Source: Demequina lutea (GTDB lineage: Bacteria > Actinomycetota > Actinomycetes > Actinomycetales > Demequinaceae). From it: DNA of 64,000 nt. The translations under genes and the position numbers were made by a program. The notes beneath the pieces are model-generated. The model saw nothing but the letters and a program-made list of their open reading frames with translations. It ran no database searches and was not told where the DNA came from. The stretch is taken from assembly GCF_013409005.1 (NCBI RefSeq), contig NZ_JACBZO010000001.1, positions 62,001 to 126,000 on the forward strand, given 5' to 3'. Positions 1-64,000 of this stretch are shown here, in pieces. Each line of letters starts with the position of its first letter. The stretch's first letter is position 1.

Positions 1-470
1 ACCGACGCGATCGGCACGTCCTCAAGGAGGACTTCGTAGATGGAGGGCGTTCCCGCACGGTGGTCCACGCCCAGGGCCGTGGACGCGTTGCCCTGGGGGT
101 CGGCGTCGATCACCAGGACGTTCGCGCCCTTGCTCGCGAGCGCCGCGGCGACGTTGACCGACGTTGTCGTCTTGCCGACGCCGCCCTTCTGATTGGAGAT
201 CGCGATGATTCGCGTCTTTGCGGGGCGCGGAAAGTTCGACTCCTCCAAGGTGCGGCGAAGCCGCTCCAGCTCGAGGAGTTCGCTCGCGAGGGGGCTATCG
301 CCGTCAACGCCAATTCTGCTGAACGCGTCGTCCAATGCTGGACGGTCTGCGGCGGGACGGTCTGCGGCGGGACGACCCAGCCCGTTGGGCTGGTACGCAG
401 GGACGTGGCTCCTCTGTCCATCGGGGGACGTCGCAGCGGCGCTGCGCGCGTCGAGCTCGTGGTCAGTCAC
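1..470 (-). CDS. parA: ParA/Soj chromosome-partitioning ATPase (C-terminus cut off by window edge)
   Basis: This is the Walker-type ATPase that works with ParB bound at parS to segregate the origin. About 156 residues are visible; the rest lies beyond the left edge. The deviant Walker A motif [13 protein letters not shown] and the following [18 protein letters not shown] are unmistakable. The GTG start at 470 is chosen because GAGGAGAC lies 5-8 bases upstream. The roughly 65 residues before the ATPase core are family-variable and contain a repeated [14 protein letters not shown] stretch made by a 15-base tandem duplication. A perfect parS lies 42 bases upstream of the start. parB would be expected to follow outside the window. 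Confidence 0.95.
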
Positions 471-669
471 ACACGTCTCCTCAGGGGTCTCGTAGCCGGG
501 GTACAGGTCAATGTTTCACGTGAAACACTCTCACCGCAAACGCCGCAAAGGTGGGTTATCCACACATCGCCTGGGGAGGGTTCGCTGGGAGGCCCGGCCT
601 GTGGACGACGCCCGTCTGGGGTGGCCTCCTGAGCACCACGGGCCTGTGGAAAGCTTGGGGAGAAGAGTT
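471..669. promoter_or_regulatory. parA-rsmG intergenic region with parS and DnaA-box-like sites
   Basis: This 199-base gap carries parS at 512-527, a perfect DnaA box TTATCCACA at 556-564 and two weaker box-like sites, TGTGGACGA near 600 and TGTGGAAAG near 644. It serves as leader for parA and as the 3' flank of rsmG. The box cluster could titrate DnaA or form a left-hand part of the origin; that is inference. Confidence 0.5.
512..527. other. parS site 1
   Basis: Perfect 16-base palindrome TGTTTCACGTGAAACA, matching the ParB-binding consensus. It sits between the parA start and rsmG, the usual origin-proximal position. Confidence 0.95.
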
Positions 670-1341
670 TCAGCGATTCGCCGTTTCGCGCGTGATGCGG
701 ACCACCGTGGTGGGCTCAAGGCCGACAAGCGTCGGTGCGGTGAGGACCTCTGCTGACAGCCGAGCCTTGCGTAGAACGTACTTGGCGCGCTCGATCTCGT
801 CCACCGCCGTGCGCCCCTTCAAGAGCGCCATATGGCCCGTCTCGGACAAGAGGGGTAGGCACCACTTCACCAGCTTGTCGATCGAGGCCACCGCCCGGGC
901 CGTCAGGGCATCGGCCTCCAACTCGCCGGCGACCTCTTCCGCCCGGGCCCGCCTGACCGTGACGTTGTCGAGGCCGATCTCGGTCGCGGCCTCTTCCAGC
1001 CACGCCACCCGACGCTCCATGGGTTCGACCAACACGACCTCCCGATCCGGGAGCATCGCCGCAATCACGATGCCGGGAAGTCCCGCGCCAGAGCCGACGT
1101 CCACGATGCGTCCTGGTCCCAGGAAGGGCACGACCGCTGCCGAGTTGAGGATGTGACGCTCCCACAGCCGCTCGAGTTCGCGCGGCCCGATGAGGCCGCG
1201 CTTCTCACCCTGCTCGGCGAGCATCGCCGCGTACGTGGCGACCGCGTCGAAGCGGGCACCGAGGAGCACTCGGAGTGCCTCTTGGTCGAGCGACGCCAGG
1301 TCCGTTCCTCGGTCGTCGGCGTCAGTGGACTCGCTCGTCAT
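670..1341 (-). CDS. rsmG: 16S rRNA (guanine-527-N7)-methyltransferase RsmG
   Basis: This cytosolic SAM-dependent enzyme (GidB) methylates G527 of 16S rRNA. The glycine-rich SAM motif I, IVDVGSGAGLPGIVIA, and VVLVEPMERRVAWLEE after it fit the family, and the 223 residues match its usual size. I chose the ATG at 1341 because GGAGAAGG lies about 11 bases upstream. An upstream ATG at 1401 would add 20 non-conserved residues and has no clear ribosome binding site. It is read in the same direction as parA and as the jag-yidC-rnpA-rpmH genes upstream of it, the classical origin order. Confidence 0.95.
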   Translation of the reverse strand: MTSESTDADDRGTDLASLDQEALRVLLGARFDAVATYAAMLAEQGEKRGLIGPRELERLWERHILNSAAVVPFLGPGRIVDVGSGAGLPGIVIAAMLPDREVVLVEPMERRVAWLEEAATEIGLDNVTVRRARAEEVAGELEADALTARAVASIDKLVKWCLPLLSETGHMALLKGRTAVDEIERAKYVLRKARLSAEVLTAPTLVGLEPTTVVRITRETANR

Positions 1342-1430
1342 CGCATCCGAACCCTTCTCCGTCGCAGACGCCGTCAATGTGGACTGGCCCGCATTCATCA
1401 TCTCGCACCACTGGTCGAGTGCCCGCGCGA

Positions 1431-1446
1431 TGTTTCACGTGAAACA
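1431..1446. other. parS site 2
   Basis: Perfect TGTTTCACGTGAAACA, in the gap between rsmG and jag. Confidence 0.95.
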
Positions 1447-1473
1447 CCGTAGTCGTGCCCTCCGCCTCGCGGT

Positions 1474-1505
1474 CCGACCCGCCACGGAGCCGACCCGCCA
1501 CGGAG
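1474..1505. repeat. Two 16-base tandem repeats between parS sites 2 and 3
   Basis: The unit CCGACCCGCCACGGAG occurs twice head to tail and is followed by the first six bases of a third copy. It is non-coding and lies between two parS sites. Confidence 0.8.
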
Positions 1506-1531
1506 CCGACCAGGGCGCCCCGCTTCCGCGA

Positions 1532-1547
1532 TGTTTCACGTGAAACA
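1532..1547. other. parS site 3
   Basis: Perfect TGTTTCACGTGAAACA, 101 bases from parS site 2 in the same intergenic gap. Confidence 0.95.
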
Positions 1548-1559
1548 CCCCGAAGGCAA

Positions 1560-1595
1560 GACGCCGGGAGTCCCCTGAGGGATCCTCCCGGCGTC
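1560..1595 (-). terminator. Hairpin terminator downstream of jag
   Basis: GACGCCGGGAG pairs with CTCCCGGCGTC (11 bp), and the 14-base loop contains a further CCCTGAGGG. It lies 78 bases past the jag stop and probably ends the rpmH-jag transcript ahead of rsmG. There is no long U-tract, as is common in high-GC actinobacteria. Confidence 0.6.
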
Positions 1596-1672
1596 AGCTA
1601 CACGGTGCCCACTACAACACAGTGCCGACTACACACAGTGCCGACCGAACCGTGCCCGCTAGGCCCTACTCA

Positions 1673-2161
1673 CTAAGACGCGGCGGGGCTGACGACCACA
1701 TGACGGTGCGGGTCTTCGCCCTCTGATTCGGACACCAGGCCGGCCTCGAGAACGACGTCGTGAACAACCTTGCGCTCAAACGCGTTCATCGAGGGAAGGG
1801 CGACGGGCTCGCCGGATTCGCGAACCTTCGCGATGATCTCGCGCGCCTGCTCGGCCAACTGCTCCTTGCGGCCAGCGCGGAACTCGGCGATGTCCAGCAT
1901 GAGCCTGCTGATATTCCCCGTCTCCGACTGCACCGCGAGTCGCGTGAGGTCTTGGAGTGCATCGAGGACCTCGCCGTCTGGTCCCACCAGGCGCTTGAGG
2001 TCCTGGCTTGGACCCTCCGCGACGATTGCCAATTTGGGGCGACCTGCCTCGACGGAAATGTCAATGTCTCCATCCATGTCGAGGATGTCCAACAGCTCCT
2101 CGAGAAAGTCGGCTGCGATATCGCCTTCTTTGTCGAGGTCCTTACGATTCACATCAGTCAT
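1673..2161 (-). CDS. jag: Jag/KhpB RNA-binding protein (KH and R3H domains)
   Basis: This is an RNA-binding partner of the YidC locus (SpoIIIJ-associated protein, KhpB). The 162 residues hold a KH-type loop, LVGPDGEVLDALQDLTRLA (about 58-76), and a C-terminal R3H domain whose signature region is SEGEDPHRHVVV. The N-terminal Jag_N domain of Firmicutes is absent, as is normal in actinobacteria. It lies directly downstream of yidC in the minus-strand operon, with a 43-base gap. Confidence 0.93.
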   Translation of the reverse strand: MTDVNRKDLDKEGDIAADFLEELLDILDMDGDIDISVEAGRPKLAIVAEGPSQDLKRLVGPDGEVLDALQDLTRLAVQSETGNISRLMLDIAEFRAGRKEQLAEQAREIIAKVRESGEPVALPSMNAFERKVVHDVVLEAGLVSESEGEDPHRHVVVSPAAS

Positions 2162-2204
2162 GACAGTCCTTGGGAATTAGGGCCGCTCGGACGGCGGCCA
2201 ACGG

Positions 2205-3314
2205 CTAGGTGGTCTTGATGCCAGGGGGGTCGATCTCATCGTCGGGGTCGTCGGTTGGAGAACCGGGGTCGTCCCCCGAAGAGCCCTCACCGGAAGGCTG
2301 AGTGCCATCGGCTGAAGGCTGAGTGGGGCCCTGGTTTGTCGATGGCTTGTTGCGCTTCTTGCGCTTGGGTTGCGCGCGTTGCCTGCTGCGCCGCTCCTCG
2401 GCCACCGCCTCCGCAGCGGCCTCTTCCTCGAGGCGGGCCTCTTCCAGGGTCCGGCCATCAATGGTCAGGCCCTTGCGGGCGGCCTTCTCTGTGAGCCGCG
2501 CCTTGTAGGAGGCCTCGGCGGCTGAACCCGGCGTCGGGTTCCTGCGGATGACGTAGAACTGCTGGCCCATTGACCACATGTTCGACACGGTCCAGTAGAT
2601 GAGAACACCGATGGGGAAGTTGGGGCCGGACAGCACGAACACGAACGGCAGGATGTACATCAGGGTCTTCTGCTGCTTGGCCATGGGCCCCTCAAGGGCC
2701 GACGGCGGCATGTTCTTCATGGTCAACTGGCGCTGGCTGAAGAAGGAGGTCGACACCATCGCGGCGATGAGGACGGCCGCGATGATCTTGGGCTGCATGT
2801 CGGCGCCCGACTTCAAGAAGGTCGATGACAGCTTGGCGCCAAAGAGGGTGGCATCGTTGGCCTGCCGGATGAGTGTCCCCGATAGCAATCCAATGGGGGG
2901 CGACTTGCCGTCTAGTCGCTGGTTCAGCACGTGGAAAAGTGCAAAGAACACGGGCGTCTGCATCAGGAGCGGCAGGCACGACGAGAAGGGGTTCGTCTTG
3001 TGCTTGGAGTACAGCTCCATCGTTTCTTTGGTCATGGCCTCCCTTGAGGCCTGATCCTTCTTACCCTTGTACTTGTCCTGCACCGAGCGCAGCTCCGGCG
3101 CAATCATCTGCATCGCGCGTTGCGCCTTGATCTGCCGCACGAACACGGGGATCAACAGCACTCGAATGATCACGGTGAGGCCCACGATCGACAGCGCCCA
3201 GGTCAGCCCAGATGCGGGATTGAAACCAATGAAGCCAAGGGCCTGGTGCACCAGCACCATGATGTTGGCCACCACCCACTCGAGTGGCCATAGGAGGGCG
3301 TAGAGCTTTTCCAC
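2205..3314 (-). CDS. yidC: Membrane protein insertase YidC/Oxa1
   Basis: This protein inserts and folds inner-membrane proteins, alone or with SecYEG. It has 369 residues and the five-helix actinobacterial form without the large periplasmic domain of Proteobacteria. The conserved hydrophilic-groove arginine is R51, within VGLTVIIRVLLIP. It is followed by a charged cytoplasmic coiled hairpin (about 60-105) and the helices around SSCLPLLMQTPVFFALFHV. The C-terminal 100 residues form a charged tail, rich in Lys/Arg then Asp/Pro/Gly, typical of ribosome-contacting tails. It lies 10 bases downstream of yidD. Confidence 0.97.
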   Translation of the reverse strand: MEKLYALLWPLEWVVANIMVLVHQALGFIGFNPASGLTWALSIVGLTVIIRVLLIPVFVRQIKAQRAMQMIAPELRSVQDKYKGKKDQASREAMTKETMELYSKHKTNPFSSCLPLLMQTPVFFALFHVLNQRLDGKSPPIGLLSGTLIRQANDATLFGAKLSSTFLKSGADMQPKIIAAVLIAAMVSTSFFSQRQLTMKNMPPSALEGPMAKQQKTLMYILPFVFVLSGPNFPIGVLIYWTVSNMWSMGQQFYVIRRNPTPGSAAEASYKARLTEKAARKGLTIDGRTLEEARLEEEAAAEAVAEERRSRQRAQPKRKKRNKPSTNQGPTQPSADGTQPSGEGSSGDDPGSPTDDPDDEIDPPGIKTT

Positions 3315-3324
3315 GAATAAGTCC

Positions 3325-3624
3325 TTACGTCGCTATGGGTGAAGTCTGATGGGTTCGGAACAGGGGTTCGCCCTTGGCGGGGACTTCGTCCACACCGCCA
3401 TTGCTCCATGGGTTACATCGCAGCACTCGCCAGCCGGCCATCACGGTGCCCTTGATGGCGCCATGCCGGCGCACTGCCTCGAGACCGTAGTGGGAACACG
3501 AGGGGTAGTACTTACACGTGGGGCCCAGTAGGGGTGAGACGACAAGTTGATAGACCTTGATCAGTGCCATGACCGCATATTGGGGAATCCTGAACACTCC
3601 CCGCGCGAGGCCAGCGGGCGTCAC
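3325..3624 (-). CDS. yidD: Membrane protein insertion efficiency factor YidD
   Basis: This small inner-membrane-associated protein (99 residues) assists YidC-dependent insertion. The family signature is clear: [20 protein letters not shown], then [15 protein letters not shown], then [17 protein letters not shown]. The ATG start overlaps the rnpA stop by four bases, so the two are translationally coupled. Confidence 0.96.
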
Positions 3625-3965
3625 GAGTTCGCCTTTACTTCCGCGCGGCCCAACGCACCAAGCACGTCCGTCCGCAACTGTGCAAACGAGGCATCGGCCG
3701 CTGCGGGGAGCGCTCGAACCACCACGTGGGAGCCCTCCGGAATCGTCGCCAAAGCGTCCGCCATCACTGCGCGAAGACGACGCTTCACGAGGTTGCGGAC
3801 CACGGCGCCTCCTACCGCTCGAGAAACAGCGAAACCGGCCATGCTCGAAGCACCGCCGGTCTTCACCACGTACACCACCGCAGTACGGCCGCCGGCCTTG
3901 GCGCCGCGACGCATCGTGACCCGAAAGTCCTCGCTACGTCGCAGCCGTGCGCCGGCAGGCAGCAC
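3621..3965 (-). CDS. rnpA: Ribonuclease P protein component
   Basis: This is the protein subunit that helps the RNase P RNA cleave the 5' leaders of pre-tRNAs. It has 114 residues. The RNR-type signature appears as [19 protein letters not shown], and the N-terminal substrate-binding region begins [20 protein letters not shown]. The start is GTG, overlapping the rpmH stop by one base (TAGTG), which indicates tight coupling to L34. Confidence 0.96.
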
Positions 3966-4102
3966 TACGCCGACAAAGAGTCGCGGCCCCGGCGGCGCCG
4001 AGCCTTCAATATGGCGCGTCCCGCACGGGTGCGACTACGCAGGCGGAAGCCGTGCGTCTTGGCACGCTTTCGGTTGTTCGGCTGGAAAGTCCGCTTGCTC
4101 AC
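3965..4102 (-). CDS. rpmH: 50S ribosomal protein L34
   Basis: This 45-residue, strongly basic large-subunit protein begins [19 protein letters not shown] after its initiator and ends in an Arg-rich tail. I chose the GTG at 4102 because GGAG precedes it by seven bases; the upstream ATG at 4150 would add 16 residues foreign to the family. It is the first gene of the minus-strand operon rpmH-rnpA-yidD-yidC-jag, diverging from dnaA. Confidence 0.96.
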
Positions 4103-4330
4103 GGGAGTACTCCACGACGTTTTGGGGGATGGGTAAATCAGCGAACTCACGGTACGCGCTCACGGGGCGCCGGTCAAATCTCAAATCAGCCGTTGGTCGC
4201 TGGGCCCAAACGGTATAGGCTCCCTCATCAACGCATGGTGCGGTGGAAAGACACGCCGCCAACGTCAAATGACAGATAGGTTACGGGGTCTCAACCCCTG
4301 TGCACAATGCTGTGGAGAGGGAGCAGTTCG
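4103..4330. promoter_or_regulatory. rpmH-dnaA divergent promoter region
   Basis: This 228-base divergent gap holds the promoters of both operons. On the plus strand TAGGCT at 4216-4221 fits the actinobacterial TANNNT -10 element, about 110 bases before the dnaA start. DnaA-box-like TGTGGAGAG lies near 4312, just ahead of the dnaA ribosome binding site, which would allow autoregulation. The exact start points are not resolved. Confidence 0.5.
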
Positions 4331-5725
4331 GTGACCACAGACGACGCTAATCGTACGATCGACGAAGTCTGGACCAGCGCCGTCAGCAACCTCGTTTCCG
4401 ACGGATCCACCACCGCGCAGCAGCGGTCGTTCCTGAGACTCATCAAACCACTCGCCGTACTCGAGGACAACGTCTTCCTCGCCGTCGCAGAGGACTTCAC
4501 CAAGAACTACGTGGAGACCACGTTGCGTCAGCCGATCGCGGGTGCGTTGAGTGATGTGCTCGGCAGGGAAGTGCGCATCGCGGTCACCGTTGATTCCTCG
4601 GTGACACCTCCCACCTTGCCGCTCGATGACGAGCCTGCACTTGACTACTCCCGGGGATCCGGGCGCCCACCTGTCACGCCCGCCCCCTACGAGGACCCGC
4701 ACCTCAACCCGCGGTACACGTTCGACACCTTCGTCATCGGCGCGTCCAATCGCTTCGCCCACGCCGCCGCCCTTGCCGTGGCGGAGAGTCCGGGCAAGAC
4801 ATACAACCCCCTCTTCATTTACGGCGACTCGGGGCTGGGCAAGACTCACTTGCTCCACGCGATCGGTCACTACACGCGCCAGATCAAGCCGCAGAACAAG
4901 GTCCGCTATGTGAACTCGGAGGAGTTCACGAACGACTTCATCAACTCGATCCGCGATGACCGGTCGCTCAGCTTCAAGAGGCAATACCGCGAGGTCGACG
5001 TTCTCCTGATCGACGACATCCAGTTCTTGCAAGGCAAAGAGCAGACGCTCGAGGAGTTCTTCCACACGTTCAACGCTCTGCACAACGCAGGTAAGCACGT
5101 GGTGATTACGTCCGATGTCTCGCCCCGCCACCTCAGCGGCATCGAGGAACGCATGCGTACCCGCTTCGAGTGGGGCCTCATGACGGATGTGCAGCCGCCC
5201 GACCTCGAGACCCGTATCGCGATCCTTCGCAAGAAGGCCCAGGCGGACGACGTGGCGGCGCCTCCCGACGTGCTCGAATACATTGCCTCGAACATCACCA
5301 GCAACATTCGTGAGCTTGAGGGTGCGCTTATCCGAGTCACTGCGTTCGCCGCCCTCAACAAGCAGATAGTCGACCTGAGCCTCGCCCAGGTGGTGCTCAA
5401 GGACCTCATCTCTGATGACGACTCTCAGATCACTGCCTCGGCGATCATCGGCAAGACCGCCGAGTACTTTGGCATCACGATGGAGGAGCTCACCGGCACC
5501 TCACGCAGCCGTGTGTTCGTGACCGCCAGGCAGATCGCCATGTATCTGTGTCGCCAACTGACAGACCTCAGCCTCCCCAAGATTGGTGAGCACTTTGGCG
5601 GCAAGGACCACACGACGGTGATGTACGCGGTCAAGAAGGTCGAAGACCAGATCGCTCAGCGCCGGCAGATGTACAACCAGGTCAACGAGATTCACGCCCG
5701 GATCAAGCAACAGCACCGTCGCTAG
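4331..5725 (+). CDS. dnaA: Chromosomal replication initiator protein DnaA
   Basis: This AAA+ initiator binds DnaA boxes and opens oriC. From the GTG at 4331, preceded by GGAGAGGGAG, it has 464 residues; an ATG at 4307 lacks a ribosome binding site. The domains are the N-terminal helicase-loader domain (1-80), a linker that is short for an actinobacterium, the AAA+ core with Walker [11 protein letters not shown] (about 165-173) and Walker [13 protein letters not shown], and the C-terminal domain IV. The DnaA signature [18 protein letters not shown] is followed by [13 protein letters not shown]. It opens the plus-strand operon dnaA-dnaN-recF-dciA-gyrB-gyrA. Confidence 0.98.
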
Positions 5726-6164
5726 CGCGCGGTCCGGGCTGTTTTTGGCTCTCGAGGAAGGTTCGTAACTTAGGGGTCCCTGTGGCCTCGGTTCGAGATC
5801 TCAATACGGGGCTCAGAACTCCGTCGCTCACACATGTGGATAACTCTGTGTATATCTTTCTTGGACCGCCTATCCAAGGGTAATAGGTTGTGAATGAATC
5901 ACAGGTTCCTGGGTACGCGGGTTGTCTGTCCACCGGAACCTAGGGCGCTCCCTCACAGATTTGCAGTGTCTGTCCACGACCACATAGGTGCATTTTGCAG
6001 GAACTTTGGCATTTATCCCCAAAGTGGGCGCCCCCTATGACTACTACCTATCTCTATCTCTTACTTGTCCACATGGACCTTCATAAGTCCCCACCAGCAC
6101 CAAGCGATTTGGGACTAGACGCGTCGGTCCTTTGGCGTAGTGTGTGACCCGAAAGGGGAGTTCG
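5726..6164. other. oriC: oriC (dnaA-dnaN intergenic origin)
   Basis: This 439-base gene-free interval is AT-rich relative to its surroundings and carries DnaA boxes. They are TGTGGATAA (5835-5843, a perfect inverted TTATCCACA), CTGTCCACC (5926-5934), CTGTCCACG (5970-5978), TTATCCCCA (6013-6021) and TTGTCCACA (6065-6073, the high-GC actinobacterial form). Between the last two lie a GC-rich block (6024-6036) and a pyrimidine-rich run of CTA/CCT/ATC triplets (6036-6063) resembling a DnaA-trio unwinding element. Its position next to dnaA and the boxes support the origin call; the unwinding site is inference. Confidence 0.85.
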
Positions 6165-7292
6165 ATGAAGTTTTCTGTAGAGCGCGACATTCTTGCCGAC
6201 GCCGTCGCTTGGGCGTCGCGAGCGGTGCCTCATCGTCCCCCCGTACCCGTTCTCGCCGGCGTCCTGATTGAGGCGGACACGGCAGGTGTTGTGACCTTGT
6301 CGAGCTTCGACTACGAGGTCTCCGCACGCGGCGAGTTCCCGGCTGACGTCGAGACCGCAGGGTCAGTCTTGGTGTCGGGGCGTTTGTTGCGCGAGATCGC
6401 CAATGCGCTACCGCACAAGCTGGTTAAGTTCGACCTCGAGGGCACCAAGGTGTCCGTGACGTGTGGCGCTTCACGATTCTCGCTCGCCACAATGCCGGTC
6501 GACCAATACCCGGCACTTCCGGTGATGCCAGAGACGTCGGGCACCATTGACGGGGCCGAATTGTTGGCCGCTGCGCAGCAGGTTCAGGCAGCCGCCTCGC
6601 GAGACGAGACCCTCCCAATCCTTACGGGCGTGCGAATGGAGATCGAGGGCGAGCGCATCTCGTTGCTCGCCACCGACCGCTACCGACTCGCGTTGCGAGA
6701 ACTCACGTGGAAGCCGGGATCACCCGACATCTCAGCCATCGCGCTCGTGAGGGCGAAGACGCTTGCCGACACGGCCAAGTCGCTCGGCTCTGGCGAAGTG
6801 CAGCTTGCGTTGAGTTCCGGCCAGGGTGTCGACCTCATTGGTTTTTCGGCGGGCGGCTTGGTCACCACCTCGTTGCTGATGGATGGCGAATACCCTCAGG
6901 TCCGCCGCCTGTTTCCGGACTCGTCGACCATCACGGCCGTCGTCTCCACCGCGGAGCTGATCGAGGCCACCAAGCGCGTCTCTCTCGTCGCCGAAAGGAA
7001 CGCAGCCGTTCGCCTCGTCTTTTCGGAAGGCGAGTTGGTGCTTGACGCCGGGCACACCGACGACGCACAGGCATCCGAGGCCATCGAGGCGACGGTGGAG
7101 GGCGGCGAAATCACCGTCGCCTTCAATCCTTCCTTCCTGCTTGACGGGCTGAGCGCGCTCGACGCGCCTTACGTCCGGATGGGCTTCACGCAGGACACCA
7201 AACCGGTGGACTTCGTTGGTCTCGACAAGCCCGATGGCACGCCCAAGTCGGAGTTCCGCTACCTCTTGGTGCCGATCCGCATCGCCGGCTAA
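6165..7292 (+). CDS. dnaN: DNA polymerase III beta sliding clamp
   Basis: This ring-shaped processivity clamp has 375 residues in three repeated clamp folds. MKFSVERDILADAVAWASR opens domain 1; LPILTGVRMEIEGERISLLA marks domain 2. The C-terminus ends in the usual YLLVPIRIAG. The ATG at 6165 follows AAGGGGAG at good spacing; an upstream GTG at 6144 is rejected. recF begins six bases after the stop. Confidence 0.98.
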   Translation: MKFSVERDILADAVAWASRAVPHRPPVPVLAGVLIEADTAGVVTLSSFDYEVSARGEFPADVETAGSVLVSGRLLREIANALPHKLVKFDLEGTKVSVTCGASRFSLATMPVDQYPALPVMPETSGTIDGAELLAAAQQVQAAASRDETLPILTGVRMEIEGERISLLATDRYRLALRELTWKPGSPDISAIALVRAKTLADTAKSLGSGEVQLALSSGQGVDLIGFSAGGLVTTSLLMDGEYPQVRRLFPDSSTITAVVSTAELIEATKRVSLVAERNAAVRLVFSEGELVLDAGHTDDAQASEAIEATVEGGEITVAFNPSFLLDGLSALDAPYVRMGFTQDTKPVDFVGLDKPDGTPKSEFRYLLVPIRIAG

Positions 7293-7298
7293 CGCCCG

Positions 7299-8609
7299 AT
7301 GCGCATCACCCACCTACAACTCACAGACTTCCGCTCGTACGCCACCGCGCAAGTCGAGTTCGGTGAGGGAGTCACCACTCTGGTGGGCCGCAACGGCCAC
7401 GGCAAGACCAACGTCGTCGAGGCGGTCAGGTACTTGTCAACGCTGTCATCACACCGCGTCGCCACCGATGCACCGCTCCTCAGAGTTGGCGCCGAAAGGG
7501 CCGTCGTCGCCGGCCGCGTGCAGCGCGGCGAGCGTTCGCTGATGCTCGAGATCACCCTCGTTCCGGGAAGGGCCAACCAAGCCCGGCTCAATCGGGGCGC
7601 TGTCAGGCCGCGGGAACTCCTTGGTCTCCTGCGCACCGTCGTCTTCGCCCCCGAGGACCTCGGCCTAGTCAAGGGAGACCCGAGCACGCGGAGGGCCTTC
7701 CTCGACGAGTTGTGTGTCGCGTTGCAGCCAGCCTTCGCGGGAGACCTCGCCGACTACGACCGAGTGTTGCGACAGCGATCGTCCCTGCTGAAGTCCGCCA
7801 AGGGCAAGGCCCGCATCGACGAGGACCTGCTCGCTATCTGGGACGAAAAGCTGGCGGGACTCGGTGGACGCATCATGAAGGCGCGGGTAATTGCGGTGGA
7901 GCAACTTGGCCCCTATGTGGCGCGCGCCTACGCCGACGTCGCCCCGGGTGAGGGCGCCTGTTCGATCGCCTACTCGACGGCGACGTTGGTTTCACGTGAA
8001 ACAACGGGCCAACATGCGCCAGAAACCGAGGCGCCTCACGTCGAGCACCGCACCACACCGGTGACGGCGGACGCAAACCCGGCCTCTTCGGAAACAACCG
8101 AAACCGGAATTTTCGCGCCGCGGCCTTTGGCCGCAGGCGACGCGACGGAGCGCGTCGCTCCCACCCCACTCACCTCGGTCGACGAACTCACGGAAGCATT
8201 GCTCAGCCGAATGCGCGACCTTCGTAAACAGGAACTCGACCGAGGCGTGTGCCTCGTCGGTCCCCATAGGGATGACCTCGACATTCAGATAGGCACGCTT
8301 CCCGCCAAGGGCTACGCGAGCCACGGAGAGAGTTGGTCCTGCGCACTGTCGCTCCGCCTTGGTTCCTATGACCTGCTGGCCAGCGACGGAAACGACGGCG
8401 AACCGGTGCTAATCCTGGACGACGTGTTCGCGGAGTTGGACACCGGGCGCAGGGCGGCTCTCGCCGGCCGCATCGCCCGGGCGAGCCAGGTGCTCATCAC
8501 GGCAGCCGTTGCGGAGGATGTCCCCGTCGAACTTCGGGCTCACCCTGCGGGCCACCGCATCTTGAAGGTAACGCCGGGCGAGGTCGCCCTCGAGGACGAC
8601 CATGAGTGA
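7299..8609 (+). CDS. recF: DNA replication/repair protein RecF, with an internal insertion
   Basis: This SMC-like ATPase loads RecA at gaps with RecOR. Walker A is VGRNGHGKTN (about 29-38), the ABC-type signature region is YASHGESWSCALSLRLGS and Walker B is PVLILDDVFAELD. At 436 residues it is longer than the usual 360-400 of actinobacterial RecF. The excess is a low-complexity segment of roughly 50 residues (about 232-284, rich in Thr, Ala, Pro and Glu) between the coiled-coil part and the LVGPHRDDL motif. That insertion begins with a parS-like sequence, read as VSRET. It overlaps dciA by eight bases. Confidence 0.96.
   Translation: MRITHLQLTDFRSYATAQVEFGEGVTTLVGRNGHGKTNVVEAVRYLSTLSSHRVATDAPLLRVGAERAVVAGRVQRGERSLMLEITLVPGRANQARLNRGAVRPRELLGLLRTVVFAPEDLGLVKGDPSTRRAFLDELCVALQPAFAGDLADYDRVLRQRSSLLKSAKGKARIDEDLLAIWDEKLAGLGGRIMKARVIAVEQLGPYVARAYADVAPGEGACSIAYSTATLVSRETTGQHAPETEAPHVEHRTTPVTADANPASSETTETGIFAPRPLAAGDATERVAPTPLTSVDELTEALLSRMRDLRKQELDRGVCLVGPHRDDLDIQIGTLPAKGYASHGESWSCALSLRLGSYDLLASDGNDGEPVLILDDVFAELDTGRRAALAGRIARASQVLITAAVAEDVPVELRAHPAGHRILKVTPGEVALEDDHE
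7988..8003. other. parS-like site 4, inside recF
   Basis: GGTTTCACGTGAAACA matches the parS palindrome at 15 of 16 positions and keeps the 14-base core GTTTCACGTGAAAC intact. It lies in the coding sequence of recF at the start of a family-atypical insertion. Confidence 0.85.
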
Positions 8610-9309
8610 CCACGAGCCGAGTGGCCCCCCAGTCCGCGGCAACGACGTAGATGGGCTTGACGACCGCGGGGTTGAGGTGGGCGGGGTTGAGGTGGGCGGG
8701 GTTGAGGTGGGCGGGGTTGAAGCCGTCTCGGGTCATGGCCTCCCGGCCGACGGCAAGCCGGACGCGACTCGCGATAGCGAAACAGCGCAGCGCACCGATC
8801 CCGCAGCCCTCGCCAAAGAGGCCATGGAGCGAGCACGAGCGTCGGCCCGTGAACGCGGCGCTCACCGGACGTCGCCGCAAGCGGCCCGCAGGCAGAAGAA
8901 GTCCAGGCGCGCGGCGACGGATGGCGAGTCTTCGCCCCAGCCCTTCGGCACGGGAAGAGACCCCCGGGCCATGAGCGACAACGTCCAGGCACTGCTGACC
9001 CGAATGGGCTGGACCGAGCATATTGAAGTGGCCTCCGTGACGGCACGTTGGCGCGAGGTCATCGGCGACCAAATCGCCGACCACTGCGAACCCGTGAGTT
9101 TTGATGAGGGCGCGCTTCTCTTGCGCGCGTCCTCGAGCGCGTGGGCCACACAGATGCAGCTCATGTCGGGCCAGGTGCGCCATCGCCTCAACGAGGAGTT
9201 TGGCCGCGAGGTCGTCAAGGAGTTGCGGTTCATCGGACCCAGTGACAAGAACTGGGTCAAGGGTCCCCGCCGCGTGAAGGGCCGCGGTCCCCGCGATACG
9301 TACGGGTAG
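8602..9309 (+). CDS. dciA: DciA-family (DUF721) helicase-loader-like protein
   Basis: The family recruits or loads the replicative helicase DnaB in bacteria lacking DnaC/DnaI. The conserved C-terminal half (about 130-225) shows MGWTEHIEVASVTARWREVIG and then DHCEPVSFDEGALLLRASSS, the KH-like DUF721 fold. The N-terminal half is a charged, probably disordered tail with VEVGG repeated three times plus a partial copy. The ATG overlaps the recF stop (8 bases), as expected for the recF-dciA-gyrB order of actinobacteria. It is 235 residues long. Confidence 0.9.
   Translation: MSDHEPSGPPVRGNDVDGLDDRGVEVGGVEVGGVEVGGVEAVSGHGLPADGKPDATRDSETAQRTDPAALAKEAMERARASARERGAHRTSPQAARRQKKSRRAATDGESSPQPFGTGRDPRAMSDNVQALLTRMGWTEHIEVASVTARWREVIGDQIADHCEPVSFDEGALLLRASSSAWATQMQLMSGQVRHRLNEEFGREVVKELRFIGPSDKNWVKGPRRVKGRGPRDTYG
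8667..8720 (+). repeat. 15-base in-frame tandem repeat in dciA
   Basis: The unit CGGGGTTGAGGTGGG repeats three times, with a partial fourth copy diverging at AAGCC. It encodes VEVGG repeats in the disordered N-terminal region and keeps the frame. Confidence 0.9.
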
Positions 9310-9332
9310 GGCGTCCGCGATACGTATGGGTA
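9289..9332 (+). repeat. Duplicated dciA 3' end
   Basis: CCGCGATACGTACGGGTAG, which ends dciA, recurs 23 bases later as CCGCGATACGTATGGGTAG, a tandem duplication across the stop codon. The second copy is untranslated. Confidence 0.75.
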
Positions 9333-9526
9333 GAGCCGCAGCGAGACGGGCGCGGGCGGTTCCCTGTGTGAAGGGCGTGTTTGTGGCCGCCACCGGCCAG
9401 AAAGGTCCCGACTCCAGGCCTTCAGGGACCGCGCACGGGCACTCCGCAAGATCGTCCCCAGAACCGCCATCCGACGACTTCCCCCAGAATCCCCCTGAAT
9501 CGCCCGGGAAAGCCGCTCAGAGCGCG

Positions 9527-9532
9527 TAGAAT
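9527..9532 (+). promoter_or_regulatory. Candidate -10 element of a gyrB promoter
   Basis: TAGAAT fits TANNNT and lies 59 bases before the gyrB start, in the 281-base gap after dciA. No convincing -35 is visible. Apart from the duplicated dciA end, I see nothing else in this gap. Confidence 0.35.
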
Positions 9533-9590
9533 GGCCCGAGATATCACGCGAGCCGAACCGGCCCGCGTTGGGGGCGTGGAAAGGCATTCT

Positions 9591-11588
9591 GTGGCCAAGC
9601 AAGACGCGTCAGCGAACGATCTGGCATACGGCGCAAGCGACATCACTGTTCTCGAGGGTCTTGAGGCGGTGCGCAAGCGTCCCGGTATGTACATCGGGTC
9701 TACGGGCGAGCGGGGTCTTCACCACCTCGTTTACGAGGTGGTCGACAACTCAGTTGACGAGGCGCTAGCGGGCCACTGCGACACCATCACCGTGACGCTC
9801 ATGGCCGACGGCGGCGTGCGCACCACCGACAACGGTCGCGGAATCCCCGTCGACATGCACCCCACCGAGGGCAAGCCGACGGTCGAGGTCGTCATGACAA
9901 TCCTTCACGCCGGCGGAAAGTTCGGCGGCAGTGGTTATGCGGTCTCCGGCGGCCTGCACGGCGTCGGCATCTCGGTGGTCAACGCCTTGTCCTACAAGGT
10001 TGAGACCGTGGTGAAGCGCCAAGGGTTCGTGTGGCGTCAGATATTCGTCGAGGGCGGCCGCCCGGATGGCACGCTCGTCAAGGGCGAGGCCACCGACGAG
10101 ACGGGTACCCAGCAGACGTTCTGGGCCGACCCGCTCATCTTCGAGACGACCGATTACGACTTCGAGACGCTGCGCGCGCGCTTTCAGCAGATGGCATTCC
10201 TCAACAAGGGGTTGAGCATCACCCTGACGGACGAGCGCCCCGAGCACATCTCGGGTGAGGCCGATGACGACGAGGCGCCCACCTCGCGCTCCGTCACCTA
10301 CCAGTACGACGGCGGCCTGATCGACTACGTCAAACACCTCAACGCCGCCAAGAAGGCCGAGCTGGTTCACCCCGAGGTCATCAGCATCGAGACCGAGGAC
10401 GTCGAAAACCGCATCTCGGTCGAGCTCGCACTCCAGTGGACCAACGCGTATTCCGAGTCGGTCTTCACCTACGCGAACACTATTGCGACCACCGAGGGCG
10501 GCACCCACGAAGAGGGCTTCCGTGCGGCGATGACCACGCTGGTCAACAAGTACGCGCGCGAGAAGGGCATCATCAAGGAGAAGGACGAGAACCTCACGGG
10601 CGACGATGTTCGCGAGGGGCTCACCGCCGTCATCTCGGTCAAGCTCGGCGAGCCGCAGTTCGAGGGCCAGACCAAGACCAAGCTGGGCAACACGATCGCG
10701 AAGACCTTCGTGCAGAAGGTGGTCAACGAGCGACTCACCGACTGGTTTGACTCCCACCCGAACGAGGGTCGCGACGTGATCCGCAAGGCGATCCAGGCGA
10801 GCCAGGCGAGGATGGCAGCGCGCAAGGCCCGCGAGGCGACGCGCCGCAAGGGACTCCTCGAATCCGGTGGCATGCCAGGAAAGCTGTCGGACTGCCAGAG
10901 TCGCAACCCCGACGAATGCGAGATCTTCATCGTCGAGGGTGACTCCGCAGGCGGCTCGGCGAAGCAGGGCCGTGAGCCGTACAACCAGGCGATCATGCCG
11001 ATCCGCGGAAAGATCCTCAACGTCGAGCGCGTGAGGCTCGACCGGGCGCTCGCCAACATGGAGGTCCAGGGGCTCATCACGGCGTTCGGCGCTGGCATGG
11101 GCGAGGAATTCAACATCGACAAGGCGCGCTATCACAAGATCGTGCTGATGGCCGATGCCGACGTCGACGGCCAGCACATTCGCACCTTGCTGCTCACGCT
11201 GCTCTTCCGCTACATGCGCCCCCTCATCGACGCGGGCTACGTGTACCTGGCGCAGCCGCCGCTGTTCAAGATCAAGTGGTCCAATTCGGCACACGAGTAC
11301 GTCTACTCCGACAAGGAGCGCGACGCGCTCCTCGCCGAGGGACTCAAGAGCGGCAAGAAGATCCCCAAGGACAACGGGATCCAGCGCTACAAGGGTCTGG
11401 GCGAGATGGACCACGAGGAGCTGCGCGTCACCACGATGGACCCCGCCAGTCGCACGCTACTCAAGGTGACGATGGACGACGCCGCGATGGCGGACGAGGT
11501 CTTCTCGGTCCTCATGGGCGAGGACGTCGAGTCCCGCCGCAACTTCATTCAGCGCAATGCGAAGGATGTGCGTTTCCTTGACATCTGA
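9591..11588 (+). CDS. gyrB: DNA gyrase subunit B
   Basis: This ATPase subunit of gyrase introduces negative supercoils together with GyrA. It has 665 residues from the GTG at 9591, which follows GGAAAGG by five bases; the reading frame is open 210 bases further upstream but that part is not GyrB-like. The GHKL ATPase motifs include [20 protein letters not shown] and [15 protein letters not shown]. The TOPRIM domain shows [16 protein letters not shown] (about residue 445) and [11 protein letters not shown]. The C-terminal motif is [14 protein letters not shown]. gyrA begins at its 3' end. Confidence 0.98.
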
Positions 11589-14154
11589 TATCCCCAACGG
11601 TGACGGCCTCGCGGGCGTGAACCACGGCCGCATCGAGGACGTCGACCTCAACACCGAGATGCAGCGGTCCTACATGGACTACGCCATGTCGGTCATCGTC
11701 GGCCGCGCTTTGCCCGATGTTCGTGACGGCCTCAAGCCCGTCCACCGCCGCGTGCTGTATGCGATGTTCGATGGCGGCTACCGCCCTGACCGTGCGTTTT
11801 CCAAGTGCAGCCGCGTCGTCGGCGACGTCATGGGCAAGTACCACCCCCATGGCGACTCGGCGATCTACGACACCATGGTCCGCATGGTGCAGCCGTGGTC
11901 GCTGCGCTATCCGCTGATTTCCGGCCAGGGCAACTTCGGCTCTCCAGGCAACGACGGCGCCGCCGCCTCGCGGTACACGGAGTGCAAGATGGCGCCGCTC
12001 GCCATGGAGATGGTTCGCGACATCGACAAGGACACCGTCGATTTCGAGGACAACTACGACGGCCGCGAACAAGAGCCGATCATCCTGCCTGCGCGCTTCC
12101 CCAACCTGTTGGTCAACGGCAGCGCCGGCATCGCGGTGGGCATGGCCACCAACATTCCGCCGCATAACCTGCGCGAGGTTGCGGCCGGCGTGCAGTGGCA
12201 CCTTGAGAACCCCAAGGCCAGCCGCGAGGAACTTCTCGACGCGCTCATCGAGCGCATCCCTGGCCCCGACTTTCCCACGGGCGCAACTATTCTTGGTCGC
12301 CGCGGCATCGAGGACGCGTACCGCACGGGCCGCGGGTCGATCACGATGCGCGCCGTCGTCAACATCGAAGAGGTCCAGGGCCGCATGTGCCTGGTCATCA
12401 CCGAGCTCCCGTACCAGGTCAACCCGGACAACCTCGCGATCAAGATCGCCGACCTCGTCAAGGATGGCAAGGTCGCTGGTATTGCCGACATTCGCGACCA
12501 GTCGTCCGGCCGCACTGGCCAGCGCCTCGAGATCGTGCTCAAGCGCGACGCCGTCGCCAAGGTGGTCCTCAACAACCTCTACAAGCACACCCAGTTGCAG
12601 GAGACCTTCGGCGCGAACATGCTCGCGATCGTCGACGGCGTGCCGCGCACCCTGCCGCTCGACGGCTTCGTGCGTCACTGGGTGACCCACCAGGTTGAGG
12701 TCATTCAGCGCCGCACCGCGTACCGCCTGCGGGAGGCCGAGCGCGAGGCCCACATCCTGACCGGTTACCTCAAGGCGCTCGACGCGCTCGACGAGGTCAT
12801 CGCTCTGATCCGCCGCTCGCCCGACGTGGAAGAGGCCCGGACCGGAGTCATGGCGCTGCTCGACGTGGACGAGGTCCAGGCGACCGCAATCCTCAACCTG
12901 CAGTTGCGCCGACTGGCCGCTCTCGAGCGCCAGAAGATCATCGACGACCACGCCGCCCTCATGGAGGAGATCAAGGACCTCCAGGGGATCCTCTCCTCGG
13001 AGTCGCGCCAGCGGTCGATCATCTCGGACGAGTTGGGCGAGGTGGTGCGCAAGTATGGCGACGATCGCCGCACCGTCATCAGCCTCTTCGACGGCGAGGT
13101 CTCCATCGAGGACCTCATCGCCGAGGAAGAGGTGGTCGTCACGATCACCCGCGGCGGCTACGCCAAGCGCACCCGTTCGGACCAGTACCGCGCCCAGCGT
13201 CGGGGCGGCAAGGGAGTGCGCGGCGCAACCCTGCGTAGCGACGACCTCGTGGACCACTTCTTTGTCACGACGACGCACCACTGGTTGCTGTTCTTCACCA
13301 ACCTTGGCCGCGTCTACCGTGCCAAGGCGTATGAGCTTCCCGATGGCAGCCGCGACGCGAAGGGCCAGCACGTCGCGAACATGCTCGCGTTCCAGCCGGG
13401 CGAGCAGATCGCCCAGGTCATGGACCTGCGCACCTACACCGACAAGCCGTACCTGGTGCTCGCCACCAAGCGCGGCCTCGTCAAGAAGACGGACCTGCAC
13501 GCTTACGACTCGAACCGCAGCGGCGGCCTCATCGCCATCAACCTGCGTGAGGTTGAGGGCGACGACGGCGAGATGCTTCCCGACGAGCTCGTTTCCGCTC
13601 GCCTGGTCGCTTCGGAGGACAAGCTGATGCTCGTGTCCCGCAAGGGTTTGTCGCTCACGTTCGAGGCGACCGACGACGCGTTGCGCCCCATGGGCCGCGC
13701 GACCTCGGGCGTCAAGGGAATGGGCTTCCGCAACGACGATGAACTACTCGCCATGGACGTCGTGACCGAGGGCTCGTACTCGTTCGTGGTGACCGAGGGT
13801 GGTTATGCCAAGCGCACGTCCGTGGATGAGTATCGCGTTCAGGGCCGCGGCGGACTCGGCATCAAGGTGGCCAAGCTCCAGGATGAGCGCGGCGACCTCG
13901 TGGGCGCACTGTTGGTCGAGGAGCACGACGAGGTCCTCGTGATCATGGAGGGCGGCAAGGTCATGCGCGCGCTCGTGAACGAGGTGCCGGCCAAGGGTCG
14001 CGACACCATGGGCGTCATCTTTGCCAAGCCGGGAAAGGGTGACCACATCATCGGCATCGCTCGCAACGTCGAGCGTCACCTCGATGTGGACGAGCCGCTT
14101 GACGGCGACTCCGACGGTGAGCCCGAAGCCACCACCCCCTCGCAAATGGCTTGA
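11578..14154 (+). CDS. gyrA: DNA gyrase subunit A
   Basis: This is the DNA-cleaving subunit of gyrase. The active-site tyrosine lies in [10 protein letters not shown] (about residue 132). The quinolone-determining region around [18 protein letters not shown] looks wild type. The C-terminal beta-propeller carries the GyrA box QRRGGKG (about 540). The start is uncertain. The TTG at 11578 has AAGGA about ten bases upstream and gives an N-terminus of family length; the ATGs at 11566 and 11557 would lengthen the overlap with gyrB and lack spaced ribosome binding sites. The last codons and stop lie inside the first copy of a dispersed 17-base repeat. Confidence 0.97.
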
Positions 14155-14278
14155 TCCGTACCGCCTCAGGGACGCACGGGCCGCTGGTGGCTGAATCCGT
14201 ACCGCAGGCTCCGCGCGCCTGGTACGGATCAAGCCACGCAGCGGGCCTGAGTGCTCATAAGCGGAACGGATTGAGCCA
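14147..14278. repeat. Phased 17-base repeat, cluster A (two plus, two minus copies)
   Basis: Copies of TGGCKNNWTYYGTACCG lie at 14147-14163 and 14188-14204 (plus) and at 14220-14236 and 14262-14278 (minus). Start-to-start spacing is 41 and 42 bases. The first copy overlaps the gyrA stop. The minus copies lie just downstream of the convergent nucleoside hydrolase gene. Plus and minus copies are near-perfect inverted repeats and could form a long hairpin. Confidence 0.85.
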
Positions 14279-14290
14279 CGACGCGGTGGA

Positions 14291-15307
14291 TCAGCTTCGT
14301 TGCCAGGCCTCGAACAACGTGAGCTTGGCCGCAAGATCCGCGTGCATCAGGCGCACGTCGACCGATGTGTAGAGCCGCATCGGCCGGGAGTCGGAACGCT
14401 CGACGTAGGAGCCATCCGGAAGCAGCGCCGGAGTCGGCTTCACGACGTATGAACACGACGACGCCTCCGGACCCCAGAAGTTGGTGAGGGCCGTGAGCAG
14501 CACGAGCGGGGAATCCCCCATGACGTACGTTTCCGCCATGGCACGCTGACCATCGACGAAGCGCTCCATCTCGGCCCGCACCTCGTCGCGAAGGTGGGCG
14601 CCGAGTGGTCCCGCCATCGCCCACTGCGTGATCATCTCGGCATCCGACATGATGCATGCCGCGTACGTGGTGCGCGGTACCTGCCACACTTCGAGTTCCG
14701 GCGCATCGAAGATCACGCCGGCGGCCGCGACGTCCATGGAGAAGTTGTACTCGTCGTCGGCCACCAGGCCCGACAGGTCCTCGTCGTGGCCGAACCCGCC
14801 GATCCAGACGAGCGTGAGGGGGCCGGCGATCTCCGGGTGCAGGAGCAGGGCCGACGCTAGGTCGGTCAGCGAGCCGCCAGCCACGTAGAACAACGGTCGC
14901 GGGTCATCGCGCATCGCCTCGGCGAGGATTCGCTCCGTGGCGTCCGATGCTTGGGGCCTGGTGGTGTCGCTCATCGCCCGTTCGGCGCCCACGCACAGCA
15001 CGCCCTCGGCGTCGAGGCCCATGCGCCCAAAGATCGATCGGACGACGTCGGCCCCTTCCGCCGCCGCGGCGTCAGGCGAGCCATGTCCCTCGTGCAGGTG
15101 CGAACTCACGATGAGCGAGATCTCGACCGACGGCGACAAGAGGTGATGCACCACCTGAACCAGGTCGTCGGGATCGCCCGCGAAGTCGTTGTCGATGATG
15201 ACCCGAGCACGAGCGGGCGTGCCGCCCCACGCGTCAAGCCAGGGGTGTTCGCCGAGCTTCCATGCGTGCGCGGGCTGTGGGAAGGGGGAAGTGGGCACCG
15301 TAGCCAT
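14291..15307 (-). CDS. Inosine/uridine-preferring nucleoside hydrolase-like protein
   Basis: The family cleaves the N-glycosidic bond of nucleosides using a Ca2+ held by an aspartate cluster. The N-terminal metal motif is present as IDNDFAGDPDD, in place of the usual DTDxGxDDA. LFYVAGGSLTDLASALL and IWIGGFG-like VWIGGFGHDEDL follow. The length, 338 residues, is normal. The ATG at 15307 is chosen because a longer frame would run into the upstream permease. It lies 73 bases downstream of an APC permease on the same strand, so a nucleoside or amino-compound salvage unit is possible. The substrate is not clear. Confidence 0.8.
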   Translation of the reverse strand: MATVPTSPFPQPAHAWKLGEHPWLDAWGGTPARARVIIDNDFAGDPDDLVQVVHHLLSPSVEISLIVSSHLHEGHGSPDAAAAEGADVVRSIFGRMGLDAEGVLCVGAERAMSDTTRPQASDATERILAEAMRDDPRPLFYVAGGSLTDLASALLLHPEIAGPLTLVWIGGFGHDEDLSGLVADDEYNFSMDVAAAGVIFDAPELEVWQVPRTTYAACIMSDAEMITQWAMAGPLGAHLRDEVRAEMERFVDGQRAMAETYVMGDSPLVLLTALTNFWGPEASSCSYVVKPTPALLPDGSYVERSDSRPMRLYTSVDVRLMHADLAAKLTLFEAWQRS

Positions 15308-15380
15308 GAGGTCACCGTGCCGTGTCGCCCCGGATTTCGTACGCACGACGCGCACAGCGGCCCCGCCACGCGGGCAACCG

Positions 15381-16673
15381 CTAGTGCTTGACGCGGGTGC
15401 GGAGCTTGCGTCGAGTGGTGAGTCGCAGCACCCACTCGCCGCCAAACGAGACGGCCACGACGGCCACGAAGAGGAGCGGCACCGTCCACGACGTTTGGGC
15501 GGCGTCGACGAGGGTGACCGTCACGATCGCGAACGCGGCCGCAGCCGCAAGCACCACCACCCACTTGTTGGCTCCCGTGGCGCCGAGCAAACGCAAGTGC
15601 CCCACGTGAACAGCGGTGTGGACCAAGAGGATGCTGATGGCGCCGAGGACCGCGATCTGACGGAGGTCAAAGGCCACCGCCGCGATTGACACGACAAATC
15701 CGCTGACGAGCAGGCCCTCGCGGCTCTTGCGCACTGGGCGCCCGAACACGCCGGGCAGTTCGCCGTCCTTGGCCATCTGGTACGAGACGTTGGTGACAGA
15801 GAACAGGCTGGCGTTGATCGCCGATGCGGTGGCGACGAGCGCGGTCACCGCCACGGCCGCCACCCCCACCGAGCCGAACACGGGGCGGGCGGCCTCCGCG
15901 AGCGCATGGTCTTGGGCCGCGCTCACCGCACCGGGAGTGAGGGTGCCGAAAACGACGAGCGCGATGACGATGTAGAGCGCCATCACCAGCAGGATGGCCG
16001 TCGTGATGGCGCGGGGGATGGTGCGTTCCGGGTGGTCGACGTTTTCGGCCGCGTTCGTGATGACTCGGAACCCCGCGTAGGCAAAGAAGGTGATGGCGAC
16101 GCTCGCCGCAATCGAGGACGCGCCCGGGTAGGTGGAGGGCGCGAGCAGGCTGGGCTTAAGAATGGTGAGCCCGCCGATGGCCAGTGTCAGCAGCACCGCG
16201 AATTTGAAGAGCACGATCCACAATTCGACCCGGCCGACGCTCGCGGAACCTCGTAGGTTAACCGCGACAAAGAGCACCATGACGCCGACGGCCGAGAGGG
16301 GGGCCAGCCACCCTGGCGACCCGGGCACGAGGGTCGCCCCGTAACTGCCGAAGGTCTTGGCCACGAGAGCGAGTGACAACAGGCCGGACAGGTACATGAG
16401 GACAGCCATGCCGCCCGAAAAGAGCGACGAGCCCCACCCGTGAATGAGGTATTCCACCATTCCCCCGGCGGAGGGGTATCGCGCCCCAAGTTTGCCGAGG
16501 GAGTAGCCGGTGAGGAGGGCGATCACGCCTCCGATGAGGAACGAAATCCAGACGGCACTGCCCGCGATGGCACCTGCCTCGCCCAGCAGCGCGAAGATGC
16601 CCGCGCCAATCATGGCGCCGATTCCCAGGGACACGACGGCGGAGAAAGACATGATCTGACGGCCCTGGCTCAT
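15381..16673 (-). CDS. APC-superfamily amino acid permease
   Basis: This inner-membrane transporter has 430 residues and about 12 predicted membrane segments. The family's first-helix motif SLGIGAMIGAGIFALLGEAG and the FFAYAGFRVITNAAENVDHP region place it in the APC (amino acid-polyamine-organocation) superfamily. The ATG at 16673 opens MSQGRQIMSFSAVVSLG; the longer frame reaches upstream into repeat cluster B. It is probably co-transcribed with the nucleoside hydrolase behind it. The substrate cannot be deduced. Confidence 0.88.
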   Translation of the reverse strand: MSQGRQIMSFSAVVSLGIGAMIGAGIFALLGEAGAIAGSAVWISFLIGGVIALLTGYSLGKLGARYPSAGGMVEYLIHGWGSSLFSGGMAVLMYLSGLLSLALVAKTFGSYGATLVPGSPGWLAPLSAVGVMVLFVAVNLRGSASVGRVELWIVLFKFAVLLTLAIGGLTILKPSLLAPSTYPGASSIAASVAITFFAYAGFRVITNAAENVDHPERTIPRAITTAILLVMALYIVIALVVFGTLTPGAVSAAQDHALAEAARPVFGSVGVAAVAVTALVATASAINASLFSVTNVSYQMAKDGELPGVFGRPVRKSREGLLVSGFVVSIAAVAFDLRQIAVLGAISILLVHTAVHVGHLRLLGATGANKWVVVLAAAAAFAIVTVTLVDAAQTSWTVPLLFVAVVAVSFGGEWVLRLTTRRKLRTRVKH

Positions 16674-16742
16674 GGGGCCAGTATGCCAAGGAGCGCGCTG
16701 CCGACGCCCCACCGGCGTCTGGGCCCCATCGCCCACCGGCGG

Positions 16743-16842
16743 TGGCTCAATTTGTACCGGGATAGGGCCCATACCGGCTGCCAGTGGCGTAATCCGTACC
16801 GCCCTGCGCCCATACCGGCTGCCAGTGGCTCAATCTGTACCG
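16743..16842 (+). repeat. Phased 17-base repeat, cluster B (three plus copies)
   Basis: Copies lie at 16743-16759, 16785-16801 and 16826-16842, spaced 42 and 41 bases. Here the linkers are also related: GCCCATACCGGCTGCCAG precedes the second and third copies. The cluster sits between the divergent APC permease and SulP genes. Confidence 0.85.
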
Positions 16843-16909
16843 CCCATCGGGAACCGACTTGTCCGCTACCCTTGACCCTGGCCGCCGTTGGCCCCCTCCA
16901 AGTTTCGTG

Positions 16910-16927
16910 CGCAGAGAACTCTGCGCC
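16910..16927. promoter_or_regulatory. Perfect palindrome in the sulP leader
   Basis: GCGCAGAG-AA-CTCTGCGC is an 8-bp perfect inverted repeat with a two-base centre, 112 bases upstream of the SulP start. It could be an operator or part of a 5' leader structure. I recognise no known riboswitch in the surrounding 200 bases. Confidence 0.45.
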
Positions 16928-17038
16928 GTGTCCCCCTGCCCGCGCATCGGCGCTCTTGTCACTGACCGTGACTGTCCCGGCCCGTTCGCGCACACCGAAG
17001 AAAATCAAGGCGCCAGCGCGCCCGCCGTAAGGAACCCC

Positions 17039-18628
17039 ATGGCCCCCACTACTCGCGCCCAAGAGGCGGACATCAACACGCTCGTCACGGCGGGAATCGC
17101 CGACCGCACGCCCACCGGGGTCCCCGAGGTCACCAACGCGTGGGGCGAGGTGTGGGACCCACGCACTTGGCGGCGCCAGGCATGGATGAGCCCGCGCATC
17201 GCACGCACCGAGATTCTGTCGGGCTTGGTCGTCGCGCTCGCGCTCATCCCGGAGGCGATCTCGTTCTCCATCATCGCGGGCGTGGACCCGCGCGTGGGCC
17301 TGTTCGCGAGCTTCACCATGGCGATCGCGATCTCCTTCCTGGGCGGAAGGCCCGCCATGATCAGTGCCGCTACGGCATCGATCGCCCTGGTGGTCGCGCC
17401 CCTCGGTCGTGACCACGGCCTCGAGTATCTGATCGCCGCCGTCATCCTGGGCGGGATCATTCAGGTGGTGTTGGCGGTCTTGGGCGTGGCCAAACTGATG
17501 CGCTTCATCCCCCGCTCCGTCATGGTCGGCTTCGTGAACGCGCTCGCCATCTTGATCTTCCTGGCGCAGGTGCCTCACCTGACCAACGTGTCGTGGGTCG
17601 TGTACCCATTGGTCCTCTCCGCGCTCGCGATCATCACCTACTTCCCGCGCCTGACCGCGGCCGTGCCCGCGCCGCTCGTCGCGATCGTGTTGCTCACGAT
17701 TGTGACCACCGCGTTCGCTGTCGCTGTCCCGACCGTCGGCGACGAGGGCAAACTCCCCCAGGGACTGCCGTCGCTGTTGTGGCCCGGGGTCCCCTTCACG
17801 GTTGACACGCTGCGCATCGTGTTCCCCTTCGCGTTGGGAGTCGCGCTGGTGGGCCTGCTCGAGAGTCTCCTTACGGCCAAGTTGGTCGACGACATCACGG
17901 ACAGTCACTCCGACAAGACGCGTGAGGCGTGGGGCCAGGGCGCCGCCAACATCATCACTGGTTTCTTTGGCGGCATGGGCGGTTGCGCCATGATCGGCCA
18001 GACGATGATCAACGTGAAGGCTGGCCGCGCCCGCACGCGACTGTCGACCTTCATGGCCGGAGTGTTCCTCCTGGTGCTGATCCTCGTGCTCGGCGACCTG
18101 GTCGCGGCGATTCCGATGGCGGCGCTCGTCGCGGTCATGATCTACGTGTCGTGGGCGACATTCGACTGGCACTCGATTCAGTTGTCGACGCTTCGTCGCA
18201 TGCCAAAGTCGGAGACCGGCGTCATGCTCACCACGGTCGGCGTCGTAGTGTTCACGCACAACCTCGCGTATGGCGTCGTCGCCGGGGTGATACTCGCGTC
18301 GGTCCTCTTCGCCCGACGCGTGGCGCACCTCGCGAACGTCGAGGGCCTGCCGATCGAGGGCGACACCCGTGTGTACAAGGTGACGGGCGAACTGTTCTTC
18401 GCGAGTTCGAATGACCTCTTCAGCCAGTTCGACTACGCGGGCGACCCCGCCAACGTGATCATCGACATGTCCGACTCCCACGTGTGGGACGCCTCCACGG
18501 TCGCCGCGCTCGACAGCATCGTTTACAAGTACGCGCGCCACGGCACGACCGTCAGCATCGATGGCTTGAACGAGGCCTCGCTTGCCATTCACGACCGCAT
18601 GTCGGGCAATCTCGGCGCGAGCCACTAG
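17039..18628 (+). CDS. SulP-family anion transporter with STAS domain
   Basis: This inner-membrane transporter has 529 residues. The membrane domain (about 55-400) has SulP hallmarks: ALALIPEAISFSIIAGVDP, then GRPAMISAATASIALVVAP, and later GFFGGMGGCAMIGQTMINVK. The C-terminal STAS domain contains VIIDMSDSHVWDASTVAALD. The ATG at 17039 follows TAAGGA. Family members carry sulfate, bicarbonate or dicarboxylates; the sequence does not decide which. The gene stands alone, with repeat clusters on both sides. Confidence 0.92.
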   Translation: MAPTTRAQEADINTLVTAGIADRTPTGVPEVTNAWGEVWDPRTWRRQAWMSPRIARTEILSGLVVALALIPEAISFSIIAGVDPRVGLFASFTMAIAISFLGGRPAMISAATASIALVVAPLGRDHGLEYLIAAVILGGIIQVVLAVLGVAKLMRFIPRSVMVGFVNALAILIFLAQVPHLTNVSWVVYPLVLSALAIITYFPRLTAAVPAPLVAIVLLTIVTTAFAVAVPTVGDEGKLPQGLPSLLWPGVPFTVDTLRIVFPFALGVALVGLLESLLTAKLVDDITDSHSDKTREAWGQGAANIITGFFGGMGGCAMIGQTMINVKAGRARTRLSTFMAGVFLLVLILVLGDLVAAIPMAALVAVMIYVSWATFDWHSIQLSTLRRMPKSETGVMLTTVGVVVFTHNLAYGVVAGVILASVLFARRVAHLANVEGLPIEGDTRVYKVTGELFFASSNDLFSQFDYAGDPANVIIDMSDSHVWDASTVAALDSIVYKYARHGTTVSIDGLNEASLAIHDRMSGNLGASH

Positions 18629-18660
18629 AGCGGCTCACGTGTGGCGGCTGCCCCAACAAG

Positions 18661-18887
18661 TGGCTTGATCTGTACCGGTTTCCGAGGGGTATGGCCGTCC
18701 GATGGCCGAATTCGTTCCGTCGACCGATAACGCACGCGAGGCCGCGCGCCACTCGTGCCGCCTCCCCCAGCATCGTCGCCCCTCCTGCCCCCGCCCCACG
18801 TGCCCCCGCCCCTCTTGCCCCCGCTACCCGGTACAAATCCCGCCACTGGAACACGAATACCCCCGCTACCCGGTACAAATCAAGCCA
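18661..18887. repeat. Phased 17-base repeat, cluster C (two plus, two minus copies)
   Basis: Plus copies lie at 18661-18677 and 18703-18719 (the second degenerate, ending GTTCCG). Minus copies lie at 18829-18845 and 18871-18887. Both pairs are spaced exactly 42 bases. The outer copies are near-perfect inverted repeats. The cluster fills most of the 345-base gap between sulP and the ABC ATPase gene. Confidence 0.85.
18776..18826 (-). other. G-quadruplex-prone stretch
   Basis: On the minus strand this stretch has five or more runs of four or five Gs separated by short loops, for example GGGGGCAAGAGGGGCGGGGG. It is non-coding and lies between the two arms of repeat cluster C. Confidence 0.6.
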
Positions 18888-18973
18888 TCTGCTGGGAGCG
18901 GCCAAGCCGACGCGCGGGCGGCCAGTGCGCTTCTGCAGGTCGTTGTCGGGTTAGCGTGTCCCGGGAGGTCACA

Positions 18974-19867
18974 TTGATCAAGGTAGATGCGGTAACCAAG
19001 TCATTCGGCGCCAAGACCGTTCTGGAGGGCGTGACACTGACGGTTCCGGACGGCAGCGTGATGGGCTTCGTGGGACCTAACGGCGCGGGCAAGACCACAC
19101 TCATGAAGATCATCGTCGGGTTGCTCGAGGCGCAAGGCGGCACCGTCAGCGTCGACGGTCGACCGTACGCCGATGCGCCCTTGCCCGCCCGGTCGATCGG
19201 CGCACTGATCTCTGCGGAATGGCTTCCGGGCAGGCTCAAGGCCGAGTCCGTGCTGCGCTACGCGTGCGACGTGCACCGACTGCCTCCAAGCCGGGTCGGC
19301 GAGCTCCTCGCCGAGGTAGGGCTGGAGCAGGTGGGCGGTCAGCGCATCAAGCGATATTCGCTCGGCATGCGCCAGCGACTCGGGTTGGCGCTTGCCCTCG
19401 TGGCCGACCCACAGAACCTCATTCTCGACGAGCCCGTCAACGGGCTCGACCCTGACGGCGTCCTGTGGCTCAGGAGCTTTCTGCGCCATCAAGCCGGCCG
19501 GGGCAAGGCCGTGTTCCTGTCTTCTCACCTGATGAGTGAGTTGGAGCTCGTCGCCGACGACGTCATCATGTTGTCGGAGGGGCACGTCGTCAGACAGGGC
19601 CGCGTCGCGGAACTGACCTCGACGAGCACGCAGACGTACGTCGAGTCGCCCGATGTCGGCCGCTTGGCTGCGGTCTTGGGCGCACACGGTTTCGCCGTCG
19701 CGCCGCAGGGACAGGGCCTGGTGGTGACCTCCGACGACACGATGGAGATTGGTCGGCTCGCCTTCACGGAGGGGCCCGGGTTGACTCAACTGAAACGGAT
19801 CACGGAGTCGCTCGAGAACCTGTACCGGCAATCGACCGTGGGCGAGCACCACGCAAAGGAACTGTGA
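18974..19867 (+). CDS. ABC exporter ATP-binding protein
   Basis: This is the cytoplasmic ATPase of an ABC-2 type exporter, 297 residues. Walker A is GPNGAGKTTLMKI (about 37), the signature is YSLGMRQRLGLALALV and Walker B is LILDEPVNGLDPDG. The start is TTG at 18974, six bases after GGGAGG; nothing upstream in frame resembles the family. It pairs with the permease that starts four bases after its stop. The cargo is unknown. Confidence 0.92.
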   Translation: MIKVDAVTKSFGAKTVLEGVTLTVPDGSVMGFVGPNGAGKTTLMKIIVGLLEAQGGTVSVDGRPYADAPLPARSIGALISAEWLPGRLKAESVLRYACDVHRLPPSRVGELLAEVGLEQVGGQRIKRYSLGMRQRLGLALALVADPQNLILDEPVNGLDPDGVLWLRSFLRHQAGRGKAVFLSSHLMSELELVADDVIMLSEGHVVRQGRVAELTSTSTQTYVESPDVGRLAAVLGAHGFAVAPQGQGLVVTSDDTMEIGRLAFTEGPGLTQLKRITESLENLYRQSTVGEHHAKEL

Positions 19868-19871
19868 GCCC

Positions 19872-20699
19872 ATGACCGCGATGACCGATAACTCGATCTC
19901 AACCCACAAGCAGACGCTTGGCCTCGTGTGGGCCGCAGAAATGCGCCGGTCTCTTGCCGCGGGCGGGCTGCGGATCGCCCTGATCGTGAGCGTCTCGCTC
20001 GGCGTGATCGCCGGCGGAGTCACGGTGTGGGCCCTCGCCGTCAACATCCCTGACGGCGATTCCAGGGCCCCTCTTGACATCGTCCCCTTCGAGGTGGGCA
20101 TCTCCTTCGCCGCCCTCGCCTTCGCCGTGGGTTTGATTGGCTTCGTCTCGCGTGAGATGGCCGATGGCACGGCCACGGGATCCGCCGTCCTCGTGCCGCT
20201 GCGCGGGCGGCTGCTGTGGGCACGGGCGCTGTCTGCCACGACGCTCGGAGCGGCAATGGCGATTGCCGTCGTGTTCCCCATTGCCCTGGTGCGGCTCCTT
20301 GCGGGTGGACTTGACGGCTCGGCCTTTGGTCACATGGGGCTCGTGAGCGTGGTGGCGACCGTCGATGTGGTGCTCGCCAGCGCGCTCGCGTTCCTGGTGG
20401 CGACCGTGTTGAGGAAGCCCGCCATTGCGGTGGCCGTGTTCCTCATGGCGCTCACCGTCCTGCCGCTCGTGCTCCTCATCGTGACCGCAGTCGCCCCAGT
20501 GTGGCTGGCCGATCCCTCTCGAGCCACACTCAAGGCCATGCCGGGCACGCTGTTCACGCGCGCCTTGTCGGTTCCCTTGGCGACCGGTGACGGTTGGTCC
20601 AACGTGGCAATCGGTCTGGCGGGCCTCGCCGCGTGGGTAGTGGCCGTGGCGCCGTTTACCTGGATCCTGTTCGACAAGGCGCTCGCCGGCAAGGAGTAG
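19872..20699 (+). CDS. ABC exporter membrane subunit
   Basis: This 275-residue integral membrane protein has about six hydrophobic segments in an ABC-2 arrangement: a cytoplasmic start ending near LGLVWAAEMRRSLAAGG, then helices around 35, 75, 125, 160, 195 and 250. It directly follows its ATPase and almost certainly forms the channel half of the exporter. No substrate can be inferred. Confidence 0.82.
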   Translation: MTAMTDNSISTHKQTLGLVWAAEMRRSLAAGGLRIALIVSVSLGVIAGGVTVWALAVNIPDGDSRAPLDIVPFEVGISFAALAFAVGLIGFVSREMADGTATGSAVLVPLRGRLLWARALSATTLGAAMAIAVVFPIALVRLLAGGLDGSAFGHMGLVSVVATVDVVLASALAFLVATVLRKPAIAVAVFLMALTVLPLVLLIVTAVAPVWLADPSRATLKAMPGTLFTRALSVPLATGDGWSNVAIGLAGLAAWVVAVAPFTWILFDKALAGKE

Positions 20700-20733
20700 C
20701 CACCCGAGGTTCCCCAGGAGCGCCACTCTCTGG

Positions 20734-20970
<237 letters not shown>

Positions 20971-21009
20971 TTTGCGGGGGCGCGGCGGGCACCAGTGGCG
21001 GCGGGCAGC

Positions 21010-21046
21010 GCGAAGCCCCGCAGTCCCCATAACTGCGGGGCTTCGC
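21010..21046. terminator. Strong bidirectional hairpin terminator
   Basis: GCGAAGCCCCGCAGT pairs perfectly over 15 bp with its complement around a seven-base loop and is followed by a C-run. It lies between convergent genes (ABC permease and the CoA-disulfide-reductase-like gene), where it can serve both. Confidence 0.85.
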
Positions 21047-21086
21047 CCCCCCTCGAACGCCGGGCGGTGGCCCGGCGCTGCGGGTA

Positions 21087-23585
21087 TTAGATAAAGAGCG
21101 TGGTTCCCGACTCCTCAGCCTCGCCAAGGAAGGTCGCCACGCCGGCGAGTTCGACGCCGTCGAGCAGGTCCGATTCGGCCATGCCCAACAGATCCATCGT
21201 CATGGTGCAACCAAGCATCCGCGCGCCACCGTCCTGCGCGGCCTGAATCAACTCAGCGAGCGGCGGCACGTCGTGCTTCTTCATGACGCCCTTGATCATC
21301 GCGGTGCCTGCACCCATCATGTGCATCTGTGACAGGGTCAGCTTCTCGGCGCCGCGCGGCATCATGACGCCGAACATCTTCTCCATTGCCTTCTTCTGAC
21401 GACGCGGGGGCTTGGCCTTGCGCAGCGCGTTGAGGCCCCAGAAGGTGAAGAACATCGATACCTCGTCGCCCATGGCGAGCGCGCCGTTGGCGATGATGAA
21501 TGCGGCGATCTGCTTGTCGAGGTCACCCGAGAACACGACCATCGAGGTCTTCTTCTTCGCGGGTGCAGACCCCGTAGCGATGGGCGAGAGCCCGCCCTTG
21601 CGCATCGTGGCGATGTATCCGGCGCCCTTGGGCTCGAGGGAGACGAGCTTGTGGCCGTTCTTGGACGCCCATGCGGGGGCGTCGAGCGCGAAGCCCGGGT
21701 CGGAAACCGTGACTTGGATCTCGTCGCCGATGCCAGCTTGCTTCATCGCGGACGACAGCTTCATGATGGGGCCGGGGCAAGCGAGGCCGGTGCAGTCGAG
21801 TTGGATGAGCGTGCCGCTCGCCATGACGGGCATGGCCGCGATCGACGTGGTCTCGGCGTAGTTCTCCATCGGAGGCAACGCCTCGTACTCGGCCTTGTCC
21901 GTGTCGTGCACGTGCTTGAAGGTGGTCGATCCTCCCGAGAGGGTGGCCACATCGGTAAAGCCGTTCTGCACCAGGATGCGCTGGGCAAGGTAGGAGCGGA
22001 AGCCGACGGCGCAATACAGGCGCACGGGTTGTGCCCGGTCCCAATCGGCGAACGCGTCGCGGAAGGTGCCGAGCGGAACGTTTTCCGCGCCGGGGATGTG
22101 CCAGAGTTCGTACTCCTCCGGGGTGCGCACGTCGATGAGGCGCGCGCCTGCGATTCCGGCGGGGAATTCCTGCGAGTACCAGAGGGTCAGGTCGCCGCGC
22201 AGAGTGTTAGCCGCCACGAAGCCGGCCATGTTGATCGGGTCCTTGGCCGAGCCAAACGGCGGGGCGTAGGCGAGCTCTTGCTCCTCGAGGTCGTAGACCG
22301 TGAGGCCGGCGCGGATCGCCATGGCGAAGAGGTCAAGCCGCTTGTCGACGCCGTCGAAGCCGCAGGCCTGGGCGCCAAGCACCCTGCCGTCGGTGGGAGA
22401 GAACAACACCTTGATGTGCATCATCGCGGTGCCCGGGTAGTAACCGGCGTGGCCGGACGGGTGGATGTGGATCACGCGGTACTCGACGCCGGAGGCATCG
22501 AGTTGGCGTGCGGTCGCTCCGGTACCACCGGCGACCATGTCGAACACCTTGACGATGCTGGTGCCTTGAGTGGACTTGTATTCGGTGTCGCGACCGCAGA
22601 TGTTTTCGGCGGCGACGCGGGCCTCGCGGTTGGCAGGCCCAGCCAAGGGGTTGAGGTACGAGCCGGGCAGCACGGGGTGCAGGGTTTCGACGCCGTCGCC
22701 CGCCGCGTAGACGTCGGGGTCGTTGGTGCGCATGTGGGTGTCGACCTTGATGCCGCCGCGCGAGCCGAGCTCGATGCCCGCGGCCTTGGCGAGTTCGACC
22801 GAGGGGCGAACGCCCGCGGCCAAGATGACCAAGTCGGCGGCGATGTTCACGCCGGAGTTGAGTTCGACCTTGACACGGTCGGCGCCGTCCGAGTCGGACA
22901 AAGTGTGGAACGCGGCGGCGGCCGTGGAGAGGTGCAGCGTGATGCCCCGAGCGGTGAGGTGCTGCTCCACCGGAGCGGCGATCTCGTGGTCGACGGGAGG
23001 CAGGATCTGGTCGGACAGTTCGACCACGTCCACCTTGACGCCGCGGTGGTGAAGGTTCTCCGCCATTTCGAGGCCGATGTATCCGGCTCCGACGACGACG
23101 GCCCGGACCACCCCGCGCTTGCCCGCCTTCTGCGCGAGCAGTGCGGCGTCGAGTTGAGCCTTAATCTGGTCCATGTCGCCGATGCGGCGCAAGACGTGGA
23201 CGCCGGGAAGGTCGACGCCTGGCATCGGGAGCTTCATCGCCTCGGCACCCATGCACAGCGCGAGCTTGTCGTACGACTCGGTGTATTCCTTCTTGGTGTC
23301 GCACTCGCGCACCGTCACGGTCTTCTTCTTGCGGTCGATCGAGATGACCTCGGTCGCGATACGCACGTCGATGTCGAGGGTCTCGCGCAGGCTCTCGGGG
23401 GTCTGCAACAACAGGCGCGAGCGATCCGCGATCACCTCACCCACGTGATAGGGCAGTCCGCAGTTGGCGAACGAGACGTGGTGACCGCGTTCAAACACGA
23501 CGATCTCGGCGGATTCGTCGAGCCTTCTCGCGCGAGCTGCGGTGGACGCTCCGGCGGCAACGCCACCGACGACTACGAGCTTCAT
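21087..23585 (-). CDS. CoA-disulfide reductase-like flavoprotein fused to rhodanese, TusA and DsrE-like domains
   Basis: This 832-residue multidomain protein probably handles persulfide or polysulfide sulfur. Residues 1-450 form a FAD/NAD(P)H disulfide reductase: MKLVVVGGVAAGASTAARAR opens the FAD fold, and the single redox cysteine C42 sits in FANCGLPYHVG, as in CoA-disulfide reductases and Npsr-type enzymes. A rhodanese domain follows (about 460-560) with its cysteine in LYCAVGFRS. A TusA/SirA domain (about 585-660) has LDCTGLACPGPIMKL. The C-terminal 160 residues are DsrE/DsrF-like (MVVFSGDLDKQIAAFIIANG). All catalytic cysteines are present. It is monocistronic, with its own promoter region and a strong terminator. 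The in vivo substrate is inferred from the domains. Confidence 0.9.
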   Translation of the reverse strand: MKLVVVGGVAAGASTAARARRLDESAEIVVFERGHHVSFANCGLPYHVGEVIADRSRLLLQTPESLRETLDIDVRIATEVISIDRKKKTVTVRECDTKKEYTESYDKLALCMGAEAMKLPMPGVDLPGVHVLRRIGDMDQIKAQLDAALLAQKAGKRGVVRAVVVGAGYIGLEMAENLHHRGVKVDVVELSDQILPPVDHEIAAPVEQHLTARGITLHLSTAAAAFHTLSDSDGADRVKVELNSGVNIAADLVILAAGVRPSVELAKAAGIELGSRGGIKVDTHMRTNDPDVYAAGDGVETLHPVLPGSYLNPLAGPANREARVAAENICGRDTEYKSTQGTSIVKVFDMVAGGTGATARQLDASGVEYRVIHIHPSGHAGYYPGTAMMHIKVLFSPTDGRVLGAQACGFDGVDKRLDLFAMAIRAGLTVYDLEEQELAYAPPFGSAKDPINMAGFVAANTLRGDLTLWYSQEFPAGIAGARLIDVRTPEEYELWHIPGAENVPLGTFRDAFADWDRAQPVRLYCAVGFRSYLAQRILVQNGFTDVATLSGGSTTFKHVHDTDKAEYEALPPMENYAETTSIAAMPVMASGTLIQLDCTGLACPGPIMKLSSAMKQAGIGDEIQVTVSDPGFALDAPAWASKNGHKLVSLEPKGAGYIATMRKGGLSPIATGSAPAKKKTSMVVFSGDLDKQIAAFIIANGALAMGDEVSMFFTFWGLNALRKAKPPRRQKKAMEKMFGVMMPRGAEKLTLSQMHMMGAGTAMIKGVMKKHDVPPLAELIQAAQDGGARMLGCTMTMDLLGMAESDLLDGVELAGVATFLGEAEESGTTLFI

Positions 23586-23598
23586 GACAATGCCTCCG

Positions 23599-23614
23599 GG
23601 GGTATCTTTACCCC
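23599..23614. promoter_or_regulatory. Palindrome at the start of the CoA-disulfide-reductase-like gene
   Basis: GGGGTA and TACCCC flank a four-base centre about 15 bases from the ATG, next to the GGAGG ribosome binding site on the minus strand. C/G-tract palindromes of this sort bind CsoR/CstR-type repressors, which in some bacteria control persulfide-detoxifying rhodanese genes. The half-site order is not the usual one, so this is only a candidate operator. Confidence 0.35.
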
Positions 23615-23812
23615 TTCACATTAGGGAGAATCCGGTGGATTTGCGCGGGACGATGGTCACCTCCCGGGACCTTCGGGGCGGGGGCTGCACTAAAGGAGAG
23701 TCCGCGTGACGGGAGCGTTGAGGGGTCCCGGTACGTTGCCACCGCGTGACCAGGGGCCAAGGCTCGGTTAGGCTTATGCCGACGTGCGCCCTCTGGGCGA
23801 GGAGGAGACTTA

Positions 23813-24790
23813 ATGAACGCGGATGACCGCGGCCCCGCAGGAGAGGCCAAGCCACCGTTTAGGCCCGTATCTGGTGAACCGCCAGTGCGCAGGGAAGGGC
23901 TCATGCCGCCCAGCGGATCGGTGCCTCAACGGACGGCCTTTCGATCCGTGACGGGGACGACTCCGACCTCGCCGCGCCCAGGTGCGCCGGCGCCGACCCC
24001 CCCGGCCGCCGGTATGCGCCCGGCGACCTACGCGCCGCCCTCCACGCCCGGCACTTCGCAGTCGGCGCCCCGCACTCCCATGCCAGACTCGATCCGGCCG
24101 GCCACCGGAGCCGCGCCCGGCTCGACAGCCCCTGCAAGGCAGGGAGCTCCGACGGTTGGCGCCGCGACGACGGGCGCCCCAAGGCCAGCGACATCGGCGT
24201 CGGGCTTCCCAGCGACGGGCGCGCCAAGGCCAGTGACATCGACGACGCGCGTCCCGACGCCTGATTCCCCGAGTCCAGTGACGTCGACGACAGGCGTTTC
24301 GACGCCGCGCGCCGACGAGGTGGGCGCGCCCGCACGTTCCGTCGCGGGAGCGATCGGCATCGGCAAACTCAAGGGCCTCGCTTCCGAAAAGATGAAGGCG
24401 AACGACGCCAAGGCCCCGGTTCCCGGTGCGCCACGCAGGGTGCGGGTGTTGCTGTCGCGCATCGACCCGTGGTCGACCCTCAAGATCGGCTTCTTGGCCT
24501 CGATTGCTATCGGCATCATGAACGTGGTCGCCGTGTGGGTTCTGTGGACCGCGCTCAATGACATGGCGACGTTCGGCACCATTCAGCAGTGGGTATCCAA
24601 GCTGTTCCCGCCGGATCAGCAGGTCAGCATCCTCCAGTTCTTCAACCTCACCAAGGTCATGTCGGCCACTGTTCTGATCGCCGTGGTGAACGTCGTGCTG
24701 ATTTCCGGGCTGTCCGTGATTGCGGCCTTCATCTACAACATGATTGCCCGTGTGGTCGGCGGCGTGTACCTGACGCTGACTGACGACTAG
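23813..24790 (+). CDS. DUF3566 membrane protein with disordered N-terminus
   Basis: This 325-residue protein of unknown function is conserved near gyrA in actinobacteria. The first 180 residues are Pro/Thr/Ala/Arg-rich low complexity with imperfect repeats such as TGAPRPATSASG and TGAPRPVTSTT. The C-terminal 120 residues are the DUF3566 domain with two membrane helices (IGFLASIAIGIMNVVAVWV and VLIAVVNVVLISGLSVIAAF) separated by a short exterior loop. The GAGGAGG ribosome binding site precedes the ATG. tRNA-Ile and tRNA-Ala follow, the usual actinobacterial context, but gyrA is 9.7 kb away instead of adjacent. Confidence 0.9.
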   Translation: MNADDRGPAGEAKPPFRPVSGEPPVRREGLMPPSGSVPQRTAFRSVTGTTPTSPRPGAPAPTPPAAGMRPATYAPPSTPGTSQSAPRTPMPDSIRPATGAAPGSTAPARQGAPTVGAATTGAPRPATSASGFPATGAPRPVTSTTRVPTPDSPSPVTSTTGVSTPRADEVGAPARSVAGAIGIGKLKGLASEKMKANDAKAPVPGAPRRVRVLLSRIDPWSTLKIGFLASIAIGIMNVVAVWVLWTALNDMATFGTIQQWVSKLFPPDQQVSILQFFNLTKVMSATVLIAVVNVVLISGLSVIAAFIYNMIARVVGGVYLTLTDD

Positions 24791-24875
24791 GCGAGGCTCC
24801 AGCGCCCGACGCCGCGGGTTTGGTGAGGCGCGCGCGCGTGCGGTATCTTGGTTGGTCGCGGCTCCGGCCGCATCA

Positions 24876-24949
24876 GGGCCCATAGCTCAGGCGGTTAGAG
24901 CGCTTCGCTGATAACGAAGAGGTCGGAGGTTCAAGTCCTCCTGGGCCCA
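24876..24949 (+). tRNA. tRNA-Ile (GAT)
   Basis: A 74-base cloverleaf: acceptor GGGCCCA pairs with TGGGCCC, the D-arm is AGCTCAGGCGGTTAGAGC, the anticodon stem-loop CTTCGCTGATAACGAAG reads GAT and the T-arm contains GGTTCAAGTCC. The 3' CCA is not encoded. Confidence 0.97.
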
Positions 24950-25016
24950 CTACCCCCGTGGTGTCAGCGACGATGCTGGCGCGGCGGCGGGCTTCTTTCC
25001 CGGCCGATGGCCGTTC

Positions 25017-25089
25017 GGGGCCTTAGCTCAATTGGTAGAGCGCCTGCTTTGCAAGCAGGAGGTCAGGGGTTCGATTCCCCTAGGCTCCA
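25017..25089 (+). tRNA. tRNA-Ala (TGC)
   Basis: A 73-base cloverleaf: acceptor GGGGCCT pairs with AGGCTCC (one G-U pair), the D-arm is AGCTCAATTGGTAGAGC, the anticodon loop CTTTGCAAG reads TGC and the T-arm contains GGTTCGATTCC. A CCA follows at 25090-25092. It lies 67 bases after tRNA-Ile. Confidence 0.97.
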
Positions 25090-25179
25090 CCACCCCGCCC
25101 CGCAGAGGACCTGTGATCGAGCCTCGCGAGCAGCCGTGCCACGACGCGGCGCCTCGTGCGGAGAATCCCCATCGAACGC

Positions 25180-25983
25180 CTAGTGCCCCGCGCTCTCGTA
25201 GCGCGCCACGCCAAGGCGGAACACCCTGACGCCTAGATACAGGCAGTACGCAGCAACCAATGGGGTGAAGTACCCAATCCACGGCGCGGATCCACGCGAC
25301 GTGATGCTGACCGCAGGATAGAAGCTCATGAACGCGTAGGGAAGCACCACGGACAGGACGAGGCGGATCACCGGACCGTAGATCGTGATGGGGTACCTGG
25401 CGAGCTCACCAAACGAGTGCATGGCGAAAGCGAACATCGACCACGGCGTTCGCAACCAGAAGGCCGCGCAGTTGGTGATGATGTTGAGTCCGACCTTTAC
25501 GAGCGGCGCGCTGAACAGAAGAACAATCGCCATCGCCACCACGCTCGGCGTCCAGGCGACGTCTATCTGAGTAATCGAGGAGACGAGCAAGGCTCCGCCG
25601 AGGGCCATGTTGCCAAGACCGTTCATTCCGATTTGCGAGCTCATCACCTGAAGGAGCGGGTAGAACGGTCGGACGAGGAGCGCGTCGAATCCACCGAGGT
25701 TCACGATGACCGACAGCGACCAGATCCCCTGTCCAAAGAGGACGGAGATACCCTCGCCAATGGCGACCAGGGAGTAGATGAAGACGATGTCCCAGAACTG
25801 CCACCCGTTGATGTCGGGGACCGCGCGGAAGATCGCCCACAAGAACGCCACGCCCACGCCTTGGCTGAAGATGGCCGCCACCGACATGATCCAGAAGTCC
25901 GCTTCGTACTCGAGCGTCGAGCGGAAATGGGCGCCCAGGCTTCTGCGATAGAGCCAGACGTTCCTGCGAAGCTCAGCCACCAT
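25180..25983 (-). CDS. ABC-2 family exporter permease (DUF990-like), subunit 2
   Basis: This 267-residue integral membrane protein has six predicted helices. The pattern LGAHFRSTLEYEADFWIM, then GWQFWDIVFIYSLVAIGEG, and LGGFDALLVRPFYPLLQVM near the middle is typical of PF06182 (DUF990/ABC2_membrane_6) permeases. These occur as two paralogous subunits beside an ATPase, as here. It overlaps the upstream permease by 11 bases and ends the three-gene operon. The cargo is unknown. Confidence 0.85.
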   Translation of the reverse strand: MVAELRRNVWLYRRSLGAHFRSTLEYEADFWIMSVAAIFSQGVGVAFLWAIFRAVPDINGWQFWDIVFIYSLVAIGEGISVLFGQGIWSLSVIVNLGGFDALLVRPFYPLLQVMSSQIGMNGLGNMALGGALLVSSITQIDVAWTPSVVAMAIVLLFSAPLVKVGLNIITNCAAFWLRTPWSMFAFAMHSFGELARYPITIYGPVIRLVLSVVLPYAFMSFYPAVSITSRGSAPWIGYFTPLVAAYCLYLGVRVFRLGVARYESAGH

Positions 25984-26782
25984 GGATCGTCACCTGCCTG
26001 CTAGCAACGCTCCACAGGGCGGCTCCGGCCAGCCAAAGCCCGATGGCCCAGGCGGCCTGGACCAGGATCGCCGTCCATGCAGCGCCACCCGTGAGGTGCC
26101 CCACGTAGATCAACGCGGGCGTCGACGCCATCCCTGCAAACGGGAGGTACGAAGCGATGGTGTGGAGCCAGTCGGGAAAGAGCGCGAGTGGAACCAGTGC
26201 GCCCGAGAACAGGGTCACGAGGGCAATCCGTGCCGCCTGCACGCCGATGTAGTTGCGCGTCCAGAACACGACCAGTCCGCTGATGTACACGATGCCGAAC
26301 CGCAGCGGGAGCACGAGAAGGGCGGACATCACAAAGGGAATGATCGATCCGGACGGCACCCCGCGGATGCCCCCGAACGCCACGGCGGCGACAAGGGCGA
26401 CCACGACGCCCGTGAAGAGTTCGTAAACCCCGAACCCCAGGGTCTCGATGAACCGGGCGCGTTGGTAGCCAACCGGCCGCACGAAGTCCAGCGCGACATC
26501 GCCCTGCCTGATCCGGCCGGCGATTCGATAGTCGACGTACGCGGAAACGAGGGAGCCCGCGACGAAGGCGACCAGCAAGTACGCCTTCATGTCCGGCCAC
26601 GTGAATCCTCCGCGCGCCCCGGCCGCGAGCACCGATCGCCACAGGTACAGCATCGCCAGCGCGGAAACCGCGGCCGCCAACAGTCCAAAGAGGAAGCTCA
26701 TCTGGTAGGCCACGAGGCTTCGAAACGCCGTGCGAGCGATGGCGATATTCGCGCGAGTATCCCGCGCGACCGTCGCGATCAT
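25973..26782 (-). CDS. ABC-2 family exporter permease (DUF990-like), subunit 1
   Basis: This 269-residue membrane protein has about six helices, starting MIATVARDTRANIAIARTAF and continuing VAYQMSFLFGLLAAAVSALA. GDVALDFVRPVGYQRARFIE parallels the LLVRPFYPLLQ region of its partner. The ATG at 26782 follows the ATPase gene by 13 bases. Together with the genes on either side it forms a heterodimeric ABC-2 exporter. Confidence 0.85.
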   Translation of the reverse strand: MIATVARDTRANIAIARTAFRSLVAYQMSFLFGLLAAAVSALAMLYLWRSVLAAGARGGFTWPDMKAYLLVAFVAGSLVSAYVDYRIAGRIRQGDVALDFVRPVGYQRARFIETLGFGVYELFTGVVVALVAAVAFGGIRGVPSGSIIPFVMSALLVLPLRFGIVYISGLVVFWTRNYIGVQAARIALVTLFSGALVPLALFPDWLHTIASYLPFAGMASTPALIYVGHLTGGAAWTAILVQAAWAIGLWLAGAALWSVASRQVTIHGG

Positions 26783-26795
26783 GAGGAACCCGCGA

Positions 26796-27833
26796 TCATG
26801 AGGAACCGTCGGCGCGCGAAGACGGCCCGACGTCGGGCTTGAGCTTGTGGGCGTAGACCTTGCGCACGACGTCCTCGATCGCGGGTTCGTCGATGCTGAT
26901 GTCCGCCACGTCGGCCTCGGCCTGCACCGCGAGGAGCACCTCTCCCGCGGACACGACGGAAGGGTCGAACGACACGTTGAACTCGAGCGCGCTCGCACCC
27001 TCGGAGACCTTGGCGAGGGGAATCCGCGACGCAATCGACGCAATCGAGCTCGGCGCCCTGACGGTCGAGATGTGCATCGTCCTATCGCGCGCGTACGTCT
27101 CCATGACCGCGCGCAGGCCCCCGTCATAGAGCTTCTTGCCCTCGTCGATGATGACCATGCGGGAACAGATGTCCTCAATATCTCCCAAGTCGTGCGTCGT
27201 GAGCATCACCGTCGTGCCCTCGGCCACAAGCTCCCGCAAGAACGAGCGCAGGCGGTCCTTGACCGTCAGGTCGAGGCCAATCGTCGGCTCGTCCAAGAAG
27301 AGCGTGCCGGGGCTGTGGATGAGTGCCGCCGCGAGATCGGCGCGCATCCGCTGGCCAAGCGAGATGCTTCGGGCGGTAGACGACAGGATGTTCTCGATGC
27401 CGAGCGTCGTCACGAGCCTTTCCAGGGTGGCGCTGTACTCCTTGGCGCCGATGCCGTGCATGTCTCGCAACAACTCAAGCGAGTCTCGGACGGGGAGGTC
27501 CCACCACAACTGAGTCCTCTGGCCAAACACGACGCCGATGCGCCGCGCGTTCTCGATGCGATTCTTGTGCGGAATGGCGCCGTCGACGCGCACCTCGCCC
27601 GATGTGGGCACGAGAATCCCGGTGAGGAGCTTGATCGTCGTCGACTTTCCTGCACCGTTTGGTCCCACGTACGCGACGGCTTCCCCGCGGTTGACGGCGA
27701 GGTCTATTCCGTCGACCGCCGCTGTCTCGGTGTAGTGGCGTTCAAACAGGTGACGCACGGAGCCCTTGAGCCCGGGGCCCTTATCCGGTCTCCGGAAGAC
27801 CTTCCGGAGGTCCGACGCCAGAATCTGCTCCAT
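26796..27833 (-). CDS. ABC-2 exporter ATP-binding protein
   Basis: This 345-residue ATPase powers the two DUF990-type permeases downstream. Walker A is YVGPNGAGKSTTIKLL, the Q-loop region reads VFGQRTQLWWDLPV, the signature is SISLGQRMRADLAAALI and Walker B is TLFLDEPTIGLD. QRTQLWWDLP is characteristic of this ABC-2 subgroup (related to daunorubicin/viologen-type exporters). The start at 27833 is supported by GGAGG ten bases upstream. The C-terminal 80 residues form a separate regulatory extension. Confidence 0.92.
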   Translation of the reverse strand: MEQILASDLRKVFRRPDKGPGLKGSVRHLFERHYTETAAVDGIDLAVNRGEAVAYVGPNGAGKSTTIKLLTGILVPTSGEVRVDGAIPHKNRIENARRIGVVFGQRTQLWWDLPVRDSLELLRDMHGIGAKEYSATLERLVTTLGIENILSSTARSISLGQRMRADLAAALIHSPGTLFLDEPTIGLDLTVKDRLRSFLRELVAEGTTVMLTTHDLGDIEDICSRMVIIDEGKKLYDGGLRAVMETYARDRTMHISTVRAPSSIASIASRIPLAKVSEGASALEFNVSFDPSVVSAGEVLLAVQAEADVADISIDEPAIEDVVRKVYAHKLKPDVGPSSRADGSS

Positions 27834-27970
27834 TGCCCGCGATCCTCCCCTGCCGCATGCCATTCGACTGGTCATCGGCGAACGTGTCACGTCATGGTGG
27901 CACATGCCCCTGACAACTCTCAATGGTGGGCGCTTCAGGCTCAGCCGTCGGTCGAGAAACCCTGACCGCG

Positions 27971-29272
27971 TTAAGCCAAGGCCTCCGCCCGTACCAACGC
28001 AAGCCGCTCCTCGATCTCCAGCCTGCGCGCCTGCGACAAACTCGCGGCGTCGGCGAACGAGTCGAAGCGAGCAACGGCGTCGGCGACTCGAGCGATGATG
28101 TCGCGATAACCGGCGACGCCCGCGCGATCGCCGAACACCTCGAGGTCGGCCGCGGTGATGTGCTCGAACTTCCCCTCGACCGACATGAGGTGGCGCGAGA
28201 CCCACTGGCTGGTGGGATTGTAGGCGAATGTCACGTCGTAGGCGGGAGCGAGACGCCACGTGCCGTCCGCCTCCATGAGGAACGACAGGTTCTTGGTGTG
28301 GTCGTCGTTGTTGGACGCGAGAACGTTGAACACGACGCGCCTGAACGCCTCCTCGCGGTCGTCGATGCCCAGGCTGGCCATGGTGGTGAAGTAACTCGCG
28401 TAGTCGTTCACGCCCACGGCGTTGAAGTCCAGGGCGCCGATGCCGCACAGGGTTTGCATGTGGAGTCGCTCACCGTCGGTGCCAGGGCGGTCGAAGCGGC
28501 GGGTCACAAAGTGCGCCCGCCCGCCCTCCTCGAGCAGCTCGGTGGGGGCCATATCGATTCCGGCCTCGCGCGCCATGAGCGAGTACGCATATTCGGTGCG
28601 GCCGTACTCGGCGCCCTTTCCCAACTGGTGGTCGGTGCCCACTCCGTCAAATTTGAGGAGCCACTGCTCGTATCCGTGTGGCGTCTGGAGTCCTCCCGCC
28701 GTCATCTCGCCGGTGGTGCGGTTCCACGCGATCACGGCCTTGGCCCTCGCGCCTCCCGCCGACGTGCCGACCGCGAGCAGGTGGTTGAGGGCGTCGGTGC
28801 GTGTGCCTGGTGTGCCGAGGTCGCCCTGGACCGCACGCCGTGCCGCCTCGACCAGTTCGTTCATCTCAAGAGAGGTGGGCAGGTCGTGCGGAGAGTGGTC
28901 GGGCGTGAACGTCAGCGCGCCCATCCCGCGCGCGCCCACGTAGGCGAGCCGGTCGACCGGGGCGATCTGGTCGGGCGCGACTCCCTCGCGGGCGAGCACC
29001 GCGTCGACGATGCCGTTGCCAAAGGCGTCGGGCAGGCTGTCCGCGATCATCGGCGGCAGGTCGTGGAAGGTCTCCCTGTTGAGGCCCGGAAATGTGAATG
29101 GAGACCGGGCCTGGGCGAGCGGCATGAGGAGCGGAGAGAGCTCGATGCCTGAGTGGACCCAGGCGGGGTCGTACTGGAAGGCGTAGCCGCGCCTGGTCGA
29201 CGAAGGGCCGACGGCGCCGACGCTGCGGCCGAACGCCTCGACGCGCAGCAGGTCAACGTGGCGGTAGGTCAT
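27971..29272 (-). CDS. hipA: HipA-family Ser/Thr kinase toxin
   Basis: This 433-residue kinase is of the HipA type, whose members phosphorylate aminoacyl-tRNA synthetases or other targets and halt growth. A HipA N-terminal subdomain (about 1-110) is followed by the kinase core. The P-loop-like region is GTSAGGARAKAVIAW, the catalytic motif NVLASNNDDHTKNLSFLM and the metal-binding motif LAPAYDVTF. All key residues look intact, so an active kinase is expected. The ATG overlaps the stop of its XRE partner by four bases. The target is not predictable from the sequence. Confidence 0.92.
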   Translation of the reverse strand: MTYRHVDLLRVEAFGRSVGAVGPSSTRRGYAFQYDPAWVHSGIELSPLLMPLAQARSPFTFPGLNRETFHDLPPMIADSLPDAFGNGIVDAVLAREGVAPDQIAPVDRLAYVGARGMGALTFTPDHSPHDLPTSLEMNELVEAARRAVQGDLGTPGTRTDALNHLLAVGTSAGGARAKAVIAWNRTTGEMTAGGLQTPHGYEQWLLKFDGVGTDHQLGKGAEYGRTEYAYSLMAREAGIDMAPTELLEEGGRAHFVTRRFDRPGTDGERLHMQTLCGIGALDFNAVGVNDYASYFTTMASLGIDDREEAFRRVVFNVLASNNDDHTKNLSFLMEADGTWRLAPAYDVTFAYNPTSQWVSRHLMSVEGKFEHITAADLEVFGDRAGVAGYRDIIARVADAVARFDSFADAASLSQARRLEIEERLALVRAEALA

Positions 29273-29622
29273 GGGGAGGTCTTGCTCCCCGATGCGCGCC
29301 GTCCCGATGCGCGCCGTCCCGATGCGCGCTGCGGCTGCTTGCGACCTTCGCGAAGCTGGAGCAGATCGAAGGGGCCGATCTCGGGTTCGGGCTCAAGAGA
29401 TGCGAGCCAGTCCTGCTTGCCCAGCGCCCGCGCCACCCGCACGAAGGTCTTGAGCGTCGAGCCGTTCCCGTGTTCTAGCCCCTTCACAGCGCCGAGCGAG
29501 ACGTTGGCGTTGCGCGCGAGGTCGGCCTGGCCGAGGTCCCGCGCGAGGCGCGCGCGCTTGACCTGCGCGCCGAGTTCCTGCTCCCAGTCGGTGGTAGACG
29601 CGAAGTCTTCTTGCATGGCCAT
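29269..29622 (-). CDS. hipB: HipB-like XRE antitoxin
   Basis: This 117-residue helix-turn-helix protein has its HTH at about 25-80 (ARLARDLGQADLARNANVS, then GAVKGLEHGNGSTLKTFVRV), the layout of HipB antitoxins that bind both operator and HipA. Its C-terminus ends in RASGRRASGRRASG, generated by a 15-base tandem repeat (29288-29330). It is co-translated with hipA. Palindromic AT-rich sequence overlaps the start, consistent with autorepression. Confidence 0.9.
   Translation of the reverse strand: MAMQEDFASTTDWEQELGAQVKRARLARDLGQADLARNANVSLGAVKGLEHGNGSTLKTFVRVARALGKQDWLASLEPEPEIGPFDLLQLREGRKQPQRASGRRASGRRASGSKTSP
29288..29330 (-). repeat. 15-base in-frame tandem repeat in hipB
   Basis: The plus-strand unit CCCGATGCGCGCCGT occurs twice, followed by a partial third copy, encoding repeated RRASG at the antitoxin C-terminus. 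Confidence 0.9.
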
Positions 29623-29623
29623 A

Positions 29624-29680
29624 GTTATGACTATAACAGGCTTAGAGCGTTACTAATAGTCAATACTCTGACTGTTATGT
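29624..29680. promoter_or_regulatory. Candidate HipB operator and promoter
   Basis: GTTAT-GACT-ATAAC (29624-29637) is a palindrome two bases from the hipB start. A related TGACTATTAGTAAC-like site lies on the minus strand around 29650-29663, and GACTGTTATG follows near 29670. The stretch is strikingly AT-rich for this genome, as expected for an autoregulated toxin-antitoxin promoter. Confidence 0.55.
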
Positions 29681-29690
29681 TCGTGCGGTT

Positions 29691-30422
29691 TCAGCGGTCT
29701 CCAGCAAAGTCCCTCAAGAACTGGGCGTCTCGCACGTATCCCTCGGCGCCTCTCAGCAGGTCGGGCCTGCCGAGTTCGACGGCCTTGCCGATCGACATCT
29801 CCGCGAGATCGTAGAGCCGAACAATCGCGACTCGAAGCACGTCGCCCCACGTCGCCTCGGACGCGTATGCCCGCAGGATTAGCTCGACCCGGCGCCGCGC
29901 GTCGTCCATGCCGGGGGCGCCCTCGGGCGTCGCCGCCGTAAGCGGCACGATGCGCGTCGCGAAGTACGCGACGTCCCACAGCCGCGGCCCCGGCGAGCAG
30001 AAGTCGAAGTCGATCGCCCCCACGATCGCGCCGTCGGCGAAGGCAAGGTTGTGGGGCGCGAAGTCGCGATGGCAGATGACCTCGGACGGCAGCCGTGGCG
30101 GGGTTTGCCACACCGCCCCTTCGGTATCAAAGCCGACGCTCGCGTCGTGAAGCTGGCGCAGTCGCCTCGCGCCGTCCTCGAGAAGGGCATCGGCCCAGAC
30201 CCAATTGGGAAGCGGGTACAGCGGGACCTCGCCCTCGACCAACGACAGCCGTTCGCGATCGCCTTCGATGCCGAGCGGCCGCGGCACCCAGTCCACTCCG
30301 GCACGCGCGAGGTGGTTGAGGAGGCGGTGAACGGTCGGGGTCCAAGGCCCGGCCTGGCGCAGCACCGTGTCGCCGTCGCGGACCACCGCGTTCATGTTGC
30401 CGCCGGGGAGTTCGCCGTTCAT
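29691..30422 (-). CDS. Aminoglycoside phosphotransferase (APH)-fold kinase
   Basis: This 243-residue member of the APH/choline kinase fold has the catalytic Brenner-type motif VICHRDFAPHNLAF and the metal-binding IVGAIDFDFCSPGPRLWDVA. The N-terminal lobe is shortened. The start at ATG 30422 removes an upstream frame with no similarity. The family includes antibiotic, homoserine and choline kinases; this divergent member cannot be called a resistance enzyme from sequence alone. It stands between the hipBA promoter and a membrane protein gene on the same strand. Confidence 0.85.
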   Translation of the reverse strand: MNGELPGGNMNAVVRDGDTVLRQAGPWTPTVHRLLNHLARAGVDWVPRPLGIEGDRERLSLVEGEVPLYPLPNWVWADALLEDGARRLRQLHDASVGFDTEGAVWQTPPRLPSEVICHRDFAPHNLAFADGAIVGAIDFDFCSPGPRLWDVAYFATRIVPLTAATPEGAPGMDDARRRVELILRAYASEATWGDVLRVAIVRLYDLAEMSIGKAVELGRPDLLRGAEGYVRDAQFLRDFAGDR

Positions 30423-30453
30423 GGAGGACAGCCTAGGTCGACCCCGGCCGCGG

Positions 30454-31221
30454 CTACTCCGCAGGAGCAGGCGGCGCGTTTTCGACGGCACGGATGGCCG
30501 CGGCGCCGTCGGCGAGTAGCACACGGTCTTCGGGGTGGGTCCTGAAGTGCTCGACGATGGCGGCGACCAGGTTGGGGTCCGAGCCGATGTAGACACCGCG
30601 GAGTAGGACCGTCGGGCCACTCGCGACGCTGAAGACGACCAACGGTCCCGAAGGTATCGTCATCGCCGACGCGCCTTGGAGTTCATCCCAAGAGATCGCC
30701 ACCCGTCCGCCATTCCGCACGCCGGAGAGCCCCCGCTCCGACACAGCGAGGCCAACGGGCAAACGCAACTGTCGAATGAGTTTGGTGAGCCGGATGAGCA
30801 TGTAGACCGAAACAATCCCCATGGCGAACGCGGTGATGTCGGGGATGCCCACTGAACTCTTGCGGGTGATGCGCATATCGAGCGCCATCAGGGCCCCGGG
30901 TATCAGGCCGAGGCACACGTAGAGCCAGTACGTCCCAGCGAGGCGCGCGCGGGGGACGAAGCAAAGGACTCCACCGGAACGGACGCGAATCGCACCGCCG
31001 TGTACCTCACTCGCTGCTGCAAGCATGGCGAACACGAGGGCGCCGAGGGTGAGGGAGAAAGCCACAAACGCGCCTTGTCTCGCCACCCCGTCTTGAATGA
31101 GGCCTGCGAGGAAGACTGCAACCGCGACCGCCCCGTAGGCGACAAGCCGCCCGCGTCGCATCGGCTTGGTGGGTGCGGTGCTCTCCGCCTCGATGCGCGG
31201 AGACAAAAGAACCGACGTCAC
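30454..31221 (-). CDS. Membrane protein of unknown function
   Basis: I do not recognise this family. The 255 residues contain four hydrophobic segments, two at about 28-70 (YGAVAVAVFLAGLIQ and FVAFSLTLGALVFAMLAA) and two at about 97-145 (TYWLYVCLGLIPGALMAL and ITAFAMGIVSVYMLI). A soluble C-terminal 100 residues follows, with beta-rich spacing (GLAVSERGLSGVRNGGRVAI, then SWDELQGA) reminiscent of bacterial PH-like domains. The APH-fold gene follows 31 bases downstream, so the two may be co-transcribed. Confidence 0.75.
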   Translation of the reverse strand: MTSVLLSPRIEAESTAPTKPMRRGRLVAYGAVAVAVFLAGLIQDGVARQGAFVAFSLTLGALVFAMLAAASEVHGGAIRVRSGGVLCFVPRARLAGTYWLYVCLGLIPGALMALDMRITRKSSVGIPDITAFAMGIVSVYMLIRLTKLIRQLRLPVGLAVSERGLSGVRNGGRVAISWDELQGASAMTIPSGPLVVFSVASGPTVLLRGVYIGSDPNLVAAIVEHFRTHPEDRVLLADGAAAIRAVENAPPAPAE

Positions 31222-31324
31222 GATTGACCCCCAAGCACCCGCTGTTCACACCACCGTGAAACTCGAGCCAAATCTAGCGGCCGCGACCGCCTGGCGCCAA
31301 CGTGGTGAATGCCTGCGGAGGTCC

Positions 31325-31402
31325 CCGTCTACCTAAATGCAGGCTCGTCGGCCACGAGTTCCAGCAGATGCGGCGCCGCCGAGTCCGCCCCGGCCCTGCG
31401 GC
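31325..31402 (-). pseudogene. Partial duplicate of the lysR 3' end
   Basis: About 78 bases closely match the end of the neighbouring lysR gene (31606-31683), with roughly ten mismatches by eye. Translated, it gives AGADSAAPHLLELVADEP and a stop, as in LysR. Nothing upstream in frame resembles LysR, so it is a non-functional relic of a tandem duplication or of a second, deleted regulator. It lies in the 388-base gap between the membrane protein gene and lysR. Confidence 0.75.
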
Positions 31403-31492
31403 TCGACAGCGCAGAACCCGTCGACGAGCTCGTGGCTAGGGCGTTGGAGTGGAACCCGGCGGCGTAGCGTTCGGTCTCAACGCCAGCGCCCC

Positions 31493-31543
31493 GTGAGTAC
31501 CTGAGTGCTCCAGATTCGTCGAGCAGAGCACTCATGTACTCAC
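31493..31543. terminator. Long inverted repeat downstream of lysR
   Basis: GTGAGTACCTGAGTGCTC (31493-31510) pairs with GAGCACTCATGTACTCAC (31526-31543), 17 of 18 bp around a 15-base loop. It lies 67 bases past the lysR stop and can act as its terminator, though it also sits between the lysR 3' end and its partial copy. Confidence 0.6.
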
Positions 31544-31609
31544 AAGGCGCCGGCCGCGATTAGGCGTCGGCCGCTAGGCGCTCCTAGGCGCCACGATCGC
31601 GGCCGCCGT

Positions 31610-32497
31610 CTACCTACACGCGGGCTCGTCCGCCACCAGCTCCAGCAGATGAGGCGCCGCCGAGTCCGCCCCCGCCTTGCGCGACTGGACCACCGAGACC
31701 TCCCAGCGCGGAGCGTCGTGCGGCAGGGCCACCGTGACCAGGCGCGCGGCCTGCGGCTTGTTGGACACGTGGCGAGGCACAATCGCCACTCCAAGGCCGC
31801 GGTCAACGAAGTCGAGCAGCGTATGGACGTCGCTCACCTGGAAGCGCACGCGCCGCATGAGCCCGCGCGCCTCGAAGGCCGCATCGGTGAGCGGCCGGAC
31901 TCCCCAAGTGGGGTCGAAGTCCACGTGGTCCTCGACGGCGAGGGCCTCCCACGAGGCGACCGCGACGTCGGCCAAGGCATGATCGCCGGGGCACACGAGC
32001 ACGAGGTCCTCGTGGCCCAGCACCTGATGCGGCAGCGTGCCCAGGTGTGAGGCGGCCGCCACGAACGCGACGTCGAGCGCGTCGGCGCGCAGCGAATCGA
32101 TGAGCTCATGCGAACCCGCCTGCCGGAACTGGATCTCGACCTGAGGGTGGCGTCGGTGAAAGCGGTCGATGAGCGCGGTCGCGTCGATTACGCCGAGGCA
32201 TTGTTCGGTGCCGATGCGCAGGGTGCCCGAAACCTGTCGCGTCGCGTGGACGACGGCGTCGCGCGCGGCCCGCTCCTGGTCGAGCATCGCGCGGGCGTGC
32301 GGGAGGAGCGCGAGGGCGGCGTCGGTGGGCTCGACGCGACGGGTGGTGCGCGTGAACAGCGACGCGCCAAGCTCTTGCTCAAGGCCGCGAATACCTGCGG
32401 AAAGGCCGGACTGCGACACCCCCATGAGTTGGGCCGCGCGCGTAAAGTGGCGCTCATCGGCGAGTGTCACCAAGTACTCCATCTGCCGCAATTCCAT
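31610..32497 (-). CDS. LysR-family transcriptional regulator
   Basis: This 295-residue regulator has an N-terminal winged HTH (MELRQMEYLVTLADERHFTR, then SQSGLSAGIRGLEQELGASL) and a LysR substrate-binding domain (about 90-290). The ATG at 32497 has AGGAG six bases upstream. It diverges from two aldo-keto reductase genes that it probably regulates. The effector is unknown. Confidence 0.93.
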   Translation of the reverse strand: MELRQMEYLVTLADERHFTRAAQLMGVSQSGLSAGIRGLEQELGASLFTRTTRRVEPTDAALALLPHARAMLDQERAARDAVVHATRQVSGTLRIGTEQCLGVIDATALIDRFHRRHPQVEIQFRQAGSHELIDSLRADALDVAFVAAASHLGTLPHQVLGHEDLVLVCPGDHALADVAVASWEALAVEDHVDFDPTWGVRPLTDAAFEARGLMRRVRFQVSDVHTLLDFVDRGLGVAIVPRHVSNKPQAARLVTVALPHDAPRWEVSVVQSRKAGADSAAPHLLELVADEPACR

Positions 32498-32599
32498 TAA
32501 GCACTCCTGGTTGTGGAAGTCATCAGTCACAATCGTTGGACTTCTAAGTTACTCCTTCGTATGCTCAAAGGGAACCCGAACCTATTTCTGGAGGTCACC
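32498..32599. promoter_or_regulatory. lysR-aldo-keto reductase divergent promoter
   Basis: This 102-base divergent region holds GAAGTC (32516-32521) and its inverted partner GACTTC (32539-32544) around a 17-base centre, a possible LysR-type binding site. The AKR ribosome binding site GGAGG ends it. Confidence 0.45.
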
Positions 32600-33493
32600 G
32601 TGCGCGAACGCACTATTGGAAGCCACACTGTCTCGGCCATCGGCCTGGGCGGCATGCCCATGTCGATCGAGGGCCGCCCCGACAGGGCGCAGGCCATCGC
32701 GACCATTCACGCCGCGCTCGACGCCGGCGTCACCTTCATCGACACCGCGGACAGCTACCACCGCGACGCGGGCGAGGTGGGTCACAACGAGCTGCTCATC
32801 GCCGAGGCCCTGCGCTCCTACGGTTCCGACACCTCCGGCATCCTGGTGGCCACCAAGGCCGGCCACTTGCGCCCCGGCGACGGCAGCTGGACCCAGAACG
32901 GCGACCCCGCGTACGTGAAGGCGGCCGCCAAGGAGTCGGCCAAGCGCCTCGGCGTCGAGGCAATCGCGCTCTTCCAGTTCCACCGCCCCGACCCCAAGGT
33001 TCCCTACGCCGATTCGGTGGGCGCCGTGGTCGAGCTGCTCGACGAGGGCGTCATCGAGATGGCGGGCATCTCCAACGCCAACCCGGACCAGATCCGCCTC
33101 GCGAATGAACTTCTCGGCGGACGCCTCGTGAGCGTCCAGAACCAATTCTCCCCCGCCTTCGTCTCCTCGTACCCCGAGCTCGAGTTGTGCGCCGAGATGG
33201 GCATCGCCTTCCTGCCGTTCAGCCCGCTCGGCGGCATTTCGCGCGCCCGAGCCGTGGGAGAGAACCACAAGGCCTTCCAGCAGGTCGCCGATGCCCACGG
33301 AGTCTCCCCCCAGCGCGTCACCCTCGCGTGGGAGCTCGCACTTGCGCCCATCGTCGTCCCCATCCCCGGCGCCTCCAAGCCCGCCTCCGTCATCGACTCC
33401 GCGCAGGCACCCGACCTGGCGCTCACGGCCGAAGAGGTCGCGCTCCTCTCCGCAGTGTTGAATCAGCGCAGTACTGAAGGGCTAACCGAGTGA
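32600..33493 (+). CDS. Aldo-keto reductase
   Basis: This cytosolic NADPH-dependent oxidoreductase of the AKR superfamily has 297 residues in a TIM barrel. The catalytic tetrad is visible: D and Y in FIDTADSYHRD, K in LVATKAGH and H in LFQFHRPDP. The NADP-binding C-terminal loop is PIPGASKPASVIDSAQA. The start is GTG at 32600, five bases after GGAGG. A second AKR overlaps its stop by four bases. Confidence 0.93.
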   Translation: MRERTIGSHTVSAIGLGGMPMSIEGRPDRAQAIATIHAALDAGVTFIDTADSYHRDAGEVGHNELLIAEALRSYGSDTSGILVATKAGHLRPGDGSWTQNGDPAYVKAAAKESAKRLGVEAIALFQFHRPDPKVPYADSVGAVVELLDEGVIEMAGISNANPDQIRLANELLGGRLVSVQNQFSPAFVSSYPELELCAEMGIAFLPFSPLGGISRARAVGENHKAFQQVADAHGVSPQRVTLAWELALAPIVVPIPGASKPASVIDSAQAPDLALTAEEVALLSAVLNQRSTEGLTE

Positions 33494-34422
33494 AGACCTA
33501 CAACCTCCCAGGCATCGACGTCCCCGCATCGAACGTCGCTCTCGGCCTGATGCGCATCCAGGACAAGACCGACCAGGAGGTGCGCACCCTGGTGCACACC
33601 GCCCTCGACGCGGGCATCACGGTCATGGACCATGCAGACGTCTACGGCTCCACCCTGCACGGATGCGAGGTTCGCTTCGCCGAGGCCATGAAGCTCACGT
33701 CCTCCCAGCGCGAGGCCATGGTGATCCAGTCCAAGGCGGGCATCGTCCGCGAGGGCCCGTACTTCGACTTCTCGTCCGAGCACATCGTGGCTTCGGTCGA
33801 CGCGTCGCTCAAGGCGCTCGAGACGGACTACCTCGACCTGTTGCTCCTGCACAGGCCCGACGCCCTGGTGGAACCGGAGGACGTCGCGAAGGCTTTCGAT
33901 GAGCTCGGGGCAGCAGGCAAGGTGCGCGCGTTCGGTGTCTCGAACCACACGCCCGGCCAGATCGACCTGCTACGCAAGTTCGTGAAGCAGCCGATCGTCG
34001 CCAACCAGGTGCAGTTGTCCGTCACCCACGCACCGATCATCGCTCAGGGCACGGCCATGAACATGGCGGGAGTCGACCAGTCGATCTCGCTCGACAACGG
34101 CATCGTCGACTACTGCCGCCTGCACGACATCACGCTCCAAGCGTGGTCGCCGTTCCAGGCGGGCTTCTTCACGGGCCCATTCCTCGGCAACCCCGAGTAC
34201 GTCGAACTCAACGCCGTGATCGACCGCCTGGCGGAGAAGTACGGCGTCCCCGCGCTCGCGATCGCGACGGCGTGGATCACGCGGCACCCCGCTCACTGGC
34301 AAGTGGTCATCGGCACCACGACGCCCGAGCGCGTCGCGGCCGCCGCTCAGGGATCCGAGATCCCGCTCACGCGCTCCGAGTGGTACGAGATGTTCAGGGC
34401 CGCGGGCTACCAAGTCCCGTAA
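33490..34422 (+). CDS. Aldo-keto reductase, YdhF-like
   Basis: This second AKR (310 residues) is translationally coupled to the first (GTGA overlap). Tetrad residues are in VMDHADVYGS, VIQSKAGI and LLLHRPDALVEP. Overall it resembles the YdhF/COG4989 group. The pair may act on the same or sequential carbonyl substrates under the divergent LysR regulator. The substrate is unknown. Confidence 0.92.
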   Translation: MKTYNLPGIDVPASNVALGLMRIQDKTDQEVRTLVHTALDAGITVMDHADVYGSTLHGCEVRFAEAMKLTSSQREAMVIQSKAGIVREGPYFDFSSEHIVASVDASLKALETDYLDLLLLHRPDALVEPEDVAKAFDELGAAGKVRAFGVSNHTPGQIDLLRKFVKQPIVANQVQLSVTHAPIIAQGTAMNMAGVDQSISLDNGIVDYCRLHDITLQAWSPFQAGFFTGPFLGNPEYVELNAVIDRLAEKYGVPALAIATAWITRHPAHWQVVIGTTTPERVAAAAQGSEIPLTRSEWYEMFRAAGYQVP

Positions 34423-34442
34423 TCCGCCGCTCGCGCCGGTAG

Positions 34443-34542
34443 TGGGTCACCACGCACCCGCTTCGCGGCCGCGCGCGCGGTAGTGGGTCATCAGGTACCC
34501 GATGTCGACCAAAGCGGGCGCGAGTGGGTCATCAGGTACCCG
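34443..34542 (+). repeat. Second phased repeat family, cluster G (three plus copies)
   Basis: Three copies of the 18-base element TGGGTCAYCANGTACCCG lie at 34443-34460, 34484-34501 and 34525-34542, spaced exactly 41 and 41 bases, with unrelated linkers. They begin 21 bases after the aldo-keto reductase stop. Confidence 0.87.
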
Positions 34543-34621
34543 ATTGCGAAGCGATGTCAGCGCACGCGGCTCCTGCTGAACCGGCCGCACTGCACGCAGG
34601 CTGAACTGCCAGCAGTGCCAA

Positions 34622-34658
34622 AAAGGAAGGGCCACGCCAATGGCGTGGCCCTTCCTTT
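34622..34658. terminator. Bidirectional hairpin terminator
   Basis: AAAGGAAGGGCCACGCCA is followed one base later by its exact complement ending in CCTTTCCTTT-like TTCCTTT, an 18-bp palindrome with A and T tracts at both feet. It separates the convergent aldo-keto reductase and histone-tail-like genes and suits both directions. Confidence 0.9.
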
Positions 34659-34695
34659 GCGACTCGGGGTCGCGTGGTCTTCTTACTGCAGGGTG

Positions 34696-35868
34696 CTACT
34701 CGCCGGTCTTCTTGGCCGAGGGCTTCCGGGCGGCTGGCTTTGACGCTGCCGTCTTTGATGCTGCCGGCTTGCGCGGCGCGCGTGGCTTCTTGGCTGCGGC
34801 AGGAGCGGGAGCGTCGTCCGGCGTCCCGCCCTCGTCCTCCCACACGTCTTCGGCATCGTCAAGGGTGTCGGCAAGCCCCATGGCGGCACGATGACGCGCA
34901 GCCTCGACGTTCGCCCTGAGGCGCTCCGATTCGCTGACCGCGGTGGCGCGGGCCTTCTCTACGACGGGCCCGGCAACTCCCTTTGCACGCTCGACAACGG
35001 GCGTCGCGGCGTCCTTGGCCCTGGTGGCCGCGGTAGACGCGGCGACCACTGCCTTGTCGACGTACGGAGTCGCTTGTGCCCTGGCCTTGTCAACGTACGG
35101 AGTCGCCTGCTCCTTCGCCTTATCGACATAGGGGCCGGCCTGCTCCGCGAGCTTCTTGGCCTCCGCAACCGTGGCGTCCTTGGCCTTCGCGTAGGTGGGG
35201 CCGGCCTGCTCGGCGACCACGGTCGCTGCGGAGGTTACCGCCTCGGCCGCGCGCTTCGCTGCAGCGGCGGTAGCATCGGCCGCCTTGTTGACGTCGCGAC
35301 GTAGGCGCGTGGGGAAGTCGTCTTCGCCCTCAAATTCCCATTCGTCATCGTCGCCGGCCCACCCATCCTTGGCGGGGTTGCGCTTGGCCCACATCACGAG
35401 CGCGGCACCGGCAGCACCGGCGATCAGCACGGGGACGAGCACCTTGGCCAACGTCGAACCGCCCTTGCGCGGTGCGTCGTATTCGTCTTCTTCCGCGGCG
35501 CGATCGAATGCGGAGAGCACGGCGGGGATCGCGGCGCCCACGATCGCGCCTTGAGCAACCTCGACCCAGTGTTCGGCCTTGGTTCCGGCCTTCTTCACGT
35601 AGGGCTTGGCCTTCTTGGCGGCGGTGTGCACCGCCTGCTCCGCGCGGGGTGTTGCCCATTCCTTCGCTTCTGACCAAGTGGTCTCCACGCGAGGGGCCGC
35701 CCATTCCTTGGCGTTCCTCACGCGAGGCTCCGCCCACTCCCTCGCCGTGCGCGCGGCCTTGCCCGCAGCGTCGGCGGCACGCTCGGCCGCGTCGCGCGCG
35801 GTCTCCGCAGCGTCTATGGCTTGCTTGCGGTACTTTTCGGCATCCGTGCCGTCCCAGCGTCGCTGCAT
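34696..35868 (-). CDS. Ala/Lys-rich membrane-anchored protein with histone-H1-like tail
   Basis: I recognise no family. The 390 residues divide into an Ala-rich helical N-terminus with WAxPR repeats (AREWAEPRVRNAKEWAAPRV), one hydrophobic segment near 125-145 (KVLVPVLIAGAAGAALVMWA), an acidic patch (WAGDDDEWEFEGEDDF), and a long amphipathic helical region. That region has near-repeats of YVDKAKEQATP. The tail is rich in KPAA/KKP motifs (KKPRAPRKPAASK), like eukaryotic H1 and actinobacterial HupB tails. GGGAGG precedes the ATG at 35868. A nucleoid- or envelope-tethering role is conceivable, but that is only inference from composition. Confidence 0.75.
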   Translation of the reverse strand: MQRRWDGTDAEKYRKQAIDAAETARDAAERAADAAGKAARTAREWAEPRVRNAKEWAAPRVETTWSEAKEWATPRAEQAVHTAAKKAKPYVKKAGTKAEHWVEVAQGAIVGAAIPAVLSAFDRAAEEDEYDAPRKGGSTLAKVLVPVLIAGAAGAALVMWAKRNPAKDGWAGDDDEWEFEGEDDFPTRLRRDVNKAADATAAAAKRAAEAVTSAATVVAEQAGPTYAKAKDATVAEAKKLAEQAGPYVDKAKEQATPYVDKARAQATPYVDKAVVAASTAATRAKDAATPVVERAKGVAGPVVEKARATAVSESERLRANVEAARHRAAMGLADTLDDAEDVWEDEGGTPDDAPAPAAAKKPRAPRKPAASKTAASKPAARKPSAKKTGE

Positions 35869-36009
35869 CGAAAGCCTCCCAAATAGCGGTTCACTGTCCA
35901 TACTGCCACTTGCCCAGGCCGAACGCGAGGCTCAGGTCCCGCGTGCGCCAACGGCGAACATGACCCTATGGGCCAGTCCGGACACCCCGAGGCATGCCAC
36001 AATGGCCGG

Positions 36010-36549
36010 ATGATCGCTACGTTGCAGACCACTGCGGGAGACATCCGCATCGAGCTCTATCCGAACCACGCGCCCGTGACCGTGGCCAACTTCACCGGCC
36101 TGGCCACCGGCGCCAAGGAGTGGAAGGACCCGATGACGGGTCAGCCCAGCTCCGACCCCTTCTATGACGGACTGGTGTTCCACCGCGTCATCGACGGATT
36201 CATGATCCAGGGCGGCTGCCCCGTCGGTACGGGAACGGGTGGCCCCGGGTATAACTTCGACGACGAGATCACCCCCGAACTGCGCTTCGACGGGCCGTAC
36301 ATCCTCGCCATGGCGAACGCGGGCAAGCGCCTCAACCCCATCACGGGCAAGCAGGGCGGCACCAACGGCTCGCAGTTCTTCATCACCTTGGGCCCCACGC
36401 CGCACCTCAACGGTGCGCACACCATCTTTGGCAAGGTCATTGACGACGAGTCGAAGGCGGTTGTCGACAAGATCGGCTCCACGCCAGTCGGCCGCGGCGA
36501 CCGTCCCGTCGAGGACATCATGATCACCGGCGTCACCGTCGAGGACTAA
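36010..36549 (+). CDS. Cyclophilin-type peptidyl-prolyl cis-trans isomerase
   Basis: This 179-residue cytosolic cyclophilin catalyses proline isomerisation during folding. The active-site sequence [17 protein letters not shown] and the [17 protein letters not shown] motif are intact. The ATG at 36010 gives [20 protein letters not shown], the usual actinobacterial PpiA N-terminus. The rhomboid gene follows six bases after the stop, so they are probably co-transcribed. Confidence 0.96.
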
Positions 36550-36555
36550 GCGAGA

Positions 36556-37314
36556 GTGACTGAAGCGACGCAGGGGGCGCCGGACCAGGCTCCCCCTGTG
36601 TGTCCGCGCCACCCCGACAGGGTGAGTTACGTGCGGTGTCAGCGGTGCAATCGGCCCACGTGTCCCCAGTGCCAGGTGGCCGCGCCCGTAGGAGTGCTGT
36701 GCGTCGATTGCGTGCGCGCGGCGGAGAAGTCTGCGGGCGGGGCAAGGGCGCGGGCGGCGGCACGGTCCGGGCGGGGCGCCGTTACGATGACGATCATCGC
36801 CATGAACGTCGCGTTCTACCTTTACGGTGGTGCCACCGGGATGGTTGCGTGGCAAAACCGCTTCGGACTTGCCCCCATTTATGGTCTGAACGAGCCGTGG
36901 CGGTGGGTGACCTCGGGCTTCGTGCACGTGAGCGTGCTCCACATCGGCATCAACATGCTGATGCTTTACCAGTTTGGCCGTCAGCTCGAGGGAATTCTCG
37001 GCTGGAAGCGCTTTGTGACGCTCTACGGCGTTTCGCTCCTGGGCGGCTCGCTCGCTATCGTGCTCCTCGCCCCGAGCAATAGTTTGCACGTAGGAGCATC
37101 GGGCGCGATCTTTGGGCTCTTCGCCGCCTATGGCGTGTTGCTGTACAGCAGGAAACTCCCGTGGCAAAGTCTCGCGGCGACGGCCGGAATCTGGCTCGTT
37201 GCGGGCTTCTTCCTACCCGGGATTTCCTGGGAGGGGCACGTGGGCGGCGCGATCACGGGAGCAGTGGCAATGGTGGTCATACTCGCGATGAACAAGGCGA
37301 AGCGGCACTCGTAG
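36556..37314 (+). CDS. Rhomboid-family intramembrane serine protease
   Basis: This 252-residue protein has an N-terminal zinc-ribbon/B-box-like domain with paired cysteines (CPRHPDRVSYVRCQRCNRPT, then CPQC and CVDC). Six membrane helices follow. The catalytic serine lies in HVGASGAIFGLFAAYG and the catalytic histidine in GHVGGAITGA; the loop-1 WR-type motif appears as EPWRWVTSGFVH. All catalytic residues are present. The start is GTG. The rhomboid-crgA-sortase-pabA neighbourhood is typical of actinobacteria. Confidence 0.94.
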   Translation: MTEATQGAPDQAPPVCPRHPDRVSYVRCQRCNRPTCPQCQVAAPVGVLCVDCVRAAEKSAGGARARAAARSGRGAVTMTIIAMNVAFYLYGGATGMVAWQNRFGLAPIYGLNEPWRWVTSGFVHVSVLHIGINMLMLYQFGRQLEGILGWKRFVTLYGVSLLGGSLAIVLLAPSNSLHVGASGAIFGLFAAYGVLLYSRKLPWQSLAATAGIWLVAGFFLPGISWEGHVGGAITGAVAMVVILAMNKAKRHS

Positions 37315-37382
37315 TTTCGCCCCGGCCAGACTTCCCTGGGCCCACCGGTATCGGCACGCGAGACGCGAAGGAAATGACACCG

Positions 37383-37432
37383 GTGTAGTTATCCCCTGCC
37401 TGTGGAAAGTTCTGGGGAGAACTACACGCGTG
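37383..37432. terminator. Convergent hairpin between rhomboid and crgA
   Basis: GTGTAGTT near 37383 pairs with AACTACAC near 37425, and inner CCCC and GGGG blocks extend the stem. The loop contains TGTGGAAAG, a weak DnaA-box-like sequence. It lies between two convergent genes. Confidence 0.6.
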
Positions 37433-37441
37433 TAACTCGGA

Positions 37442-37687
37442 CTACTTCCAGCGCGTGGCGAGCCCCATAGCAATCAACAGTGCCGAGAAGCCAGTCACGA
37501 TGTTCCAGTACCCGATGTCGAGGGGGTACCGCTGACCGCTGACGTAGTAGACGACGATCCATAGTGGCCCGAGTACCAGGAACGTGCTCATGACCGGCAC
37601 AAGCCACCTGGGGTTATCGGTCTTTGGCTTTGTGATGTTGCGCGGGACCTTGTAGGTCTCGCTCTTCCGCTTCTTTGAGACGGCCAC
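37442..37687 (-). CDS. crgA: Cell division protein CrgA
   Basis: This 81-residue septation-linked membrane protein interacts with FtsZ and cell-wall enzymes in actinobacteria. It has a basic N-terminus (SKKRKSETYKVPRN) and two membrane helices (WLVPVMSTFLVLGPLWIVVY and IVTGFSALLIAMGLAT) separated by GQRYPLDIGYWN, the classic CrgA pattern. The start is GTG at 37687 after GGAGGG. Confidence 0.95.
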   Translation of the reverse strand: MAVSKKRKSETYKVPRNITKPKTDNPRWLVPVMSTFLVLGPLWIVVYYVSGQRYPLDIGYWNIVTGFSALLIAMGLATRWK

Positions 37688-37816
37688 TGTGCCCTCCTGG
37701 ACTCCACACGGCGCGGCCACCAAGCGGCCGGGCAATCCCCCTAGCGTAGCGGCAGGCGCCCGATGCGTGGACGCGACGGTGACGAGCGGCGCGAAGTCAC
37801 GTATCCTGTCACTCTT

Positions 37817-38650
37817 ATGGCCGTCGAATCCGTCCCCAGCAGCGACCTTGCGGTGCCCGCGCAGGCGACTCCAAAGAGCCGCCGAATTCTTGAATCGGTC
37901 TTCGGCTTGGTGGGCGAGATCCTCATCACGGGGGGTGTGGTTCTCGGCCTCTTCGTCGTCTGGCAACTCTTCTATACGGATGTTCTTTCTGGTCGCACCC
38001 AAACGCAGGTGCTCGACAATATCTCTTGGGCTGAGCCAGTGCGGGTGCCCGCGATCACCGCGGGCGGGATCACGGCCGCTGGCGTCACCGCGCCCGCCGT
38101 CGAGGTGGCAACCATCCCCGACAGCCTCAAGGTCTACTCCGCAGCGGGCGCGCCGGTCATTGCGGAGCCGTCGGTGACCACCACGTTCGCGACCCTTCAC
38201 GTTCCCCGCTGGGGCCATGACTACGTCAGGACCATCTCGGAGGGAACGGACTGGGCAAGGGTGCTCAACGTGTTGGGTATCGGTCACTACAAGGGAACGG
38301 CGATGCCGGGCGCGGTCGGCAATTTCGCGATCGCCGGCCACAGGACTACCTACGCCAAGCCCTTCGCCGACATCGACACCCTCCAGGTGGGAGATTCGCT
38401 CGTCGTGCAAACAGAGGCGGCGTGGTACGTCTACACGGTGACGGGCACCGCCATCGTGAACCCCACTGACGTTGCCGTGATCGCCCCCGTGCCCGACAAG
38501 CCGGGCGAGGCGCCGACGGTAGCGTCCATCACAATGACGTCTTGCACCCCCAAGTTCTCCGCCGCACAGCGTTACATCGTCTGGGGCCAGTTGAAGTACT
38601 GGGCGCCGACGGGCAACGGGTACCCGAGCGAACTCTTGGAGAAGCCATGA
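37817..38650 (+). CDS. srtE: Class E sortase
   Basis: This 277-residue membrane-anchored transpeptidase links LAxTG-type surface proteins to peptidoglycan. One membrane helix lies near 35-55 (GLVGEILITGGVVLGLFVVW), followed by a linker and the sortase barrel. The catalytic residues are His in IAGHRTTYAKPF, Cys in ITMTSCTPKFS and Arg in SAAQRYIVWGQL. The ATG at 37817 begins MAVESVPSS. The next gene overlaps its stop by four bases. Confidence 0.94.
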   Translation: MAVESVPSSDLAVPAQATPKSRRILESVFGLVGEILITGGVVLGLFVVWQLFYTDVLSGRTQTQVLDNISWAEPVRVPAITAGGITAAGVTAPAVEVATIPDSLKVYSAAGAPVIAEPSVTTTFATLHVPRWGHDYVRTISEGTDWARVLNVLGIGHYKGTAMPGAVGNFAIAGHRTTYAKPFADIDTLQVGDSLVVQTEAAWYVYTVTGTAIVNPTDVAVIAPVPDKPGEAPTVASITMTSCTPKFSAAQRYIVWGQLKYWAPTGNGYPSELLEKP

Positions 38651-38811
38651 TTTACCCGTGGATTTGGCGTCACCTGCCGGGGCCTCGCTGGGCGCGTGCC
38701 GTCATGCTCACTTTGATCCTGGGGATTGTGGTGTTGTCGCTCTTCCAATGGGTGTTCCCGTGGGTGGCGGCCCAGTTGCCGAACCAAAGCCAAACGGTGG
38801 GCGGGCAATGA
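38647..38811 (+). CDS. Small single-span membrane protein
   Basis: This 54-residue protein has one membrane helix (AVMLTLILGIVVLSLFQWVF) and a polar C-terminus. It is coupled by four-base overlaps to both the sortase upstream and pabA downstream, which supports its being translated. Similar small proteins occur at this position in related actinobacteria; the function is unknown. Confidence 0.8.
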   Translation: MIYPWIWRHLPGPRWARAVMLTLILGIVVLSLFQWVFPWVAAQLPNQSQTVGGQ

Positions 38812-39431
38812 CTAGCATCCTGGTCATCGACAACTACGACTCGTTCGTCTATACAATCGTGGGCTACTTGCGTCAAATGGGCGCGCTGACCACAGTGGTG
38901 CGCAACGACGCCGTCGACCTGACCGTCATTCCGCAGTACGACGGCGTGTTGGTCTCGCCGGGGCCCGGAATCCCCGCGAACGCCGGCGCCTCGATGGACG
39001 TCATCAGGGGCTGCGCGGCCGCAGGAGTTCCGATGTTGGGGATTTGCCTGGGTCACCAGGCGCTTGCCGAGGTCTTTGGTGCCGTGGTGTCGCATGCGCC
39101 CGAGCTCATGCACGGCAAGACTTCGCTGATATCGCACGAAGGAGGCTCGGTACTTGCCGGACTGCCGTCGCCGTTCACCGCGACCCGATATCACTCGCTC
39201 GCGGTAGAGCCCCCAACGGTTCCCGACACTCTTGAGGTCACCTGCACCACCGCCAACGGGATCATCATGGGGCTGCGCCACAGGATTCTGCCGCTCACGG
39301 GCGTGCAATTTCACCCGGAGTCGGTCCTTACGGAGGGCGGCCACCGGCTGTTGGCCAATTGGCTCGAAGAGTGCGGCATGCCGGATGCCGAGGCCCGCTC
39401 GGCGGGGCTGAGCCCGCTCGTTCGCAAGTAG
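38808..39431 (+). CDS. pabA: Class I glutamine amidotransferase, PabA/TrpG-like
   Basis: This 207-residue subunit supplies ammonia from glutamine for aminodeoxychorismate or anthranilate synthesis. The catalytic nucleophile is in PMLGICLGHQALAEVFG, and the His/Glu of the triad are in LTGVQFHPESVLTEGG. ILVIDNYDSFVYTIVGYL opens the domain. No trpE/pabB gene is nearby. In many actinobacteria this gene lies at the same crgA-pknB locus and is annotated pabA. Which pathway it serves is not settled by sequence. Confidence 0.92.
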   Translation: MTSILVIDNYDSFVYTIVGYLRQMGALTTVVRNDAVDLTVIPQYDGVLVSPGPGIPANAGASMDVIRGCAAAGVPMLGICLGHQALAEVFGAVVSHAPELMHGKTSLISHEGGSVLAGLPSPFTATRYHSLAVEPPTVPDTLEVTCTTANGIIMGLRHRILPLTGVQFHPESVLTEGGHRLLANWLEECGMPDAEARSAGLSPLVRK

Positions 39432-39464
39432 CGCCCGCCCGCTCCGCCGGCATCGGCGTCTCTG

Positions 39465-39685
39465 TGGGCGCGTCAGGTACCCACCACGCCCTAAGTGGGT
39501 CATCACGTACCCGCTTTTTGCGCGCGCGCGTCCCTGTGGGTCATCACGTACCCGCTTAGCGGATGACGATGCGCCGTCCCGGCCCAAGGCGTGCCGACTC
39601 AACAACGAGTCTTGATCGGGGGCACCGGGTACGTGTTGACCCACTCCAGGCATCGACTAACCCAAAACGGGTACGTGGTGACCCA
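39465..39685. repeat. Second phased repeat family, cluster H
   Basis: Plus copies lie at 39496-39513 and 39537-39554 (41 bases apart), with a degenerate copy at 39465-39483. Minus copies lie at 39626-39643 and 39668-39685 (42 apart). The plus pair follows the pabA stop and the minus pair follows the convergent crtEb stop. The cluster fills the 272-base intergenic gap, in which I see nothing else. Confidence 0.87.
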
Positions 39686-39703
39686 TCTCCAGGGGGCTTG
39701 CGG

Positions 39704-40582
39704 CTAGAGCCAGCGCTTGACGCTCACGATGAGGAGCATCGTCACGAGGAAGCCAACGGGCTGATTGAGCCACAGGAACGTGCGCCAACCGCGGTTCGCG
39801 TCCTCGCAGTTTTCGTCGGTGATGCGCGCGAATCGCGCGACCGAAGCCGCGTAGGCGAGCGGAAGCGCCGCCGCGAGCACGCCAGGCCACGGCAGCAGTA
39901 GCAGCAGGGCGCTCGCGGCCACATACATGACCAACGCGAACCATACGGTGACGCGCGCGCCCATGACGGTGCCGATGGAAGCGATGACGCCCTCGCGGTC
40001 TGCGCGCACGTCCTGAACCGCGCCGAAGGCATGCGACGCCATGCCCCACGCGAGGAACGCCACCCAGATTGGCCAGATACCCCGCGCTGTGAGGCCCGCC
40101 CCCGTCAGCACGAGCGCATACACGAGCGGTCCCGCGAAGTGCACCGCGGAGGTGAACGAGTCGAGGAAGGGCCGCTCCTTGAAGCGCAATCCCGGTACGG
40201 AATAAGCCACTACAGCACAGATGACCGCCAAAAGCGGTACAAAAGAAGCCATTGAGCCGTGGAGGGCGAGCCAGGTGGCCATGGGCACGACTGTGAGCAC
40301 CGAGGCCCAAATGATCCCGCGGTGCACCTTGCGGGCCCGTGCCCTGTCCCGCACCACGTCGCCCTCGATGCCGCCCTTGCGCGGGTTGAGCAGGTCGGAC
40401 TCGTAGTCGAAGACGTCGTTCACGCCGTACATGAGCAGGTTGTACGGGATCAGGAAGAACAGGGTGCCGACGATGAGCAGCGCATCGACATGCCGCTCCA
40501 CCATCAGGTAGCCCGCGGCGAACGGGTACGCGGTGTTGATCCAGCTGACGGGCCGAGACGCCTTGACGATGCTGACGATCAC
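39704..40582 (-). CDS. crtEb: Lycopene elongase (UbiA-type prenyltransferase)
   Basis: This 292-residue membrane prenyltransferase adds C5 units to lycopene on the way to C50 carotenoids. The two Asp-rich UbiA motifs are NDVFDYESDLLNPRKGG and VQDVRADREGVIASIG. The start is GTG at 40582, overlapping the crtYf stop by four bases. Two copies of the phased 17-base repeat are embedded at 40193-40251 and encode parts of MASFVPLLAVICAVV and AYSVPG, using codons (GCT, TCT, TTT, GTA) unlike the rest of the gene. Confidence 0.92.
   Translation of the reverse strand: MIVSIVKASRPVSWINTAYPFAAGYLMVERHVDALLIVGTLFFLIPYNLLMYGVNDVFDYESDLLNPRKGGIEGDVVRDRARARKVHRGIIWASVLTVVPMATWLALHGSMASFVPLLAVICAVVAYSVPGLRFKERPFLDSFTSAVHFAGPLVYALVLTGAGLTARGIWPIWVAFLAWGMASHAFGAVQDVRADREGVIASIGTVMGARVTVWFALVMYVAASALLLLLPWPGVLAAALPLAYAASVARFARITDENCEDANRGWRTFLWLNQPVGFLVTMLLIVSVKRWL
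40193..40251 (-). repeat. Phased 17-base repeat, cluster E, inside crtEb
   Basis: Two minus-strand copies, 40193-40209 and 40235-40251, are spaced exactly 42 bases. They are sense-oriented with respect to crtEb and lie within its open frame. Confidence 0.85.
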
Positions 40583-40884
40583 TGGGCGCCTCCTCCGGGC
40601 TTGCGCCGGCCCAGCAACGTCCACACGGTGGGCACGAGCAGTATCGCCCCGATGGCGTAGGCGAAGTCCTCGACGGGTGCGACCGGCACGAGCAGGCCGG
40701 AGATCTTAGCAGCGTCATACGCGACGATGTCGAGGCCCACGATGACGTTGTCGAACACCGCGGTGAGAGCCACGAGGGCGAGCGCCGTCAGCGCGAGCGG
40801 GCGGAACGGCAAGCGCCGCAGCGTAGGCACGGACACCAGGGCCAACGTGGCAAGGACGGCGAGGGACAGGAGTGCGTAGGTCAT
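40579..40884 (-). CDS. crtYf: C50 carotenoid cyclase subunit (lycopene cyclase domain), CrtYf-like
   Basis: This 101-residue membrane protein with three helices is one half of the heterodimeric cyclase that forms the end rings of C50 carotenoids. The family motif PVEDFAYAIGA (PxEExxF-like) is present. The ATG at 40884 overlaps crtYe by four bases. Confidence 0.9.
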   Translation of the reverse strand: MTYALLSLAVLATLALVSVPTLRRLPFRPLALTALALVALTAVFDNVIVGLDIVAYDAAKISGLLVPVAPVEDFAYAIGAILLVPTVWTLLGRRKPGGGAQ

Positions 40885-41243
40885 CGGGCGCTCTCGTCGG
40901 ACGTGATGTCGGGGCGTCGCGCCGCGGGCCGCCGCGAAAACGCGAGCCACAAGAGCAGCGTTTGGTAGACCAGCAAGGTCAGGAAGAAGAGCTCCTCAAG
41001 CGGAACCTCGGGTGCCACCTGAATCCCCGTCAGGTAGCGCGAGTCACCGCGGAAGAAGATCCCAAGCCCCACGCCCTCGAGGTCCCACACGAGGAACACG
41101 GCGACGCCGATCCCGACGGTCGCGAGCGTCCTGCGCGCGTCGGCAAACAGCGCGAGGCAGTACCGGCGATCCAAAAGGCCGAGACCCGCGAGGCTCACGA
41201 ACAACGCGGCCAGGTATGCGCCGCCCGGGTACACCGAGCTCAC
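40881..41243 (-). CDS. crtYe: C50 carotenoid cyclase subunit (lycopene cyclase domain), CrtYe-like
   Basis: This 120-residue membrane protein with three helices is the partner of CrtYf. The motif VPLEELFFLTLLVYQTLLLW matches the PLEE(F/L)FF pattern of lycopene cyclase domains. The GTG at 41243 overlaps the crtI stop by four bases. Whether the rings are epsilon (decaprenoxanthin) or gamma (sarcinaxanthin) cannot be read from the sequence; the gene order matches the corynebacterial crtYe-crtYf-crtEb series. Confidence 0.9.
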   Translation of the reverse strand: MSSVYPGGAYLAALFVSLAGLGLLDRRYCLALFADARRTLATVGIGVAVFLVWDLEGVGLGIFFRGDSRYLTGIQVAPEVPLEELFFLTLLVYQTLLLWLAFSRRPAARRPDITSDESAR

Positions 41244-42943
41244 GCGCGCGCCTCCCGGCTCGCGCGGTGCCCATCGCCGCGAGGGCGTGGCCCAACGCCG
41301 CCCGGCCCGTGCCCCTCGCCTCTGGCGATCCTGCCGAGCACGTCGCGACGCACCGAACGCGCCAAGAAGCCGTGCGGAGCCGGCGTCGGCAACGGCGAGA
41401 CGCCCGTCGCGCCCAGGAGGCGTTTGGCGACCAGTTCCGCAGAGATGAGGCAGATCGGCATGCCAATGCCAGGAACTGTCGACGACCCGACATACATCAG
41501 GTTGGGAACGACGGGAGAGGCGTTCCCAGGCCTGAACATGGCCGACTGGCGCACGGTGTGCTCCAGTCCAAGCGCGGATCCGCGCCAGGTCGACAGTTCC
41601 GTGGCAAAGTCATGTGGTGCGGTCACGTTGTAGAGCGTGGTGCGCTCGCGGAGGTCGGGAATCGACGCCCATGCCGCGACCTGATCCAGGTACCGCCACG
41701 CGTATTCCTCGAGCGTCGCCCGGCTGTCCGGTGTGGCCCCGAGCGCGGCATCGGCGGGGAACGGCACGAGCATGTACAGGTTTTCGTGCCCTTCGGGCGC
41801 GGAGGCCGGGTCGGTAGGGGTTACGCGCGAGACGTAGACCGACGCGGGGAAGGGCGGCTCGAGTTCGCCGCCACCCACGATCTTGGCGAAGTTCGCGTCC
41901 CAGTCGTGCGAGAAGAACAGGGTGTGATGAGCGAGTTCGGGCAGCTCGCCGCGCACCCCGGCGAAGACCAACAGCGCGCTGACGCCCGGCGACCGGCGTC
42001 TCCACCGCCGCTCGGGCTGCCACTGGTGCGGCGCGTCCAGAAGCTCGGTCTCGGTGTGGTGCATGTCCGCCCCCGATACGACCGCATCGGCCGCGAGCAC
42101 CTCGCCCGAGTCAAGCTCGACGCCCGACGCGAGGCCGTCGTTGCCCACGACGATGCGCGCCACGTTCGTCGACGTGCGAATCGCGACGCCCTCGGCAAGC
42201 GCGACTCGCTCCAAGGCGCGAATGACCTCGTACATGCCGCCGCGCGGGTACCGCACGCCGTCGGTCAGGTCCAGGTGACTCATGAGCGAAAAGAGGCTGG
42301 GCGCGCGCTTGGGCGAGCTACCAAGGAACACCGCGTGAAAGCCCAGGATCTTGCGCAGGCGCTCGTCGCGCACGCGCGAGGCCACCTTGGAGCCCAGGGA
42401 CCTGGTGAGCAGGGAAGCGAGCATCGGGAGCCTGCGAATGACGCTCGCGTTCGCGACTCTGTCGGGCCGCTCGAACGTCGTGTAGAGGAAGCGATCGAGG
42501 GCGAGGTCGTACAGTTCGCGGGACTCGGCGGCGTAGGCGCGCATCGCATCGCCGTCTCCGGGCGACATCCTGTTAAAGAGCGCGTAGTTGGCCTCGGGGT
42601 CCGCGACGACGTCGAGCGACTCCCCGGGACCCGCGGCATCGGCGCCTTCGAAAAACACGCGGTACCTCGGGTCGAGGTCGATGAGGTCGAACTGTTCCGC
42701 AGTCGACGTGCCCATGAGGGCGAAGAACTGGTCAAAGGCCTCGCGCATCAGGTACCACGAAGGCCCCGTGTCCCAGCGGTAGCCGTCGGTCTCCAGCAGG
42801 CTTGCCCTACCGCCGACGAGCGGGTGGCGTTCAAGCAGCGTCACCGCGGCACCTCCCCGAGCGAGAAGCGCGGCCGCGGCCAGCCCGCCGACGCCGGCGC
42901 CGATCACGACGATGCGGGGGCCGGGAGCGGCGTCGGCCGTCAC
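41240..42943 (-). CDS. crtI: Phytoene desaturase
   Basis: This FAD-dependent enzyme converts phytoene to lycopene. It has 567 residues. The N-terminal dinucleotide-binding motif is IVVIGAGVGGLAAAALLARG, and the C-terminal signature is NLMYVGSSTVPGIGMPICL. The GTG at 42943 overlaps the crtB stop by four bases. About 40 Arg/Gly-rich residues extend beyond the usual CrtI end and look like added low-complexity sequence. Confidence 0.96.
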   Translation of the reverse strand: MTADAAPGPRIVVIGAGVGGLAAAALLARGGAAVTLLERHPLVGGRASLLETDGYRWDTGPSWYLMREAFDQFFALMGTSTAEQFDLIDLDPRYRVFFEGADAAGPGESLDVVADPEANYALFNRMSPGDGDAMRAYAAESRELYDLALDRFLYTTFERPDRVANASVIRRLPMLASLLTRSLGSKVASRVRDERLRKILGFHAVFLGSSPKRAPSLFSLMSHLDLTDGVRYPRGGMYEVIRALERVALAEGVAIRTSTNVARIVVGNDGLASGVELDSGEVLAADAVVSGADMHHTETELLDAPHQWQPERRWRRRSPGVSALLVFAGVRGELPELAHHTLFFSHDWDANFAKIVGGGELEPPFPASVYVSRVTPTDPASAPEGHENLYMLVPFPADAALGATPDSRATLEEYAWRYLDQVAAWASIPDLRERTTLYNVTAPHDFATELSTWRGSALGLEHTVRQSAMFRPGNASPVVPNLMYVGSSTVPGIGMPICLISAELVAKRLLGATGVSPLPTPAPHGFLARSVRRDVLGRIARGEGHGPGGVGPRPRGDGHRASREARA

Positions 42944-43848
42944 GCGGGCCTCCTGGTGGCGCCCATCCACGGGCAGGCGTTGCGCGCGGCGAGGGCGGCC
43001 TTCACCGGGTTGGGCACGCGGACGCGCTCGAAACAAAGGCGGCTCGCCGGTGTGCGCTCGATGCGCCTCAACAGATGCGAGTAGATGTCGATCGTGGTGG
43101 TGACGGCGATGCGCGCTCGCCTCGGCAACGCTGGCAGGCACAGCTCCGCGGCTCTGATGTCGGCCCGGCAATCGTCGACGAGTGAGGCAAGCGTCGCGTC
43201 GGTCAGGCTGGTGGCCGTGACCCCCGGGAAGTAAGAGCGCCCAAGCTCCCCGGTGTCGGTCGCGAGGTCGCGCAAGAAGTTGATTTTTTGGTAGGCCGCG
43301 CCGAGGCGTCGGGCGCCCTCGCGCACCTCGCTCGAGGCCTGACCGGGCCCCTCGGGGGTGGCCACAAAGGCCGCCAGACACATCTCGCCTATCACCTCGG
43401 CCGAGCCGTAGACGTAGCGGTCGAAGCTGGCGGGGGTGTGCTCGGTGGTTTCGAGGTCCATGCGCATCGAGGCAAAGAATGGCTCCGTCAGGTCCTTGGT
43501 AATGCCCGTGGCGCGGGAGGTCAACCCAAAGGCGTGTGCCACAAGGTTGGTGCCGAAACCCCCATCCATGCTCGCGTGGACATCGCGTTCGAAGCCGTCA
43601 AGGAGCTCGCGTGCGTCGGGGCCCCGATACGTGTCGACGATCTCGTCGGCCACGCGCACCATCGCGTAGATCGACGTGATGTGCCGGCATGTGCTCTTGT
43701 TGAGCAGCCGCGCGCCAGCCCCAAATGAGGTTGAATAGCCGCGAATCACTTGAGCCGATGCTTCGTACGCGGTCTTGTCGTAGAGCGCGAGCGACGTCTC
43801 ATTGTCGTGCTGAGCGCCTCTTCGCGCCCGGCCCGCCCACTTCTTCAC
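42940..43848 (-). CDS. crtB: Phytoene synthase
   Basis: This enzyme condenses two geranylgeranyl diphosphates head-to-head into phytoene. Its 302 residues include the two DxxxD metal-binding motifs, in MVRVADEIVDTYRG and INFLRDLATDTGELGRSYFP. The start overlaps the crtE stop by four bases. Confidence 0.96.
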   Translation of the reverse strand: MKKWAGRARRGAQHDNETSLALYDKTAYEASAQVIRGYSTSFGAGARLLNKSTCRHITSIYAMVRVADEIVDTYRGPDARELLDGFERDVHASMDGGFGTNLVAHAFGLTSRATGITKDLTEPFFASMRMDLETTEHTPASFDRYVYGSAEVIGEMCLAAFVATPEGPGQASSEVREGARRLGAAYQKINFLRDLATDTGELGRSYFPGVTATSLTDATLASLVDDCRADIRAAELCLPALPRRARIAVTTTIDIYSHLLRRIERTPASRLCFERVRVPNPVKAALAARNACPWMGATRRPA

Positions 43849-44927
43849 GAGGTTCGCTCCTCCAGGGAGTCGATCAATTCGTTGAGATATCCCGACAGCG
43901 GAGCGGGGATGCGCTCCGTCGCGATCCTACGCGCCGACCGCGCGTGCTGGCGGGCGACCTTGAGCGCCCGGTCCCTCGCACCCGACTCGATGAGCACGGT
44001 CCGTACACGTTCCGCCCCCTCCTCGTCCAGGTCGGGATTGCCCACGGAGGCCCTCAAGACGGCCTGACCGTCGTCGTTTGCTTGGTGGAATCCCAAGCGC
44101 AGCAACTCGGTGCGCTTGCCGGCGCGCAGGTCAGAAAGCACCGACTTGCCCGTCACCGCCGGGTCGCCAAACACGCCAAGGTCGTCGTCGACGAGCTGGA
44201 AGGAAAGCCCGAGCGACGCGCCCAGGCGTTCCAGGTGGGTCACCATCGTGGGGTCCGCCCCGGCCAGTTGCGCCCCCGCGCGAAGGGGCACGACGCAAGA
44301 GTAGGTGGCGGTCTTGAGCTCCGCTACCAGCAGCGAGTTGGCATCGGCCGGATCGATCAGATCGCCGTACATGTCGAGCAACTCGCCGGCGATGGTGGTG
44401 CGAATGGCGCGCGTGATGAGGTCGAGGCACGCGAGGCGATGGTGCGCGGGCAGCGGCGCGCGAGAGATGAGGTCATAGGCCGAGGCGATCGCCAGGTCGC
44501 CGCCCAGGAGCGCCGCGGCAAGGACGTGATCGTCCACTTGGGACGGACGCAGTCGCGAGCCGCGCAGTTCTGCCCTGCGCGTTCCGGCCACGTTTGGCTT
44601 TCCGCGCCTCACCTCGTCGTGATCAAGCACATCGTCGTGAACGAGCATGGCGATGTGAAGCATTTCCATGGCGGCGGCGACGGGAAGAATCGCACTGTCG
44701 TCCTCGCCTCCCAGACCGGCGTAGGCGGCGAGCGTGAGAGAGGGGCGCAGATTCTTGCCCCCACCGAACTGGTTGCCGAGCGTCTGCCACAGATTTCGGT
44801 AGTCCGAGCCTGCGGCGGGCAACTCCGATCCCGCCCCCACGAGGTAGTCGTCGAGAGTGCACTGGACGGCCTCGAGCCCCGCGGCCACGTATGCGCGCAG
44901 GTCGGGTGCGGTGAGCAGCGTCGTCAT
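43845..44927 (-). CDS. crtE: Geranylgeranyl diphosphate synthase (polyprenyl synthase)
   Basis: This trans-prenyltransferase makes the C20 precursor for the carotenoid operon. It has 360 residues, with the first Asp-rich motif in LVHDDVLDHDEVRRGKP and the second in LSFQLVDDDLGVFGDP. GGKNLRPSLTLAAYAG is the usual GKRxRP region. It heads the six-gene minus-strand operon crtE-B-I-Ye-Yf-Eb. Confidence 0.96.
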   Translation of the reverse strand: MTTLLTAPDLRAYVAAGLEAVQCTLDDYLVGAGSELPAAGSDYRNLWQTLGNQFGGGKNLRPSLTLAAYAGLGGEDDSAILPVAAAMEMLHIAMLVHDDVLDHDEVRRGKPNVAGTRRAELRGSRLRPSQVDDHVLAAALLGGDLAIASAYDLISRAPLPAHHRLACLDLITRAIRTTIAGELLDMYGDLIDPADANSLLVAELKTATYSCVVPLRAGAQLAGADPTMVTHLERLGASLGLSFQLVDDDLGVFGDPAVTGKSVLSDLRAGKRTELLRLGFHQANDDGQAVLRASVGNPDLDEEGAERVRTVLIESGARDRALKVARQHARSARRIATERIPAPLSGYLNELIDSLEERTS

Positions 44928-45004
44928 GGTTCCTGGTAAGACACCGTGGAGGCGCGCCGCATTCCCGATTTTCGAAATTGCCCGCGGCGAGCGAAGCGAC
45001 TGCC

Positions 45005-45063
45005 CGGTACAGAAAACGCCACTGCAGCGACGGACGCCGTGAAAAGCGGTACAAAAAACGCCA
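45005..45063 (-). repeat. Phased 17-base repeat, cluster F (two minus copies)
   Basis: Copies lie at 45005-45021 and 45047-45063, exactly 42 bases apart. They are read in the minus direction downstream of pknB and upstream of crtE. Both have the T-rich centre TGGCGTTTT(T/C)TGTACCG. Confidence 0.85.
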
Positions 45064-45089
45064 TCACATGGGGGCGTCGGGGGCCGTTA

Positions 45090-45116
45090 CGGAGGAGGCA
45101 TCCCGCGCCTCCTCCG
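45090..45116 (-). terminator. Terminator after pknB
   Basis: CGGAGGAGGC and GCCTCCTCCG form a perfect 10-bp stem around a seven-base loop, 24 bases past the pknB stop. Confidence 0.75.
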
Positions 45117-45139
45117 CACTCAACCATCCGGCGCGCCCG

Positions 45140-47290
45140 CTAAGGCTTTGTCGCTGTTGCCGTAGCGGTTGGCGTGGGTCCGACGCCGGGGCCCTTCGAC
45201 ACCGTGAGGGTGACCGTGGTGTTGAGCGCCACCTGAATGCCCGCAGACGGATTCTGCGAGATGACGTTGCCAATCGGCACCGGGGGCACCGCAGTTGAGA
45301 ACTCCTTCGTCACCGTTACGTTGAGTCCCGCCGCCTGCAGGATCGACGTGGCGTTTGCCTGCGTCTTGCCAACAACATCGGGCACGGCAACCGTGGTGGG
45401 CGCCGTGGCAATCTGGAGCGTCACGGTCGAGCCCTGGGGCACGGGGCCGGGTTTGGGGGTCATGTCGTACACGGTGTTGGGATCCTGCTGGTCCGTCGCC
45501 ACATTCTGCAGGTCGGCGACCAGGCCCAACTTAATGAGGGTCTGTTGCGCCTCGGTACTCGTCTGGGTGCGCAGTTCCGGTAGGTCGACCAGGCCGTCCG
45601 AGACGTAGAGCGTGACCGAGGAATCGCGCGCAACACTCTGGGTTGAGGCGGGGTCGGTCCTGGTGGCGCGATCCTTCACGATGGTCGGATCGTGCTCGGT
45701 CTGCACGTCGGATACCTTCACGCCGGCGGCCTCGAGTGCCGTGATGGCATCCGCCTGAGTGAGACCCTTGACGTCGGGAATGGTGACCGTGTCCGGACCA
45801 GTAGAGACCCACATGGTGACGGTGGACTTCGCCGCGACCTGCTGGCCCGACGCCGGGTCCGTGCGCGTCACGCGGCCAACGGCGACGGTGGCAGAGGCCT
45901 CTTGTTGGACGTCGACGACGAGGTCCAGCTTGGTGAGCCGGGACTCGGCATCGGCCTGCAAGGCGTTGGTGACGATCGGAATGGTCACAAGAGTGGGCGC
46001 GGGAGGGGCGTTGTTCGAGTTCCTATTCGCGATCGAAAACAGCGTCACCACGAGGATGATGAGGGCGATCACGGCCGCCGCACCGATGGCAATCTGAATC
46101 ATGAGCCGCCTGTGGCGGGGATCATCCTCGACGAGGTACTCGTCGGCTATGAGTGTGCCAGTCGCGGGAGACGGAGCTCGAGGTGGCATGGAGGAGCCGC
46201 CCATGACCGAACCCCATGCGCCGGCGGTAGCCGCGGGCATCACGGTAGTTGCGCCGGTACCTGGACCGCCTTGACCCGCGGCACCGGGCTGGAATCCGGG
46301 AGCGTAGGGCGAGGCGTTGCCGGGGCCGGGGCCTGCGCCTGCTGGTGCGTCCGGCCGTGGAACTCCCGCCGCGGCGGCAACGCCCACCGCGCCGACCGCG
46401 CCGACCGCGTGTACGCCGCTCGTGGGGCTCGGAGTCACACCCATGGCGCGCTGGAGGTCGGCCGTGAACTCTTGGGCCGTGGAGTACCGGAGGTTGCGGT
46501 CCTTCTCAAGCGCCTTCGCGACGACCGCATCGAGCTCGGGGGGGACGTCGGAAGCGAACTGTGAGGGACGCGGCGCTGGCTCGCGCACGTGTTGGTACGC
46601 GACCGACACCGGAGAGTCGCCCATGAAGGGAGGCCGGCCCGTGAGGAGTTCAAAGAGCAAGCAGCCGGTCGAATACAGATCGGAACGGGCGTCGACGTTC
46701 TCGCCGCGAGCCTGCTCCGGCGACAGGTACTGAGCGGTGCCGACGACGGCTTGGGTCTGCGTCATCGTCTGGCCCACATCGGCCAAAGCGCGGGCGATCC
46801 CGAAGTCCATGACCTTGACCGCGCCGGTGGGCGTGAGCATCACGTTGGCCGGCTTGATGTCGCGGTGAACGAGTCCCGCGTGGTGTGCGTAGTCGAGCCC
46901 CGCGAGCACGCCCTCGGTGATCTCGACGGCCTCCTCGATGGGAGCGGCAACGTCGCCCTTCAGGATGTCGCGAACGGTGTGACCCTCGACGTACTCCATG
47001 ACGATGAAGGGCACGGCTTGGAGCACCCCATGGTCGTTCTGGAACTGGTCTTCGCCGGTGTCATAGACGGCGACGATGGAGGGGTGGTTGAGCCCTGCGG
47101 CGGCTTGGGCTTCGCGACGAAAACGGGTCTGGAACGACGGGTCGCGCGCCAGGTCGGGGCGCAGGATCTTGATGGCGACGCTGCGGCCGAGGCGCGTGTC
47201 GTAGCCGATATGGACTTCCGCCATACCGCCGCGACCGATGAGGTCGCCGACTTCGTATCGACCCGCGAGGATCCTTGGTTCGTCGTTCAT
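45140..47290 (-). CDS. pknB: Ser/Thr protein kinase PknB with four PASTA domains
   Basis: This transmembrane kinase senses peptidoglycan fragments and controls cell growth and division. It has 716 residues. The N-terminal kinase shows IGRGGMAEVHIGYD, the catalytic lysine in VAIKILRPD, the loop VHRDIKPANVML, and DFG followed by an activation segment with Thr residues. A Pro/Gly/Ala juxtamembrane linker follows, then one membrane helix (about 395-418) and four extracellular PASTA repeats ending in a short Thr/Pro tail. It is the last gene of the fhaA-pknB operon. Confidence 0.97.
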   Translation of the reverse strand: MNDEPRILAGRYEVGDLIGRGGMAEVHIGYDTRLGRSVAIKILRPDLARDPSFQTRFRREAQAAAGLNHPSIVAVYDTGEDQFQNDHGVLQAVPFIVMEYVEGHTVRDILKGDVAAPIEEAVEITEGVLAGLDYAHHAGLVHRDIKPANVMLTPTGAVKVMDFGIARALADVGQTMTQTQAVVGTAQYLSPEQARGENVDARSDLYSTGCLLFELLTGRPPFMGDSPVSVAYQHVREPAPRPSQFASDVPPELDAVVAKALEKDRNLRYSTAQEFTADLQRAMGVTPSPTSGVHAVGAVGAVGVAAAAGVPRPDAPAGAGPGPGNASPYAPGFQPGAAGQGGPGTGATTVMPAATAGAWGSVMGGSSMPPRAPSPATGTLIADEYLVEDDPRHRRLMIQIAIGAAAVIALIILVVTLFSIANRNSNNAPPAPTLVTIPIVTNALQADAESRLTKLDLVVDVQQEASATVAVGRVTRTDPASGQQVAAKSTVTMWVSTGPDTVTIPDVKGLTQADAITALEAAGVKVSDVQTEHDPTIVKDRATRTDPASTQSVARDSSVTLYVSDGLVDLPELRTQTSTEAQQTLIKLGLVADLQNVATDQQDPNTVYDMTPKPGPVPQGSTVTLQIATAPTTVAVPDVVGKTQANATSILQAAGLNVTVTKEFSTAVPPVPIGNVISQNPSAGIQVALNTTVTLTVSKGPGVGPTPTATATATKP

Positions 47291-47347
47291 TGTGTTCCTT
47301 GCCTATCAGGCACAAGCGCCGTTCTCGTGTTCATTGTGGCATTTCCG

Positions 47348-48316
47348 CTAGACATATCGCCTCGGTGGCGCGTCGGGACGGGGTCTATAACGTTTTGGAG
47401 CGATCGAAGGAGGCATCGCTCTTTGAGGTGCATGGCCCGTTCGCCGGGGACGAATCGCCTCGGGTGCACCCTTCTCTCGCAGCGCTCGCTCTACCTTGGT
47501 GGGTAGACGCATGTCGGTGAGGATGCGTTCCAATTCGGCGGCGGTCGATGGCCGTCTTCGCGGGTTCTTCTCGAGCAGATCCATGATCAGCGCCGCGAGC
47601 GGAGGGGACACTGTGGTCGGCAGCGCGGGAACGGTGTCGTTCACTTGCGCGATCGCGATGTCGACGGGCGACGATGCGGTGAAGGGGCGCTTGCCGACGA
47701 CGGCCTCGTAGGCAATGATCCCGAGCGCATACAGGTCCGAAGCCGGGGTGGCTGGCTTGCCCAACGCGAGCTCGGGCGCAAGGTACTGGGCGGTTCCCAT
47801 GACCATTCCCGTTGCCGTGAGCGTCGTCTGGTCCTTGCCTCGAGAGACGCCAAAGTCGGTGATCTTGACGTGGTCCTCGCCCTCAATGAGGAGATTCCCA
47901 GGTTTGACGTCGCGATGGATCACGTGGGCCTCGTGAGCCGCATGAAGCCCCCTGCAGGTGCCGATCATGATGCGGACAAGCCGGTGTTCATCGACGGTGA
48001 TCTCGCGTTCAAGCACTGTTGACAGCGGCTCGCCCTCGACAAGCTCCATGACCAGGTAAGCCGTGCCGGCCTGGTCGCCGTAGTCGTAGACCTGCGCGAT
48101 GTTCGGGTGCATGAGTCCCGCCGCGTTGCGGGCCTCGTTGTTGAACCGCTTGAGGAACGTCTCGTTGTTCTGTGCTTCTTCCTTGAGCACCTTGATCGCC
48201 ACGGGCCTGTCAAGCTCGCTGTCGACGCCGCGCCACACCTCGCCCATGCCGCCCACGGCGAGCAACGAGCGCAGCACGTAGCGGCCACCGAGCGTGGTCC
48301 CCCCCTGGAGCTGCAT
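47348..48316 (-). CDS. pknA: Ser/Thr protein kinase PknA-like
   Basis: This 322-residue kinase lacks a membrane segment in the part that can be seen: the kinase domain fills residues 10-270 and is followed by a basic, Pro/Arg-rich tail. Key motifs are VGGMGEVWRG, VAIKVLKEE, VIHRDVKPGNLLI and DFGVSRG. The start overlaps the pbpA stop by one base (TAATG). PknA and PknB act together on division and wall-synthesis proteins. Confidence 0.93.
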   Translation of the reverse strand: MQLQGGTTLGGRYVLRSLLAVGGMGEVWRGVDSELDRPVAIKVLKEEAQNNETFLKRFNNEARNAAGLMHPNIAQVYDYGDQAGTAYLVMELVEGEPLSTVLEREITVDEHRLVRIMIGTCRGLHAAHEAHVIHRDVKPGNLLIEGEDHVKITDFGVSRGKDQTTLTATGMVMGTAQYLAPELALGKPATPASDLYALGIIAYEAVVGKRPFTASSPVDIAIAQVNDTVPALPTTVSPPLAALIMDLLEKNPRRRPSTAAELERILTDMRLPTKVERALREKGAPEAIRPRRTGHAPQRAMPPSIAPKRYRPRPDAPPRRYV

Positions 48317-49782
48317 TAGTTGCCACCCGCCGCGTTGGCGAGGACCGCCTCGATGACGGCCTTGGCTATCGGCGCGGCGACCGCGCCACCGGTCGCTTCG
48401 CTCCCGATGTCGCCGCCGTTCTCAACCAACACGGCGACCGCGACCGTGGGATTCTCCGCGGGCGCGAAGGCGACGAACCACGTGTGAGGCGGCGTGTGGA
48501 GGCCCGTTTCGGCGGTGCCGGTCTTCCCCGCGACGGAGACCCCATCAATCTGGGCTCGGGTACCGGTGCCGTTCTTGACGACCGCCTGCATCATGACGGT
48601 GAGCGCCGCAGCCGCGTCCGGGCTCATGGGAGTCGACAGCTTTTCGGGCGTCGTCTGCTCAATCACGCGCAGGTCGGGATCGCGCACCTTGTTCACGAGG
48701 TAGGGCTTCATGAGCACGCCATGGTTGGCGATTGCGGCGGCGACCATGGCCATTTGCAGCGGCGTTGCCCTCACATCGAACTGGCCGATCGCCGATTGGG
48801 CGACCTCGGGCTGGTTGGGGGACACCGGCAGACGCGACGGAGTGACCCCGAGCGGAATGTTCAGCCCGGAGCCCCAACCAAAGTTGGCGGCCATGCTCTC
48901 GATCGCCGGCCAGCCCAGGTCCATCGCGAGCTTGGCAAATGCAGTGTTGCACGAGATCCGGAGCGCCTCAAGCAGGGTGATTTTGCCGGTGGGCCCGCAA
49001 CTCTCGCCGCCGTAATTCTTGAGGGTGGCCGTCGTGAGCGGAAGCGACAGTTCCTGAGGCGCGTCGATCAGGGTGTCCGGGCTGTAGCCAGCTTGGAGAG
49101 CCGCCGCAGCCACCACGAGCTTGAAGGTGGACCCCGGCGGGTAGGTGTCTCCCCCGATCGCCCTGTTGATCAGAGGATTGGTCTGGTCGCTCAACAGCGA
49201 TTGGTAGACGCGGTTCGCGTCAGCCGACGAGTGGACCGCTAACGTCGCGGGGTCGTATGACGGGGTCGACACCATCGCGAGGATCGCGCCGGTGCGCGGA
49301 TTGATGGCCACGACCGCTCCGCGCCTATTTCCGAGCGCGTCGAACGCCGCTTTTTGGGCGGCCGCGTTGATCGTGAGCTCCACGGACGCGCCTTGTTGTT
49401 GGGTGCCCGCGACGAGTTCGCCGAGTCGAGTCCAGAACAGCGCATCGGCGGATCCGTCGAGAAGCGAGTTCTCGGACGCCTCAAGCCCGGAGCGACCGGG
49501 GCCGATCGAGTAGTAGCCGGTGATCGCCGCGTAAAGCGGGCCGTCCGTGTAGGTCCGCTGATAGTTGAACGGGTCATCAATGGGCACAGAACTCACGATT
49601 GCCTGGCCGTCAACGATGATGGGTCCGCGGAAGGACCCGAACTGCTTGTAGAGCGTGCGGACGTTCCGCGGGTCGTCGCCCAACTGTTTTGCCTTGACGA
49701 ATTGGACCCAAGATCCCGCAGCCATGAGCGTGAAGAAGAGGAGCAGCACCACCGCGGAGAGGCGCCTGATCGGTTCGTTCAT
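48316..49782 (-). CDS. pbpA: Penicillin-binding protein PbpA (class B transpeptidase)
   Basis: This 488-residue membrane-anchored transpeptidase cross-links peptidoglycan. One N-terminal helix (about 8-28) precedes a dimerisation domain and the transpeptidase domain, with the active-site SxxK in PPGSTFKLVVAAA, SxN in RISCNTAFA and KTG in SVAGKTGTAETG. The four-base overlap with the rodA-type gene upstream indicates co-translation with its glycosyltransferase partner. Confidence 0.96.
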   Translation of the reverse strand: MNEPIRRLSAVVLLLFFTLMAAGSWVQFVKAKQLGDDPRNVRTLYKQFGSFRGPIIVDGQAIVSSVPIDDPFNYQRTYTDGPLYAAITGYYSIGPGRSGLEASENSLLDGSADALFWTRLGELVAGTQQQGASVELTINAAAQKAAFDALGNRRGAVVAINPRTGAILAMVSTPSYDPATLAVHSSADANRVYQSLLSDQTNPLINRAIGGDTYPPGSTFKLVVAAAALQAGYSPDTLIDAPQELSLPLTTATLKNYGGESCGPTGKITLLEALRISCNTAFAKLAMDLGWPAIESMAANFGWGSGLNIPLGVTPSRLPVSPNQPEVAQSAIGQFDVRATPLQMAMVAAAIANHGVLMKPYLVNKVRDPDLRVIEQTTPEKLSTPMSPDAAAALTVMMQAVVKNGTGTRAQIDGVSVAGKTGTAETGLHTPPHTWFVAFAPAENPTVAVAVLVENGGDIGSEATGGAVAAPIAKAVIEAVLANAAGGN

Positions 49783-51281
49783 CGCGCAGCCTTCCGCTCG
49801 GCCACAGCGTCGGTGGCACCGTCGGGAACCGGGACGGTGCCCTCCTCGACGTTGTTTTCCTCAACCGTGTTTTCCTCAACGCCGGGCGCGGAGGCGAGCG
49901 CGGTCCTTGCGGTGTCCGCAGGGGCAGACGCACCGCGCAGGGGCACGTCCGTGGCCGACGCCCTCGCGAGATCCGAAATGCGCAAGAGCAGGGCGATCGC
50001 GATCCAGTTGGCGATCATCGACGAGCCGCCATAGGCGAGAAATGGTGTGGTGAGGCCGGTGAGGGGGATCACGCGCGTCACGCCGCCGACAACGACGAAG
50101 ATCTGGAGCGCCATCGAAAAACCCAGGCCAACGGCAATGAGCTTGCCGAAGCCGTCGCGCACCCCAATGGCGGTGCGGAGCGCGCGCTGCACCATGACGA
50201 GGTAGAGGGCGAGTACCGCCATGAGTCCCGTCAGGCCCAGTTCTTCCGCAAGTGACGGCACGATGAAATCGGACTCCGCGAAGGGCACCAGGCCAGGTGA
50301 GCCATTGCCGAGACCGGTGCCGAACAGGCCTCCCGAGGCCATGCCAAAGAGTCCCTGCACCAATTGATACGACTTCCCGGAGTTATACACGGATGGGTTG
50401 AGAGCGTGCAGCCACGCGTCGTAGCGCGCCGCGACGTGCGCAAAGATCGTCCCTGCGGCGACCGCCCCGGCGGCGAAGAGCGCGAGGCCGACGATGACCC
50501 ACGAGATGCGCTGGGTGGCGACGTACAGCATTGCCACGAACAGGCCATAGAACAGCAAGGAAGCGCCCAGGTCCCTCTGCGCCACCTGCACGAGCAGGGC
50601 CGCCGCCCACACGATCAGTAGCGGCCCGAGGTCGCGGGGTCGAGGCAGGCGGATGCCGAGCACCTTGGGTCCGGCGAGTGCGAGGGTGTCGCGGTTGGAA
50701 ACCAGGTAGCCGGCGAAGAAGATGACGAACGCGATCTTGGCAAATTCGCCAGGCTGGAGCGACCGTCCGAACAGCGAGATCCAGATGCGCGCACCGTTGA
50801 CCTCGCGACCCACGCCAGGAACAAGGGGAAGCATGAGAGCAACGAGGCCAAGCACGCCCGCCGTGTAGGTGTAGCGGCGCAGCAGACGGTGGTCCTTCAG
50901 CAGGCCGATGACGAGCATCGCGCCCAGAATCCCCACGACGGCCCAGACCTCCTGGGCGTCGGCGAAGTGCGTGACCCTGCCGCGTGCGGCGTACGCGAAG
51001 TCGATACGGCGGATGATTGCGAGGCCAAGGCCAGTCAGCGCGAAGGCCGCGGGCAAGAGGATGGGGTCCGCTGCGGGCGCGCGCAGTCGCACCACCGTGT
51101 GTGCCGCAACGGCGAGGGCAATCACGGCAATCGAGTAGATGCCGAGCGAGGCGCCGATGCCCCCGCCCGCGTTGGCGTCCACGAACGCGCGTGCCCCGAG
51201 GGCGATCGCGCACGCGAATACCAGAAGCACCGCCTCGGAGCGCCTTCCGACGCGGACCGAGACCGCAAGGACCGTTGCCAC
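49779..51281 (-). CDS. rodA: FtsW/RodA/SpoVE-family peptidoglycan glycosyltransferase
   Basis: This 500-residue polytopic SEDS protein has about 10-12 helices and polymerises glycan strands with PbpA. Conserved segments include GVGREVNGARIWISLFG, LQPGEFAKIAFVIFFAGYL, then QRDLGASLLFYGLF and TTPFLAYGGSSMIANWI. The catalytic Asp lies in AQRDLGA. The C-terminal 60 residues form an acidic, disordered tail with ENTVEENNVEEG. The locus supports RodA rather than FtsW. Confidence 0.94.
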   Translation of the reverse strand: MATVLAVSVRVGRRSEAVLLVFACAIALGARAFVDANAGGGIGASLGIYSIAVIALAVAAHTVVRLRAPAADPILLPAAFALTGLGLAIIRRIDFAYAARGRVTHFADAQEVWAVVGILGAMLVIGLLKDHRLLRRYTYTAGVLGLVALMLPLVPGVGREVNGARIWISLFGRSLQPGEFAKIAFVIFFAGYLVSNRDTLALAGPKVLGIRLPRPRDLGPLLIVWAAALLVQVAQRDLGASLLFYGLFVAMLYVATQRISWVIVGLALFAAGAVAAGTIFAHVAARYDAWLHALNPSVYNSGKSYQLVQGLFGMASGGLFGTGLGNGSPGLVPFAESDFIVPSLAEELGLTGLMAVLALYLVMVQRALRTAIGVRDGFGKLIAVGLGFSMALQIFVVVGGVTRVIPLTGLTTPFLAYGGSSMIANWIAIALLLRISDLARASATDVPLRGASAPADTARTALASAPGVEENTVEENNVEEGTVPVPDGATDAVAERKAAR

Positions 51282-51294
51282 TAGCTGTCAACTC

Positions 51295-52500
51295 TCACGG
51301 GTAGTCAACTGTCAACTGGGCAACGATCTTGCGGGCCGCCGCGAGACTGTCGGTGCGCAGCCCCGAATCGAGGCGCGCCTGGTCGTATGATCCTGTGATT
51401 TTGGACACGGATAGGTCGGTCACCTCGGCAACCGAGTGCAGCGAGATGGGCCCCAGGGTTTGCGGGATGCCCTTGTAGATGACGACATGTTGGGTGTCCG
51501 AGCCCACGTAGTACTGAGTCTGGGTCCAGGCATAGCCGCCCCAGAGCGCCGCTACGACCACAAGGAGTGCGGCGACGGGAAGCAGCCACGGCTTGATCCT
51601 TGACCAGCGACCGGTTCGTTCTTCCTCCTCGTCGTCGTCCGCGGGTGCCGACGACAGCTTGGCCGCCCGCCCAGCCGACGACTCGGAGCCCTGCGTGGGA
51701 CGCTTGCGGTCGCGCGCGGCCGATCCGACGATCTCGTTGGGGGCGGCCTTGGCCTTGGCGCCTTGAGGGTTGTCGATGTCGACCACGTCGCCGATGATGC
51801 AGGTCACGTTGTCGGGTGCGCCCGCCGCAAGAGCCAACGCGACCAAGGCATCGGCGCAATCGCCTGGATCTTCCACTTCGCTCAGGGTGGTGAGCATCGT
51901 GGCGCGGGAGACGACCCCTGACAGCCCGTCGGAGCAGAGCATCCAGCGGTCGTCAACGCGCGCCTCGCGCACGGAGATGTCCACGGGAACGTCGGCGTCG
52001 ATGTCGCCGAGGACGCGGAGAACAAGGTTGCGCTTGGGGTGGTTTTCCGCGTCGGCCTGTGAGAGCCGCCCCGTGTCGACCAAGTGCTGGACGAACGTGT
52101 GGTCGGACGTGACCTGATCGAGAACGCCGTCGCGCAAGAGGTAACCGCGCGAATCGCCGATATGGGCCATTGCCAGGGACGATCCCGAACGCAGAATCGC
52201 CGTGACCGTGGTGCCGAGCCCGGAGAGTTCGGGGTCGTTGTGCGCCCGCTCGACGATGTCCGCGTGTGCGTCGGCGATTGCCTCCTTGAGGCGATCGAGG
52301 GACTCATCCTGGCCGAGTCCCTCGCCCTCGAGCGCGGCGAGGTGCCCCATGGCGATCGACGACGCGATGTCGCCGCCGGCAGCCCCGCCCATGCCATCGG
52401 CGACGGCGATGAGGTGCGGACCCGCGAAGCCGGAGTCCTGATTGTCGGCTCGCACCAACCCGACGTCGGATCGCGCGGCGAAGCGCAGGGTCAAAAACAT
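51295..52500 (-). CDS. pstP: PP2C-type Ser/Thr phosphatase PstP
   Basis: This membrane-anchored phosphatase reverses PknA/PknB phosphorylation. In its 401 residues the PP2C domain (1-240) has metal-binding aspartates in RADNQDSGF, AVADGMGGAAGG, AHIGDSRGYLL and MLCSDGLSGV. A polar linker, one helix (WLLPVAALLVVVAALWGG) and about 75 extracellular residues follow. GAGG precedes the ATG at 52500. One base separates it from the fhaB stop. Confidence 0.96.
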   Translation of the reverse strand: MFLTLRFAARSDVGLVRADNQDSGFAGPHLIAVADGMGGAAGGDIASSIAMGHLAALEGEGLGQDESLDRLKEAIADAHADIVERAHNDPELSGLGTTVTAILRSGSSLAMAHIGDSRGYLLRDGVLDQVTSDHTFVQHLVDTGRLSQADAENHPKRNLVLRVLGDIDADVPVDISVREARVDDRWMLCSDGLSGVVSRATMLTTLSEVEDPGDCADALVALALAAGAPDNVTCIIGDVVDIDNPQGAKAKAAPNEIVGSAARDRKRPTQGSESSAGRAAKLSSAPADDDEEEERTGRWSRIKPWLLPVAALLVVVAALWGGYAWTQTQYYVGSDTQHVVIYKGIPQTLGPISLHSVAEVTDLSVSKITGSYDQARLDSGLRTDSLAAARKIVAQLTVDYP

Positions 52501-52501
52501 G

Positions 52502-53023
52502 TCACGACCTCAATTCGAGCGTGGTGGAGCCGATGCGAACGCGCTCGCCGATGCCGAAGGGCACCGGGTCGTCGATCCGTTGGTTGCCGAGGAATGTGCC
52601 GTTCGTGGAGCCAAGGTCCTCGACGAACCATTGGCCGTTTTCGGGAAAGATCCGGCAGTGCCTCGCCGACAGGAAGTCGTCCTCGATCACGATCGTGCAG
52701 GTGGAGGCGCGGCCGATGAGGATCGACGTCTCACCCAGCGGCACGGTGGTGCCCTTGAGGGAGCCCGAGATGATCGCGAGGTGTGCGACCGCGGGGCTTC
52801 GCGTCGAGACCGATCCGGGTCGCACGCCCACCGAGGCGCGGGCGGGCGCCGCCGACTTTTGTGATCTGGCGTCGGGGTGCGGCTTGCGGCGCAGGCCACG
52901 ACCGCGGGATGTGACTCGAGTGCCGTAGAGGTCCGACCTCAGCACACCGATCGCGACGAGCACCATTCCCCACAGGAGGACGAGGTATCCGAGCCGCAGC
53001 AGGGTGATGGAGAGCTGGCTCAT
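52502..53023 (-). CDS. fhaB: FHA-domain membrane protein FhaB/FipA
   Basis: This 173-residue protein has one N-terminal helix (LLRLGYLVLLWGMVLVAIGV), a basic linker and a C-terminal forkhead-associated domain that binds phosphothreonine. The FHA motifs are LIGRASTCTIVI, ARHCRIF and DLGSTNGTFLGNQRI. The start overlaps the fhaA stop by one base. Confidence 0.95.
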   Translation of the reverse strand: MSQLSITLLRLGYLVLLWGMVLVAIGVLRSDLYGTRVTSRGRGLRRKPHPDARSQKSAAPARASVGVRPGSVSTRSPAVAHLAIISGSLKGTTVPLGETSILIGRASTCTIVIEDDFLSARHCRIFPENGQWFVEDLGSTNGTFLGNQRIDDPVPFGIGERVRIGSTTLELRS

Positions 53024-53730
53024 TAAGCGTCCTCTGCCGCGGGCAAGCCGTCCCAGTAGAGGATGGTGGTGCGGCCGATGGTGATGGCGTTCCCGTCGAC
53101 CAACGTGACCTCGCGGATTCGTTGGTCCTCGACGAAGGTGCCGTTCGTCGACCCTAGGTCGGTGAGGATCGTGCCGTACTCGCTCCGTTCGAAGCGCACG
53201 TGCAGGCGACTCACGCCCGTGTCGTCGACCGTGAGGTCGGCCTCGGTGCCGCGACCCACCGTCGTCGTGGTTCCGGTGAGGTGGTACCGCTTGCCGTCGA
53301 TGTCGAGCAGCGGGTAGCGCGACTGGCCGTTGCCGTTGCCTGCGGGAGCCGCGGGCCCCCTCGTCGAACGGGACTGCACCGAGTAGCGACCGGTCGCGAG
53401 CGATTCGTCCTCCTCGAAGCGCACGGCGACGGGGCCCACAAAGCTGTATCGCTGCCTGTCGGCGTGATCGTGGAGCGCGTCCTCGAACTCCCTGGCAAGG
53501 GCATCGTCGCCCCACGCCTGCACGTTTTCGATGTCCAGGGGGCTCAGCACGAGCACGTATTCATTGGGCACCACGGTGCGTTGGCGGTCCACCACGGCCG
53601 CCCTCGCGTCGCATTCGCGCTTGAGCGCGCTCGACAACTCCACGGGCTTGACTCCGGAGCGGAACGTCTTGGCGAACGCGGACTGCATCACGTTCTCGAC
53701 GCCCTTCTCAAAACGATCGAGGACTCCCAT
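53023..53730 (-). CDS. fhaA: FHA-domain protein FhaA (DUF3662)
   Basis: This 235-residue cytosolic phosphothreonine-binding protein is the first gene of the kinase operon. The N-terminal DUF3662 domain begins MGVLDRFEKGVENVMQSAFA, and the FHA domain shows TTVGRGTEADLTVDD, SRLHVRFE and DLGSTNGTFVEDQR. It is shorter than many FhaA proteins because the usual long disordered linker is reduced to about 30 residues. In mycobacteria FhaA binds MviN to control wall-precursor export. Confidence 0.95.
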   Translation of the reverse strand: MGVLDRFEKGVENVMQSAFAKTFRSGVKPVELSSALKRECDARAAVVDRQRTVVPNEYVLVLSPLDIENVQAWGDDALAREFEDALHDHADRQRYSFVGPVAVRFEEDESLATGRYSVQSRSTRGPAAPAGNGNGQSRYPLLDIDGKRYHLTGTTTTVGRGTEADLTVDDTGVSRLHVRFERSEYGTILTDLGSTNGTFVEDQRIREVTLVDGNAITIGRTTILYWDGLPAAEDA

Positions 53731-54043
53731 ACATCGAATCGTAACGTGCGCGGTTCGTAGCGCCTTTGCGCCTCGCTTGTGGGTGGGGCGCGGGGCGCGC
53801 GGCGGTGATGCGTGGTGCGTGGTGGTGGCGGCGTTTTGGGCCGTCGCGAAACGACTCGAAGACGTCGCAGACCGCCCGCTCTCAGGGCCTTGAGGGGGAT
53901 CGCAGCGGTATCCCGACTGACCGCGGAGCGGAGTTCACCCTTTTGACACCGGAAAGCCACCCTTCCGCCATGAGCGTTCCCTATGGTTCCTAACGATGGT
54001 TAGTTCCGCAATGCAACCAGAAACCTCGAAGGAGACCCTTGCC
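53731..54043. promoter_or_regulatory. fhaA / importer divergent intergenic region
   Basis: This 313-base gap holds the promoters of the fhaA operon (minus) and of the ABC importer (plus). CTAAC-GATG-GTTAG at 53990-54003 is a perfect inverted repeat 40 bases before the importer start and may be its operator. It is not an IdeR/DtxR box, whose half-sites face the other way. I see no tRNA or small gene in the gap. Confidence 0.4.
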
Positions 54044-55114
54044 ATGAATGTCATCACCCGCTGGACGGCTCTGGGCGGCGCCGCCGCTGTTCTTGTCGGA
54101 TTGACCGGCTGTGCCGGGACCGCGTCGGCATCGACCTCCGTGGCGGCGAAGGCCGCGGTTGAACCCCTTGTCCTGTACGCAGCCGAAGGCTTCGACTCCG
54201 TTGCGGCGAAGGCGTTCACGGCCAAGACGGGGATTCCCGTGAAGCTCGTCGACGACAGCACGGGGCCGCTTCTGACCAAGATCCAGGCGGAGAAGAACAA
54301 CCCGCAGTGGTCGTTGCTCTGGGTGGATGGCGACACCGCGTTCGCTGCGCTCGACCAGCAGGGCATGTTGGCCCCGTATGCCGCAAAGGGTGACTTCAAC
54401 GATGTCGGCAAGGCCATCATCCCTAGCGACAACAGCTACACGCCGACCGGAACTACCGTCATGTCCGCCCTGATCTACAACGCGGCGAAGGTCACGACCG
54501 TGCCGGCGACCTACGACGACCTGCTCGGCTCCGCCTACGCCGGAAAGGTCGGCATGAACGACCCGGCCCAGTCGGGGCCGACCTACCCCTTCGTCGCCGG
54601 GCTCATGAACCAACTCGGCGGCCAGACCGGCGGGGTTGCCGCGGGTGAGGCCTACCTGACGAAGCTGAAGGCGAACGGCCTGCAGGTGTTCCCGACGAAC
54701 GGCGACACGCTGCACGCCATCGAGACCGGCCAGATCGACTTCGGGCTGATCCAGAGCTCGGCTGCGATCGGCGAGGCGCTGAAGGTCAAGCCGACCGCCG
54801 ACTTCGAACCCAAGATCGCCTACCTGCCGAAGTCCACGCTGCTCCCCAGCGTGATCGGCATCGACAAGGGTGCGTCGCCGGTTCAGCAGGCGGAGGCAAA
54901 GAAGTTCATCGACTACGTGGTCTCGCCGGAGGGACAGGCCGTCATGCTCACGGGAGACCCGACGGGGGACTCGCTCTTCTGGCCCGTCGTCACCGGCACG
55001 AAGTCGCTTCCCGGACTCCCCGCATTCCCGACCGCATACCAGTCGATCGACCCGGCGTTCTGGGGCCCGCTCCAGAGCCAGGTCGTCACCTGGTTCGAAT
55101 CGAACATCAAGTAA
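54044..55114 (+). CDS. Extracellular solute-binding lipoprotein of an Fbp-type ABC importer
   Basis: This 356-residue lipoprotein is the receptor of the three-gene importer. The signal peptide ends in the lipobox LTGCAG. The mature protein has the family-1 binding fold of iron and thiamine/phosphonate receptors (LVLYAAEGFDSVAAKAFTAK, then TPTGTTVMSALIYNAAKV). The ATG at 54044 has AAGGAG upstream. Ferric iron is the usual cargo of close relatives and the FTR1-like gene downstream supports a metal, but the ligand is inferred. Confidence 0.88.
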   Translation: MNVITRWTALGGAAAVLVGLTGCAGTASASTSVAAKAAVEPLVLYAAEGFDSVAAKAFTAKTGIPVKLVDDSTGPLLTKIQAEKNNPQWSLLWVDGDTAFAALDQQGMLAPYAAKGDFNDVGKAIIPSDNSYTPTGTTVMSALIYNAAKVTTVPATYDDLLGSAYAGKVGMNDPAQSGPTYPFVAGLMNQLGGQTGGVAAGEAYLTKLKANGLQVFPTNGDTLHAIETGQIDFGLIQSSAAIGEALKVKPTADFEPKIAYLPKSTLLPSVIGIDKGASPVQQAEAKKFIDYVVSPEGQAVMLTGDPTGDSLFWPVVTGTKSLPGLPAFPTAYQSIDPAFWGPLQSQVVTWFESNIK

Positions 55115-55118
55115 TCGG

Positions 55119-56903
55119 ATGGTCACCCAGTCCGCTCCTCTTCGCGAGCACGCTCGCGAAGAGGAGCGCGGTGTCGATGAGACCCTCGATATCGCAATCG
55201 CGGGACGTCCCGCTCGCCGCCGGCTGAAGTTCGATGCGCGGACCGCCTTCTGGTTGCTCATCGTGGCGATCCTCGTGCTGCCGATCGCCCTGTTCCTCGC
55301 GGTGGCGCTCTCTCCCGCCCTGTTGTCGCAGGGTCACAACTGGTTCACCCTGTCGGCGTTCCAGACCGCCCTCTCCGGTCATCTGCTTCTGGGGTTCGTG
55401 AACTCCCTTGTCGTCGGGATCGTGACCGCGGTCCTCGCGGCTGCGATTGGATTCGCGCTCGCCTGGATCGTGTTGCGCACCGACGTCCCCGCTCGCGGGA
55501 TCTGGACCGGGGTCGTCTTCGCACTGTTTCTCACCCCGTCGTACCTCATCGCGCTTGGTTGGGAGCGCCTTCTCGAACCGAACGGCGTGCTCCAAACACT
55601 TGGATGGGATCCGACCGCCGCTCGGCACGTGTTCTACGGGCCCGTCGGCATCGTCATCGTGTTGACCGTGAAGGGAATTCCCTTCGCCTACCTCGCCATC
55701 TCCAACGCGCTGCGGGGGCTTGGCCACGAGTATGAGAACGCGGTGCGCGTGCACGGGGGCGGCAGCCTCGCCGCGATGCGCGTCGTCGTATCGCTGCTCG
55801 CGCCCGCGGTCTGGGCTGCCCTTGCGATCGTGTTTGCGGAGTCGGTGAGCGATTTCGGCGTCGCATCGACGCTGGCGAATGACTCCCATTTCACGGTGGC
55901 AACGTTTGAGCTCTATACCGCCGTGCAGGCCTTCCCTGTGCAGTTCCCCGTCGCCTCGGCGATCAGTTGGGTGCTGCTGATCTTCGTCGTGTTGGCTCTC
56001 CTCGCCCAAGGTCAAGCGCTTCGGGGACGCAGCTATCGCGTACTCGGCGGGCGTTCGCGCAGGGCCGTTCGCCGTCACCTTGGCAAACCTGAGAAGGCGG
56101 CGACCGTTGCGGCGATGCTGCTGCTGGTTGTCGTCGCCCTCGGCGTTCCCGCCTTCGGGGCCGTCTCCTCATCGCTCATCAAGGGGCTCGGCTCACTCGG
56201 GGGAACTCATCAACTGACCCTCGACAACTACGCCAGGGTGATCACCAGCCCGGACCTCAGCGCGCCCCTTCTCTATTCGATGCAGGCCGCCGCGATCGCC
56301 GCGACCGTTGCCACGGTTCTCGCCGTGGTCTGTGCCCGCCTCCTGGCGGCCGGCCGGATGACCCTCGGCGCGCGTTTGCTTGACATGGCGCTGCTTGCGG
56401 CCGTCGCGATGCCAGGGATCGTCTTCGCCTACAACCTGCCGCTCACGAACGCGCTCGGCATCCACCTGTACGGGACCACCACGCTCCTGGTGCTTGCCTA
56501 CATTGCCACCGCACTGCCGTCGACGACGCGACTGCTGATGGGGAGCATGAGCCAGATCCAGGATTCGATGGTGCACTCGGCCAGGGTGCATGGCGCGAGC
56601 GAGATCTTCTCCTGGGTGTCCATCGTCCTCCCTGTGATCGCGCGGCCGTTGCTGAACGCGTGGTTGCTGACCTACACGGCGACCCTGCTCGAGTTGCCGG
56701 TGTCCCAGCTGCTCGCCCCGCCCGGCTCCCAACCGATCTCGGTAGGGATCACGAACACGCTCTCCAAGTACGACTTTGGCGGCGGGATGGCCATGGAGGT
56801 CCTCGCGATCGTCACGGCTCTGCTGGTTGTCGGTGTGGCGGCTCTCATCTTCCGGCTCGTGACGCCCCGCGGCTGGCGAACCCTAGGAACGGCGATTTCA
56901 TGA
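55119..56903 (+). CDS. Fbp-type ABC importer permease (fused two-domain)
   Basis: This 594-residue permease has two tandem six-helix units, as in FbpB/ThiP. The coupling (EAA) motifs are ENAVRVHGGGSLAAMRVVV in the first half and VHSARVHGASEIFSWVSIVL in the second. It begins four bases after the binding-protein stop. A 15-bp perfect hairpin lies within codons 6-16, so translation of the permease must melt it. The ATPase gene overlaps its stop by four bases. Confidence 0.9.
   Translation: MVTQSAPLREHAREEERGVDETLDIAIAGRPARRRLKFDARTAFWLLIVAILVLPIALFLAVALSPALLSQGHNWFTLSAFQTALSGHLLLGFVNSLVVGIVTAVLAAAIGFALAWIVLRTDVPARGIWTGVVFALFLTPSYLIALGWERLLEPNGVLQTLGWDPTAARHVFYGPVGIVIVLTVKGIPFAYLAISNALRGLGHEYENAVRVHGGGSLAAMRVVVSLLAPAVWAALAIVFAESVSDFGVASTLANDSHFTVATFELYTAVQAFPVQFPVASAISWVLLIFVVLALLAQGQALRGRSYRVLGGRSRRAVRRHLGKPEKAATVAAMLLLVVVALGVPAFGAVSSSLIKGLGSLGGTHQLTLDNYARVITSPDLSAPLLYSMQAAAIAATVATVLAVVCARLLAAGRMTLGARLLDMALLAAVAMPGIVFAYNLPLTNALGIHLYGTTTLLVLAYIATALPSTTRLLMGSMSQIQDSMVHSARVHGASEIFSWVSIVLPVIARPLLNAWLLTYTATLLELPVSQLLAPPGSQPISVGITNTLSKYDFGGGMAMEVLAIVTALLVVGVAALIFRLVTPRGWRTLGTAIS
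55134..55167 (+). promoter_or_regulatory. Intra-operonic hairpin at the permease start
   Basis: GCTCCTCTTCGCGAG and CTCGCGAAGAGGAGC form a perfect 15-bp stem around four bases, 20 bases after the binding-protein stop and 15 bases into the permease frame. It can protect the upstream mRNA or attenuate the downstream genes, giving more binding protein than permease. Confidence 0.8.
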
Positions 56904-57994
56904 CAGGCCATCACGTCATTGTCCGCGGTGCGAGCAAGCGCTACGGCTCCCTCGAGGCACTGTGTGGTATCGATCTCGATCTTGCGGCGGGGTCGTTCAC
57001 CGTGCTGCTTGGGCCGTCCGGATCGGGCAAGTCCACGCTGCTGCGATCGATCGCAGGCGTTGAGAAGCTCGACGGAGGCACTATCCATTTCGGACCGAGA
57101 ACCATCAGCGATCGTCAGACCCATGTGAAGCCGGAGAAGCGCGCGCTCGCCATGGTCTTCCAGGATTACGCCCTCTGGCCCCACCTGACGGTGCGCCAGA
57201 ACGTCGCCTACGCGCTGCGGCGCCGACGCCTCGGGGGGCAAGAGGCGGGTCGGCGCGTGGAGTCCATGCTGGAGAGGGTCGGGCTCGGCGCGAAGTCGGG
57301 CAGTTATCCGCACGAGCTGTCAGGCGGACAGCAGCAGCGGGTCGCTCTCGCCCGCGCCATCGTCGGCGAGCCGGAGCTGATCCTGTTTGACGAGCCCCTG
57401 TCGAACCTCGACGCCGATCTGCGGGAGCACCTGCGACTCGAGATTGCCACGCTGACAAGGGAAACCGGAGCCACCGCTCTCTACATCACTCACGACCAGT
57501 CGGAGGCGTTCGCCCTGGCCGATGAGGTGGCGATCCTCAACGCGGGGGTGATCGAACAGCGGGGAAGTGCTGAGTCGATCTTTCGGCATCCCGCGACGCC
57601 GTTCGTCGCGCGGTTCACCGGCCTCGCCGGTTCCTTCGAGGGTGTTGCCGTCCACGTGTCCGATGACACGGCCAAGCTTCAAGTCGGAGAGCACGTCCTC
57701 ACGACGGCGGCGGGGCGCGGGCTCGGCGTCGGCGACACGGCGGAAGTGCTCGTGCGTCCGACGGCCACCCGGCTCGAGACGGTCGATGCGACGGGCCCGC
57801 ACGACGGGTCACGGCATCGGCTGCCTTCGCGGATCGTCGATGTCGCCTACCGAGGCCGTGGATACGACCACGTCGTCGACACGGGACATGGGCTGCTCGC
57901 GGCCGTCTTTGACGAAAGGCCCTGGACTCGCGGCGCGGCCTGTGTCGCATCCATCGACCCGGCGGGGATGATCGCATTCTCTGCGAATGTCTAA
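56900..57994 (+). CDS. Fbp-type ABC importer ATP-binding protein
   Basis: This 364-residue ATPase has Walker A LGPSGSGKSTLLRSIAG, the Q-loop VFQDYALWPHLTV, the signature ELSGGQQQRVALARAIV and Walker B LILFDEPLSNLDADL, followed by a C-terminal TOBE-like regulatory domain. The ATGA overlap couples it to the permease. The sequence belongs to the FbpC/PotA group of importers. Confidence 0.93.
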   Translation: MTGHHVIVRGASKRYGSLEALCGIDLDLAAGSFTVLLGPSGSGKSTLLRSIAGVEKLDGGTIHFGPRTISDRQTHVKPEKRALAMVFQDYALWPHLTVRQNVAYALRRRRLGGQEAGRRVESMLERVGLGAKSGSYPHELSGGQQQRVALARAIVGEPELILFDEPLSNLDADLREHLRLEIATLTRETGATALYITHDQSEAFALADEVAILNAGVIEQRGSAESIFRHPATPFVARFTGLAGSFEGVAVHVSDDTAKLQVGEHVLTTAAGRGLGVGDTAEVLVRPTATRLETVDATGPHDGSRHRLPSRIVDVAYRGRGYDHVVDTGHGLLAAVFDERPWTRGAACVASIDPAGMIAFSANV

Positions 57995-58041
57995 CCGCTG
58001 TTACTATTCAAACCGAACGAATCCCATCGGAAAGTGCATCC

Positions 58042-59190
58042 ATGAGTGACATCTCCCTGTTCGTTGCCGTCTTCCTCGCCTGCCTTGTGGAGGCGGTTGA
58101 AGCCACGACGATCGTGCTCGCCGCCGGCACGGCGCGCCACTGGCGCTCGGCAATGCTCGGCACGCTTGCCGGGCTCGCCGTCCTGGTCGTCGCCATTGCG
58201 GTTGCGGGCCCGGCCATCTCCCACCTCCCGCTCGGCGCCTTGCGCCTCCTTGTCGGAGGGCTGCTTCTCGTCTTCGGCCTGCAGTGGATGCGCAAGGCGA
58301 TCCTGCGTGCCAGCGGCTACAAGGCGCTTCACGACGAGGCCGCGATCTACAAGAAGGAGGTCGCCGCCGCGGCTCAAGCGGAGCAGGGTTCGCGTCGCGG
58401 GGTCAAGGACTGGTACGCCTTCACGCTTTCGTTCAAGGGGGTTGTGCTCGAGGGCCTTGAGGTCGTGTTCATCGTCCTGACGTTCGGCACCAACCAGAAG
58501 AACCTGCCGGTCGCCGCTGTCGCCGCGGCCACGGCCGTCGTCATCGTGGTGATCCTGGGCGCGGTGGTGCGTGGACCGCTCTCTCGCGTGCCAGAGAACA
58601 CCCTTAAGTTCGTCGTCGGTGTGATGCTGACGGCGTTTGGCATCTTCTGGGGCGCCGAGGGCGCCGGGGCCGATTGGCCGGGCTCCGACACCTCGCTGCT
58701 CGTCATCGCCCCGGCCGTGGCGATCTTTGGCCTCGCGCTCGCCGTGGGGATGAGGCGATTCCGCGTGTCCCGCGTCCCAGCTCCCGAGCTGATCCCTGTC
58801 GGGGCTCGCGTGGGCGAGGGTTCGGTAGCTCTCACACAGACGACTCTCGCGCAGATGAATCTCGCGCAGATGAATCTCGCGCAGATGAATCTCGCGCAGG
58901 AAATCGCAGGCGCGGCGGAGGATGCTCAAGCAGCGGAGCCCGCCGCGCACGTCCGTGCCGTCGCGGTTGCGACGGAGACGCCGCAGCGAGGTCTCGAGTC
59001 ACGGCTGCGCGCCTTCGGGGCGTTCTGGTACGACTTCATCATCGGGGACGACTGGCAGGTTGCGGCGGGGGTCGCGCTCGGATTGCTCATGGTCTTCGTC
59101 GTGTCGAGCGCGTCTTCGCTCGCGTGGATCGTGATGCCCGTCGCGATCGCGGTCCTGCTTCCCTACGGCGTCAGGCGCGCCATGCGCTGA
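58042..59190 (+). CDS. COG4280-like membrane protein with FTR1-type glutamate motifs
   Basis: This 382-residue polytopic protein has about eight helices. Two repeated helices carry paired glutamates, CLVEAVEATTIVLAAG (about 14-29) and VVLEGLEVVFIVLTFG, resembling the REGLE motif of FTR1 iron permeases and of the related cation-handling families. Between the fifth and last helix pairs lies a soluble, Ala/Glu-rich segment with LAQMN repeated three times. It starts 47 bases after the importer ATPase, so it is probably in the same transcript. A role in metal transport is likely but not proven. Confidence 0.75.
   Translation: MSDISLFVAVFLACLVEAVEATTIVLAAGTARHWRSAMLGTLAGLAVLVVAIAVAGPAISHLPLGALRLLVGGLLLVFGLQWMRKAILRASGYKALHDEAAIYKKEVAAAAQAEQGSRRGVKDWYAFTLSFKGVVLEGLEVVFIVLTFGTNQKNLPVAAVAAATAVVIVVILGAVVRGPLSRVPENTLKFVVGVMLTAFGIFWGAEGAGADWPGSDTSLLVIAPAVAIFGLALAVGMRRFRVSRVPAPELIPVGARVGEGSVALTQTTLAQMNLAQMNLAQMNLAQEIAGAAEDAQAAEPAAHVRAVAVATETPQRGLESRLRAFGAFWYDFIIGDDWQVAAGVALGLLMVFVVSSASSLAWIVMPVAIAVLLPYGVRRAMR
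58846..58899 (+). repeat. 15-base in-frame tandem repeat in the COG4280-like gene
   Basis: CTCGCGCAGATGAAT occurs three times plus nine bases of a fourth copy, encoding LAQMN repeats in a cytosolic or linker segment. Confidence 0.95.
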
Positions 59191-59204
59191 GCGGGGACCG
59201 AGGG

Positions 59205-59786
59205 TCAGTGGCCCTCAGGCTCCTCGACGTAGACCCGAGCCGCGTACTCCTCGAGGGCGGTTTCGCACTCCTTGATGGCGGCCTCGGCTTCCGCGCGCCC
59301 TGGGGCCACGAACTCGTCGCGAGCCTGGACCTTAGCGAGCCAGTTGACGAGCTTCGTGTGGTCGACCTCGTTCTCCTCGAGCTCGGCATACGTGAAGTGC
59401 TGTTTGTCGTATTCCTTCTGCAACTCGGCCAGGAAACCGGAGCAGCGGTCGACGATCTCCTCGTACTCGTCGGTCCGCGCCGCCTGAAAGATGGCCAGGA
59501 CATGCGATTCGCCCACCAAGACGGAGGACCTCATGAGAATTGCGGTACCCGACATTTCGGTGATGTCGTGTTGCAACTTGCGTAGCGCGCGCTCGGCCGC
59601 AGGGGTGATCGGAAGGGCGGCCACGGAGTTTTGGAGGTAGACGGCGCCGAGCGACTTGAGGCGGCGCCAGGCGGTCGCCCGGAGGCGAGTCGGCTCGGAG
59701 GGGATGCGGTAGACGAGCACAAACCAACCGGCCGACGTAGGCGGCCTGAGGGATTCTTCGTCGGCATTGGCTGAAGTCGTGCTCAC
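59205..59786 (-). CDS. ChrB-like chromate-resistance protein, N-terminal domain only
   Basis: This 193-residue protein matches the N-terminal domain of ChrB: WFVLVYRIPSEPTRLRATAW, then RRLKSLGAVYLQNSVAALP. Full ChrB has about 310 residues; the C-terminal domain is missing, a form also found alone in actinobacteria. ChrB regulates the chromate exporter ChrA, but no chrA is visible here. It is convergent with the COG4280-like gene and downstream of marR (23-base gap). Confidence 0.8.
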   Translation of the reverse strand: MSTTSANADEESLRPPTSAGWFVLVYRIPSEPTRLRATAWRRLKSLGAVYLQNSVAALPITPAAERALRKLQHDITEMSGTAILMRSSVLVGESHVLAIFQAARTDEYEEIVDRCSGFLAELQKEYDKQHFTYAELEENEVDHTKLVNWLAKVQARDEFVAPGRAEAEAAIKECETALEEYAARVYVEEPEGH

Positions 59787-59809
59787 ACCGTGATCCTACG
59801 TGCCAGGGG

Positions 59810-60304
59810 CTACCCGTCGACCTCGGTGTCCGGGTTTGCCAGGTGCTCGACAAGGCGGTCGAGCGCGGGCAAGGCTTCCCTGATCGTCGCCTGCTCGGCC
59901 GCGGGCAGGCGCCCCAGGGCATCGCCGATGCGTTGCTGGTGGGCTCGCTCCCAGTCGGCGAGCTGGGTGCGGCCTGCGCCGGTGAGCCCGACGAGGGCGA
60001 CACGCCGATCGGTAGGGTCGGATCGCCGCGTCACGAGTCCCGTCTCCACGAGCGCCTGCACCAGGCCACTCATCGTGTTGGCGGCGAGTTGGAGCAGGGT
60101 CGCGAGCTCGCCGACGCGGACGCTCTGATGCTCGCGTAGCGCCAGCAGCACCTCGACCCGCGCCATGGGAAGGGACTCCCACCGGTCATCCGAGCGGATG
60201 CTGGTCCGCAGCGCACGGCGCAGCCGGGTGACGACCTCGGTGAGAACTCGAGCGCCCGAGGGGTCGCCGCGTTCCGTCGTCGGATCCGGTCCCCTGGCTA
60301 CCAT
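59810..60304 (-). CDS. MarR-family transcriptional regulator
   Basis: This 164-residue winged-helix regulator has its HTH in VGELATLLQLAANTMSGLVQ and the wing in GLVTRRSDPTDRRVALVGLT. It starts at ATG 60304 with no obvious ribosome binding site and may be leaderless. It is divergent from lgt and the MFS exporter, which are its most likely targets, and lies head-to-tail before the chrB-like gene. Confidence 0.9.
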   Translation of the reverse strand: MVARGPDPTTERGDPSGARVLTEVVTRLRRALRTSIRSDDRWESLPMARVEVLLALREHQSVRVGELATLLQLAANTMSGLVQALVETGLVTRRSDPTDRRVALVGLTGAGRTQLADWERAHQQRIGDALGRLPAAEQATIREALPALDRLVEHLANPDTEVDG

Positions 60305-60395
60305 AAACCGACTGTAGCGCGAACCGCATCGGTGTGCGACTATATCGGTGTCAGACATATACACGTCCCCAGTGCCTGCGACCGAACGAGGAATG
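60305..60395. promoter_or_regulatory. marR-lgt divergent promoter
   Basis: This short AT-rich stretch contains TATATCGG and GACATATA (about 60340-60360), an imperfect dyad suited to MarR binding, and the GAGGAA ribosome binding site of lgt. Confidence 0.45.
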
Positions 60396-60425
60396 ATGTT
60401 CCACATGTTCCACATGTTCCACATG
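60396..60425 (+). repeat. 9-base tandem repeat at the lgt start
   Basis: ATGTTCCAC occurs three times and is followed by another ATG, giving MFHMFHMFHM at the N-terminus, with a possible start codon in each unit. Confidence 0.9.
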
Positions 60426-61310
60426 TATATTCCCAGCCCCTCACAGGGCGTCTGGCACCTCGGGCCGGTGCCCATTCGGGCGTACGCGTTGTTCATCCTC
60501 GCGGGGATCTTCGTCGCTACCTGGTGGACCAGGCGGCGGTGGGTCGCCCGCGGCGGGGACCCGGACGACGTGCTGGATGTCGTGATGTGGGCGGTGCCAT
60601 TCGGCATCGTCGGAGGACGCCTCTACCACTTGATCACCGATCCCGAACTCTACTTCACCGCAGGGAAGGACCCCATCCGGGCGCTGTATATCTGGGACGG
60701 CGGGCTGGGGATCTGGGGCGCGGTCGCGCTCGGCATCGTCGGCGCGCTCATCGGATGCCGCCGCAAGGGGATCAGTCTTGCCGCATTCCTTGACGCGGTG
60801 GCCCCCGGTCTGATCCTCGCGCAGGCGATCGGTAGGTGGGGCAACTACTTCAACCAGGAGCTCTACGGCGGGCCCACCAAGCTGCCTTGGGCCCTGATGA
60901 TCGATCCCGCACACCGGCCAGCCGCCACGCCGAACATCGGGCTGTACCAGCCGACGTTCCTGTACGAGTCCCTGTGGGACGTGGGCGTCGCAGTGCTGCT
61001 GGTGTGGGCCGGGCGCCGGTACGCCCTGCACAACGGGCGACTGTTTGCGTTGTACGTCGCCGCCTACACGTTCGGGAGGGCCTGGGTCGAGGCGCTGCGG
61101 GTAGACCATGCGAACCACTTCTTGGGTTTGCGCCTCAACGACTGGACCAGCGTGATCGTCTTCGTGGCGGCGGTCGCGTACCTCGTGCTTCACCGGTCCC
61201 GCGCCGACAAATCGTCGACTCCCGCAGTTGAAGGGGAGCCCCCTGCGTCCGACGGGGCTCTCCTCGCCCCCGACGAAGCACCTTCCGAAGAAGCACCTTC
61301 CGAAACCTGA
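60396..61310 (+). CDS. lgt: Prolipoprotein diacylglyceryl transferase
   Basis: This inner-membrane enzyme adds diacylglycerol to the lipobox cysteine of preprolipoproteins. It has about 304 residues and seven helices. The phosphatidylglycerol-binding signature appears as GRWGNYFNQELYGGPTKLPW; IWDGGLGIWGAVALGIVG and FGRAWVEALRVD are also conserved. Five in-frame ATGs at 60393, 60396, 60405, 60414 and 60423 come from a 9-base tandem repeat (ATGTTCCAC), so the true start is uncertain; GAGGA favours 60396. The C-terminus ends in an acidic PSEEAPSE-type tail. The MFS gene follows by 12 bases. Confidence 0.92.
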   Translation: MFHMFHMFHMYIPSPSQGVWHLGPVPIRAYALFILAGIFVATWWTRRRWVARGGDPDDVLDVVMWAVPFGIVGGRLYHLITDPELYFTAGKDPIRALYIWDGGLGIWGAVALGIVGALIGCRRKGISLAAFLDAVAPGLILAQAIGRWGNYFNQELYGGPTKLPWALMIDPAHRPAATPNIGLYQPTFLYESLWDVGVAVLLVWAGRRYALHNGRLFALYVAAYTFGRAWVEALRVDHANHFLGLRLNDWTSVIVFVAAVAYLVLHRSRADKSSTPAVEGEPPASDGALLAPDEAPSEEAPSET

Positions 61311-61322
61311 TCGGAGCACGTC

Positions 61323-62765
61323 ATGCACCTGCGCGCGCTCACCCAAGAGAGGGCCCGACCCGCGCGGATCCGCGAGAGGCCCAACGCGGGCTGGCTCGCG
61401 GTGGCAACCGTGTGCTTCGGCGCCTTCATGGGCCAGCTCGACGCGAGCATCGTCACCCTGACCTACCGGCCGCTGAGCACAGGCTTCGGTGCCTCCCTTG
61501 CTGGGGTGCAATGGGTGTCGTTGGCGTACTTGCTGACCCTGGCCGCGCTGCTCATACCGGTCGGCCGCCTGGCCGACGCGCGCGGCCACAAGCTCCTCTA
61601 CCTGTACGGGTTCGTGGTCTTCACCGTGGCATCGGCCGCTTGCGGGCTGGCGCCCACCCTGGGCGCGCTGATCGCCTTCCGGATCGTGCAAGGCATCGGG
61701 GCGGCCCTGCTGCAGGCAAATAGCGTCGCCCTCGTCGTCACCAGCGCGCCCCACGGGAAGGTGCGCAAGGCACTCGGAATCCAGGCCGCCGCTCAAGCAA
61801 TCGGCCTGGCCCTCGGCCCGACGCTCGGGGGGCTGCTGGTCTCCACGTGGGGGTGGCGCTGGGTGTTCGGCATCAACGTCCCCGTCGGCATCGTCGCGGT
61901 CGTCGCAGGCATCTATCTGCTGCCAAGGAGCAAGACACTCACGCCAACCACCGGCAGGGACCGCTCGGGCCTGCTACTCCTCGTGACGTCCACCACGGCG
62001 GCACTCCTGGCCATCTCGGCGGTGTCTGGGCTGGGCCTGCCCCGCTGGGCGACGATCGCGTTGCTGGTCACCGCCGTCGCGAGTGCCGCAGGCTTCGCTC
62101 TTCGCGAGCATCGTGCGGCCGCCCCCCTTCTCGACCTGGCCCTGCTACGCGATCGCACGGTCAGCTCTGGACTTCTTGGCGCGCTGTGCGGGTACCTGGT
62201 GCTGTTCGGCCCGCTCGTCCTCGTCCCCATCGTCCTGACCTCGTCAGGCACCTCTGCGTTGCACGCGGGACTCGTCCTGACCGCGCTCCCGGCCGGCTTC
62301 GCCCTGGCGGCGACGGTCGGCGAGCGGCTCATCCCTCACTCGTGGGGCGATCGTCGCCGATCCTCCCTCGGGGCGCTGCTGGGCATCGCCGTCCTGATCG
62401 GGATGGCGGGCGCCCCGCTCACCGCCGCGTGGTTGGTCCCGTTCCTGGGGGCACTGGGCATCGCCTTGGGCATCTTCACGCCCGCGAACAACAACCTGGT
62501 GATGCGCGCGGTCCCTTCCCACACGGCCGCGACGGGCGGCGGCATGCTGAACATGAGCCGGGGCCTTGGTACCGCCCTCGGCGTCGCGCTGGTGACCCTT
62601 GCGCTGCATCTGCATCGGGCCGGAGAGCGCCTGCTCGATGGACCACACACGGCCCTCACCGTCCTGGCCGTGGCGGCCGTAATCATGCTGCTCTCCGCAC
62701 GGCGTATCCCCACGACGCGTATCCCCGCCTCGCATGTCCCAGCTGCGCAAGTCACCGCGACCTGA
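61323..62765 (+). CDS. MFS transporter, DHA2-like (14-helix) exporter
   Basis: This 480-residue transporter is probably a drug or metabolite/H+ antiporter. The first helices read VCFGAFMGQLDASIVTLTYR and the loop 2-3 motif GRLADARGHKLLYL. Motif C appears as AAAQAIGLALGPTLGGLL, typical of antiporters. About 14 hydrophobic segments are visible. It starts with GGAG upstream of the ATG at 61323 and is co-transcribed with lgt. The substrate is unknown. Confidence 0.9.
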   Translation: MHLRALTQERARPARIRERPNAGWLAVATVCFGAFMGQLDASIVTLTYRPLSTGFGASLAGVQWVSLAYLLTLAALLIPVGRLADARGHKLLYLYGFVVFTVASAACGLAPTLGALIAFRIVQGIGAALLQANSVALVVTSAPHGKVRKALGIQAAAQAIGLALGPTLGGLLVSTWGWRWVFGINVPVGIVAVVAGIYLLPRSKTLTPTTGRDRSGLLLLVTSTTAALLAISAVSGLGLPRWATIALLVTAVASAAGFALREHRAAAPLLDLALLRDRTVSSGLLGALCGYLVLFGPLVLVPIVLTSSGTSALHAGLVLTALPAGFALAATVGERLIPHSWGDRRRSSLGALLGIAVLIGMAGAPLTAAWLVPFLGALGIALGIFTPANNNLVMRAVPSHTAATGGGMLNMSRGLGTALGVALVTLALHLHRAGERLLDGPHTALTVLAVAAVIMLLSARRIPTTRIPASHVPAAQVTAT

Positions 62766-62791
62766 TTGCGGTCTTGATCGCGCTTGCCGAT

Positions 62792-62811
62792 ACGCCGGGC
62801 CTCCCCGGCGT
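62792..62811. terminator. Terminator between the MFS gene and fliW
   Basis: ACGCCGGG and CCCGGCGT form a perfect 8-bp stem around a four-base loop in the 58-base gap between convergent genes. Confidence 0.7.
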
Positions 62812-62823
62812 CGGACCGGAGCG

Positions 62824-63264
62824 TTAGGGCGCTTCGGTCCCCGTACCGAGAGGCGCGCGCAGCGGCCACTCGTCACCGTCGAGAACCACCTGTGCGGCGG
62901 CTCCCGTGTCAGGGTTCACCACGAGCGGTGCCAACAGATTTGCCGTGGAGGTTTGGTCCCCACCGGGGTGGACCACCGCGAGCAGCACGGCAGGCGTCGC
63001 CGCATCCAGGCCAAGGGCGGTGCGCACGCTAGCCGACACCTCGGGGGCATATCCAGGGAAGTACGCCCGTGGCGTGATCACAAACAACCGCACGCCTGGC
63101 GTTTCGAGGCTGCGCAGCGCGAACAGGAAGCCGGAATCGTCGAGCGCCGTGAGGACAAAGCGCGTCGACGTGGCCATCCCGGGAGGCGACTCCACGAAGA
63201 CGATCTCGTCGGGGAGCTCGCGCAACTTCGTGCGATCCCCGTCGATTGCGACCGCAACGCTCAT
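62824..63264 (-). CDS. fliW: Flagellar assembly factor FliW
   Basis: This 146-residue cytosolic protein binds flagellin and, in other bacteria, antagonises CsrA. The family pattern is seen in LRELPDEIVFVESPPGMATS, then FALRSLETPGVRLFVITP and AVVHPGGDQTSTANLLAPLV, with VNPDTGAAAQVVL at the end. The ATG overlaps the flgL remnant by four bases. csrA, which usually follows, is not here: the next gene is the convergent MFS exporter. Confidence 0.92.
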   Translation of the reverse strand: MSVAVAIDGDRTKLRELPDEIVFVESPPGMATSTRFVLTALDDSGFLFALRSLETPGVRLFVITPRAYFPGYAPEVSASVRTALGLDAATPAVLLAVVHPGGDQTSTANLLAPLVVNPDTGAAAQVVLDGDEWPLRAPLGTGTEAP

Positions 63265-63518
63265 CGCAGGAACTCCATGAGCGTGGGTTGCAGCACCTTC
63301 GCCGCCGCGCCAAGGGCACCGCGGTACGCGACCTGCTGCATGTTCAATTCCAAGATGGTCTCCGCCAGGTCGATGTCCTCGATGCCGGAAGTGCTGGACG
63401 CCGTGCCCTGGAGTTTGGCGGCAGTCGACCACCGAGCGTCGGACGCTCCAGAGAGGTTCGACGGCGGGTTCGCAAGCGCGTTGCGCTGAGGAATCCGCTG
63501 CGTCATTCGATGAGTCAC
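63261..63518 (-). pseudogene. flgL: Internally deleted flgL (hook-filament junction protein)
   Basis: Only 85 codons remain, against about 290 in the family. The first 20 or so residues (VTHRMTQRIPQRNALANPPS) keep the FlgL N-terminal pattern and the last 40 (IDLAETILELNMQQVAYRGA, then AAKVLQPTLMEFLR) keep the C-terminal helix. Everything between, including the exposed domain, is gone, while the frame stays open. GGAAGG precedes the GTG at 63518. Such a protein could not form the normal FlgL fold, so I call it a remnant. Confidence 0.8.
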
Positions 63519-63521
63519 GGG

Positions 63522-63726
63522 TTACCTTCCCACCAATCCTGTGCGGTTGATAAGGGCGTCAAGCATCCGGTCGACCGCCGTGAGCACGCGGGCCGCACCC
63601 TCGTAGGCCGGAAACTGAGCATGTTGATCTTCTCTTCTTCTCCATCGACTCGCGGATTGCTGCGTTGAAGGTTCTCGGCGACGCAGCGGGAGGTTTCGGA
63701 GGCGCGGTCCACCCGGAGGGACGCGT
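63522..63726 (-). pseudogene. flgK: flgK (hook-associated protein 1) C-terminal remnant with frameshift
   Basis: About 68 codons survive between flgN and flgL, where a gene of some 1.4-1.6 kb is expected. The minus strand reads VDGEEEKINMLSF, and then after loss of one base AYEGAARVLTAVDRMLDAL and INRTGLVGR, the end of FlgK. Restoring one base after TTCC (giving CAG) would rejoin the frames. There is no start codon: the remnant abuts the flgN stop. It is clearly non-functional as it stands. Confidence 0.8.
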
Positions 63727-64000
63727 CTACGTCTGAACCGAACCGCCCCTGGTGTCGGCGCTCACCGTCGCGTTCATTCCCTTGAGCGCCTCTTGAACGG
63801 CGCGCAACGACCGCGACAGCACTTCCGTATTCGAGTGGGCGAGCGCGTCGATCTGCGAGGCCACGTCCGCGAGCGCGACGTGGTGCCCGCGCAACAGGTC
63901 GTTCCACGGGCTTGGTGCGACCTTTGCGAGCTCAAGCAGCGAGGCGCCCTCGGGGACTCCCACCTCGCGCGCGGCGTCGTCCGCCTCGATCGCGCGCCCA
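63727..64000 (-). CDS. flgN: FlgN-like flagellar chaperone (N-terminus beyond window edge)
   Basis: About 91 C-terminal codons are visible; the gene enters from the right edge. Residues read GRAIEADDAAREVGVPEG, then ASLLELAKVAPSPWNDLLRG and helical sequence with SNTEVLSRSLRAVQEALKG, the pattern of the actinobacterial FlgN/FlgK-chaperone family. An internal GTG at 63963 is unlikely to be the start because the frame stays family-like upstream of it. It would normally chaperone FlgK and FlgL, both of which are broken here. Confidence 0.75.
   Translation of the reverse strand, partial: GRAIEADDAAREVGVPEGASLLELAKVAPSPWNDLLRGHHVALADVASQIDALAHSNTEVLSRSLRAVQEALKGMNATVSADTRGGSVQT

Follow-up and report, generated by a model that had tools for sequence, protein, structure and literature searches.

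The fliW gene of Demequina lutea and the gene fragments beside it are very probably what remains of a flagellar and chemotaxis cluster recently lost in one Demequina lineage. Judged by their gene content, the cells are predicted to be non-motile and unable to build a flagellum. Three regulatory genes, fliW, fliA and csrA, are full length and retain their conserved cores, the structural genes around them are deleted or reduced to scraps, and the surviving order fliW-flgL'-flgK'-flgN, fliA ... csrA has the same position and order as in flagellated congeners.

Results

The window is a stretch of 64,000 nucleotides (contig positions 62001-126000) from a genome of 3.10 Mb in two contigs that is 99.69% complete, and the site is located inside an uninterrupted contig of 3.04 Mb. 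We compared it with 24 other Demequina genomes, of which the three nearest flagellated relatives (G003, G007 and G013) were the references for DNA and protein alignment. The gene order in flagellated Demequina is fliW-flgL-flgK-flgN followed by fliA-fliC-fliD...flhA-csrA-cheA. In G003, the cluster between fliA and csrA contains fliC, fliD, flgBC, fliF, fliG, fliI, flgE, motAB, fliM, flhB and flhA, among which flagellin and flhA were identified by family search and the remaining genes were named from the translated sequence. As the nearest relatives are ~20-25% different in DNA, the exact homologies at the breakpoints are unreadable. The features of the locus, including those that lie past the end of the window, are collected in Table 1.

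Table 1. Remains of the flagellar cluster and adjoining features in Demequina lutea (window positions unless stated)
Feature	Position	Strand or direction	Description
fliW	62824..63264	-	full length, 146 aa, Pfam FliW
flgL remnant	63261..63518	-	85 codons: ~25 N-terminal and 60 C-terminal, fused in frame
flgK remnant	about 63522..63742	-	last ~70-74 codons, two frames, no start codon
flgN	63727..64000, continues to window-equivalent 64173	-	148 aa, C-terminal tail missing
fliA (sigma-28)	contig 126461-127360	opposite to flgN	intact, directly past flgN
csrA	contig 127566-127847 (window-equivalent 65566-65847)		intact, after fliA
tRNA-Leu (CAG) and insertion-sequence genes	L002:5912-6830 (contig 127912-128830)		directly behind csrA

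The product of fliW scores 88.9 bits against PF02623 (cut-off 25) and is 74-77% identical to FliW of the three reference relatives, which bears out the original prediction that this gene is intact. A family search shows that it is the sole FliW of its genome. The neighbouring flgL was predicted to be an 85-codon gene without its middle, and the comparison with relatives confirms this: FlgL has 299 codons in each of G003, G007 and G013, and 214 middle codons are missing here in a gap that preserves the reading frame. The start of the remnant is similar to the FlgL start VINRVTQQT, and its 60 C-terminal codons are 67-68% identical to FlgL of the three relatives.

Of flgK, only the end is left. 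When FlgK of G003 (486 codons) was searched with tblastn, codons 413-457 matched at 51% identity and codons 459-486 at 93% in a different frame, so that a stretch of 45 codons at the lower identity is followed by one of 28 codons at the higher. The DIDEEM motif conserved in FlgK is degraded in the remnant. The prediction of a frameshifted tail that has lost its start thus holds, but the shift had been read as a single base, and DNA alignment shows a net loss of 4 bases relative to all three references.

The claim that flgN is intact has to be given up. Its product is still recognized as FlgN by Pfam (60.2 bits, cut-off 30.5), but in an alignment of ten Demequina FlgN sequences the conserved C-terminal tail (of the 'AFLIDEAL' type) is missing only in this genome, and the gene terminates at a stop from another frame. 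On the alignment, the tail appears to have been removed by the same deletion that took most of flgK. Upstream of flgN, the GCCGATAGG box is conserved, and a search for sigma-28-like sites gave one match over 60 kb starting a little ahead of the cluster.

The original prediction had also treated csrA as missing and taken this as a sign that motility was lost. That argument is ruled out, since an intact csrA sits behind fliA, 1.6 kb beyond the end of the window; its product is full length with a Pfam score above the cut-off. In Demequina, about 28-35 kb normally separate fliW from csrA, which lies at the opposite end of the cluster, so that a missing csrA beside fliW is uninformative. In family scans, the fliA product is of the FliA/WhiG type with sigma-70 regions 2, 3 and 4.

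Inspection of the genes past position 64000, which had been suggested as a check, revealed that the largest loss falls outside the window. The distance between fliA and csrA is 205 bp here vs about 24.9 kb in G003, so that a flagellar block of ~25 kb is gone between two intact genes. Within these 205 bp, the only remnant of the block is a stretch of 34 bases (L002:5424-5458) that is 88-91% identical to the terminator hairpin just after fliC in G003, G007 and G013; ~30 bases just before csrA are also conserved. Since the hairpin after fliC was retained, fliC was probably excised separately from the larger block. In G003, csrA is followed by cheA, cheW and a chemoreceptor gene (identified from their translations rather than by family scan); in the present genome, tRNA-Leu and insertion-sequence genes take their place, and an insertion-sequence event may have removed the chemotaxis genes.

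No flagellin was found genome-wide with the flagellin N-terminal domain, and genome-wide searches for FlhA and for a chemoreceptor were likewise negative. When cluster DNA of congeners was used as the query, this genome gave just two matches, each <40 bp. The flagellin family search and the congener query thus revealed no second copies of flgK, flgL or fliC elsewhere, and this lack supports loss.

FliW, CsrA, FlhA and flagellin are found all together in 9 of the 24 congeners and are all absent from the other 15; fliW without a flagellum was seen in none of the 24. We extended the screen for FliW and FlhA to 396 genomes of the order. FliW is present in 104 of them, and FlhA is missing only in the present genome and in G073. 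The latter is a draft of 550 contigs in which an 18-kb contig bears flgK, flgL, fliC and fliD up to the contig end, and the absence of FlhA there is most likely an assembly gap. With this sole other candidate explained by a contig edge, an orphan fliW as a recurrent pattern in the order is ruled out, and among the 104 genomes that bear FliW, a true orphan was seen in the present one alone.

Selection on the retained genes was examined with a branch codon model for ten Demequina, run with our own script on a FastTree tree; pairwise dN/dS is too saturated to be used alone. For flgN, fliW, fliA and csrA together, omega is 0.085 on the branch of this genome vs 0.046 elsewhere (2dlnL 6.9), and for the three intact genes 0.072 vs 0.042 (2dlnL 4.0). 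The dead flgL fragment gives 0.111 vs 0.055, which for 60 codons only is not significant alone (2dlnL 0.9). Tested against omega=1, the own branch gives 2dlnL 52, its omega being well below 1. Omega is uneven among the other branches and lower in G003 and G013, so the rise on the own branch is mild. If the genes were normal before the loss and neutral since, the neutral share of the branch would be only about 4-6%, which fits a loss near the branch tip and hence a recent one. The branch test gives no sign of special protection of the retained genes, which show the same mild relaxation as the dead flgL fragment. This result is not proof that the regulators are useless, and purifying selection on fliA, fliW and csrA may have continued after the loss.

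Several features of the surroundings were noted in passing. In G003 and G013, the cluster is flanked by genes resembling FHA-domain, PP2C phosphatase and cell-shape genes (L064/L065, L081:1-5000); the present genome and G007 have different neighbours at fliW, so that the left flank of the cluster has been rearranged within Demequina. In the window, positions 58042-59190 encode a predicted membrane protein with a mid-gene tandem repeat of (LAQMN)-type units and no NCBIfam match. Positions 59205-59786 encode a protein with a ChrB N-terminal domain, which adjoins a MarR-like regulator, a membrane protein, lgt and an MFS efflux pump. Positions 60390-60430 carry three tandem copies of ttccacatg in the extended N-terminal coding region of lgt (prolipoprotein diacylglyceryl transferase), and the true start of lgt is possibly downstream of this repeat.

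Discussion

We propose that an unneeded cluster was deleted piecemeal, and we infer that four or more separate deletions struck it; both their number and their order are read from what is left. One deletion would have removed most of flgK together with the end of flgN, another the middle of flgL, and a third fliC, sparing its terminator hairpin. A fourth, of about 23 kb, would have run from fliD through flhA and stopped shortly before csrA. On the other side of csrA, the chemotaxis genes are gone as well, and the tRNA-Leu and insertion-sequence genes occupy their site. The small regulatory genes at the edges and in the centre of the cluster would have been spared for now, and too little time for decay is probably why fliW, fliA and csrA are still full length. 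The part of the original prediction that called for a recent loss of motility is thus strongly supported, both by the genome-wide lack of flagellin, FlhA, chemoreceptor and second copies and by the codon analysis that places the loss near the branch tip. We would like to point out that regulators make up the whole set of three fully intact genes; this may be more than chance and is a point against simple decay.

It is conceivable, though improbable, that FliA, FliW and CsrA, perhaps with the clipped FlgN, have been kept as a working regulatory module that controls genes unrelated to motility in the absence of flagellin and flagellum. In fliA, fliW and csrA the reading frame is unbroken and the core conserved, their omega is far below 1 and the box upstream of flgN is conserved, all of which would be expected of such a module. 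A precedent is Clostridioides difficile clade 5, which is non-motile, has lost most of its flagellar genes, including early ones, and retains and uses fliC, fliW and csrA (Zhu et al. 2025, PMC11898703). Both lineages keep fliW and csrA after the loss of the export machinery, non-motility in ours being predicted from genes. However, C. difficile keeps and makes its flagellin, through which CsrA is released from FliW, and the functions of its trio were tested, whereas in D. lutea flagellin has been deleted and any function of FliW and CsrA is hypothetical. Of the partner-switch checkpoint formed by flagellin, FliW and CsrA, the latter two are present and intact, but the flagellin that would compete for FliW is absent, with fliC down to its terminator hairpin. 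Moreover, the conserved tail of FlgN is gone, the omega of the kept genes rises as mildly as that of the dead flgL scrap, and fliW and csrA are both absent from the 15 flagellum-free congeners. The suggestion that fliW and flgN were diverted to another use therefore finds no support, as no congener carries fliW on its own.

That an intact cluster was collapsed by an error in sequencing or assembly is extremely unlikely: the strain is represented here by a single assembly and a small indel is among the breaks, but the contig passes straight through the site, there are several separate deletions and a degraded flgK motif, flagellin, export-gate and chemoreceptor genes are absent throughout a nearly complete genome, and a collapse requires repeats, whereas most of the genes lost here occur once in relatives.

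Recent piecemeal loss, the reading we favour, is ordinary in kind. Actinobacteria have a single large flagellar cluster that was inherited vertically and suffered massive later losses (Zhu et al. 2023, PMC10746217), and the same on/off pattern is seen among the Demequina congeners. That study recorded presence and absence by species, with Demequina not in its main text, whereas here the residue of one loss is legible at the level of single bases. Incomplete flagellar sets have also been discussed as possible remnants and loss pathways (PMC12199754). The partial sets described there comprise 16-31 proteins, while the present genome, with three regulators and a clipped chaperone, would belong to the non-motile class of that study.

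The genomes searched nearly always have a full cluster or nothing, and this strain represents a rare readable intermediate. The loss appears to have proceeded through several separate deletions, in which the structural genes went while the regulators and a terminator hairpin remained. It follows from such a locus that fliW, csrA or fliA alone is no predictor of motility.
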